Assembly: GCA_017882505.1 (NCBI GenBank)
Contig: JADGPJ010000021.1
Location: 1 to 36,123 of the forward strand
Origin: Solirubrobacterales bacterium
GTDB lineage: Bacteria; Actinomycetota; Thermoleophilia; Solirubrobacterales; 70-9
Direction of reading: 5' to 3'
Length of the DNA: 36,123 bases
Under the pieces are notes generated by a model. The model made no database searches and was not told the DNA's origin. It saw only the letters and a list, made by a program, of their open reading frames with translations. Position 1 is the first letter of the stretch; each line of letters opens with the position of its first letter. Positions 1-36,123 of this stretch are shown here, one piece after another. A program made the position numbers and the translations under genes.

Positions 1-221
1 CGCGAGCCGGCCGCGGAGACCGCCCGCACCGCGGCGACGGTGGCGGCGCCGGCGAGGACGCCGCCGGCGGCGGCGATCGCGGCGGTTCGCACCTCGCTGC
101 GCAACACCGGCAACGCCGGTTCCGCGTAGGGCGAGGGCAGCGCCCGAACCGGGTCGGTCGCGTCGCGCGGTCCGGCGTCTTCTTCGGCCAGGATCTCGCC
201 GTCTACGTCGAGGTCACTCAC
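1..221 (-). CDS. Unknown protein, N-terminal part, runs off the left edge
   Basis: About 73 codons are visible, reading from a GTG at 219-221 toward position 1. The first 35 residues are acidic and polar. From about residue 45 an Ala/Gly/Val-rich stretch (AAIAAAGGVLAGAATVAAV) looks like one membrane segment, so this is probably the cytoplasmic tail and first helix of a membrane-anchored protein. The start is supported by a TANNNT box (TAGAGT, minus strand, 229-234) exactly 7 nt upstream, which would make the transcript leaderless; I see no Shine-Dalgarno sequence. I do not recognise the family and the rest of the gene is outside the window. Confidence 0.55.
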   Translation of the reverse strand, partial: MSDLDVDGEILAEEDAGPRDATDPVRALPSPYAEPALPVLRSEVRTAAIAAAGGVLAGAATVAAVRAVSAAGS

Positions 222-310
222 CGCCTCGACTCTAGCGACGCCCCAGGTCGCCTCCCTGGGGGGTGGCTGGAAACCCCGGACGTTGGGGATTCAAAGGGGT
301 GGGCGGGTGG

Positions 311-408
311 GGTCGGGTACCCCTCTCCCGGAAGCCGTCGCGCAGCTGGGTCGCTCGCATGGGCGCGGGGTGTCTGAACATGAGCTTCCGGGAGAGGGGC
401 ACCCGACC
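311..408. repeat. 98-bp palindromic element with 25-nt arms
   Basis: The arms are 311-335 and 384-408. They are reverse complements over 25 nt with a single mismatch (A at 319). They enclose 48 nt (336-383) without obvious internal pairing. The arms contain CTCTCCCGGAAGC and its complement. The size and the long near-perfect arms resemble a short non-autonomous palindromic element or the DNA for a stable RNA hairpin. No T-run follows on either strand, so it is not a standard terminator. Confidence 0.8.
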
Positions 409-429
409 CTCTACGGGGTCCATCCCTCT

Positions 430-562
430 GAAAGCTCGCTCCCGGAAGCTCCCGTCCCCAGGGAGCCTTCCGATCCCGAAGCTCCCGTCCCAAGGAGCCT
501 TTTCCGATTCCCGAAAGCTCCCGTCCCTTGCGATCTCTTCCGAAAAACGAAAGCTTCCCACC
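430..562. repeat. Degenerate tandem array, 34-36 bp units, each a potential hairpin
   Basis: Units begin with GAAAGCTC or GAAGCTCCCGTCCC-type sequence at 430 (short), 444, 478, 513 and 549 (partial), giving unit lengths of 34, 35 and 36 nt for the full copies. Within a unit, GGAAGCTCCC is followed by a near-complementary GGGAGCCTTCC (444-453 with 461-471; weaker in later units), so each unit can fold. The copies diverge from left to right. I see no spacer-repeat regularity of the CRISPR kind. Confidence 0.7.
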
Positions 563-587
563 TCGGGGCCGGGGGAAGTTCTCGTTG

Positions 588-614
588 GGAGGTGTCGGGG
601 GTCCCGACACCTCC
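588..614. repeat. Perfect 12-bp hairpin
   Basis: GGAGGTGTCGGG (588-599) pairs with CCCGACACCTCC (603-614) around a 3-nt loop. The stem can be extended by TCGT (582-585) with ACGA (615-618) across a 2-nt bulge. It lies 25 bp past the GNAT stop codon, where a terminator would be expected for that minus-strand gene. In that direction no U-run follows (the run of T precedes it), so intrinsic termination is uncertain. Confidence 0.7.
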
Positions 615-638
615 ACGAAAAACCCGTCCCGAGACCCC

Positions 639-1775
639 CTAAAGGGAGCTCTCGTAGAGCCGGTAGCGCTTGACGACCTTCCCCCCCATCCCTTCCATCG
701 CCCGGTTCATCGGTTTGTTCGTCTCCAGGATCCAGCCCATCTCGCCACCGCCGATCGCATCGGGTTTCGCCGCCTCCTCGAGGTGTTTGAGGTAGAGACC
801 GGCGGCGACGCCGCTGTGCCGGTACTCGTGCTTGACACCGAGCGCGAAGACGCGCAGCTGGTCGACCTTGCGCTTGCCGAGCAGGAACTTGAGCCAGCCG
901 AAGGGCAGCAGCTTCCCGTTCAGCTTCGCCATCACCTGGTTGATGTCGGGCAGGGTCAGCGCCGCGCCGACGACCTCGCCCTCCTTTTCGGCCATGAAGG
1001 TCCAGTCCTCGTTGATCACCTGCTTCAGGTTCTTGGCCTGGAACTCGACCTCGGCGTCGGTGATCGGGACGAAGCCCCAGTTGTCGCCCCAGGCCTCGTT
1101 GTAGACGTCCATGAAGCGCCGCACCTCGGCCGACATGTCGCGCTTGCGCATGTTGCGGATCGCGATCCCTTCGTCCTCCAGCGCCTTCTTGGCGGCGGCA
1201 TGGATGGCGGGGTCGAAGCTCTCGCCCTCTTTGAGGTCGCCGAACTGCAGTTCCCACATCAGCACGTCCATCGTCTTCGCGAAGCCCTCGGCCTCGATCA
1301 GCTGGCGGTAGTAGGGCGGGTGCCAGGGCTCGAGGATCATCGGCCGCCGCTCGTAGCCCTCGATCAGGATCCCGATCTCGTCGTTGGTGGTGAAGTCCAT
1401 CGGCCCGAGCAGCCGCGAGCGTCCCTTCGAGGCGGCGAACTCGCGGGCGGCGTCGAGAAGCGCGCGAGCGACGTCCGGGTCCTCGGTCGCCTCGAAGAAG
1501 CCGAACATCGCGTCGCTGCCGCCCTGGTACTCGTCCCAGCGATGGTCGACCTGGGCGCTGATCCGCCCCACCGGCTCGCCGTCGCGCTCGGCGACGAAGA
1601 GCTCGACCTCGGCGTGCTCGAAGTAGGGGTTCTTCTCGCGGTTGAGGAACTCCATCCGCTCGAAGACCAGCGGCGCCACCCACTGCGGGTGGGCGCGATG
1701 CAGGCGAAACGGGACCTTGACGAAGCCCTTCAGCTCGCGGCGCGTTCGCACCGGCCGGATCGTCACGCTTCCCAT
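639..1775 (-). CDS. GNAT-fold acyltransferase of the YghO / bacterial ceramide synthase type
   Basis: 378 residues, the usual length for this two-lobed family. Seen directly: the family-typical stretches NPYFEHAEVELFVA, EPVGRISAQVD, LLGPMDFTTNDEIG in the N-terminal half, and AWGDNWGFVPITDAE, LNGKLLPFGWLKFL and the terminal ILETNKPMNRAMEGMGGK in the GNAT-like C-terminal half. As I recall the literature, a protein of this family is the bacterial ceramide synthase of Caulobacter, which N-acylates a sphingoid base; other family members are uncharacterised. It is transcribed divergently from a serine-palmitoyltransferase-like gene only 26 bp away, which supports a role in acylating the product of that enzyme. 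ATG start 1773-1775 with a TAGGTT box 8 nt upstream suggests a leaderless mRNA. The family assignment is firm; the ceramide role is inferred. Confidence 0.85.
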   Translation of the reverse strand: MGSVTIRPVRTRRELKGFVKVPFRLHRAHPQWVAPLVFERMEFLNREKNPYFEHAEVELFVAERDGEPVGRISAQVDHRWDEYQGGSDAMFGFFEATEDPDVARALLDAAREFAASKGRSRLLGPMDFTTNDEIGILIEGYERRPMILEPWHPPYYRQLIEAEGFAKTMDVLMWELQFGDLKEGESFDPAIHAAAKKALEDEGIAIRNMRKRDMSAEVRRFMDVYNEAWGDNWGFVPITDAEVEFQAKNLKQVINEDWTFMAEKEGEVVGAALTLPDINQVMAKLNGKLLPFGWLKFLLGKRKVDQLRVFALGVKHEYRHSGVAAGLYLKHLEEAAKPDAIGGGEMGWILETNKPMNRAMEGMGGKVVKRYRLYESSL

Positions 1776-1801
1776 TGAGGCGCAACCTACACTCTGGGGC
1801 T
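1776..1801. promoter_or_regulatory. 26-bp divergent promoter region, two leaderless starts
   Basis: The whole space between two divergent start codons is 26 bp. On the plus strand TACACT (1788-1793) lies 8 nt before the ATG at 1802. On the minus strand TAGGTT (plus-strand 1784-1789) lies 8 nt before the ATG at 1775. The two -10 boxes overlap by two bases, so the promoters cannot easily be occupied together. The -35 regions would sit inside the opposing genes, and I see no consensus there. Confidence 0.5.
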
Positions 1802-3058
1802 ATGAGCGAGATCGCGAAAGCCCCGGTCGACGTCTTCGAGAAGGCGCGCAACCACGACCGCCTCGAGCAGCTCGAAGCGGCCAAAGAACACGACCTGCTG
1901 CCCTACTTCCGCCTGCTCACCTCGCAGGCCGGCCCGGTGGTGGAGATGGAGGGGCGCGAGACGATCATGCTCGGCTCCAACAACTACCTCGGCCTGACCG
2001 GCGACGATCGGGTCAAGCAGGGAGCGCGCGACGCGCTCGAGACCTACGGCACCGGCGTCACCGGCTCGCGCCTGCTGAACGGGACGACGCCGCTGCACCT
2101 CGACCTCGAGCGCGAGCTGGCGGAGTGGATGCGAACCGAGGACGCGATCGTCTACACCACCGGCTACCAGTCGAACCTCGGCTGCATCGGCACGATCCTG
2201 GGGCCGGGAGACACGGTGATCTGCGACTCCGGCGACCACGCCTCGATCCTCGACGGCTGCCGGCTCTCCGGCGCCAAGCTGCGCCCGTTCCGCCACAACC
2301 GCATGGACAAGCTGGAGAAGATGCTCCAGCGTGCCGCCGAGGACGGCGGCGGCGTCCTCGTGATCGTCGACGGCGTCTTCTCGATGGAGGGCGACGTCTG
2401 CAACCTGCCGCGGATCGTCGAGCTCTGCAAGGCGCACGGGGCGCGGCTGATGGTCGACGAGGCGCACGGGGCGGGGGTTCTCGGCGCCCGCGGCGCCGGC
2501 GCCTGCGAGCTGTTCGGCCTCGAGGACGAGGTCGACCTGCGGATGGGCACCTTCTCCAAGAGCCTCGCCTCCTGCGGCGGCTTCATCGCCGGCCCCGCCG
2601 ACGTGATCGAGTACCTGCGGATCACCTCGCGCTCCTTCATCTTCAGCGCCTCCGCCGTTCCGGCCGCCGTCGGCGCCGCGCTGGCGGCGCTGCGGGTGAT
2701 CCGAGAGGACGGGCCGGAGCTGTTCGAGACGCTGCTCGCCAACGCCGAGTACCTGCGCGAAGGACTGCGGCACCTGGGCCTGCAGGTGATCGAGCCCGGC
2801 ACCCTCCCCGACGGCACCACCGTCACCACCCCGGTCGTGCCGGTGGTGGTCGGCGACGACTGGCAGGCGGTTCTGCTCTGGAAGGCGCTGTTCGACGCCG
2901 GCGTCTACACCAACGTCGCGATCCATCCGGCGGTTCCCCCGGGCGGGGCGCTGCTGCGAACCAGCCTGATGGCGACCCACGAGCGCGAGCATCTCGACGA
3001 CGCCCTCGGGACGATCGCCCGGACGATCCAGGACTTCCCGGATCTTCCGCGCTCCTGA
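1802..3058 (+). CDS. Serine-palmitoyltransferase-like alpha-oxoamine synthase
   Basis: 418 residues, PLP enzyme of the alpha-oxoamine synthase family (SPT, KBL, BioF), which condense an amino acid with an acyl thioester. Visible motifs: SNNYLGL near the N-terminus, TGSRLLNGT, the PLP-stacking His in DSGDHASI, DEAHGAGVLG, and the Schiff-base lysine in GTFSKS (Lys253). The C-terminal NVAIHPAVPPGG..LLRTS resembles the bacterial SPT pattern (N-x-A-x-x-PA-x-P-x-G-x-x-LLR-x-S) more than KBL or BioF. The hydrophilic N-terminal extension before the catalytic core is also SPT-like. The ATG at 1802 is preferred: it has a TACACT box 8 nt upstream, whereas starts further up overlap the divergent gene. 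With the neighbouring GNAT protein it suggests long-chain-base and ceramide synthesis. KBL or another AOS specificity is the main alternative. Confidence 0.8.
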   Translation: MSEIAKAPVDVFEKARNHDRLEQLEAAKEHDLLPYFRLLTSQAGPVVEMEGRETIMLGSNNYLGLTGDDRVKQGARDALETYGTGVTGSRLLNGTTPLHLDLERELAEWMRTEDAIVYTTGYQSNLGCIGTILGPGDTVICDSGDHASILDGCRLSGAKLRPFRHNRMDKLEKMLQRAAEDGGGVLVIVDGVFSMEGDVCNLPRIVELCKAHGARLMVDEAHGAGVLGARGAGACELFGLEDEVDLRMGTFSKSLASCGGFIAGPADVIEYLRITSRSFIFSASAVPAAVGAALAALRVIREDGPELFETLLANAEYLREGLRHLGLQVIEPGTLPDGTTVTTPVVPVVVGDDWQAVLLWKALFDAGVYTNVAIHPAVPPGGALLRTSLMATHEREHLDDALGTIARTIQDFPDLPRS

Positions 3059-3349
3059 TCAACCGGTAACGAGACCTTGACATCCCCCGTCGTGGGTAGT
3101 TTCAGGCTTGTCCGGATCAGGACAAGGAAGTCAGCGGGCCGAAATTGTTGCTCTTAGCGACCGGCCTGCACTCCCGTTCGTCCACCGCGGGTTGACGGCT
3201 GACACCTTCACGACGTAGCTTGGCCTCCTCGCCGTTCGACCCGGGAGGGCCGCTTGGCCGGAGATTCGATCCGGTCCAGGCCGCGGCCTCGAACCGACCG
3301 GTCGACGGCGAGATTCCAGTTAACCGATTCCTTGAAGGGAGGAGTCCCA
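3059..3349. other. Intergenic leader region of the mIHF-like gene
   Basis: No gene is evident. It contains a perfect hairpin CTTGTCCggatcaGGACAAG at 3107-3126, possibly the 3' end signal of the upstream gene although no T-run follows. A TTGACA at 3077-3082 lacks a well-spaced -10 (TAGTTT is only 14 bp on). The better promoter, at 3192-3221, is listed separately. Confidence 0.5.
3192..3221 (+). promoter_or_regulatory. Sigma-70-type promoter for the mIHF-like gene
   Basis: TTGACG (3192-3197) and TAGCTT (3216-3221) are separated by 18 bp. Transcription would begin near 3228 and leave a leader of about 120 nt before the GTG at 3350. The start has a strong Shine-Dalgarno sequence, GGGAGGAG at 3337-3344. 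This gene therefore has a conventional leader, unlike many neighbours. Confidence 0.5.
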
Positions 3350-3721
3350 GTGGACACTGCCTCAACGGCAACCGCAACGACGATCGCATCTCCGGTGGAG
3401 GCCCCGCAGCACATGCAGGCGCTCGAACGGGCCAACCTGGTGAGGCTGGCTCGAGCCGAGCTGAAGCGGGCGATAGCACGGGGAGACATGGACGCCTCCG
3501 AGGTGGTCCGCGAATGCCCGTGGCAGACCGAGAGCATGACGATCTCCGAGTTGCTGACCAGCCAGCGCCGCTGGGGACGGACGCGGGCCCGCAAGTTCCT
3601 CACGCCGCTCTCCCTGAACGAGAACAAGCAGTTGGGGACGCTCACCTCGAGACAGCGCCGCCTGCTCTCAACTGAGCTCGCGTCGCGCTCGAACGGCGCT
3701 CGCGACGCGCTGACCGTCTAG
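3350..3721 (+). CDS. Actinobacterial integration host factor-like nucleoid protein (mIHF family)
   Basis: 123 residues. After a low-complexity Thr/Ala N-terminus there is an Arg/Lys-rich helix (ERANLVRLARAELKRAIARG). Then comes the module ISELLTSQRRWGRTRARKFL followed by a Ser/Asn-containing loop and LTSRQRRLLSTEL. That order (basic helix, short strand region, helix-turn-helix with a GRxRARK-type DNA-contact segment) matches mIHF, the single-subunit actinobacterial DNA-bending protein unrelated to alpha/beta IHF. The GTG start is chosen because GGGAGGAG lies 5 nt before it. The family often sits beside gmk, which is not the case here. The gene ends 6 bp from a convergent gene. Confidence 0.75.
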   Translation: MDTASTATATTIASPVEAPQHMQALERANLVRLARAELKRAIARGDMDASEVVRECPWQTESMTISELLTSQRRWGRTRARKFLTPLSLNENKQLGTLTSRQRRLLSTELASRSNGARDALTV

Positions 3722-4664
3722 ACCCGTTCAGCCGCGCATTCCGCCGACCCGGAAGCCGAGGCCTCCGGAGGCACGCTGGAATGCGCGGCGGGCCAGGAAG
3801 AAGGAGATCGCGAAGGCGACCGCGCCGACGCCGAGGCAGACCGCGAGGATCTGGTTCGCGAGGTAGAAGAGGACGCCGACCGTGAGCACGAAGACGGCTC
3901 CCGCCAGCAGCGTGGTGTGGGATCGGTAGCCGGCGAAGTGCTCGCGGATCGCGACCTCCATTCCGCCCAGCCCGGCCAGGGCGATGCCGATGCCGATCGC
4001 GGTCGGGTGCTGGCCGACGATGCCGACGATCAGCGAGACGATGCCGCCGAGGATCACCAGCTCCGCCAGCGGCACGGCACCCCAGGGCGCCGGCGGTCGA
4101 TCGTCCGGCGTGGCGACACGAGGCGCCGGCTTCCTCGCCGCCGCTTCCCGCTGCGCCTTTCGCTTGCCCTTCCCGCTCAACGGCCGCAAGCCGCCCGGCT
4201 AACGGACATCCGGAGGAGACCTTGACCCGCCACCAGCCCATCAACATCCCGATCGGCCCGAGGCGGGGGCGCGAGTGCCAGGCACCGCAACCGGGCTCGC
4301 CGATATCGGCACGGGAGACCTTGACCCACCTGAAGTCAGCCGGCGCCGCCAGCATCTTCGCCAGCAGCTCCCGGTTGTCGGCCTCGACCGTGGCGCGCCG
4401 AGCCAGCGTCAGGCGAGCCTCGGCGACCCGCTCCGCCAGCTCGTCGCGTAACCGCTCCAGCTCCCCCAGGTCGAGAATCCGTGGCTCGGCCGTGACCGCG
4501 CCGATCCGGTGGTCGACCTCGACCCGGCCGAAGGCCTCGGCGAAGAGCGCGGCGAGCTGGTGCTCGAGGTGGCCGATCTGCCGTCGCAGCTGATGACGGG
4601 CCAGACTCTCGTCGACCTCGACGTGGAGCGCGTTGAAGCTGTCTCGTTCAAGCAGTTCCGGCAT
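3642..4664 (-). CDS. Conserved actinobacterial protein (real part 4191-4664); frame stays open to 3642
   Basis: The first 158 codons look genuine. A predicted coiled coil covers about residues 15-105 (RRQIGHLEHQLAALF, ELERLRDELAERV), then a compact motif-rich end: FRWVKVSRADIGEPGCGAWH, RPRLGPIGMLMGWWRVKVSS, GCP. Function unknown. The ATG has a strong GGGAGG ribosome site 3 nt upstream and a good promoter. The oddity is the 3' end. No stop occurs where the conserved part finishes; the frame stays open to 3642, passing out of frame through the whole membrane-protein gene and into the convergent mIHF-like gene. A TAG lies one frame away at the expected end, so a one-base deletion or a sequence error near 4195 would explain it. 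The residues after 158 are not convincing. Confidence 0.6.
   Translation of the reverse strand: MPELLERDSFNALHVEVDESLARHQLRRQIGHLEHQLAALFAEAFGRVEVDHRIGAVTAEPRILDLGELERLRDELAERVAEARLTLARRATVEADNRELLAKMLAAPADFRWVKVSRADIGEPGCGAWHSRPRLGPIGMLMGWWRVKVSSGCPLAGRLAAVEREGQAKGAAGSGGEEAGASCRHAGRSTAGALGCRAAGGAGDPRRHRLADRRHRRPAPDRDRHRHRPGRAGRNGGRDPRALRRLPIPHHAAGGSRLRAHGRRPLLPREPDPRGLPRRRRGRLRDLLLPGPPRIPACLRRPRLPGRRNARLNGSRRSARRERRSSATRAQLRAGGAVSR
3728..4189 (-). CDS. Small four-helix membrane protein, unknown
   Basis: 153 residues from a TTG start. A basic N-terminal tail (GKGKRKAQREAAARK) precedes four predicted membrane segments, roughly residues 43-60, 63-80, 92-112 and 115-135, e.g. LVILGGIVSLIVGIVG and VFVLTVGVLFYLAN. 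A conserved-looking loop, AIREHFAGYRSHTT, lies between helices 2 and 3. I do not recognise a named family. The start is the weak point: no ATG or GTG is available upstream of the first helix, and there is no clear ribosome site. The upstream frame runs through this gene without stopping, so a frameshift joining the two is possible. It converges on the mIHF-like gene with a 6-bp gap. Confidence 0.65.
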   Translation of the reverse strand: MRPLSGKGKRKAQREAAARKPAPRVATPDDRPPAPWGAVPLAELVILGGIVSLIVGIVGQHPTAIGIGIALAGLGGMEVAIREHFAGYRSHTTLLAGAVFVLTVGVLFYLANQILAVCLGVGAVAFAISFFLARRAFQRASGGLGFRVGGMRG

Positions 4665-4677
4665 CGGCCTCCCACCA

Positions 4678-4705
4678 AGTGTAAATCAAGGTTCCGCGCT
4701 GACAA
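4678..4705 (-). promoter_or_regulatory. Promoter upstream of the conserved protein at 4664
   Basis: On the minus strand TTGTCA (4700-4705) and TACACT (4678-4683) are 16 bp apart. The start codon at 4664 follows 13 nt after the -10 box, so the leader can only be a few bases long and includes GGGAGG. This gives the 4664 gene its own promoter in the 60-bp gap after the B3/4-domain gene. Confidence 0.5.
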
Positions 4706-4724
4706 GCCGGAAACCATTAAGGCT

Positions 4725-5399
4725 TCAAGGCCGTGAAAGTTCGGCGGCGGCCATCCAGAGCGCCTCCTCGACCGCGATCCGGGGCACGCTGCCGACCTGG
4801 ATCGCGGCGATCGCGATCCGGCGGCTGTGAGGCTCGACCCCGCAACCCTCGGCGGTGGCCCCGAACAGCAAGCCCACCGGACTCGACTCGTCGGCCACGA
4901 TGAGCGTCCCCTGCGCGAGCTCGCCGGGGCGACCCGAAAGCGACTCGCCCGCCGCCGAGTCGCGAATGCAGAGCCTGCCGTCGACGCGCTCGGCGTCGAA
5001 GGCCCTCAGCGCCACCCCGGTCTCGACCGTGGCGATCGTCAGCGCGTCGGCGGGAAGGCCGAGGCTCTTGAACTCGCCGTCGCGGAGACGGTCGAGGGCA
5101 AGTTGCTCGATCGGCGTCCGGGTGCGGTCGGGGTCGAGCCCGATCTGGCGAAAGAAGACGCGGTAGGCCCAGGGAATCGGCCGTTCCCGCATCCGGATCG
5201 CGTGGGCGCCGTAGAAGCGGTCGGAGAGCTCGCGCAGGCGGCGGCGTACGGGGTCGGGACTCTTCTCGACTCGGGCGTCGACCTCGACCCAGGCGAACCC
5301 GAGGCCGGGAAACTCGGCGGCGACGTCGGGCGAGACCCAGCCCTGCTGCGGCGCCGGATCGCCGCCGGGCCGGGGATCGATCGGCTCCGGGGCGGTCAT
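4725..5399 (-). CDS. Stand-alone B3/4 tRNA-binding-domain-like protein
   Basis: 224 residues. The pattern from about residue 65 onward matches free-standing B3/B4 domain proteins, the fold that in PheRS beta carries the editing site. The parts seen are: WAYRVFFRQIGLDPDRTRTP, an IEQLALDRL helix, LPADALTIATVETGVALRAFD (the position of 'N..vd..Nl.SL..g.p.g..D' in relatives), then a strand-rich tail with GTLIVADESSPVGLLFGATA. Some stand-alone members are thought to edit misacylated tRNA; substrate here is unknown. The ATG at 5397-5399 starts one base after the upstream stop codon, so it is translationally coupled to the thioredoxin-fold gene. Confidence 0.6.
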   Translation of the reverse strand: MTAPEPIDPRPGGDPAPQQGWVSPDVAAEFPGLGFAWVEVDARVEKSPDPVRRRLRELSDRFYGAHAIRMRERPIPWAYRVFFRQIGLDPDRTRTPIEQLALDRLRDGEFKSLGLPADALTIATVETGVALRAFDAERVDGRLCIRDSAAGESLSGRPGELAQGTLIVADESSPVGLLFGATAEGCGVEPHSRRIAIAAIQVGSVPRIAVEEALWMAAAELSRP

Positions 5400-5400
5400 C

Positions 5401-6060
5401 TCAGCTCGCTGCCGCCGCCCGGGTCGCGTCGAGCAGGCCACGGACCCGGCTGCTCAGCTGCGCGGCCGTGAGGTCGCCGATACTGGCGCTCTCGAGCGTG
5501 CCGCCGGGATAGACATAGGCGAACGTCGGGCAGCCCCCGACCCGGTAGAGGCCGGCGACGGCGCCGTCGCGGTCGTACCCCACCGGCAGTTTCCAGCCGT
5601 GCTGGCGGATCAATTCGCGAACCGTTTCGCGGCCGTCGCGCACGTCCAGCGAGAGGAAGTTCACGCGCCCACGGTAGCGCTGGTAGACGGCATCGACGAC
5701 ATCCTGCTGAGCGGCGCAATCGCCGCCCTTCGTGAACCAGAAAGAGATCACCAGGGGTCGGTCGAAGAGGTCGCAGACGCGGATCGCGCCCGGGGTCGTG
5801 ATCCGGCAGGCGGGGTGACGGTGATCGGCGCCCGGGCAAGGGACCGCGGCCGATTCGCAGTCGTCCTGGGCGACGTTCGCGTCGCCTTCCAAGCTGCCGG
5901 CGGCGGCCGGCACCGCGAACTCCGGCAGCGGCCAGCGGGCCGGCTGGCGATCGAGCCCGAGCGTGTCTTCGCCGCCACCGCCGCTGAGGGTGTGGATCGA
6001 GGCGATCGCGACCAGGACGAGGAACAGCAGGCCAACACCGATCGAGTAGCGGTCTTTCAT
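5401..6060 (-). CDS. Membrane-anchored thioredoxin-fold protein lacking the CXXC motif
   Basis: 219 residues: an N-terminal anchor (SIGVGLLFLVLVAIASI, about residues 5-21), a Cys-containing extracytoplasmic linker, then a TlpA/ResA-like thioredoxin domain. VISFWFTKGGDCAAQQ is where the family normally has FWASWCxxC; here the first Cys of CXXC is replaced and a single Cys remains. The cis-proline side is GGCPTFAYVYPGG, which adds an unusual Cys next to the cis-Pro. The ATG overlaps the MMPL stop codon (ATGA at 6057-6060), implying coupled expression and probably a joint role in the envelope. A peroxidase- or chaperone-like role is possible; ordinary dithiol reductase chemistry is unlikely. Confidence 0.75.
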   Translation of the reverse strand: MKDRYSIGVGLLFLVLVAIASIHTLSGGGGEDTLGLDRQPARWPLPEFAVPAAAGSLEGDANVAQDDCESAAVPCPGADHRHPACRITTPGAIRVCDLFDRPLVISFWFTKGGDCAAQQDVVDAVYQRYRGRVNFLSLDVRDGRETVRELIRQHGWKLPVGYDRDGAVAGLYRVGGCPTFAYVYPGGTLESASIGDLTAAQLSSRVRGLLDATRAAAAS

Positions 6061-8549
6061 CGCTCCTCGACCCAGACCAGGACGGCGGGCAGGACGACCA
6101 ACACCCCGAGCAACGCGGCGGCAAGGTCGATCACGGTGACGAAGCCGAAGTCCCGCAGCATCTGGATTTCGCTGGCGATGAGGACGGCGAAGCCGGCGAT
6201 CGCCGTCACTCCGGAGGCGAGCACCGCGCCACCGGTGCGAGCGTAGGCGCCCCGCAGAGCCTCCTCCACCTCGCCGCGCCCCCGCTCCTCGTGGAAGCGA
6301 CCGGCGAGGATCACCCCGAACTCGGTGGCGATCGCGATCGTCAGTGCCCCCAGCGCCGCCGACATCGGGTTGAGCGGGATGCCGCTCACCCAGAGCAACA
6401 GCGATGCCCAGCCGGTCGCGAGGACGGTCGGCACCAGTGGCACCAGGGCACGGACGAGCGAGCGGTAAACGGCGAGCAGGACCAGCGCCACCGCAATCAG
6501 GCTGGCGAGGGTCAGCCAGTAGCGACTGGCGGAGAGGTCGGTTGCCGATTCGGCGGCGATCACCGGCAATCCCGCCAGACGCACCTCGACCCCCGCCGGC
6601 GGACCGCCCGGGGCCCCGGGCTGGCCGATCTCGGAGCGGACGCGGTCGATCAGCGCCTGCTGATCCTCCAGCGACTGGGCGCGGATTCCGAAGGAGATCA
6701 GCGCGCTGTGCCCGAGCTGGCCGGTCTTTGGATCGACCGGGGCAACCTGGCGCAGGGCGTATGGGGAGAGCGCGGTGAGGGTCGCGCGGATGCCCTGCCG
6801 GGTCACCGGTTCCCCCCGGGTGAGGAAGTCCGAGAGCGCCGGGCCGGGACAGACTTCGGCGTTGAGGCAGCTCGGGTCTTCGCCGCGGAACCCGTTCGCG
6901 TTCAGCACCCGTTGCTTGAAGGCCGCCATCCATTCGATCGTCGCCGGGTCGGCGAGGTCCGGCGCTTCGACGCTGACGTCGAGCTCGCCGGAGACGCCGG
7001 TAGCGTCCTGAAGCTCGGTCAGGTTGTGGACGGCCGAGAGATTCTGGGGGGCCAGAGAGCGGATGTCGGAGACGGTCTCGATCTGGGTGCCCACCCCCCA
7101 GCCGGCGACCGCCAAAGCCAGGCCAACGCCGAGTACCAACCTCGGGCGAGAGAGGGAGAGGGACAGCAGGCGCTCCGGCGCCCGGATGCCGCGGGGGAAG
7201 GGGGCGGACCTCTCCGGCGCTCGGGCGAGGAAGCGACTCCCGCCGTTGCTCTTGCGTCTCAGACTGAGAGCAGCCGATCCCACGGTGAGCGCGAGCGGGA
7301 AGGCAATCAGGACGCCGACGACGAGGAGCCAGCCGAAGCTTCTGATCATCGGCGTCGGAGATAGCTGCAGGGCCAGGAAACCGGCCGCGGTCGCCAAGCA
7401 GGCGGCGGCGATCGTGGGGCCGCCGCTTGCTGCCGCGCTGCGCGCGGCCTCGGATCCCCCGAGGCCGGCGGAGGCGGCCTCGTCGAAGCGAGCCTGGAAC
7501 TGGATCGCGTAGTCGACCGCGAGGCCGATCAGGATCGGCAGTACCGCGATCGAGGCCATCGTCAACGAGCCGCCGACCAGACCCAGCAACCCGAAGACGA
7601 CCGCCGCCGCCGCCAGCGCGACGCCCAGCGGCAGCAGGCGCAGGCGCGAGCGGAAGACGAGCGCCAGCGTCAGCGCCATCACCACCAGCGCGACCGCGAA
7701 AAGGACGAGCAGGGCGTCCTTCAGCGCTCGGCCGAGGCCATCGACGACCACCGGCGCCCCGGAGACCACATAGCTGCCACCGCGCAGGACGAAGCACGGC
7801 GCCGCCTTGCCTTCTTCGGCGCACGCATGGCGCGGGCTCGTTTCCGCGACCGCGGCTTCGATCAGCTCCAGCGCACGATGGCGTTCGGACTGGCTCAGAT
7901 CGGGCTTCAGCCGGATCACGATCTGGGCCGAGTGGCTGTTGGGGAAGAGGTAGGCGAGACGAGCCTTCGGCGTGCCGCGGGCGCGGCTGAGGTCGAAGAC
8001 CACGGTCGCGACGAATTCTTCGTTGTCGATGCTGGGAGCGCTGGTGATGCCGTAGCGGGTGGCGACGGAGAGGAGGAATTCCTGCAGCCTCGCCGCCGGT
8101 ACGTGCCGGGCCAGCCGCCGCAGCTGGGTGTCGATCTGGACCACCGCCTCGTTGAGGAAGGTCGCCGGCCCGGCGAGGAACGCGACCGGGTCGAGTTCGG
8201 CCAGTTCGGCGCAGGCCCCCGGCAGCGGTCTCGCCCCCCGCGGGACCTTGCCCGAGAGGCAGCCCTCCAGCCGCAGCAGGCGGAAGATGTTGTTGGTGAG
8301 GATCAGCCGCTGCAGGTCGCCCTGCGCCAGCACCACCACCGGTTCTTCCCCGAACACCTGCCGCACATGTTCGGTCGCCTGATAGGTAGAGGTGTCGCTG
8401 TCCACCAACGTCCCCACCCCCGCATCCGTAGGAATCCGAGTAGCCCCCACCGCCGCCCCCACGGCCAGCACCAAAGCGACGACAAGCACGACCCGAGCAT
8501 GCCGGGCAGCCCAGGCGGCGACGCTTCCTAACCAGCTACTGATCTTCAA
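6057..8549 (-). CDS. MMPL-family RND transporter (hydrophobe exporter superfamily)
   Basis: 830 residues with the two-fold RND layout. TM1 near residues 18-36 is followed by a large extracytoplasmic loop (about 37-270), a five-helix bundle, a second TM/loop repeat, and a final bundle at 690-825. The bundles hold GLAVDYAIQFQARFDE and IATEFGVILAGRFHEER, the positions of the charged proton-relay helix in MMPL and HpnN-type proteins. MMPL relatives move lipids, hopanoids or glycolipids outward. Extracytoplasmic Cys come in pairs: 97/113, 243/252, and a third pair in PSCLNAEVCPG. The start is TTG (8547-8549); no ATG or GTG is available nearby. It overlaps the thioredoxin-fold gene (ATGA) and follows the Mkl ATPase gene by 54 bp. 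Confidence 0.85.
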   Translation of the reverse strand: MKISSWLGSVAAWAARHARVVLVVALVLAVGAAVGATRIPTDAGVGTLVDSDTSTYQATEHVRQVFGEEPVVVLAQGDLQRLILTNNIFRLLRLEGCLSGKVPRGARPLPGACAELAELDPVAFLAGPATFLNEAVVQIDTQLRRLARHVPAARLQEFLLSVATRYGITSAPSIDNEEFVATVVFDLSRARGTPKARLAYLFPNSHSAQIVIRLKPDLSQSERHRALELIEAAVAETSPRHACAEEGKAAPCFVLRGGSYVVSGAPVVVDGLGRALKDALLVLFAVALVVMALTLALVFRSRLRLLPLGVALAAAAVVFGLLGLVGGSLTMASIAVLPILIGLAVDYAIQFQARFDEAASAGLGGSEAARSAAASGGPTIAAACLATAAGFLALQLSPTPMIRSFGWLLVVGVLIAFPLALTVGSAALSLRRKSNGGSRFLARAPERSAPFPRGIRAPERLLSLSLSRPRLVLGVGLALAVAGWGVGTQIETVSDIRSLAPQNLSAVHNLTELQDATGVSGELDVSVEAPDLADPATIEWMAAFKQRVLNANGFRGEDPSCLNAEVCPGPALSDFLTRGEPVTRQGIRATLTALSPYALRQVAPVDPKTGQLGHSALISFGIRAQSLEDQQALIDRVRSEIGQPGAPGGPPAGVEVRLAGLPVIAAESATDLSASRYWLTLASLIAVALVLLAVYRSLVRALVPLVPTVLATGWASLLLWVSGIPLNPMSAALGALTIAIATEFGVILAGRFHEERGRGEVEEALRGAYARTGGAVLASGVTAIAGFAVLIASEIQMLRDFGFVTVIDLAAALLGVLVVLPAVLVWVEER

Positions 8550-8603
8550 GAGGCCGTGTCGATTGTCGTAGCGCGAAGGGGGTCTGGTGCCTCCCCACCG
8601 CCC

Positions 8604-9620
8604 TCAGTCCATCGACAGCGGCCCTTTGACATCAGCGTTGAGGAACTGACTGACAAACGGATTACCCGAATCGAACAGCTCTTCTTTGGGGCCGGACTCG
8701 ACGATCTTGCCGCTCCAGAGAACGGCGATGAAGTCGGCGACCCGCCGCGCGGAGCGGAGGTCATGGCTGATCACCAGATAGCAGCCGCCGTTCTCGGCAT
8801 GCACCTCGCGGATCAGCTCGCACAGCAGTGCCGTCCGCACCGGGTCGAGGCCGGAATCGGGCTCGTCGAACATCACGATCGCCGGTTCGAGGACCAGCGC
8901 CCGGGCGAAGCCGGCGCGCTTGCGCATGCCGCCGGAGAGCTCGTTCGGCATCTTGTAGGTGGCCTCCAGCAGACCGACCTCTTTGAGCCGGCGGTTGACG
9001 ATCTCGCCGATCTCCTCCTCGCTTTTGTCGGTGTGCTGGCGCAGCGGGAAAGCGACGTTGTCGTAGATGTTCATCGAGCCGAAGAGGGCACCGTCCTGGA
9101 ACAGCAGGCCGAACTTTTTGCGGACGTCGAAGAGTTCGTCGTCGGTCATGTTCGGGATCGATTCGCCGTGGACGAGGACGTCGCCGGAGTCCGGGAGGAG
9201 CAAGCCGACGATGTGCTTGATCAGCACGCTCTTGCCGGTACCCGAGGGGCCGAGCACCATCGAGACCTGGTCCTCGGGCAGACCGAGGTTGAGGCCGTTG
9301 AGGATCCGCGCCCGGCCGAACTGTTTGACCAGGTCGATGATCTCGATCGCGTCCTCGCCACCGTGGTCGCGCTTGCGCCCGGTGTGGAAGCGGTAGGGGT
9401 CGTGCTCGTCGGGATTGACGCCGGGGATGACGAAGTCGCGGCCCATCACGGAGCCGTCCTCGCTGACGTAGGGCCCGTTCGCCTCGGCGCTTTCTGGATG
9501 TCCCGAAGCCGCGGCGGAGGGCCTGCCCACCGGCTCGGCGAGCTCGGCGCTGGTCTCGACCTCCGGCTCGGACCGGGCCTCGTCGGCCTCCTCGATGCGT
9601 CTGTCCTCGTCCATCGACAC
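8604..9620 (-). CDS. Mkl/MlaF-type ABC transporter ATPase
   Basis: 338 residues. An acidic, probably disordered N-terminal extension of about 85 residues precedes a complete ATPase domain: Walker A GPSGTGKS, Q-loop FQDGALFGSMNI, signature ELSGGMRKRAGFARAL, Walker B IVMFDEPDSGLDP and switch His in VISHDLRSA. The signature and the DGALFGS stretch are typical of MlaF/Mkl, the ATPase of Mla/Mce phospholipid or lipid importers. The GTG at 9618-9620 is chosen because AGGAGG lies 5 nt upstream, and it begins one base after the permease stop. The long acidic N-terminal extension is not found in E. coli MlaF. Confidence 0.9.
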   Translation of the reverse strand: MSMDEDRRIEEADEARSEPEVETSAELAEPVGRPSAAASGHPESAEANGPYVSEDGSVMGRDFVIPGVNPDEHDPYRFHTGRKRDHGGEDAIEIIDLVKQFGRARILNGLNLGLPEDQVSMVLGPSGTGKSVLIKHIVGLLLPDSGDVLVHGESIPNMTDDELFDVRKKFGLLFQDGALFGSMNIYDNVAFPLRQHTDKSEEEIGEIVNRRLKEVGLLEATYKMPNELSGGMRKRAGFARALVLEPAIVMFDEPDSGLDPVRTALLCELIREVHAENGGCYLVISHDLRSARRVADFIAVLWSGKIVESGPKEELFDSGNPFVSQFLNADVKGPLSMD

Positions 9621-9621
9621 G

Positions 9622-10419
9622 TCAGCCTCCTATTGGCGCCCTCGGGTTGGCCCCCCAGAAGACAAGGGTCCCAAGCATCCCGATGATGTGGACTAAGACG
9701 ATGTTCAGGACCATCGACTTCGCGGTCGCGCTCCCCACCCCCACCGGCCCCCCGGAGGCGGTGTACCCGTAGTAGCAGCCGACAAGGACTATGGCCGTTG
9801 CCATCACCATGCCCTTGATCAAGCTGAAGATCAGGTCGGGTGGGTTCTGGAACATCCAGAAGATCAGGAAGTAGCCGCCGGAGGAGACGTCGCCGATCTG
9901 CTTGACGACCGCCAGGTAGCTGGCCAGGTACATGATCCCGATCCCGACCAGGTACATGAACGGGAAGGTGATCCAGGCGGCGAGCAGCCGGGTCGCGCAG
10001 AGGAAGGTGATCGGCGGCACCCCCATCACCTCGAGCGCGTCGATCTCGTCGGAGATCCGCATCGCCCCGAGCTCGGCGACGATCCCGGTCCCGACCTTGG
10101 CCGCCAGCATGTAGCCGAACGCGTAGGGCATGATCTCGCGCAGGTCACACCAGGCGGAGAAGACGCCGGCGTAGGCCGGGGCCCCCTGGGCCCGCAGCAG
10201 GTAGGCGCCCTCGATCCCGCACTGGAGGCCGAGGGTGAAGACGAGGCCCCAGATGATCAGGGCCGAGCCGAGGATCAGGATCCCGGCCTGGCGCAGGCTC
10301 TCGCCGAAGAAGCGCAGGACCCGGCCGGAGTAGACCTGGCCGCTGACCATCGAGCCGAAGCGGGCGATCTCCCCGAAGGAGTCGAGCCAGCCTCGCGGGA
10401 CAGCGAGCCATTGATTCAT
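9622..10419 (-). CDS. YrbE/MlaE-family permease, second copy
   Basis: 265 residues of the MlaE/YrbE permease family. The cytoplasmic coupling region is clear: AELGAMRISDEIDALEVMGV, then five to six hydrophobic segments and the closing GYTASGGPVGVGSATAKSMV. It pairs with the first YrbE to form the membrane core used by the Mkl ATPase. The ATG overlaps the first permease's stop (ATGA at 10416-10419), and this gene ends one base before the ATPase gene. The N-terminal PRGWLDSFGEIARFG resembles the amphipathic interface helix of MlaE. Substrate is unknown; phospholipids, sterols or fatty acids are the known cargoes of relatives. Confidence 0.88.
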   Translation of the reverse strand: MNQWLAVPRGWLDSFGEIARFGSMVSGQVYSGRVLRFFGESLRQAGILILGSALIIWGLVFTLGLQCGIEGAYLLRAQGAPAYAGVFSAWCDLREIMPYAFGYMLAAKVGTGIVAELGAMRISDEIDALEVMGVPPITFLCATRLLAAWITFPFMYLVGIGIMYLASYLAVVKQIGDVSSGGYFLIFWMFQNPPDLIFSLIKGMVMATAIVLVGCYYGYTASGGPVGVGSATAKSMVLNIVLVHIIGMLGTLVFWGANPRAPIGG

Positions 10420-11222
10420 CGGATCGTCTGCAGCTCGGGATTGGTGGCGAGCAGGGTCTGGGTGAAGACGTAGTTGAAGGCGAAGACGCCCATGAAGGAG
10501 ATGACGACGGCCTCGTTGACGGCGCGGCCGACGCCGGCGGCGCCTCCGGACGCGGTCATCCCTTTGTACGAGCAGACGATGGCGATCAGCGCGCCGAACA
10601 GGGTGCACTTGAGCACCGAGCCCCAGAGGTCGGTGATCGAGGCGTTCGAGAAGAGGGTCGCGAAGAAGCCGCCGAGCGGCTGGTGGTAGAGCGTCTCGGT
10701 CAGGATGCCGCCGCTGATCCCGAAGACCAGCGCGTAGATGTCGAGCAGCCCGGTGATCAACATCAGCGCCAGGAAGCGCGGCACGACCAGGTTCTTGATC
10801 GGGTCGACGCCCAGCACCTGGAGGGCGTCGAGCTCCTCGCGGATCTTCCGGGCTCCGAGGTCGGCGGTGATCGCGGTACCGGCGACGCCGGCGACGACGA
10901 CCGCGGTGACGAAGGGGGCGAACTCGCGAATCGAAGCGAGGACGAAGAAGCCGCCGAGGCGGTCGAGCGCCCCGAACAGGGAGAGGAAGTTGGCGGCCTG
11001 CAGGCCCGGCGCGCCAAAGCCGAAGGCCACGGTCGAGACCAGCAGCGGGAACCAGCAGAGCTGCAGAGCGAAGAGGAATTGACCGATGAACTCCTCGCCG
11101 TAGGGGTACGGCGGTTTCACCGCAGAGACGATCGTTCGCCCGGTCAGGAGCATCATCTCCCCCACCTGCTCGAACACAGACTTGGCGGGCAGGAATGCCC
11201 TGTTGACCGCGGATCCGACCAT
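10416..11222 (-). CDS. YrbE/MlaE-family permease, first copy
   Basis: 268 residues, MlaE/YrbE permease. The family signature is present as ADLGARKIREELDALQVLGV (coupling helix region) and YKGMTASGGAAGVGRAVNEA near the C-terminus. Hydrophobic helices are present, e.g. LCWFPLLVSTVAFGFG and LITGLLDIYALVFGISGG. It has an N-terminal interface helix before the first membrane segment. ATG at 11220-11222 with GGAGGA 4 nt upstream. It is the first gene of the six-gene unit continuing to 4725. Two different YrbE genes in tandem is the actinobacterial Mce-locus arrangement, but no mce gene follows in this window. Confidence 0.88.
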   Translation of the reverse strand: MVGSAVNRAFLPAKSVFEQVGEMMLLTGRTIVSAVKPPYPYGEEFIGQFLFALQLCWFPLLVSTVAFGFGAPGLQAANFLSLFGALDRLGGFFVLASIREFAPFVTAVVVAGVAGTAITADLGARKIREELDALQVLGVDPIKNLVVPRFLALMLITGLLDIYALVFGISGGILTETLYHQPLGGFFATLFSNASITDLWGSVLKCTLFGALIAIVCSYKGMTASGGAAGVGRAVNEAVVISFMGVFAFNYVFTQTLLATNPELQTIR

Positions 11223-11276
11223 CTGCTCCTCCAGCGAGCCGCGTCACCCTTACGCGACGCCCCACTCGGTGGACTG

Positions 11277-11332
11277 AGTCTAGGGGATGGGTCAGCCCCA
11301 TCGGTTAGCCCAGTGTTGAGATCCGGCTAACC
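11277..11332 (-). promoter_or_regulatory. Intergenic control region of the YrbE operon with inverted repeat
   Basis: A -10-like TAGACT lies at 11277-11282 on the minus strand, about 55 nt before the permease start; its -35 is poor. Upstream is a perfect 8-bp inverted repeat, GGTTAGCC (11303-11310) and GGCTAACC (11325-11332), with a 22-bp centre-to-centre spacing. That places the repeat near -38 to -67 for the YrbE promoter. It is a candidate operator, or a hairpin. Confidence 0.35.
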
Positions 11333-11392
11333 CTCCCGATGGTCGGAAAAGCGCGTGGATGCGGGGAAACCCCGTGGTATGTTCGGGCCGCT

Positions 11393-12091
11393 TTGCGGGG
11401 GACCGGAAGACATTCCCGGCGCACCTGCCTTCGAGCTTGCGCGACCGGGTTCGCCGCGCTGGCCATGGCGGCGCTGCTGGCCGCCTGCGGCGGCGAATCC
11501 TCCTCCGACGCGAACGAACCGTCCGGGACCTACCGGGTCCAGGTGACCGAAGCCAGCTTCCCGACCGAGCAGCGACTCGGACAGACCTCGCTGATGCAGC
11601 TGGGAATCAAGAACAGCGGCAGGAAGACCGTGCCGGCGCTGACCGTGACGGTCACGATCGCCGGCAAGGCCGGCGCCAACTCCTCGCTGCCGTTCGGCGT
11701 CCACGATCCCCAGGCCGGACTCGCTCTGCCCGACAGGCCGGTCTGGGTCCTGGCCGAAACCTACCCGCGGCTGGTCGGCTCCTCCGAACCGGGGGGCGCG
11801 ACCACCTCCAACCGCAAGACGTTCGACTTCGGGCCGCTGAAGCCCGGGGAGACGACGAAGGCGGTCTGGAAGCTGAGCGCGGTCAAGGCGGGTCACTTCA
11901 CGCTCATGTACCGGGTCGACGCCGGGCTGAGCGGGTCGGCGAAGGCCGAGACCGGCAAGAACGGCATCGTTCCCGGTGGCTCCTTCGTCACCGAAATCAC
12001 CCAGGAACTGCCGGAAACCGAAGTCACCGACAGCGGCGAAATAGTCGAAATCCCGCCAAAGAAGAACGGGAACGGGGGTGGCGGCGAATAG
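11393..12091 (+). CDS. Secreted lipoprotein, unknown function
   Basis: 232 residues from a TTG start at 11393. The N-terminus is Arg-rich, then hydrophobic GFAALAMAALLAAC with a lipobox (LAAC) and a Gly/Ser linker, so it is an exported lipoprotein. The body is beta-rich: YRVQVTEASFPTEQRLGQTS, LTVTVTIAGKAG, GPLKPGETTKAVWKLSAVKA. That reads like an immunoglobulin-type or CARDB-type domain that describes deviations from a reference, but I cannot assign it. An in-frame ATG at 11339 would put 37 residues before the hydrophobic core, long for a signal peptide. TTG at 11393 has a TATGTT box 9 nt upstream and is preferred. The downstream lipoprotein gene follows by 32 bp. Confidence 0.7.
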   Translation: MRGTGRHSRRTCLRACATGFAALAMAALLAACGGESSSDANEPSGTYRVQVTEASFPTEQRLGQTSLMQLGIKNSGRKTVPALTVTVTIAGKAGANSSLPFGVHDPQAGLALPDRPVWVLAETYPRLVGSSEPGGATTSNRKTFDFGPLKPGETTKAVWKLSAVKAGHFTLMYRVDAGLSGSAKAETGKNGIVPGGSFVTEITQELPETEVTDSGEIVEIPPKKNGNGGGGE

Positions 12092-12123
12092 CAGCGGGCC
12101 GCGATGGGGGTAGCGTTGACCCC

Positions 12124-13314
12124 ATGCGCCGTCCTCCCGCAGCCTCGTTCCTGATCGCCGTCCTGCTGACCCTGGCCCTGCCGGCCTGCGGCTCCGCCGA
12201 TCAGCCCGAACGGCCCGTCGAGCGCGCGCACGGCGGCGTGGCGCTGAAGAAGATCGGGCAGTTCGATCGCCCGGTCTACGTGACCGGAGCGCCGGGATTC
12301 CCGAAGCTCCTCTTCGTCGTCGAACAGCCGGGCAGGGTCGCTGTGATGAGCGGCGGCCACCGGCTCCGTCATGCCTTCCTCGACCTGCGTGGCTCAGTCG
12401 GCTTCGACGGCGCCGAGCGGGGCCTGCTCTCGATCGCCTTCCCCCCCGACTACGCGACCAGCAAGAGCTTCTACGTCTACTACAACGACAAGGCCGGCAA
12501 CGTCCGCGTCGACGAATTCAAGCGCGCAAGCGCGACCAGGGCCGCCCCCGGATCCCAGCGCGAGGTGATCGGGATCCCCCACCCGGAAAACGCCAACCAC
12601 AACGGCGGCCAGATGCAGTTCCTCGGCAATCTCCTCTACTTCGGCACCGGCGACGGCGGCTCGGGCGGCGACCCCCCGAACAACGCCCAGAACAAGGACG
12701 TCCTGCTCGGCAAGCTGGTGCGAATCGACCCCCGCCCCTCCGGAGGTCAGCCCTACTCGGTGCCGACTTCCAACCCGTTCGTCGGCAAGCCCGGCCGCGA
12801 CGAGATCTACAGCTACGGCCTGCGCAACCCCTTCCGCTTCTCCTTCGACACGGTGACCGCCAAGCAACCGCGAATCGCGATCGGCGACGTCGGCCAGAAT
12901 CGCTACGAGGAGCTCGACTACGCCACCGTCGCGGCCGCGAACGGCGCCAACTTCGGCTGGGACGCCTTCGAGGGCTTCGTCCCCTACGAAGACGAAAACA
13001 GCGGCACTCCCGACCCGGGCGGCACCACCAAACCGATCTTCGCCTACTCACACGGCCGCGCCGGCGGCAGCTGCTCGATCATCGGCGGCTACGTCATCGC
13101 CGACCGCAACTTGCCCTCCCTGTACAGGCGCTATGTCTACGCCGACCTGTGTGAGGGGCAGCTGCGTAGCCTCGTCCCGCACCTGAAACGGGCCAGCGGT
13201 GATCGCAAGCTCGGCCTCGCCGTCGCCTCCCCCACCTCGTTCGGCGAAGACGACGCCCACCGCGTCTACGTCAGCTCGCTCGACGGGCCGGTGTACCGCC
13301 TCGTCCCGAGGTGA
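12124..13314 (+). CDS. PQQ-type sugar dehydrogenase (aldose sugar dehydrogenase-like), lipoprotein
   Basis: 396 residues. The signal peptide ends in a lipobox (LALPAC), so the protein is predicted to be anchored outside the membrane. The body is the six-bladed propeller of soluble glucose/aldose sugar dehydrogenases: an early PVYVTGAPG strand, VVEQPGRVAV, GLLSIAFPPDY, the catalytic-His segment NHNGGQMQF, YFGTGDGGSGGDP for Ca2+/PQQ binding, SYGLRNPFRFSFD, IGDVGQNRYEELD and GGYV. These enzymes oxidise aldoses with PQQ, but many homologues have unknown substrates. ATG at 12124 with TAGCGT 7 nt upstream suggests a leaderless mRNA. No PQQ synthesis genes are in the window. Confidence 0.85.
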   Translation: MRRPPAASFLIAVLLTLALPACGSADQPERPVERAHGGVALKKIGQFDRPVYVTGAPGFPKLLFVVEQPGRVAVMSGGHRLRHAFLDLRGSVGFDGAERGLLSIAFPPDYATSKSFYVYYNDKAGNVRVDEFKRASATRAAPGSQREVIGIPHPENANHNGGQMQFLGNLLYFGTGDGGSGGDPPNNAQNKDVLLGKLVRIDPRPSGGQPYSVPTSNPFVGKPGRDEIYSYGLRNPFRFSFDTVTAKQPRIAIGDVGQNRYEELDYATVAAANGANFGWDAFEGFVPYEDENSGTPDPGGTTKPIFAYSHGRAGGSCSIIGGYVIADRNLPSLYRRYVYADLCEGQLRSLVPHLKRASGDRKLGLAVASPTSFGEDDAHRVYVSSLDGPVYRLVPR

Positions 13315-13485
13315 CACGCCGAGCGCGTGGACGAAGGCTTCCGCGAGTCACGAAAGGACCTCTTCGCCTTCATCCTCAGCGTCGTCCTCGGCAGGATCTG
13401 GCTTCCCGGGCTTTTTCGGCTCCCGCCACAAGGCCGAGGCGACTACCCTTGGCTGACCAGCCAAGGGTCGATGAAGGGAGCACCA
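13315..13485. other. Intergenic region upstream of the aldehyde dehydrogenase, with perfect palindrome 13445-13468
   Basis: No gene evident in the first 130 bp. ACCCTTGGCT (13445-13454) and AGCCAAGGGT (13459-13468) form a perfect 10-bp inverted repeat around GACC, ending 18 nt before the GTG at 13486. A TACCCT box (13444-13449) overlaps its left arm. The arrangement suits a repressor operator across the transcription start, or an mRNA hairpin just before the ribosome site. Confidence 0.45.
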
Positions 13486-15063
13486 GTGGAGAGTGGAACC
13501 GCCGGGACCAGCACCGAGGTCAACGGAGCGGCGGGCGCCGCCGGAGCCTCCGTCGAGGAGCCGATCGAGGTCCTCAACCCCGCCACCGGAGAGCCGATCG
13601 CGACGGTCGCCGTCGATTCGCCGCAGGCGGTGGCCGAGACGGTGGCGCGCGTGCGTGCCAACCAGGCCGACTGGGAGGCGATGGGGATCGAGGGTCGCTA
13701 CCACTGGCTCGGCAAGCTGCGCGACTGGCTGCTCGACAACCAGGACCGGGTGCTGGACACGATGCAGCTGGAGACCGGGAAGGTCCGCGCCGACGCCTCG
13801 AACGAGCCGGCCTATCTCGCCGACCTGATCAACTTCTACGGCACCAGGGCGAGCAAGTTCATCGGCGAGGAGAGCGTCCGCCCCCACTCGGCGCTGCTGG
13901 CCTCGAAGAAGCTGCGGATCCAGTACCGACCCCATCCGGTCGTCGGGATCATCAGTCCCTGGAACTTCCCGCTGATCCTCGCCCTGGGTGACGCGATCCC
14001 GGCGATGCAGGCCGGCGCCGCGGTCGTGATCAAGCCCTCGGAGTTCACTCCCCTCGGCCTGGCCGAGGTGGTCAACGCCTGGAAGCGGGAGATCGGCGGC
14101 CCCGACGTGCTCGACTGCGTGCAGGGGCTCAGCGAGACCGGCGGTGCCCTCGTGGACGCCGTCGACTTCATCCAGTTCACCGGCTCCGACAGGACCGGCC
14201 GCAAGGTGATGGCGCGAGCCGCCGAGACGCTGACCCCGGTCAGCCTCGAGCTCGGCGGCAAGGACCCGATGATCGTCCTCTCCGACGCCGACCTCGACCG
14301 CGCCGCCAACGCCGCGGCCTGGGGAGGGATGATGAACTCGGGTCAGATCTGCATGTCGGTTGAGCGGATCTACGTCGAGGAGCCCGCCTACGACGACTTC
14401 GTCGCCAAGCTCACGGCCGAGGTCGGCAGACTGCGGCAGGGTGCCGACGACGCCGCCAACCCGAAGGACGTCGGGGCGATGACCTCGCCCAGGCAGACCG
14501 CGATCGTCGCCGACCACGTCGACGACGCGCTCGCCTCGGGGGCCAGGGCGCTGATCGGCGGCAAGCGGGTCGAGGGACCCGGCGACTACTTCGAACCCAC
14601 GGTGCTGGTCGACGTCGACCACTCGATGAAGGTGATGCGCGAGGAGACCTTCGGACCGGTGGTCGGGGTGATGAAGGTCAACGACAGCGAGGAGGCACTG
14701 CGGCTGGCCAACGACAGCCGCTACGGCCTCTCCGGCTCTGTCTTCGGCGAGCGCGAGCGGGCCGAGCGGGTCGCGCGGCGGGTCGAGTGCGGTGCGATCA
14801 ACGTCAACGACGTGCTCGTCAACTACTTCGCCTCCGACGTGCCGATGGGCGGCTGGAAGCAGTCGGGGATCGGGTGCCGCCACGGCGAACCGGGGATCAA
14901 GAAGTACTGCCGCAGCGAGTCACTGGTAATCACCCGCTTCGCCGGCAAGCGCGAACCGACCTGGTACCCGTACACCAGGGGCCGCCGCGGCCTCGTCGGG
15001 CGACTGGTGCAGCTCCTGAACGCCCGCGATCTCAAGCGCCGCCTCGGCATCCGCGGCAGCTGA
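13486..15063 (+). CDS. NAD(P)-dependent aldehyde dehydrogenase
   Basis: 525 residues, aldehyde dehydrogenase superfamily: oxidises an aldehyde to the acid via a Cys thiohemiacetal. Seen: PWNFPLILALGDAIPA and KPSEFTPLGLAE (cofactor site), FTGSDRTGRKV, general base Glu255 in SLELGGKDP, catalytic Cys289 in NSGQICMS, EETFGPVVGVM and the closing PMGGWKQSGIG. The C-terminal tail after residue 480 is longer than in SSADH-type enzymes and basic (RGRRGLVGRLVQLL), perhaps membrane-peripheral. GTG at 13486 is preferred over ATG 13471 because AAGGGAG lies 5 nt before it. Substrate is undetermined; long-chain or semialdehyde substrates are possible. Confidence 0.88.
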   Translation: MESGTAGTSTEVNGAAGAAGASVEEPIEVLNPATGEPIATVAVDSPQAVAETVARVRANQADWEAMGIEGRYHWLGKLRDWLLDNQDRVLDTMQLETGKVRADASNEPAYLADLINFYGTRASKFIGEESVRPHSALLASKKLRIQYRPHPVVGIISPWNFPLILALGDAIPAMQAGAAVVIKPSEFTPLGLAEVVNAWKREIGGPDVLDCVQGLSETGGALVDAVDFIQFTGSDRTGRKVMARAAETLTPVSLELGGKDPMIVLSDADLDRAANAAAWGGMMNSGQICMSVERIYVEEPAYDDFVAKLTAEVGRLRQGADDAANPKDVGAMTSPRQTAIVADHVDDALASGARALIGGKRVEGPGDYFEPTVLVDVDHSMKVMREETFGPVVGVMKVNDSEEALRLANDSRYGLSGSVFGERERAERVARRVECGAINVNDVLVNYFASDVPMGGWKQSGIGCRHGEPGIKKYCRSESLVITRFAGKREPTWYPYTRGRRGLVGRLVQLLNARDLKRRLGIRGS

Positions 15064-15106
15064 CAGCGCCGCCTCAAGTCGGCCTCACGGTAGCCTCTTC
15101 AGGTTC

Positions 15107-18100
15107 ATGGCCGAGCGCGACTTCATAGCGGCAGTCAACGAGCGTGTCGTCGTCTTCGACGGCGGCATGGGCGCGACCCTGGAGCAGTTCGACCTGACGC
15201 AGGAGGACTACGGCGGCCTGCTCGGCAAATGCCACGAGGCGCTCGTGCTCAACCGCCCCGACGTGATCGAAGGCGTCCACGCCTCGATGCTGGAGGCCGG
15301 CGCCGACGTGGTCGAGACCGACACCTTCCAGGGCTCCCGACTGAAGCTCGAAGAGTGGGGGCTCGGCGAGCACACGCTCGAGATCAACACGAAGGCGGCG
15401 CAGATCGCCCGCAAGGCGGCGGGCGAGGACCGCTTCGTCGCCGGCTCGATCGGCCCGACCGGCTTCCTGCCGGCCTCCACCGATCCAACGCTCGGGGACA
15501 TCTCCTTCGGCAAGCTGACCGAGGTCTTCGCCGAGCAGGCCCGCGGCTTGGTCGAAGGCGGCTCTGACCTGATCATCATCGAGACCGCGCAGGACATCCT
15601 CGAGGTCAAGGCGGCGATCTTCGGCGCCCGCGAGGCGTTCGCCGCGACCGGTCGACGGCTGCCGCTGCAGATCAGCGTCTCCCTCCTCCCCAACGGCGGC
15701 AAGATGCTGCTCGGGACCGACGTCCAGGCGGTGCTGACGACGCTGCGGGCGCTCGACGTCGACGTGGTCGGGCTCAACTGCTCGACCGGCCCCGAGGACA
15801 TGCGCGACGCGATCCGCTTCCTCGGCGAGACCAGCCCGCTGCCGGTCCACTGCATCCCCAACGCCGGGCTGCCCCTGCAGGGCCCCGACGGCGAGACGAT
15901 CTTCCCCGAAAAGCCCGGGCCGCTGGCGGCGACGCTGGGAGAATTCGTCGAGCGCTACGGGGTCGGCATCGTCGGCGGCTGCTGCGGGACGACGCCGGAG
16001 CACATTGCCGCGATTCGCCAACAGGTCAGCGAGCGAGCCGCCGGCGAACGGCCCGCGCCGCCGCCGATCGAGATCTCCTCGATGATGACCTCGACCCCGT
16101 TGGTGCAGGAGCCGCGCCCGACCCTGGTCGGGGAGCGGGTCAACTCGCAGGGATCGCGCAAAGCCAAGGAGCTGCTGCTCGCCGACGATTACGACGGCCT
16201 GGTCCAGGTCGCCGAAGACCAGGTCGAAGGCGGCGCCCACGTTCTCGACGTCTGCGTGGCGCTGACCGAGCGCCAGGACGAGGACGAGCAGATGGCGATG
16301 GTCGTGAAGCGGATCTCACTCAGCCAGCCCTCGCCGATCCAGGTCGACTCGACCGAGCCGGAGGTGATCAAAGCCGCCCTAGAGCAGATTCCGGGGCGGG
16401 CGATCGTCAACTCGATCAACCTCGAGGCCGGACGCGACAAGGCCGACGTGGTCGTGCCGCTGGCGAAGGCGCACGGCGCGGCGCTGATCGCGCTGACGAT
16501 CGACGAGGTCGGGATGGCGAAGACGGCCGACCGCAAGGTCGAGATCGCCGAACGGATCCGCGACATCGCCTGCGAGGAGCACGGCCTCGAACCGGAGGCG
16601 TTGATCTTCGACCTGCTCACCTTCACCCTGACCACGGGCGACGAGGAGTGGCGGCCCTCCGCCGTGGAGACGATCGAGGGGATCCGCCGGGTCAAGGCGG
16701 AGATCCCCGGTGTCAAGACGTCGCTCGGGGTCTCCAACGTCTCCTTCGGCGTCTCACCGCGGCCGCGCGCGATCCTCAACTCGGTCTTCCTCCACCACTG
16801 CGTCGAGGCCGGGCTTGACCTGGCGATGGTCAACCCCAACCACATCACTCCCTACGGCGAGATCTCCGACGAGGAGCGGGAGCTGACCGACGACCTCGTC
16901 TTCAACCGCCGCGAAGACGCGCTGGAGCGGTTCATCTCGCACTTCGAGTCCAAGGGTGAGGAGGCCGAGGTGGAGGCCGCCGATCCGACCGCCGGCATGG
17001 AGCCCGAGGAAGCGCTGCACTGGCACATCCTGCGTCGCAAGAAGGACGGGGTCGAGGACTGGATCGACCTCTCGGTGAAGAAGATCGGCGCCGTCCCGAC
17101 CCTGAACGAGGTGCTGCTGCCGGCGATGAAGGAGGTCGGCGACAAATTCGGCGCCGGCGAACTGATTCTGCCCTTCGTCCTGCAGTCGGCCGAAGTGATG
17201 AAGCGCGCCGTCGCCCAACTCGAGAACTATCTGGACCGGATCGACGGCCACACCAAGGGCAAGGTGGTGATCGCGACCGTCTTCGGCGACGTCCACGACA
17301 TCGGCAAGTCGCTCGTCAACACGATCCTCACCAACAACGGCTACACGGTGATCGACCTCGGTAAGCAGGTGCCGGTCGATGCGATCATCGAGGCCGCGGT
17401 GAAAAACGACGCCGATGCGATCGGCCTCTCCGCCCTGCTCGTATCGACCTCGAAGCAGATGCCGACCTGCATCCAGGAGCTGCACCAGCGCGGGCTCGAG
17501 TTCCCGGTGCTGATCGGCGGCGCCGCGATCAACCGCGACTTCGGCCGCCGCACGCTCTACCCGAAGGGCAGAGAGTCCGACGAGGTCTACGAGCCCGGGG
17601 TCTTCTACTGCAAGGACGCCTTCCAGGGGCTGGACACGATGGACGCACTGGTCGACGACGAGGCGCGCGAGGCTCTGGTCGGTCGGATCAAGACCGAGGC
17701 CAGGCAGCTCCGCGAGAAGCCGGTCGTGGTCGACAACGCGCCGCCGACTACGGACGACAGCGTCCGCTCGGCGGTCCGCACCGACACGCCGATCCCGAAG
17801 CCACCTTTTTGGGGAGCGCGGGAGATCCCGATCGACCTCGACGACGTCTATCCCTACCTCGACCGCCACGTGCTCTTCAAGCTGCACTGGGGCGGGCGAG
17901 GGGTGAAGGGCGAGGCCTGGCGCGAGCTGGTCGAGGGCAGCGACGAGGAGGAGGGGTTTGCACCACGCCTGGAACGGATGTGGCGCGAGCAGGACTACCT
18001 GCATCCACGGGCGCGGCTGGGCTACTTCCCCTGCAACTCCGACGGCAACGAGCTGGTGGTCTTCGACCCCGAGGATCCAGAGCGCGAGCTCGAGCGGCTC

Positions 18101-18676
18101 GTCTTCCCGCGCCAGCCCAAGCACGATCGCATCTGCCTCGCCGACTTCTACCGTCCGCTGGAGTCGGGCGAGCGCGACGTGGTCGCCCTGCAGGGGGTCA
18201 CCGTGGGGCCGGAGGTGACCGAGCTGATCGAACGGCTGGAGAGCGAAGGTGAGTTCGCCGAACAGCTCTTCGTCCACGGACTCGGCGTCCAGTCAGCCGA
18301 GGGACTGGCGGAGTGGCTGCACTCCGAAATTCGCCGCGGACTCCAAATCGATGCCGACCAGGGGCGCCGCTACTCCTGGGGTTACCCAGCCTGCCCCGAT
18401 CAGTCCGAGCACGAGAAAGTCTGGCGCCTGCTCGAGCTCGGAGAGATCGGCATGACCCTCTCCGACGGCTTCGCGGTGACGCCCGAGCAGTCGACGGCGG
18501 CGATCGTCGCGCACCACCCCCAGGCCGTCTACTTCGGCATGAAGTCCGGATTCGTCCCGGCCGAGAAGACGCCGGACGAATTGATCGCCGGCACCGACCG
18601 CGGTGGCGATCTGCCGCCCGAGTCAGACCCCGACGACACCGAGTCGGTCCCGGCTCCAGAGCCGCTCGGCCGCTAG
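15107..18676 (+). CDS. metH: Cobalamin-dependent methionine synthase, full length
   Basis: 1189 residues, near the 1227 of E. coli MetH, with all four modules in order. The homocysteine barrel (about 1-300) carries zinc Cys in GLNCSTG and GGCCGTTPEH. The methyltetrahydrofolate (pterin) domain starts near 340 with GERVNSQGSRKAKELL and contains VNSINLEAGRDK. The B12 cap and Rossmann domain (about 620-860) has the ligand motif DVHDIGKS at about 728. The reactivation domain (about 900-1180) has the AdoMet pattern RxxxGYPACPD as RYSWGYPACPDQ. It methylates homocysteine using B12 and methyl-THF. ATG at 15107 with TAGCCT 10 nt upstream. Only 43 bp separate it from the previous gene, leaving no room for a cobalamin riboswitch. 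Confidence 0.95.
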   Translation: MAERDFIAAVNERVVVFDGGMGATLEQFDLTQEDYGGLLGKCHEALVLNRPDVIEGVHASMLEAGADVVETDTFQGSRLKLEEWGLGEHTLEINTKAAQIARKAAGEDRFVAGSIGPTGFLPASTDPTLGDISFGKLTEVFAEQARGLVEGGSDLIIIETAQDILEVKAAIFGAREAFAATGRRLPLQISVSLLPNGGKMLLGTDVQAVLTTLRALDVDVVGLNCSTGPEDMRDAIRFLGETSPLPVHCIPNAGLPLQGPDGETIFPEKPGPLAATLGEFVERYGVGIVGGCCGTTPEHIAAIRQQVSERAAGERPAPPPIEISSMMTSTPLVQEPRPTLVGERVNSQGSRKAKELLLADDYDGLVQVAEDQVEGGAHVLDVCVALTERQDEDEQMAMVVKRISLSQPSPIQVDSTEPEVIKAALEQIPGRAIVNSINLEAGRDKADVVVPLAKAHGAALIALTIDEVGMAKTADRKVEIAERIRDIACEEHGLEPEALIFDLLTFTLTTGDEEWRPSAVETIEGIRRVKAEIPGVKTSLGVSNVSFGVSPRPRAILNSVFLHHCVEAGLDLAMVNPNHITPYGEISDEERELTDDLVFNRREDALERFISHFESKGEEAEVEAADPTAGMEPEEALHWHILRRKKDGVEDWIDLSVKKIGAVPTLNEVLLPAMKEVGDKFGAGELILPFVLQSAEVMKRAVAQLENYLDRIDGHTKGKVVIATVFGDVHDIGKSLVNTILTNNGYTVIDLGKQVPVDAIIEAAVKNDADAIGLSALLVSTSKQMPTCIQELHQRGLEFPVLIGGAAINRDFGRRTLYPKGRESDEVYEPGVFYCKDAFQGLDTMDALVDDEAREALVGRIKTEARQLREKPVVVDNAPPTTDDSVRSAVRTDTPIPKPPFWGAREIPIDLDDVYPYLDRHVLFKLHWGGRGVKGEAWRELVEGSDEEEGFAPRLERMWREQDYLHPRARLGYFPCNSDGNELVVFDPEDPERELERLVFPRQPKHDRICLADFYRPLESGERDVVALQGVTVGPEVTELIERLESEGEFAEQLFVHGLGVQSAEGLAEWLHSEIRRGLQIDADQGRRYSWGYPACPDQSEHEKVWRLLELGEIGMTLSDGFAVTPEQSTAAIVAHHPQAVYFGMKSGFVPAEKTPDELIAGTDRGGDLPPESDPDDTESVPAPEPLGR

Positions 18677-18719
18677 CGGTCGCCTCAGTCGACCTCGCTT
18701 GCCCGCAACCATTCGACCG

Positions 18720-18742
18720 CTCGGGCCAGGTGACCGCCCGAG
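18720..18742. terminator. Possible bidirectional terminator hairpin
   Basis: CTCGGGC (18720-18726) pairs with GCCCGAG (18736-18742) around a 9-nt loop in the 80-bp gap between convergent genes (metH and the glycosyltransferase fusion). The position suits transcription termination for both. Neither side has a U-run, so I cannot call it intrinsic with confidence. Confidence 0.3.
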
Positions 18743-18756
18743 ACTGGAGTTTGGGG

Positions 18757-21081
18757 CTAAACGACGCCTTCGCGGTTCGCTTCAGCGCGAGAAGGAGGCT
18801 CCGACTCGAGCCGGACCGGCGCCGTCGAGAGCGCCTGCACTCGCAGATCGCTCCAAGTCAGGCCCTCGCGAACGAGGGCCGGAAGGCCGAGAGCCACGGC
18901 GGTCGCGATCTCGACCGCCTGGAGGATGACGCCGTAGGCGAGCGCGTCAGCAGTGCCGACTCCGAAGCCGGTGTGCAGGACGCTGATCACCGCCAGCTGG
19001 AAGACGCCGATGTTCGAGGGGGTGGCGGGCACGACCGCGGTGACGTTGACGGCGAACAGGACCGCGGCGGCGGCGCCGATTCCCGCCTTGCCGTCGAGGC
19101 CGAGGGCGTAGAGCAGCGCCCAGCACGCCGCGAGCTGGATCGCCCAGGCGCCGAGCTGGGCGGCGGCCGCGGCGGCACCGCGTCGCGGCTCGCGGAAGAC
19201 CGCGAGCCCGGCCCGCACTTGAACCAGCGCTCGGTGCACCGCGGCCCCAAGTCGCGCCACGCGTCCGTTGCCGTTGCGGCGCATCACCAGCGGCGCCACC
19301 AGGACCACGACCAGCAGCAGCAACGGCACCAGACTGAAGAGGAAGAGCTGCTTGGTACCGGAGTGAAAGAGCGGCGTGGTCGAGACGATGATCACGCCCA
19401 GCAGCACCAGGGCTACGAGGTTGAGCATGGTCTGGGAGACCAGGGTTCCGAGCAGGACCGGGAAGGTTTCCCGCATCCGGCCGGTGCGGCGAGCGAGCGT
19501 CAGCGCCCTCGCGGGCTCGCCCAGGCGGGCGGGCAGGGTTGCCGACATCAGCACCCCGATCATCGTCGCTGAGGTTACGTCGCGGCGCCGAATCGGCCGG
19601 TTGGGCAGCGCCGCGCGGACGATCCAGTACCAGGAGGCGGCGCGGAAGAAGAGCGAGACGGCCATCAGGGCACAGGCGACGACGACCAGGGTGAAGTTGG
19701 AGCGGACGATGCTTTCGACGACCTTGTCGACACCGATTTTCTGTGCCGCCAGCAGCGACAGGCCAATGCCGAGCGCACCGGCGACCCCGAGCCCGACTCG
19801 TCGCGCGACCCGGCGGCCGCGGTTGCCGACCTGAGCCGGCGCCGGGTCGAGCGAGGGAAGTCGCCGAGAAGGACGCTTCGGCTCGCCGTCCGCGGGCCGG
19901 AACCCGGCCCAGTGCGCGAACCGTTCCCCAGAGGTGTTCGGTCGGGGCACCTCGATCGCTCGCTCGTAGACCTCCGTCACCTGGTCGGCCACTCGCGGCC
20001 AGGCGTAGCGCTGGGCACTGTGGCGAGCGGCCTCACCCATCGCCCTGAGCCGCTCGGGCTCGTGATGGACCCGCTGCAGCTCCTCGGCCAGGCGCTGCGG
20101 ATCGGCGGGCGGCACCAGGATCCCGTCGACCCCGTCGGTGACGACGTCGCTGTAGCCGGCGATGGCGGAAGCGATGACCGGCGTGCCCGCCGCGAATGCC
20201 TCGGTCAGCACCATCCCGAAGCTCTCCCCAGAGAGCGAGGGGGCGCAGAGCACGTCGGCTTCGTGCAGCTCAGACCAGAGGCGCTCACCGGAGACGCGGC
20301 CACGGATGTCGATCCACTGCATCAACTCGGGGTCCGCCGTGTAGCGCAGGACGTCCTCGCGCTCGGCGCCGATCACGGTCAGTCGGCAGGGAACATGCTC
20401 GACCAGGGCCCCGAACGCGGTCAGCAGGATCGGCAGCCCCTTGCGCTCGTCGGGCCGGCCGACGAAGAGAATCCGCAGATCCTTTCCGGCCGGCGACGGC
20501 GCGCTCGCCGCCGCGTCGACGTCGACGCCGTTGGGGACGATCGTGTAGTCGCCGCCGTACCAGCGACGACCGCTCCAGGCGGCCGCCTCGGAAACGGCGA
20601 TTCGCGCCGAGAGGCGGTTGAGGAGCCGGCGGGCGCCAACCGCGTTGGCGATGTAGTTGGGGACCGGCTTGGTCGAGTACGCATGGAAGGTCCCGACCAC
20701 CGGCGTCCTCGCGCCAAGCGTCGCGTTCCAGCCGACCAACGGAGCCAGCGGCTCGTGGACGTGGATGACGTCGAACTCGGTTGCTCGCACCGCTCGGCGC
20801 GGGGCGACGACCCCTCCGACAGGGAAGGGCGCGAGGTTGCAGACCGCCCCGTTGGCGCCGAAGCCCGCGGTGCGCCCGAGCGGCGTCAGATAGTCGGGGA
20901 TCTCGCGCTGTTCGGCGGCGGCTCGGTGCAGGATCCGACTGATCCGACCGGGCGGATCCATGGGGGCGAGGACGCGGACGTCGTGGCCACGACCGATGAA
21001 CTCCTCGGCGAGAGCTTCGACGTGCCGGTTCACGCCCCCCTGGTAGGACCAGGAATATGGCGAGACGAGACCTATTCGCAC
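18757..21081 (-). CDS. Fusion: PimA-like GT4 glycosyltransferase + flippase-like membrane domain (LPG_synthase_TM)
   Basis: 774 residues, two parts. Residues 1-380 form a GT-B glycosyltransferase close to PimA in pattern: MRIGLVSPYSWSYQGGVNRH, FDVIHVHEPLAP, IVPNGVDV, ILFVGRPDERKGLPILLTAF, and the donor-site ESFGMVLTEAFAAGTPVIAS. A linker of about 60 residues, rich in Pro and Arg, leads to residues 435-745, the UPF0104/LPG_synthase_TM fold: repeated hydrophobic helices with GVLMSATLPARLGEPARAL and VNVTAVVPATPSNIGVFQ. Relatives of the second half are thought to flip or hold lipid-linked substrates (AglD, MprF N-part). A mannosyl- or glycosyl-lipid made and translocated by one protein is the natural reading. 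GTG start with a TACCCT box 9 nt upstream. Confidence 0.85.
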   Translation of the reverse strand: MRIGLVSPYSWSYQGGVNRHVEALAEEFIGRGHDVRVLAPMDPPGRISRILHRAAAEQREIPDYLTPLGRTAGFGANGAVCNLAPFPVGGVVAPRRAVRATEFDVIHVHEPLAPLVGWNATLGARTPVVGTFHAYSTKPVPNYIANAVGARRLLNRLSARIAVSEAAAWSGRRWYGGDYTIVPNGVDVDAAASAPSPAGKDLRILFVGRPDERKGLPILLTAFGALVEHVPCRLTVIGAEREDVLRYTADPELMQWIDIRGRVSGERLWSELHEADVLCAPSLSGESFGMVLTEAFAAGTPVIASAIAGYSDVVTDGVDGILVPPADPQRLAEELQRVHHEPERLRAMGEAARHSAQRYAWPRVADQVTEVYERAIEVPRPNTSGERFAHWAGFRPADGEPKRPSRRLPSLDPAPAQVGNRGRRVARRVGLGVAGALGIGLSLLAAQKIGVDKVVESIVRSNFTLVVVACALMAVSLFFRAASWYWIVRAALPNRPIRRRDVTSATMIGVLMSATLPARLGEPARALTLARRTGRMRETFPVLLGTLVSQTMLNLVALVLLGVIIVSTTPLFHSGTKQLFLFSLVPLLLLVVVLVAPLVMRRNGNGRVARLGAAVHRALVQVRAGLAVFREPRRGAAAAAAQLGAWAIQLAACWALLYALGLDGKAGIGAAAAVLFAVNVTAVVPATPSNIGVFQLAVISVLHTGFGVGTADALAYGVILQAVEIATAVALGLPALVREGLTWSDLRVQALSTAPVRLESEPPSRAEANREGVV

Positions 21082-21141
21082 GAGGTATTAAGGGTAGGGC
21101 ATCGACCGGGCCTCGACCGGCGTTTTGCCACATATCGGTAC

Positions 21142-23088
21142 CTACTCGGCGCGGATAGGAGGAGCCTTTCGCGTTTCAGCCCAAACGAAACCGAGGAATA
21201 CCAGAAGGAAGGCGGTCCCGATCTCGAGCAGCAGGGCGCCGGAGTCGTTGGCGAGGGTGCCGACCGCGGTCGCGGCGAGGGCGCCGATCAGCCCCGCCCG
21301 CATCGCCGGCACCTCTCTCAGCCAATCGCGCAGCCGATCGCGGCGCACCAGCGCGAGGCAGGCCAGGGCGACGACCACCGGGAGGAAGACGAGCAGGATC
21401 GGCCGCGCGAAACTGTGCGCCGAGAGCTGCAGCCGTCGCTGAGCGACGTTCGAGAGGTCTCCGAGGCCGCCGGCGTCGAGCACCGAGCGGGTGAGGTGGG
21501 CGTTGGCGCCGGAAACGAGGTCGATCGCGGCGAGCAGCGCCAGGACCGCGAACGGCGCCGCGATCACCAGCAGCGCCGAGCGCCGGCGCCCGGCGGCGAT
21601 CGCGGCCGCCGCGACCGCCGCCCCGACCGGGAAGACGATCGCGGCGCCGACGTCGGCGCCGAAGCGGCCGGCGGCGAAGACGAACGCGCAGAGGAGCCCC
21701 AGGGCCATAAAGACGATCGCGCAGCGCCGCGGCGAGGAGGCCGGCGCGAAGCCGGCGAGACCGGCGCCGGTCCCGGCCACGATCAGCACCGCGAGCAGCG
21801 CCTCGAGCTCGTTGCCGATCCCGTAGAAGCGAACGCCGAGGCCGGGGTTCGGTCCCAGCAGCGAAAGCGAGGTGAGCGGCGAGCCGGCGATCACGTCGAT
21901 CGCGTAGGCGAGCACGGTCAGCGCCGAGGCGAGGGCGAGGGCCCGGTAGCCGCTCAGCGCCGCCAGCGTCAGGGTCCCGAGCAGCGGAGCACCGAGCAGC
22001 ACGAGCAGCACTTCGGCGCTCTCGCCCGGTTCGATCGCTGCGCCGGCCAGCATCACGAGCGGCATGTAGATCACCGCGAGACCCGCGAGGCGGACGCCGA
22101 TCCGCGCGGCACCGCCTCGAGTGACCGCGATCGCCAGGCCCAGGAGCACGGCCCATGCCAGCAGGCTGAGGCCGATCACCGGCCCGCGGCGCGACGAGAT
22201 GACCGCCATCCGCGCCGCCAGGGATTCGATCGCGGCGGGGTCTACCGAGCCCTCCGAGCTGATCGCCTGCCCCGACATTTCCGCCGGGATTTCGGCGTTG
22301 AAGTGTTCGAGGATCGTCGGCGCCACGTCGGTCGAGAGGACGTAGCCGTCGGTGCGGGTGCTGTCCGAGGCGAGATCGCCGTCGAAGCCCTTCCCGGCGA
22401 TGCCGATTGCCAACGGATCCTCGGAGCGTCCGGTGGGGCGGGCGATGGCGATCAGCAGGTCTTCTCCACCGAGCTCGCCCACGAGGGACGACAGCTGGCG
22501 CAGGGTCGAACCGCGGACTTCGAAGGCGGAGGGAAGAGCCTGCGGGCGAGGGGCTTCTCTCAACTTCTTCGAGGAACGACTCCCGCGGCCCCCCAGACGG
22601 TGCCGCGAAAAGGTACAAGACGCTTCACCCCTCGCCCGCACGCTCACTCCAGCGGCTTCCAAAGACGAAGTCAGCAGGCCGGGGACGATGTCCGCAGGTG
22701 CGGATTCGGCGCGCTTGACCACCGAGCTCCACCAGCTCGCGCAGTTGCCATCCGGTTCCGGGAGCTCAGAGCTGTAGAGCGAGTTGAAAACCCGGTTGCC
22801 CTGGGTCATGTCGAGGTAGGTCTGCTGAGCCGAAACCGTCCCCAGCCCAGCCGAAAGCAGCCCCGGGGACAACCCATCCCGAGCAAGCTCCGCGACTCCG
22901 GTTCCCTTCGGGAGCCACACCAACGTGACCTGCGCTGGGGTCCGTGGGTGGGGTGAAGCGTCTTGTGCCTTTTCGCCGCCTGCCCCCGGCGCGGCAGCCG
23001 CCGATCCAATCTCGAAAAAGTTGGGCGAAACCCCACCCACGGACCCCAGCGCCGCGAGCGCTATGGTGACCCCGATGGCCGATCGCAC
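21142..23088 (-). CDS. Large membrane protein with extracytoplasmic phosphodiesterase-like domain
   Basis: About 648 residues. The N-terminal soluble part starts with TLVWLPKGTGVAELARDGLS and ends in a segment typical of the alkaline phosphatase/phosphodiesterase superfamily (DGYVLSTDVAPTILEHFNAE, then IPAEMSGQAI). About twelve membrane helices follow, including NPGLGVRFYGIGNELEAL. Function unknown. The start is unsure: GTG at 23088 gives a plausible signal peptide (MRSAIGVTIALAALG) but overlaps the divergent hemQ start by 14 nt and reads through palindromic element A; GTG 23040, TTG 22923 and GTG 22920 are alternatives. Codons 22644-22537 are exactly element B, a 36-residue Arg/Ser-rich insert (begins SVRARGEASC) that looks foreign to the domain. 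Confidence 0.7.
   Translation of the reverse strand: MRSAIGVTIALAALGSVGGVSPNFFEIGSAAAAPGAGGEKAQDASPHPRTPAQVTLVWLPKGTGVAELARDGLSPGLLSAGLGTVSAQQTYLDMTQGNRVFNSLYSSELPEPDGNCASWWSSVVKRAESAPADIVPGLLTSSLEAAGVSVRARGEASCTFSRHRLGGRGSRSSKKLREAPRPQALPSAFEVRGSTLRQLSSLVGELGGEDLLIAIARPTGRSEDPLAIGIAGKGFDGDLASDSTRTDGYVLSTDVAPTILEHFNAEIPAEMSGQAISSEGSVDPAAIESLAARMAVISSRRGPVIGLSLLAWAVLLGLAIAVTRGGAARIGVRLAGLAVIYMPLVMLAGAAIEPGESAEVLLVLLGAPLLGTLTLAALSGYRALALASALTVLAYAIDVIAGSPLTSLSLLGPNPGLGVRFYGIGNELEALLAVLIVAGTGAGLAGFAPASSPRRCAIVFMALGLLCAFVFAAGRFGADVGAAIVFPVGAAVAAAAIAAGRRRSALLVIAAPFAVLALLAAIDLVSGANAHLTRSVLDAGGLGDLSNVAQRRLQLSAHSFARPILLVFLPVVVALACLALVRRDRLRDWLREVPAMRAGLIGALAATAVGTLANDSGALLLEIGTAFLLVFLGFVWAETRKAPPIRAE
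22537..22644 (-). repeat. Palindromic element, copy B, in frame inside a membrane-protein gene
   Basis: 108 bp, read on the minus strand. The outer arms, 22628-22644 and 22537-22553, match as inverted repeats in 16 of 17 positions. Inside, the 26-nt 5' core (22627-22602) begins TGAAGCGTCTTGT and the 20-nt 3' core (22573-22554) begins CTCGAAGAAGTTG; both recur in copy A. A central hairpin is GCGGC (22606-22602) with GCCGC (22589-22585). The length is a multiple of three, and the element begins and ends on codon boundaries of the host gene. Confidence 0.8.
22932..23052 (+). repeat. Palindromic element, copy A, upstream of hemQ
   Basis: 121 bp on the plus strand. The outer arms, 22932-22953 and 23031-23052, are perfect 22-nt inverted repeats with no sequence resemblance to the copy B arms beyond the inner GGGG/CCCC. 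The 5' core 22954-22979 matches copy B in 24 of 26 positions and the 3' core 23011-23030 in 16 of 20. The central hairpin is GCCGC (22975-22979) with GCGGC (22991-22995): relative to copy B the middle pair is swapped from G:C to C:G, a compensated change. CTTTTCG and CGAAAAAG can form a further stem. Confidence 0.8.
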
Positions 23089-23782
23089 TTTCGCCAAGTT
23101 CAGTTTCTTCAAGCTCGATCCCGCCTGGCGCCGCCGCGACGCCGATCTCCGCGCCGCCGACAAGCAGGAGTTCCTCGCCGCCTGCGAGGACTTCGGCATC
23201 GATCGGTCGCTGCGCGCCTACTCAACCATAGGCACGCGCGGCGACGTCGACCTGGTGCTGCTCGGCCAGAGCCACAACCTCGACGACATCCACACCTTCC
23301 ACGTCGTCCTCGGCCAGAGCGGCCTGGCGAAATGGGCGGAGACGCCCTACTCGTTCCTCTCGATGACCAAACGCTCGCCCTATTCCGACGAGCAGGCGCG
23401 GCCGGAGATCTGCGTCTCCGAGCGCAAGTACCTGTTTCTCTACCCGATGATCAAGCAGCGTCGCTGGTACGGGCTGGCCCCGGAGGAGCGCGGGCGGATC
23501 ATGAAAAGCCACATCGAGGTCGGCCGTCGCTACCCCGAGATCACGATCAACACGACCTACTCCTTCGGGATCGATGACCAGGAGTTCGTCGTCTGCTTCG
23601 AGGGCGACGACCCGGGGATGTTCCTCGACCTCGTCAACGAGCTGCGACCGACCGAGTCGAGCGAGTACACGGAGCTCGAGACGCCGATCTTCACCTGCGT
23701 CGCGATGTCGGTCGGCAAGGCACTCGACGCCCTCGACGGCGTCCCCAGCGCGGTTCCGGCCAACGCCACCACTCCGGCCTGA
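23075..23782 (+). CDS. hemQ: HemQ/chlorite dismutase family heme enzyme
   Basis: 235 residues, chlorite dismutase superfamily; in Actinobacteria such proteins are HemQ, which decarboxylates coproheme to heme b in the coproporphyrin-dependent pathway. Visible: YLFLYPMIKQRRWYGLAPEE, the His-containing MKSHIEVGRRYPEI, TTYSFGIDDQEFVVCFEGDD and the closing LETPIFTC. The duplicated ferredoxin-like fold fits the length. Distinguishing HemQ from a true chlorite dismutase needs the distal Arg/Gln position, which I cannot place reliably. The ATG at 23075 has TATGGT (23062-23067) 7 nt upstream, indicating leaderless transcription; an in-frame ATG at 23063 lies inside that box. It is divergent from, and may overlap, the membrane-protein start. 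Confidence 0.82.
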   Translation: MADRTFAKFSFFKLDPAWRRRDADLRAADKQEFLAACEDFGIDRSLRAYSTIGTRGDVDLVLLGQSHNLDDIHTFHVVLGQSGLAKWAETPYSFLSMTKRSPYSDEQARPEICVSERKYLFLYPMIKQRRWYGLAPEERGRIMKSHIEVGRRYPEITINTTYSFGIDDQEFVVCFEGDDPGMFLDLVNELRPTESSEYTELETPIFTCVAMSVGKALDALDGVPSAVPANATTPA

Positions 23783-23880
23783 GCCTCCGGCGCGGCGCTC
23801 GCCTCGCACTCGAGTCCCTATTCTTTCGCGCTCCCTGTGCAGTGAGCGATGCACTTTCCTCACCGGACCCCGGTAGGCAG

Positions 23881-25287
23881 ATGACTCAGATCGGAACCTC
23901 AGAGAGCCCCCTTCGCGTCGCCATCGTCGGCGCCGGCCCGTCCGGCTTCTACGCCGCCGAGCACATCCTCAAGGGCGAGGATCTGCACGCTCAGGTCGAC
24001 CTCTTCGACCGCCTCCCCACCCCCTTCGGCCTCGTTCGCGGCGGCGTCGCCCCGGACCATCCAAAGATCAAGTCGGTGATCCGGGTCTACGAAAAAACCG
24101 CCGCCCGCGAAGGCTTCCGCTTCTTCGGCAACGTCAAGATCGGCCACGACATCGAGGTCGAGGACCTGGAGCGCCATTACCACGCGATCGTCTTCACGGT
24201 CGGCTGCGAGACCGACCGCCAGCTCGGGGTTCCCGGCGAGGACCTTCCCGGCAGCCATGCCGCCACCGCCTTCGTCGGCTGGTACAACGCCCACCCCGAC
24301 TACGCGAATGAGGACTTCGACCTCTCCTGCGAGCGCGCGGTCGTGATCGGCAACGGCAACGTGGCGATGGACGTCGCCCGGATGCTGGCGCTGACCGACC
24401 ACGAGCTGCGCGAGACCGATACCGCCGATCACGCGATCGAGATGCTCGACGCGAAGAAGATCCGCGAGATCGTCGTGCTCGGCCGCCGCGGGCCGGTCCA
24501 GGCGGCCTTCACCAACCCCGAGATCAAGGAGCTCGGCGAGATGGAGGACGCCGACGTAATCGTCGACCCGGCCGAGGTCGAGCTCGACGCGGCAAGCGCC
24601 GCCTTCCTCGAGTCCGACGAGGCCGACAAGACGACCAGGGTCAACGTCGAGACGCTGCGCGAGTTCTCCCAGCGCACGCCCGAGGGCAAGCGTCAGCGGA
24701 TCGTCCTCCGCTTTCTCGCCTCCCCGGTCGAGATCAAGGGCGACGGCAAGGTCGAGAAGATCGTCATCGGCCGCAACCAGCTGGTCGAAGAGGGTGGCGC
24801 CCTGCGGGCCAAGGACACCGGCGAGCGCGAAGAGCTCGAGTGCGGTTTGGTCCTGCGCTCGGTCGGCTATACCGGCATCCCGATCGAGGGGGTGCCCTTC
24901 GACGAGAAGCGGGGTCTGATCCTCAACGAGGGCGGCCGCGTGCTCGACTCCCACGACTCCGGCCACAAGGTCGGTCACTACACCGCCGGCTGGATCAAGC
25001 GCGGCCCCTCGGGAGTGATCGGCACCAACAAGAAAGACGCCCTCGAGACCGTCACCCACCTGCTCACCGACGTCGAGTCGCAGGCCCTGCTCGACCCCGC
25101 GAACCCGGCGCCCACCGCGGTCGAGGATCTGCTCGCCGAGCGCGGCATCCGCTACATCAGCTTCGAGGACTGGCAGGCGATCGACCAGGCCGAGATCGGC
25201 CGCGGCGAGCCGCACGGCCGCCCCCGCGTCAAGTTCGTCCGCGTCGAGGAGATGCTCGACACCGTCGGCCAGAGGATCAGCGGCTAG
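23881..25287 (+). CDS. fprA: Ferredoxin/adrenodoxin-type NADP reductase (FprA-like)
   Basis: 468 residues. The FAD-binding Rossmann motif VAIVGAGPSGFYAAEHIL starts at about residue 13. It is followed by PFGLVRGGVAPDHPKIKSV, the NADP motif ERAVVIGNGNVAMDVARML at about 155, VLGRRGPVQAAFTNPEIKEL, and the C-terminal YTAGWIKRGPSGVIGTNKKD. All are hallmarks of adrenodoxin-reductase-type FprA. It passes electrons between NADPH and ferredoxins, which fits the Fe-S and heme neighbours. The ATG at 23881 gives the usual short N-terminus; a GTG at 23842 would add 13 residues and cannot be excluded. Confidence 0.92.
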   Translation: MTQIGTSESPLRVAIVGAGPSGFYAAEHILKGEDLHAQVDLFDRLPTPFGLVRGGVAPDHPKIKSVIRVYEKTAAREGFRFFGNVKIGHDIEVEDLERHYHAIVFTVGCETDRQLGVPGEDLPGSHAATAFVGWYNAHPDYANEDFDLSCERAVVIGNGNVAMDVARMLALTDHELRETDTADHAIEMLDAKKIREIVVLGRRGPVQAAFTNPEIKELGEMEDADVIVDPAEVELDAASAAFLESDEADKTTRVNVETLREFSQRTPEGKRQRIVLRFLASPVEIKGDGKVEKIVIGRNQLVEEGGALRAKDTGEREELECGLVLRSVGYTGIPIEGVPFDEKRGLILNEGGRVLDSHDSGHKVGHYTAGWIKRGPSGVIGTNKKDALETVTHLLTDVESQALLDPANPAPTAVEDLLAERGIRYISFEDWQAIDQAEIGRGEPHGRPRVKFVRVEEMLDTVGQRISG

Positions 25288-25382
25288 CGCCGGCGCGGCT
25301 TCGCAGACGGACTCATCGCAGCCGTCCTCGCTTGGTGGCGACCCAGCTCCAGTCCCGAGCGACGGCCCCATACAATCCCCGC

Positions 25383-25616
25383 GTGGCCGACCTGGCAGAG
25401 CTGAAGGCGATGATCGAGGCGGCGCTTCCGGGCGCCGCGGTCGAGGTCAGCGACGAAACCGGTGCCGGCGACCACCTGCGGGCTACCGTCAGCGCCTCCC
25501 AATTCGAGGGCCTTTCGCGGATCGACCAGCACCGGCTGGTCAAGGCCGCGGTCAGGTCTCGCTTCGACGACGGCACCATCCACGCCCTCTCGGTGAAGAC
25601 CGACGTTTCGACCTAG
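25383..25616 (+). CDS. bolA: BolA family protein
   Basis: 77 residues, the short YrbA-like form of BolA. It starts VADLAELKAMIEAALPGAAV, has a HLRATVSASQFEGLSRIDQH core (the F-x-G-x-x-x-x-x-x-H pattern) and a conserved-style HALSVKT end. BolA proteins bind a [2Fe-2S] cluster together with a monothiol glutaredoxin, and exactly that partner is the next gene, 13 bp downstream. GTG start with TACAAT (25371-25376) 6 nt upstream: a textbook leaderless arrangement. The conserved His in DQHRLVK is the likely cluster ligand. Confidence 0.88.
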   Translation: MADLAELKAMIEAALPGAAVEVSDETGAGDHLRATVSASQFEGLSRIDQHRLVKAAVRSRFDDGTIHALSVKTDVST

Positions 25617-25629
25617 CTACTCTGTGCCG

Positions 25630-26016
25630 ATGGCCGACCCAGAGCTGAAGACCAAAGTCGAGGAGCTGATCGCCGCAAACCGGGTGCTGCTCTTCATGAA
25701 AGGCACCCCCGACATGCCGCGCTGCGGCTTCTCGATGCGCGTCGTCCAGGTTCTGGACGCCGTCGACGTCGAGTACGGGGCGATCGACGTGCTGCCGGCG
25801 CTGCAGCCGCTGCGCGAGGTGACCGCCGAGCTGTCCGACTGGCAGACCTTCCCCCAGCTCTACGTCAACGGCCAGCTGCTCGGTGGCGCCGACATCGTCG
25901 AGGAGATGTTCGAGTCCGGCGAGCTGGCCGAGGCGCTCGGAGTCGAGCAGCCCCAGGCGGCCTCGGTGCCGGCCGACACCCTCCCCGCGCAGTCACCCCC
26001 CCTCCAGATCGAATAG
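25630..26016 (+). CDS. grxD: Monothiol glutaredoxin (CGFS type, Grx4/GrxD-like)
   Basis: 128 residues. The N-terminal helix precedes VLLFMKGTPDMPRCGFSMRV with the CGFS active site, then SDWQTFPQLYVNGQLLGGAD (TFPQLY with cis-Pro, GGAD) for glutathione binding, all diagnostic of cluster-carrying monothiol glutaredoxins. It ends in a Pro-rich tail of about 20 residues that is not part of the fold. The ATG is 6 nt after a TACTCT box (25618-25623), which lies across the bolA stop region, so it has its own leaderless promoter rather than being strictly an operon with bolA. It carries and transfers [2Fe-2S] clusters. Confidence 0.92.
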   Translation: MADPELKTKVEELIAANRVLLFMKGTPDMPRCGFSMRVVQVLDAVDVEYGAIDVLPALQPLREVTAELSDWQTFPQLYVNGQLLGGADIVEEMFESGELAEALGVEQPQAASVPADTLPAQSPPLQIE

Positions 26017-26099
26017 TCCCGTCGCGTTGCTGTTCGCCCCTCGGCGCGGACGATCCCGTTGTCGAAGGCCGCGAGATGCGCCGATTTGCAGCGTCCGCG
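26017..26099. other. Short gap between convergent Fe-S genes, with inverted repeat
   Basis: GCGCGGAC (26044-26051) and GTCCGCGC (26093-26100) are perfect inverted repeats 41 nt apart; the right arm touches the erpA-like stop codon. It may serve as a shared 3' end structure for the two convergent genes. No U-runs are present. Confidence 0.3.
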
Positions 26100-26471
26100 C
26101 TAGGCAGTCACGGGCGGTGCGTCCTCTTTCACCTGGAAAGAGGACCCACATCCGCACGCAGCAACCACGTTCGGGTTATTCACTTGGAAGCCTGCCCCTT
26201 GCAGCCCTTCCACGTAATCCACCTCGGAACCGAAGACGAACTGCATGCTGACCTTGTCGACCACGACGGCGACGCCGTCGACCTCGAAGACGTTGTCATC
26301 GTCTTTGGGCTTGTCGAAGGCGAGCGCGTACTGGAAGCCCGAGCAACCACCGCCGCGGACTGCGACGCGCAGGGCCTGATCGCCGCTGTCGGCTTGGCCA
26401 CCGAGCAGCTCGCCGATCTTCTCGGCGGCCTTGTCGGTGAGCGTGATCGCTGCGTCAGTGGTATCGGTCAC
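26100..26471 (-). CDS. erpA: A-type Fe-S carrier, HesB/IscA family (ErpA-like)
   Basis: 123 residues. The three cluster-binding Cys are present: one in RGGGCSGFQY and two in ACGCGSSF near the C-terminus. The fold signature ITLTDKAAEKI opens the domain. Such proteins receive and deliver Fe-S clusters to apo-enzymes. The GTG at 26469-26471 begins the domain directly and has TACACT (26479-26484, minus) 7 nt upstream, so it is probably leaderless; frames further upstream overlap the divergent DegV gene. Its place beside bolA and the CGFS glutaredoxin supports an Fe-S trafficking role. IscA versus ErpA cannot be separated by eye. Confidence 0.9.
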   Translation of the reverse strand: MTDTTDAAITLTDKAAEKIGELLGGQADSGDQALRVAVRGGGCSGFQYALAFDKPKDDDNVFEVDGVAVVVDKVSMQFVFGSEVDYVEGLQGAGFQVNNPNVVAACGCGSSFQVKEDAPPVTA

Positions 26472-26535
26472 TTCAATAAGTGTAGCTGGACGGAGGCGGC
26501 AGCTCTGGACTCGGCGGTCTGCGAGAATCGCCTGG

Positions 26536-27414
26536 TTGAACTCGAGCGCCCAGACCGCCGTCGTTTGCGACACCACGGCCTACCTTCCCAGCGCGCTCCT
26601 CGCCGAGCGGGGCATAGAGACGATCAGCCTCTACGTGTCCGTCGACGGCGTACAGGAGCGCGAGTCGGAGATCACCGACTACGCCAGCTTCTACGAGCGC
26701 CTGCGGGCGTCAAAAAGCGGCGCCACCACCTCCCAGCCCTCGATCGGCGACTTCCTCTCCGTCTACGAGCCGCTGCTCGACGCCGGCAAGGAAATCGCCT
26801 CGATCCACATCTCCGCCGGCATCTCCGGCACCTTCGAGGCCGCCGGGCAGGCGCGCGAGCGGCTGATCGAGGAAGGCAAGGGTGGTGAGCGGATCCGGGT
26901 CATGGACTCCCGCTCGGCCGCCGGAGGGATGGGCCTCTGCGCGCTCGGAGCCTCGGTCGCGGCGCTGAACGGAGGCGACGCCGACGCCGTCCTCGCCCAA
27001 GCCGAGCGCACCCGCCAAGAGCTGAAGATGTGGTTCGCGATCGACACCCTCGAGTATCTGCGCCGCGGCGGCCGCATCGGCGGTGCCCGGGCCTGGATCG
27101 GCAGCGCCCTGAAGATCAAGCCGATCCTCACGCTCGAGGAGGAGATCACGCCGGTCGAGAGGGTCCGCACCCGCGCCCGCTCGGTCGAGCGACTGCGCGA
27201 CTACGCCCGCCAGCGCCACGAATCCGGTCTCGACGGTTGGGTCGTCCAGCACATCCAGGACGACGAGACGGCCACGGCGCTGGCAGACGACTGCCGCGAG
27301 ATCTTCGGCTGCGAGCCGGTCTTCATCTCAGAGATCGGCGCCGTCCTCGGCGCCCACGTCGGCCCGGGGCTGCTCGGAGTCGGCAGCGTCTCCACGGATC
27401 TGGTCGTGCCCTGA
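26536..27414 (+). CDS. DegV family fatty-acid-binding protein
   Basis: 292 residues. The DegV pattern is clear: VVCDTTAYLPSALLAERGIE at the N-terminus, then the ATTSQPSIGDFLSVYEPLLD substrate loop, SIHISAGISGTFEAA, RVMDSRSAAGGMG, FAIDTLEYLRRGGRIGGARA and LKIKPILTL. DegV/FakB proteins hold a fatty acid and, in Firmicutes, present it to FakA kinase; no FakA-like gene is visible here. The start is uncertain. TTG at 26536-26538 places the first strand at residue 7, normal for the family, and avoids the divergent erpA promoter. ATG or GTG starts further upstream would lie inside the erpA gene. Confidence 0.88.
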   Translation: MNSSAQTAVVCDTTAYLPSALLAERGIETISLYVSVDGVQERESEITDYASFYERLRASKSGATTSQPSIGDFLSVYEPLLDAGKEIASIHISAGISGTFEAAGQARERLIEEGKGGERIRVMDSRSAAGGMGLCALGASVAALNGGDADAVLAQAERTRQELKMWFAIDTLEYLRRGGRIGGARAWIGSALKIKPILTLEEEITPVERVRTRARSVERLRDYARQRHESGLDGWVVQHIQDDETATALADDCREIFGCEPVFISEIGAVLGAHVGPGLLGVGSVSTDLVVP

Positions 27415-27421
27415 CGGGCCG

Positions 27422-27673
27422 TCAGCGGCGGCGGCGGAGCATGGCGCGGACGCCAATCGCAAAACCGACAGCGGCGGCAGCGATCACAAGCTCGCGTTTG
27501 TGCTCGTTGACCTGGCGGCGCCAGTCGGTCAACTCGCTGACCCGGCCGCGCAGCGCTTCCACCGAAGTGCCGAGCTGCTGGCGCTGAAGATCGATGTCGC
27601 GGCGGATCTCGGCCGCCGAGCGGCCCGGGGCTCCCGCGGTGGAGGGCTTGGCCGGTTTGGGGTCGGCGCTCAT
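27422..27673 (-). CDS. DUF3618-like small membrane protein
   Basis: 83 residues. A Pro/Ala tail is followed by RSAAEIRRDIDLQRQQLGTS and VEALRGRVSEL, the DUF3618 pattern of an amphipathic helix pair. Then come WRRQVNEHKRE and a single membrane helix VIAAAAVGFAIGVRAML ending in Arg residues. Function unknown; family members are found beside holin-X and DUF4235 genes in Actinobacteria, as here. The ATG overlaps the upstream stop (ATGA, 27670-27673), so it is co-translated. Confidence 0.8.
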   Translation of the reverse strand: MSADPKPAKPSTAGAPGRSAAEIRRDIDLQRQQLGTSVEALRGRVSELTDWRRQVNEHKRELVIAAAAVGFAIGVRAMLRRRR

Positions 27674-28113
27674 TTCTCCTCCTTCTGCAGCATCTCCTTG
27701 GTCAGCTTCGCCTCTTCGATCGCCTGCTCCGGCACGGGCGGAGCCCCTGCCTGAACGGCGCGGTAGGCAATGAAGCCGGCGGCGGCGGCGATCAGCAGGA
27801 AGGCGGCGGCCTCGACGAAGAAGCCGGGCCAGACCTTGCCGTCGAAGACCTCTTCGTTGAGCAGCCAGGCGATCCCCTCCATGACGAGGATCAGCGCCAG
27901 AAAGGCGAAAATGCCGGCGGCGACGCCGACGACCGAGCCGCGGACGAGCTTGCCGACCTTTTCGGTCACCTCGGCTTTGGCGAGCTCGAACTCCTCGCGA
28001 ATCAGCGTCGAGGCCCCTTCGGAGACGTCGAAGACCATCTCGGCGACGGTGCGGGTGTCCTTCTCGGGCTCGGGCGGCGGGACCTGGGGGGGCGTCGGTT
28101 TCGGCTCGGGCAT
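27670..28113 (-). CDS. Phage-holin-like membrane protein (actinobacterial holin-X / DUF1469)
   Basis: 147 residues. A Pro-rich N-terminus precedes the amphipathic segment FDVSEGASTLIREEFELAKAE (family hallmark), then two membrane helices, VVGVAAGIFAFLALILVMEG and FFVEAAAFLLIAAAAGFIAY, and an acidic tail. It belongs to the holin superfamily III in Actinobacteria, but there is no phage context; a cell-envelope role is more likely than lysis. It is the middle gene of a three-gene unit and starts 5 bp after the preceding small ORF. Confidence 0.8.
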   Translation of the reverse strand: MPEPKPTPPQVPPPEPEKDTRTVAEMVFDVSEGASTLIREEFELAKAEVTEKVGKLVRGSVVGVAAGIFAFLALILVMEGIAWLLNEEVFDGKVWPGFFVEAAAFLLIAAAAGFIAYRAVQAGAPPVPEQAIEEAKLTKEMLQKEEK

Positions 28114-28118
28114 CGCGG

Positions 28119-28253
28119 TCAGTCCGGCGGGTCTTCGTTGAACAGTCGGCGGTAGAGGATCGCCGCGAGCTTGGAGGCGAGGATGCTGGCGAGGGCGCCG
28201 CCCGCCGCGAGCATCGCGCTCCAGACGAGTCTTTTGACTATCTCGTTATCCAC
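28119..28253 (-). CDS. Small membrane protein, DUF4235-like (44 aa)
   Basis: 44 residues from a GTG at 28251-28253. One membrane segment, WSAMLAAGGALASILASKLA, is followed by AAILYRRLFNEDPPD; the helix-then-basic 'R..W/LF..D..P' ending resembles DUF4235. It is easily missed because of its size. Support comes from the TATGGT box (28262-28267, minus) 8 nt upstream, the in-phase hydrophobic helix, and the tight spacing (5 bp) to the holin-like gene. DUF4235, holin-X and DUF3618 commonly occur together. Confidence 0.6.
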   Translation of the reverse strand: MDNEIVKRLVWSAMLAAGGALASILASKLAAILYRRLFNEDPPD

Positions 28254-28268
28254 GCGGCCCGACCATAC

Positions 28269-28871
28269 CTATCGCGGCTCCAGGCCGTCGCAGATCGTCG
28301 TCACGAGAAGATCCTTTGCCTGGTCGAAGTTGGTGTCGGAGGCCGGGATCACGTCGAAGATCCAGCCCGAGAGCAGCTGCTCGACGGCGCCGTAGAAGGT
28401 CATCGAAGCGAACAGCGGCGCGATGTCGCTGCGGAAGGCACCCGCCTCCTGGCCGTCGGCGACGATCTTCGCGATCGACTCGTAAGCGCGGCGGATTTCC
28501 GCCAGGTGGGTCTGCCCGAAGGAGTTGGCGGCGCGCGTCACCTCGACGATGATCACCTTCATCAGCTCCGGGTCGTGACGGTAGGAATCGACGATGAAGC
28601 TGGCCACCGCCGCCAGCCGGTCGCGGTGCGGCCCTCCCGCCCGGTCGGCCTCCTCGATCGCCGCCAGCAGCAGCGACCAGCGCTCGGCGAAGAGTTCGTT
28701 CAGGACCTCGTCCTTGGAGCGGAAGTAGTGATAGACGAGCCCGTAGGCGACGCCCGCCTCGTCGGCGATGTCGGAGACCCGGGTCGCGTGGAAGCCCTGG
28801 CGGGCGAAGACACGAACCGCGGCATCGAGGATCTGGCGCCGCTTGTCGACGGTTGCGGACTTAGAGGCCAT
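28269..28871 (-). CDS. TetR family transcriptional regulator
   Basis: 200 residues. The N-terminal DNA-binding domain is complete: RRQILDAAVRVFARQGFHAT, then VSDIADEAGVAYGLVYHYFR as the helix-turn-helix, and SKDEVLNELFAER. The C-terminal ligand domain (LMKVIIVEVTRAANSFG, FYGAVEQLLSGWI) resembles acyl-CoA-responsive FadR-type TetR proteins, but the ligand is unknown. It lies 18 bp after the nitrilase-family gene in the same direction. A perfect-arm palindrome just upstream of that gene (29737-29752) is the obvious operator, suggesting autoregulation of the pair. Confidence 0.9.
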   Translation of the reverse strand: MASKSATVDKRRQILDAAVRVFARQGFHATRVSDIADEAGVAYGLVYHYFRSKDEVLNELFAERWSLLLAAIEEADRAGGPHRDRLAAVASFIVDSYRHDPELMKVIIVEVTRAANSFGQTHLAEIRRAYESIAKIVADGQEAGAFRSDIAPLFASMTFYGAVEQLLSGWIFDVIPASDTNFDQAKDLLVTTICDGLEPR

Positions 28872-28889
28872 CTCGGCATCCCCGGCGGC

Positions 28890-29717
28890 TCATACGCGCA
28901 CCTCCGTCAGCTTCGGCCAGACATAGGCGTGGGGCTGGCGGTTGGCCAGCGAGGGCAGCGACTCGCGGACCCTGTCCTGGGCCTCGAAGTCGAGGTCGGC
29001 GGCGACGAAGCACTCGTCGTCGGGGGCGGTCGCCAGCACCACTCCCCAGGGGTCGACGATCGACGAGCGACCGAAGGAGTCGTAGTGCGGCGCGGCCTTG
29101 CCGAACTGGTTCGGCGCGACGACGAAGACCTGGTTCTCGATCGCGCGCGCCCGCAGCAGCACCTCCCAGTGGTCGCGGCCGGTGGCCATCGTGAAGGCGG
29201 AGGGGACGCCGATCACCCGGGCGCCGCGCAGGGCGAGGATCCTGAACAGCTCCGGGAAGCGCAGGTCGTAACAGACGCTGAGGCCGGCGATCGACTCGCC
29301 GAGCGGCGCCGTGACGAGCTCGGCTCCGGCCTGCTCGTGCTCGGACTCGCGGTAGGAGACGCCGCCGGCGTCGACGTCGAACATGTGGACCTTGCGGTAG
29401 ACCGCCAGGTCCTCCCCCTCCGGTCCGATCAGGACCGAGGTGTTCGACGCCTTCTCGGTCCCGCGCTCGCTGATGCTGCCGGCCAGCAGGTGGATGCCCA
29501 GGGTGCGCGCCCAACCTCGAGCCGCGGTCAGGCTCGGCCCGTCGAGCGGCTCGGCCGCGGCCAGCAGCTCCTCGCCCCCCGCCAGCAGGTTCCACTTCTC
29601 CGGCAGGGCGACGAAGTCGGCGCCGTCGGCCGCCGCGGCACGCACGAGTCGCTCGGCCGCGACCAGGTTCCGAGCCTTGTCCCCGTTTGAGTTGAGCTGT
29701 ACCGCGGCTGCCCGCAT
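28890..29717 (-). CDS. Carbon-nitrogen hydrolase (nitrilase superfamily, Nit/omega-amidase-like)
   Basis: 275 residues. The Glu-Lys-Cys triad is visible: Glu in FVALPEKWNLL, Lys in YRKVHMFDVD, Cys in SVCYDLRFPELFR. The latter two match the Nit1/Nit2 (deaminated-glutathione or omega-amidase) branch, which hydrolyses small carboxyamides; the window does not settle the substrate. Start: the ATG at 29715-29717 gives the classic MRAAAVQLNS opening; a GTC/ATG further up (29750) would lie inside the operator. Together with the TetR gene it forms a two-gene unit. Nearest alternative: a plant-type CN hydrolase such as NLP1 (polyamine catabolism). Confidence 0.88.
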   Translation of the reverse strand: MRAAAVQLNSNGDKARNLVAAERLVRAAAADGADFVALPEKWNLLAGGEELLAAAEPLDGPSLTAARGWARTLGIHLLAGSISERGTEKASNTSVLIGPEGEDLAVYRKVHMFDVDAGGVSYRESEHEQAGAELVTAPLGESIAGLSVCYDLRFPELFRILALRGARVIGVPSAFTMATGRDHWEVLLRARAIENQVFVVAPNQFGKAAPHYDSFGRSSIVDPWGVVLATAPDDECFVAADLDFEAQDRVRESLPSLANRQPHAYVWPKLTEVRV

Positions 29718-29736
29718 CTGCCTCACATTCTCCACT

Positions 29737-29767
29737 GATTGACCAGTCAATCGGTTGTCTCAGTATA
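29737..29767 (-). promoter_or_regulatory. Promoter and palindromic TetR-type operator of the nitrilase gene
   Basis: GATTGAC (29737-29743) and GTCAATC (29746-29752) are perfect 7-bp arms around CA, a size and symmetry typical of TetR-family operators. On the minus strand a strong TATACT -10 box occupies 29762-29767; transcription would begin near 29755, so the palindrome covers about +3 to +18. A bound dimer would block initiation. The leader to the ATG at 29717 is about 38 nt. Confidence 0.65.
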
Positions 29768-29909
29768 TGAGTGCTCTAGGCGGGCGGTGCCAAGCAGATC
29801 AAGGATCTCGCGCTTCGCGCTCACGCGCGCTTTCGGCGCTAGAGCGTGGCGTGCGCAGCACCCTGCAGGCGAGCGACCGAGAACGCCGATATGCGCAGGC
29901 CGCGCACGT

Positions 29910-30742
29910 CTAGAGGCCCATCATTCGGGCGACGATTCGATCGAAGACGGGGGTCGGGATCAGCGGTTTGATCCGCGCCTGGACCTTGGCGTCGAGGCCA
30001 ACCAGGTGGCGACTCCGTGGGTGCTTCGCGCTCAGCGCATGCTCGATCACGCGGGCGACCTTCTCCGCAGGGATTCCCCGCTCGGCGGTTTCTTTGATCA
30101 CCTTGCGGTAGCTCTCGATCGCCTTGCCGTAGAGGGATTCCCGATGCGGTGAGCGCGCTCCGATCTCGTCGGAGGTGCGCTCTCCGCGCTCCCAGATCGG
30201 GGTGTCGATCGAGCCGGGCTCGACGATCGAGACCCGGATGCCCCAGGGCCGCAGCTCCTGACGGAGGTGTCCCCCACCGCCTCGATCCCGAACTTGGCGG
30301 CGTGGTAGGCCCCGGTCAGCGGGAAGGCGATCCGCCCTCCGATCGAGCTGACGAAGACGACCCGGCCGCCGGCGCGACGGATCGATGGAAGCGCCGCCTG
30401 GGTGACGGCGACGTGCGCGGTCAGGTTGACCTCGATCTGGCGGCGGAAATCGTCGATCGGCATCGTCTCCAGTGGGCTCGGGATCGCGACCCCCGCGTTG
30501 TTGACGACCCCGTCCAGGCCGCCCGGCTCGACGCCGATCAGCGCCGCCGCCGCCGCGATCTGATCGGCGTCGGTGACGTCGATCAAGAGCGGCGAGATAC
30601 GCTCCGAGCCGGCCTGCCGCAGCGCCTAGGCGTCGCCATCGTTGCGGACGCCGGCGAAGACTCGCCAGCCGGCGGCGTCCAGCCGGAGTGCGGTGGCGCG
30701 GCCAATGCCGGTCGAAGCTCCGGTAACCAGGACGGATCGCAC
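29910..30742 (-). pseudogene. Broken short-chain dehydrogenase/reductase gene
   Basis: Read from GTG 30742, the protein starts MRSVLVTGASTGIGRATALR with the SDR NAD(P) motif. Codon 39 is TAG (30626-30628) where a Glu codon GAG would fit the surrounding frame (DGDA-stop-ALRQAG). The frame then continues with DGVVNNAGVAIPSP (NNAG), SSIGGRIAFPL and the catalytic YHAAK. Near 30263-30268 a one-base deletion breaks it; in the next frame the protein resumes LRQELRPWGIRVSIVEPGS and ends KVQARIKPLI..VFDRIVARMMGL at 29910. Two independent lesions argue for real decay rather than one sequencing error. It is an SDR of the YhxC/dehydrogenase type with substrate unknown. Confidence 0.85.
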
Positions 30743-30769
30743 AGTCACCAGGCTACCCTTGAAGGTGCC

Positions 30770-33700
30770 GTGACCGACCTACGCACCGACGATGGCGAGC
30801 GCAAGCAGGTGACGGTCCTGTTCGCCGACGTCAGCGGCTCGATGGACCTCGCCGAGCAGCAGGACGCGGAGGAGTGGCGCAAGGTCATGCAGCGCTTCTT
30901 CTCGATCCTGGCCGACGCGGTGACCCGGTTCGAGGGCACCGTCGACAAGTTCACCGGCGACGGGATCATGGCGGTCTTCGGGGCGCCGATCGCCCACGAG
31001 GATCACGCGCGGCGAGCCTGCTACGCCGCCCTGCAAATGCTCGACGACGTCTCCGAGTACGCGGCGGAGCTGCGCCGCGGCCCGGGGCTCAACTTCTCGA
31101 TCCGGATCGGGATCAACTCGGGAGAGGTCGTGGCCGGCGCGATCGGGCCCGGCGCCGAGGGCGGCTACACGGCGATCGGCCATACCGTCGGGCTCGCCCA
31201 GCGGATGGAGGCCCTCGCCGAGCCGGGCAAGGCGTACCTGACCGAGCACGCCGCCGCCCTCGCCACCGGCTTTCTCGATCTCGAGGACCTGGGCGAATTC
31301 GAGATCCAAGGCGCGAGCCAGCCCGTCCGAGTCTTCGAGCTGGCCGGAGTCGGCGCCGCCCGCTCGCGCCTCGATCTCGCCCGCGAACGGGGCTTCTCCC
31401 GCTTCGTCGGCCGCACCGAGGAGATGGGCGCGCTGGAAACGGCCCTCGAGCGGGCCAAGGGAGGCGCGGGCCGGGCGATCGGCCTGATCGCCGACCCGGG
31501 CGTCGGCAAGAGCCGCCTCTGCCACGAGTTCGCCCAGCGCTGCCGCGAAGACGGGGTCGAGGTCTTCGAGGCGCAGGCCCAGGCCCACGGGCAGGCGGTC
31601 CCCTTCATGCCGGTCCTGCAGATGCTGCGCTCCTTCTTCGGGATCGGCGAGCGCGAGCGCGAGCAGCTGGCGCGGGAGAAGATTGCCGGCCGAGCCCTCC
31701 TCCTCGATCCGGAATTCAGCGACGACCTGCCGCTGCTGTTCGACTTCCTCGGCGTGCCCGATCCCGACCGGCCGGTGCCGCAGATGAACGCCGAGGCGCG
31801 GCAGCGCACGCTGGGGGGAATCGTCTGCCGGCTGGTCAACGCCCCGAGCCGCCGCAAGACGCTGGTCCTGGTGATCGAGGACCTGCACTGGATCGACGAG
31901 GGCAGCAACACGATGCTGGCCGGTCTGGTCGAGTCGATCGAGGGCACGAACACGCTCGCGGTTCTCAACTACCGGCCCGAGTACACGCCGGCCTGGGTCA
32001 GCTCGCCGCTTTACCAGGGGATCCCGCTGGCGCCGCTGGCGCGGGCGGACACCGGCGAGCTGCTGCGCGACCTCGCCGGCGCGGACCCCTCGCTCGACGG
32101 TCTCGACGAGCCGATCCACGAGCGCACCCAGGGCAACCCCTTCTTCATCGAGGAGATCGTCCGCGAGCTGGCCGAGTCCGGGCACCTCGAGGGCGAGCGC
32201 GGCGCCTACCGGCTGGCGCGGCCGATCGAGGACTCCCGGGTTCCGGTCACCGTGCAGGCGATCCTCGCCGCCCGCATCGACCGCCTCGACCCCAGCTCCA
32301 AGCAGCTGCTCCAAGTCGCCTCGGTGGTCGGCAAGAAACTCAGCGTCCGGGCGCTGGGGCTGACCGCCGGGATCGAGCTCGACCAGATCGACCAGGCCCT
32401 CTGCGAGCTGATCGAGGCCGGCTTCCTCTACGAAGCGGAGCTCTACCCGCAGCGGGTGCTGGCCTTCCGCCACCCGTTGACCCGCGAGGTCGCCTACGGC
32501 ACCCAGCTCGCCGACGGCCGCGCCGCCACCCATGCGGCGGCGGCGCGAGCGACGATTGAGCTCGAGCGCGATCGGCTCGACGAGCTGGCGGCCCTGGTCG
32601 GCCACCACTTGGCCGAGGGCGGCGAAACCCTGGAAGCGGCACGCTGGTACGCGCGCGCCGGGCACTGGGCCGGCCACAGCCAGCCGCGAGACGCGCTGCG
32701 GCTCTGGCAGCGAGTGACCGCGCTGGCCGACGAGCTGGAGGAGGACGAAGAGACGATCGCCCTCTCGCTGCTCTCCCGCACGCTGCAGCTCGAATACGCC
32801 TGGCGCCTGGGGATGGACCGCGAGCAGGCCGATGCGCTCGCGACCGAGGCGACCGAGATCGCCACGCGCTGCGGCGATCTCAACTCCCTGGCCTTGCTGA
32901 AGCTGCTGACCTCGGCCCGTCCGGGAGTCGCCGAGCACACCCGCGAATGGGTGAGCGCCGCCGACGAAGCGATCGGTCTCGCCGACAGATCCGGCGCCCG
33001 GGACCTGCGGGTGGCGGTTCGCGGCGCCGCCGCGTACGCCCACATGTGCGCCGGCGATCTCGACCGGCTCGAAGCGACCGCCGACGAGATGCTGGCGATC
33101 ATCGACGGCGACCCCGAGGTCGGGGCGGGGATCGTGATCGGCAGCCCGATCGCCTGGGGACTGATGGCGAAGTCGAGCGCGCTGCGCGAGCGCGGGAGGC
33201 CCGAGGAGGCGGGGCGGCTTCTCGACGAGGCACTGCGCGAAGTCGTCGAGCGCAACGACCCGGAGACCGAGAGCTGGATCCTCGGCGCAAAGTCGGCGGT
33301 GCTCGCCGATTGCGGCGAGATCGAGGCGGCGCTGGCGCTGGCCCTGCGCAACTGCGAGCTGACCGACCGCCTGGGGGACGTCTTCTCGCGCAGCATGGCG
33401 CTGACCTCCCTCGCCTACGTGCGCCTGGTGGCGGGTGAATTCGCCGCGGCGCTGGATGACGTCGAGCTGGCCGACCGCGGCTACCGCGAGGCGATGGGGA
33501 CCGGCGGCGAGACCGAGGGCTGGCGCGGATATCTGCGAGCCGGCGCCCTGCTCGGCCTCGGGCGCACCGAGGAGGCCATCGCGCAGGCCGAATGGGCGTC
33601 CGACACGGCGCGCCGGCGGGGCATGAACTGGCAGCTTCCCCCCGCCCTGAACGTCCTCGCCCAGGCGCGGTCCGCCGCCGGGGCGGCGGGCGTCACCGAG

Positions 33701-33805
33701 GCGCTCGACGAGGCGACCGCGGTCGCCGAGCGCCATGGGCACGAGATGGCGCTGGAGCAGATCAGGGCCAGCCGCGACCGGCTTGCCGCAACCTCCGCGA
33801 ACTAG
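30770..33805 (+). CDS. Nucleotide cyclase-like domain + AAA/NB-ARC-type ATPase + TPR protein
   Basis: 1011 residues. Residues 8-180 form a class III cyclase homology domain: metal Asp20 in VLFADVSGSMD and Asp64 in DKFTGDGIMAVFGAP, Lys60, and YTAIGHTVGLAQRME at 133-147. In the last motif the usual V-N-x-A-x-R has Gly141 in place of Asn while Arg145 is kept. Residues 205-480 are an ATPase: Walker A ADPGVGKSR (241-249), Walker B LVLVIEDLHWID. The remainder is TPR-like helical repeats rich in Ala/Leu/Glu. Such proteins are stand-alone signalling ATPases; output unknown. GTG at 30770 with TACCCT 10 nt upstream. Its stop codon overlaps that of the convergent MerR gene (CTAG, 33802-33805). Confidence 0.85.
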   Translation: MTDLRTDDGERKQVTVLFADVSGSMDLAEQQDAEEWRKVMQRFFSILADAVTRFEGTVDKFTGDGIMAVFGAPIAHEDHARRACYAALQMLDDVSEYAAELRRGPGLNFSIRIGINSGEVVAGAIGPGAEGGYTAIGHTVGLAQRMEALAEPGKAYLTEHAAALATGFLDLEDLGEFEIQGASQPVRVFELAGVGAARSRLDLARERGFSRFVGRTEEMGALETALERAKGGAGRAIGLIADPGVGKSRLCHEFAQRCREDGVEVFEAQAQAHGQAVPFMPVLQMLRSFFGIGEREREQLAREKIAGRALLLDPEFSDDLPLLFDFLGVPDPDRPVPQMNAEARQRTLGGIVCRLVNAPSRRKTLVLVIEDLHWIDEGSNTMLAGLVESIEGTNTLAVLNYRPEYTPAWVSSPLYQGIPLAPLARADTGELLRDLAGADPSLDGLDEPIHERTQGNPFFIEEIVRELAESGHLEGERGAYRLARPIEDSRVPVTVQAILAARIDRLDPSSKQLLQVASVVGKKLSVRALGLTAGIELDQIDQALCELIEAGFLYEAELYPQRVLAFRHPLTREVAYGTQLADGRAATHAAAARATIELERDRLDELAALVGHHLAEGGETLEAARWYARAGHWAGHSQPRDALRLWQRVTALADELEEDEETIALSLLSRTLQLEYAWRLGMDREQADALATEATEIATRCGDLNSLALLKLLTSARPGVAEHTREWVSAADEAIGLADRSGARDLRVAVRGAAAYAHMCAGDLDRLEATADEMLAIIDGDPEVGAGIVIGSPIAWGLMAKSSALRERGRPEEAGRLLDEALREVVERNDPETESWILGAKSAVLADCGEIEAALALALRNCELTDRLGDVFSRSMALTSLAYVRLVAGEFAAALDDVELADRGYREAMGTGGETEGWRGYLRAGALLGLGRTEEAIAQAEWASDTARRRGMNWQLPPALNVLAQARSAAGAAGVTEALDEATAVAERHGHEMALEQIRASRDRLAATSAN

Positions 33806-34503
33806 CCGCGGCCGGCGCGGTGGCGCTCGAGCTCGGCCACCAGCAGCTTCGTGTGCAGGGCGGCGATCAGATCTCGCAGCGGCTCGGCGCCGGCTTCGAG
33901 CATCTCGACCACGCGTTCGGGCTCGACCTCCCCGGCGAGGCGGTTCATCACGATGTCGACCTCCTGGCGGACGAGCCCTTCCAGCGCGGTCTTGTAGCGC
34001 AGGGTGTCGTAGACGGTGAAGCCGATCTCCTCGTCGTAGCCGCCGGCGCGGAAGCGGCTGATCGCCTCGATGATCGTCACGTCGGAGGGCGAGTAGCCGC
34101 GGCTGTTGGGGGTCAGCACCTCCAGCGCCGCGAGACGATCGAGCACCTCCCTGGGAACCCCGTAGCGCTTGCGGACTTCGGCCGCGCCGGTCCGTGCTCG
34201 CTCGCCGACCAGGGCGCGGTCGAGGATCCGGTCCTCCAGCTCGAGCATCGCCGTGGCCCGCTCGGGTCCCTCGTCGAGCACCCCTTTGATCGCCTTCAGC
34301 GGCATGAAGCGCTCCTCCTGCAGGCGCTTGATCAGGCGGATCCGGTCGACGAACTCGGGCGGGTAGTAGGACATGTTGCGGCTGGTCTTGACCGGCTCCG
34401 GCAGCAGGCCCTCGCGCAGGTAGTGCTTGATCGTCGGCACCGGGACCCCCGAGGCCTCGGCCAGCTCACCCACTCGCAGCAGCTCGACGCCGCTGCCGCT
34501 CAT
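33802..34503 (-). CDS. MerR family transcriptional regulator
   Basis: 233 residues, longer than classic MerR. The N-terminal winged helix is clear: LLRVGELAEASGVPVPTIKH, YLREGLLPEPVKTSRN, then YPPEFVDRIRLIKRLQEERF (dimerisation region). The remaining 150 residues are a helical effector domain with few Cys, so it is unlikely to be a metal or redox sensor; an acyl or small-ligand role is possible. The ATG overlaps the stop of the CoA-transferase-like gene (ATGA, 34500-34503), making it the last gene of that unit and a likely regulator of it. Confidence 0.88.
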   Translation of the reverse strand: MSGSGVELLRVGELAEASGVPVPTIKHYLREGLLPEPVKTSRNMSYYPPEFVDRIRLIKRLQEERFMPLKAIKGVLDEGPERATAMLELEDRILDRALVGERARTGAAEVRKRYGVPREVLDRLAALEVLTPNSRGYSPSDVTIIEAISRFRAGGYDEEIGFTVYDTLRYKTALEGLVRQEVDIVMNRLAGEVEPERVVEMLEAGAEPLRDLIAALHTKLLVAELERHRAGRG

Positions 34504-35735
34504 GCCCGGAACTCCGCGCCCTGCCCCGCCGCGTCGGAGCCGGCGGCGGCGCCGGACTCCAGCATCGCCGCGATCTCCTCGCCCGAGTAGCCGGCTTCGC
34601 CGAGTACCTCGGCGGTGTGCTCGCCGAAGGCCGGCGCCGGACGGGTCGGGTCACCGGGAGTACGGCTCAGCTTCACCGGCACCCCGAGCAGGCGCACCGG
34701 GCCGAGCTCGGGCTGCTCCATCTCGACCACCATCTCGCGGGCGCGAACGAGCTCGGAGTCGAGCGCCTCGTCGAGGTCGAGGATCGGCTCGATGCAGCAG
34801 TCGTTCTCGTCGTTGAAGGCGCGCCATTCGTCGCGGCTGCGAGAGCGGAAGACCTCGGCCACCTGCCGCCAGGCGTCCGTGCCAGGCGCCTCGAACTGGA
34901 CCTCGAGCAGGTCGGGGCGAGCGACGCCGTTGCAGAGGGCGGCCCAGAACTTCGGCTCCAGCGCCCCGCAGCTGACCCAGCCGTCGGACGCTTCGTAGGG
35001 CAGGTAACAGAGAAAGCCGCCGGACAGCTGGCCCTCGCCGCGAACCGGCACCTCGCCGTCGCAGAAGTAGCGGCCGGCGACCATCGCCAGCCAGGAGAGG
35101 GCGCCGTCGGCCATCGAGATGTCGACGAACTGCCCCTCGCCGGAGCGGCGGCGCTCGTGCAGCGCCGCCATCACCCCGAAGGCGGCCATCAGGCCGCCGT
35201 TGATGTCGGCGATCTGGCCGGCCGCCGGCACCGGCGGGCCGTCCTTCTGCCCGGAGAGGCCGAGCATCCCGACCAGGCCGAGGTAGTTCATGTCGTGGCC
35301 GGCGCGCTGGGTGTTGGGCCCGTCCTGGCCGTAGCCGGTGATCGCGCAGACGACGATCGCCGGGTTGGCCTCGCGCAGCCGCTCGTAGCCGACCCCGAGC
35401 CGGTCGAGGACGCCGGGGCGGAAGCCGTCGAGGACGACGTCGTATTTTCCGACGAGACGCAGGAACGCCTCGCGTCCGGCGTCGCTCTTGAGGTCGAGCC
35501 GGACCGAGCGCTTGCCGCGGTTGAGCGAGAGGTAGAGCGAGGAGCGGGTGCCGAGCTGCTGCTGCTCGTCGCTGCCGTAGTAGGGAGGCGCCCAGCGGAT
35601 GTAGTCGCCGATGCCGGTGTCCTCGACCTTGAGCACCTCGGCGCCGAGGTCAGCCAGCAGCAGCGAGCAGAATCCGCCCGGCAGCAGCCGGGTCAGATCG
35701 AGGACCTTGACGTCGCTAAGCGGGAGAGCGCTCAC
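34500..35735 (-). CDS. CaiB/BaiF family III enzyme, alpha-methylacyl-CoA racemase-like
   Basis: 411 residues, family III CoA-transferase fold. Opening VKVLDLTRLLPGGFCSLLLA and GAEVLKVED are family hallmarks. The AMACR-type active site is visible: GHDMNYLGLVGML (His and Asp of the H-D pair region), AAGQIADINGG for the second acid, and GALEPKFWAALC where the Glu sits in MCR/AMACR. This suggests epimerisation of 2-methylacyl-CoA rather than CoA transfer. The GTG at 35733-35735 overlaps the end of the upstream gene by 20 bp. Context: BKACE upstream, MerR downstream, so branched or beta-keto acid catabolism. Confidence 0.85.
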   Translation of the reverse strand: MSALPLSDVKVLDLTRLLPGGFCSLLLADLGAEVLKVEDTGIGDYIRWAPPYYGSDEQQQLGTRSSLYLSLNRGKRSVRLDLKSDAGREAFLRLVGKYDVVLDGFRPGVLDRLGVGYERLREANPAIVVCAITGYGQDGPNTQRAGHDMNYLGLVGMLGLSGQKDGPPVPAAGQIADINGGLMAAFGVMAALHERRRSGEGQFVDISMADGALSWLAMVAGRYFCDGEVPVRGEGQLSGGFLCYLPYEASDGWVSCGALEPKFWAALCNGVARPDLLEVQFEAPGTDAWRQVAEVFRSRSRDEWRAFNDENDCCIEPILDLDEALDSELVRAREMVVEMEQPELGPVRLLGVPVKLSRTPGDPTRPAPAFGEHTAEVLGEAGYSGEEIAAMLESGAAAGSDAAGQGAEFRA

Positions 35736-36123
35736 GCTTGGAAACCCCCAGCAGCTCGCGGGCCTCGGCGACGCTGGCGGGGCGGCGGCCGATGTCTTCG
35801 GCCATCTGCCGCGCTTTCGCGATCAGCTCGCCGTTGGACTTGGTCATCTCGCCGCCCGGCAGATAGAGGTTGTCCTCGACCCCGGCGCGGACGTTGCCGC
35901 CGAGGACGAGCGCCGAGCCGAGCAGCTTCCACTGGTCACGGGAGATGCCGATCGTCTGCCACTGGTTGCGTCCCTCGGGCCCGCCGGGGATCTGGTCCGA
36001 CATCAGGGTGACGTTGCGCGGCGTCGGCCGGATGCCGCCGGTCACCCCCATCACCAGAGAGATCTGCAGCGGCTCCTCGAGCAGGCCCATGTCGATCAGC
36101 GGGTCGAGGTTGGCGACGTGGCC
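35716..36123 (-). CDS. Beta-keto acid cleavage enzyme (BKACE, DUF849), C-terminal part, runs off the right edge
   Basis: 135 C-terminal residues are visible, entering from 36123. The pattern is that of BKACE: GHVANLDPLIDMGLLEEPLQ, SLVMGVTGGIRPTPRN, GGNVRAGVEDNLYLPGG, KSNGELIAKARQMAEDIGRR, ASVAEARELLGVSK. These enzymes condense a beta-keto acid with acetyl-CoA to give acetoacetate and a new acyl-CoA. Catalytic residues upstream are outside the window. It overlaps the CoA-enzyme start by 20 bp and is in the same operon. Confidence 0.9.
   Translation of the reverse strand, partial: GHVANLDPLIDMGLLEEPLQISLVMGVTGGIRPTPRNVTLMSDQIPGGPEGRNQWQTIGISRDQWKLLGSALVLGGNVRAGVEDNLYLPGGEMTKSNGELIAKARQMAEDIGRRPASVAEARELLGVSKRERSPA

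What the first reader, a model, noticed from the sequence alone, without database searches (positions are those of the whole stretch)
22537..23052. Two copies of a structured palindromic element with covarying stems
Copies at 22932-23052 (plus) and 22537-22644 (minus) share a 26-nt 5' core (24 matches) and a 20-nt 3' core (16 matches), yet their outer stems (22 and 17 nt) are unrelated in sequence and still self-complementary. The central hairpin's middle pair is C:G in one copy and G:C in the other. Conserved loops with freely changing but paired stems suggest selection on a folded RNA or DNA. I do not recognise the family.
Basis: seen in the sequence. Interest (0 to 1): 0.85.

Follow-up and report, generated by a model that had tools for sequence, protein, structure and literature searches.

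The report
Palindromic DNA repeats behind bacterial genes
A family of roughly 110-letter hairpin-forming DNA repeats in two genera of little-known bacteria tends to sit just behind the ends of genes and keeps its two arms complementary although their sequence changes freely, apparently because one arm is recopied from the other.

Summary
The two copies belong to a family of palindromic elements: 105 distinct copies kept from 12 genomes; in the order (Solirubrobacterales-type MAGs) 12 of 232 genomes and 2 of 54 genera have it. Each copy has arms of variable sequence, a conserved asymmetric core and a variable loop. Covariation is massive (96.4% of cells paired; 308 two-sided changes against 81.5 shuffled). 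It does not look like ordinary RNA evolution: arm mismatches are nearly as often A-C as G-U (32 v 48; tRNA control 0 v 16), and flanks beyond the arms are alike as inverted copies, sometimes of the neighbouring gene's end. Copies are oriented: the 3' arm ends within 12 nt of a stop codon in 47 of 93 copies outside genes, the 5' arm in 7. Best reading: an interspersed palindromic DNA element whose arms are kept complementary by fold-back template switching while the core is conserved. Function unproven. RAYT, integron, reverse-transcriptase and U-tract-terminator readings were tested and not supported. The window's two copies are atypical: one beside hemQ, one in frame inside a gene.

The parts
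22932..23052 (+). element 1: whole palindrome, upstream of hemQ
   Evidence: 23-nt perfect inverted repeat; model hit 22935-23049, 92.6 bits
22932..22954 (+). element 1, 5' arm
22955..22976 (+). element 1, 5' core (GAA, covarying G, CGT bulge, CTTG.. stem)
   Evidence: pattern match; alignment A1
23013..23029 (+). element 1, 3' core (CGAAAAAGTTGGGCGAA)
   Evidence: read from sequence and alignment A1
23030..23052 (+). element 1, 3' arm
22535..22646 (-). element 2: whole palindrome, in frame inside the gene 21142-22920
   Evidence: model hit, 87.0 bits; in-frame insert
22605..22626 (-). element 2, 5' core
   Evidence: pattern match
22555..22571 (-). element 2, 3' core
   Evidence: read from sequence and alignment A1
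21142..22920 (-). gene holding element 2 (residues about 93-128 of the translation from 22920); true start codon uncertain
   Evidence: homologues in 42 of 50 family genomes, alignment; no Pfam match
23075..23782 (+). hemQ-like gene (chlorite dismutase family) downstream of element 1
   Evidence: PF06778, E 7.4e-49

Best explanation
The two copies belong to a clade-specific, interspersed palindromic DNA element of about 110-150 bp. Shown: conserved asymmetric core, variable arms that stay complementary, fixed orientation behind stop codons in about half the copies outside genes, presence or absence at the same site in relatives, and an inverted copy of the adjacent flank (in the clearest cases a gene end) in about a fifth of copies. 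Inferred: when the DNA is single-stranded the core folds, a polymerase switches template at the hairpin and copies one arm, sometimes running on into the neighbouring gene end, onto the other side. This keeps the arms complementary while their sequence turns over and imports an inverted copy of the gene end. Also inferred: the core is kept by selection, as a binding site of an unknown protein or because a hairpin behind the stop codon is useful (mRNA 3'-end protection, insulation).
For: Pairing kept through change: 308 two-sided cells v 81.5 shuffled; at shared sites 192 of 250 changed arm pairs are Watson-Crick in both copies while arm identity is 0.53-0.64 and core identity 0.79-0.80. Not RNA-like: G-U 48 v A-C 32 in 99 copies, tRNA stems of the same genome 16 v 0 (Fisher p 0.001). 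Inverted flank copies: mean 4.66 v 1.74 in mispaired controls, 30 of 101 above their 95th percentile; starting 4 nt further out 21 of 101 score 8 or more, against 2.1% of same-genome mispairings, 2 of 101 reversed-only, 0 of 101 complement-only and 0 of 101 direct. Orientation 43 right-only v 3 left-only within 12 nt. Empty sites at ndk-maf in ten same-genus genomes.
Against: Template switching would also be expected to mend the core's unpaired bases, yet most copies keep them, so selection is needed in addition. G-U is somewhat above A-C (48 v 32; 99 v 58, p 0.001, in the wider count; G026 alone 18 v 2). The inverted flank copy is evident in only a minority of copies and a first, looser test did not show it. 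Arm copying alone does not explain the orientation bias. No partner enzyme was found.
Confidence: 0.55

Rival explanations
1. A structured RNA element: selection acts on a folded transcript, either the 3'-UTR hairpin of the abutting gene's mRNA or an RNA of the opposite strand, and compensatory mutation keeps the stems.
For: Very strong covariation; conserved core with bulges; fixed orientation behind stop codons; retention at shared sites across genera; G-U excess in G026 (18 v 2). Template switching has itself been proposed to maintain RNA hairpins (PMC8794818, passages), so arm copying does not exclude RNA function.
Against: A-C nearly as common as G-U and per-element test 23 v 16, p 0.34; pair 24-94 is G-C 30, A-U 15 with no G-U; no Rfam family; flank copies beyond the arms.
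Confidence: 0.25
2. A conventional MITE: non-autonomous transposon whose terminal inverted repeats (the arms) diverged after insertion.
For: Multi-copy, dispersed, absent from orthologous sites in relatives; G006 copies share longer flanking sequence.
Against: Decaying ends would lose pairing, but arms stay about 91-93% Watson-Crick at shared sites while their sequence changes. No Y1 transposase in the 12 bearing genomes. Other transposase families and target duplications were not tested.
Confidence: 0.1
3. A folded single-stranded recombination site resembling integron attC, used by a site-specific recombinase.
For: Conserved short boxes in a sequence-variable hairpin set behind stop codons; GTTAAGY fits the attC box GTTRRRY (recalled).
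Against: 0 of 50 family genomes have an integron integrase over the cut-off; copies are mostly single, not in cassette arrays, in the loci read; extra outer arms.
Confidence: 0.05
4. An ordinary intrinsic transcription terminator.
For: Hairpin directly behind stop codons.
Against: No U-tract: A content in the 12 nt past the hairpin (U in the mRNA sense) 0.184 against 0.184 further out, and 0 of 62 with AAAA; a conserved core of about 40 nt is not expected of a terminator.
Confidence: 0.05

Closest known systems
Rickettsia palindromic elements (RPE)
   Same: Palindromic, about 150 bp, multi-copy, inserted in frame in protein genes (PMC10969869, passages); window element 2 is an in-frame insert
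   Different: Only 12 of 105 copies lie in called genes; variable covarying arms and orientation at stop codons are my findings here and were not compared with RPE sequences
ERIC and Coxiella QMITE2
   Same: Interspersed, long imperfect palindromes; QMITE2 is mainly in 3' untranslated regions and ERIC at gene 3' ends can change mRNA levels (PMC10969869, passages)
   Different: Those are defined by conserved sequence including terminal repeats; here the arms are free in sequence. No direct sequence comparison was made
REP/RAYT system
   Same: Hairpin repeats outside genes
   Different: Longer; no Y1 transposase in the 12 bearing genomes
Integron attC site
   Same: Short conserved boxes, structure kept with free sequence, behind stop codons (recalled)
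   Different: Outer arms, no matching second box, no arrays seen, no integrase over the cut-off
Quasipalindrome template-switch mutation (E. coli, yeast)
   Same: Makes inverted repeats more perfect and extends arm identity (PMC7202029 passages; PMC3820800 abstract)
   Different: A mutation process, not an element; here it is inferred to act on a dispersed family with a conserved core

Membership tests
MITE | conserved terminal inverted repeats | tested here: not met
   arm identity 0.53-0.64 between copies at shared sites, core about 0.8
MITE | target-site duplication | not tested
   filled and empty sites are too diverged to read; no count made
MITE | related transposase in the host | tested here: inconclusive
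   only Y1_Tnp searched: 0 of 12 bearing genomes
REP/RAYT | RAYT-type Y1 transposase in the genome | tested here: not met
   PF01797 in 3 of 50 family genomes, none of them bearing
Integron attC | integron integrase | tested here: not met
   TIGR02249 over the cut-off in 0 of 50
Integron attC | both boxes RYYYAAC and GTTRRRY (recalled) | tested here: not met
   GTTAAGY present, partner reads R-CGK-CTTGTAC
Structured RNA family | match to a described family | tested here: not met
   no Rfam match over threshold in the window; best weak match VA RNA, E 0.51
Structured RNA family | covarying stems | tested here: met
Structured RNA family | G-U tolerated well above A-C in stems | tested here: inconclusive
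   48 v 32 over 99 copies against 16 v 0 in tRNA stems; G026 alone 18 v 2
Structured RNA family | transcript | not testable with these tools
   no RNA data
Intrinsic terminator | U-tract after the hairpin | tested here: not met
   0 of 62 with AAAA, A content at background
Rickettsia palindromic element type | in-frame insertion in a protein gene | tested here: met
   window element 2, same site filled in G000, G001, G019, G026, absent in G010 and G031
RT-borne element | reverse transcriptase in bearing genomes | tested here: not met
   PF00078 in 3 of 12 bearing genomes: G008, G010, G019

The most novel reading that the evidence does not exclude
A mobile DNA element whose spread or upkeep works by fold-back copying: the hairpin core is a hinge, and an inverted copy of the host gene's end is taken as the element's own outer arm, so that each copy wears locally made arms and shows RNA-like covariation without being selected as RNA.
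Probability: 0.3. Interest if true: 0.85.

Novelty: new variant of a known kind. Interest (0 to 1): 0.62.

Why it matters
Strong covariation is commonly taken as the best evidence of a conserved RNA structure. This family looks like a large natural case in which wobble statistics and inverted flank copies point to DNA-level arm copying instead, so the part played by template switching in making covarying stems can be tested on about a hundred copies. It also asks why a palindrome is kept in one orientation behind stop codons of ordinary housekeeping genes.

Tried and rejected
RAYT/REP: no Y1 transposase in the 12 bearing genomes. Integron attC: no integrase over the cut-off in 50 genomes. Reverse-transcriptase partner: 3 of 12 bearing genomes. 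Intrinsic terminator: no U-tract. Known RNA family: none over threshold in the window; one chance-level match. Viral carriage: 0 stretches in viral contigs with an exact two-part pattern of the commonest core type, which the window's own copies would not match either; phage and plasmid collections were not searched. One archaeal record (L054) is a chance match in AT-rich sequence without arms. A plus-strand RNA inferred from the G-U excess was withdrawn after the per-element test. A looser flank test did not discriminate and was replaced by anchored tests. The flank similarity of L113 and L108 looks like two facing promoters, not a duplication (my reading). The first tRNA control parsed badly (14 kept, 19 skipped) and was redone (31 kept; register chosen for most Watson-Crick pairs; 30 of 45 tRNA matches of G000 had loci). 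I first named the gene beside L066/L061/L112 isocitrate dehydrogenase and that beside L063/L032 RNase Y; Pfam shows type III glutamine synthetase for L066 and ThyX for L063.

Rows dropped: the 105 copies were picked by hand from the 162 rows, one strand per place, leaving out loci that repeat a place already held (L055, L069, L056, L047); the lowest-scoring ones (about 33-40 bits) may be only distant relatives. One search used 99 of 105 (at least 14 of 19 Watson-Crick), one search used 95, searches used 101 (flank long enough). One search left out same-genome pairs, six listed pairs resting only on a flanking-gene family, and pairs with the truncated copy L130; its 33 pairs are not independent.

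Full report
1. Observation. The inverted repeat 22932-22954 / 23030-23052 is 23 of 23 complementary. The second copy is on the minus strand at 22535-22646 in model coordinates. The shared core occurs twice in the window and 0 times in 100 shuffles. Both strands of both copies fold well below shuffles.

2. Family. A core pattern with up to 3 mismatches matched 6 of 61 genomes, own included, 39 places in all; the same pattern read backwards gave 3 places in 61 genomes. A two-part exact pattern gave 39 stretches in genome contigs, 38 of them in records titled Solirubrobacterales or Thermoleophilia MAGs and one in an archaeal record that proved chance. 46 distinct copies were aligned (A1). The covariance model built from them matched 12 of 50 family genomes, 2 of 12 genera, and 12 of 232 order genomes, 2 of 54 genera. 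After fetching regions, a search over 94 sources gave 162 rows at E up to 0.001, from which I kept 105 distinct copies: G031 24, G001 14, G019 14, G000 11, G026 11, G006 11, G010 10, G011 4, G009 2, G003 2, G008 1, G005 1. The 46 model sequences match by construction.

3. An arm of 20 nt or more with variable sequence; an internal loop, G-R-A on the 5' side in 61 of 88 and on the 3' side in 56 of 88 copies where the anchor was found; a covarying pair 24-94 (G-C 30, A-U 15, other 1); an unpaired CGK bulge; CTTG(T)AC opposite GTTRAG; an inner stem, CTTTTT/AAAAAG in A1 and CCC/GGG in G006; an apical stretch of 32-37 nt in the 46. The G000 copy at the rpoC site (L124) has the internal loop fully paired, so that loop is not universal. 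Diverged types share the layout.

4. Covariation. With a structure that I named from the consensus, 96.4% of 1518 cells pair and 308 cells are changed on both sides (shuffled mean 81.5); sliding the partner by 1-3 columns lowers pairing to 38-58%. RNAalifold agreed, with 22 of 35 pairs changed on both sides in some sequence.

5. Position. 62 of 105 copies have a minus-strand gene on the right with its stop between -45 and +30 nt of the arm end, most of them within 8 nt. Within 12 nt: right only 43, both 4, left only 3, neither 43, after setting aside 12 copies in called genes (5 sense, 7 antisense). Between tandem genes the copy is antisense in 33 and sense in 10. Pfam on eight flanking genes shows ordinary functions: ferredoxin, type III glutamine synthetase, succinyl-CoA ligase, RNase J, RNA polymerase beta prime, an MFS transporter, ThyX, GreA. 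The window's copies are not typical: element 1 lies just upstream of hemQ (the gene caller counted it inside the over-long minus-strand ORF), element 2 is in frame inside a gene.

6. Mobility and age. At ndk-maf the element is present in G010, G019 and G026; in the ten same-genus genomes G000-G009 the two genes abut or overlap with no element; G031 has another palindrome there (22 of 48 genomes with ndk were printed). In the gene of element 2 the copy is an in-frame insert in G000, G001, G019 and G026 and absent in G010 and G031. By similarity of flanking genes 41 of 105 copies fall in 15 shared groups, 8 of them across the two genera; some groups may rest on paralogues. In 33 non-independent pairs at such sites core identity is 0.79-0.80, arm identity 0.53 (across genera) and 0.64 (within), and 192 of 250 changed arm pairs are Watson-Crick in both copies. 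Sharing could reflect descent or repeated insertion at favoured sites; ndk-maf, where G010 has it but its nearer relatives do not, is hard to explain by simple descent.

7. DNA or RNA. In the inner 19 arm pairs of 99 copies G-U occurs 48 times, A-C 32 times, other mismatches 45 times. In 372 stem pairs of 31 tRNAs of G000 the numbers are 16, 0 and 1. A wider count gave 99 v 58, p 0.001, but per element it is 23 v 16, p 0.34, and G026 alone gives 18 v 2. So no strand can be named as the folded one. Beyond the first arm mismatch the flanks are still alike as reverse complements: mean 4.66 v 1.74 in mispaired controls, 30 of 101 above the control's 95th and 10 above its 99th percentile. Starting 4 nt further out the mean is 4.36, against 1.46 reversed only, 1.25 complemented only, 1.74 direct and 1.62 for same-genome mispairing; 21 of 101 score 8 or more against 2.1%. 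A looser test did not separate real from mispaired flanks. In the clearest cases (L048, L050, L042, L115, L129, L031, L033) the left flank resembles the inverted end of the gene on the right, last codons included (my reading). This is what template switching at a hairpin would produce: in E. coli it makes an imperfect palindrome more perfect (PMC7202029, passages); it has been proposed to create and maintain RNA hairpins (PMC8794818, passages); in yeast such mutations depend on transcription and replication direction (PMC3820800, abstract and outline), a possible and untested source of the orientation bias.

8. Not settled. Why the asymmetric core is kept, whether a protein recognises it, whether the inverted copy arises at insertion or later, and whether the hairpin matters to the mRNA. 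Y1 transposase, integron integrase and reverse transcriptase do not track the family; other transposases were not searched.

9. Novelty. Searches of the held library found no paper on such elements in this group (listings, plus passages of PMC10969869). That library lacks most subscription journals. I file it as a new variant of a known kind, the interspersed palindromic repeat.

Noticed in passing
window 320-399; L043 3628-3727: Further palindromes (16- and 28-nt arms) with CCCCTCTCCC / GGGAGAGGGG in the arms.
   Followed up: no
L059 1022-1095; L046 6145-6210; L049 525-587: Three shorter palindromes (63-74 nt) that seem to share a loop motif near GCGGGGAG: perhaps a second small family.
   Followed up: no
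L127 2978-3097; L131 6357-6476; L144 2997-3107; L146 3028-3139; L159 3057-3162: A diverged type with TTTTTCGC .. GGCGAAAA(A/T)(C/C)CCAGC cores, low model scores; may be a separate family with the same layout.
   Followed up: partly
L195 (G031, ndk-maf junction): A palindrome with another core occupies the junction that the family occupies in G010, G019 and G026.
   Followed up: no
L100, L101, L102 (G006): Paired copies, minus then plus (one reversed), about 120-190 nt apart between convergent or neighbouring genes; two of them and L103 share a further stretch of the middle.
   Followed up: partly
L064 3166-3305: c-di-AMP riboswitch (RF00379) ahead of the gene on the left of one element.
   Followed up: no
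L121, L132, L144, L129, L039: Several copies lie near contig ends, perhaps because long palindromes break assemblies; copy numbers may be underestimates.
   Followed up: no
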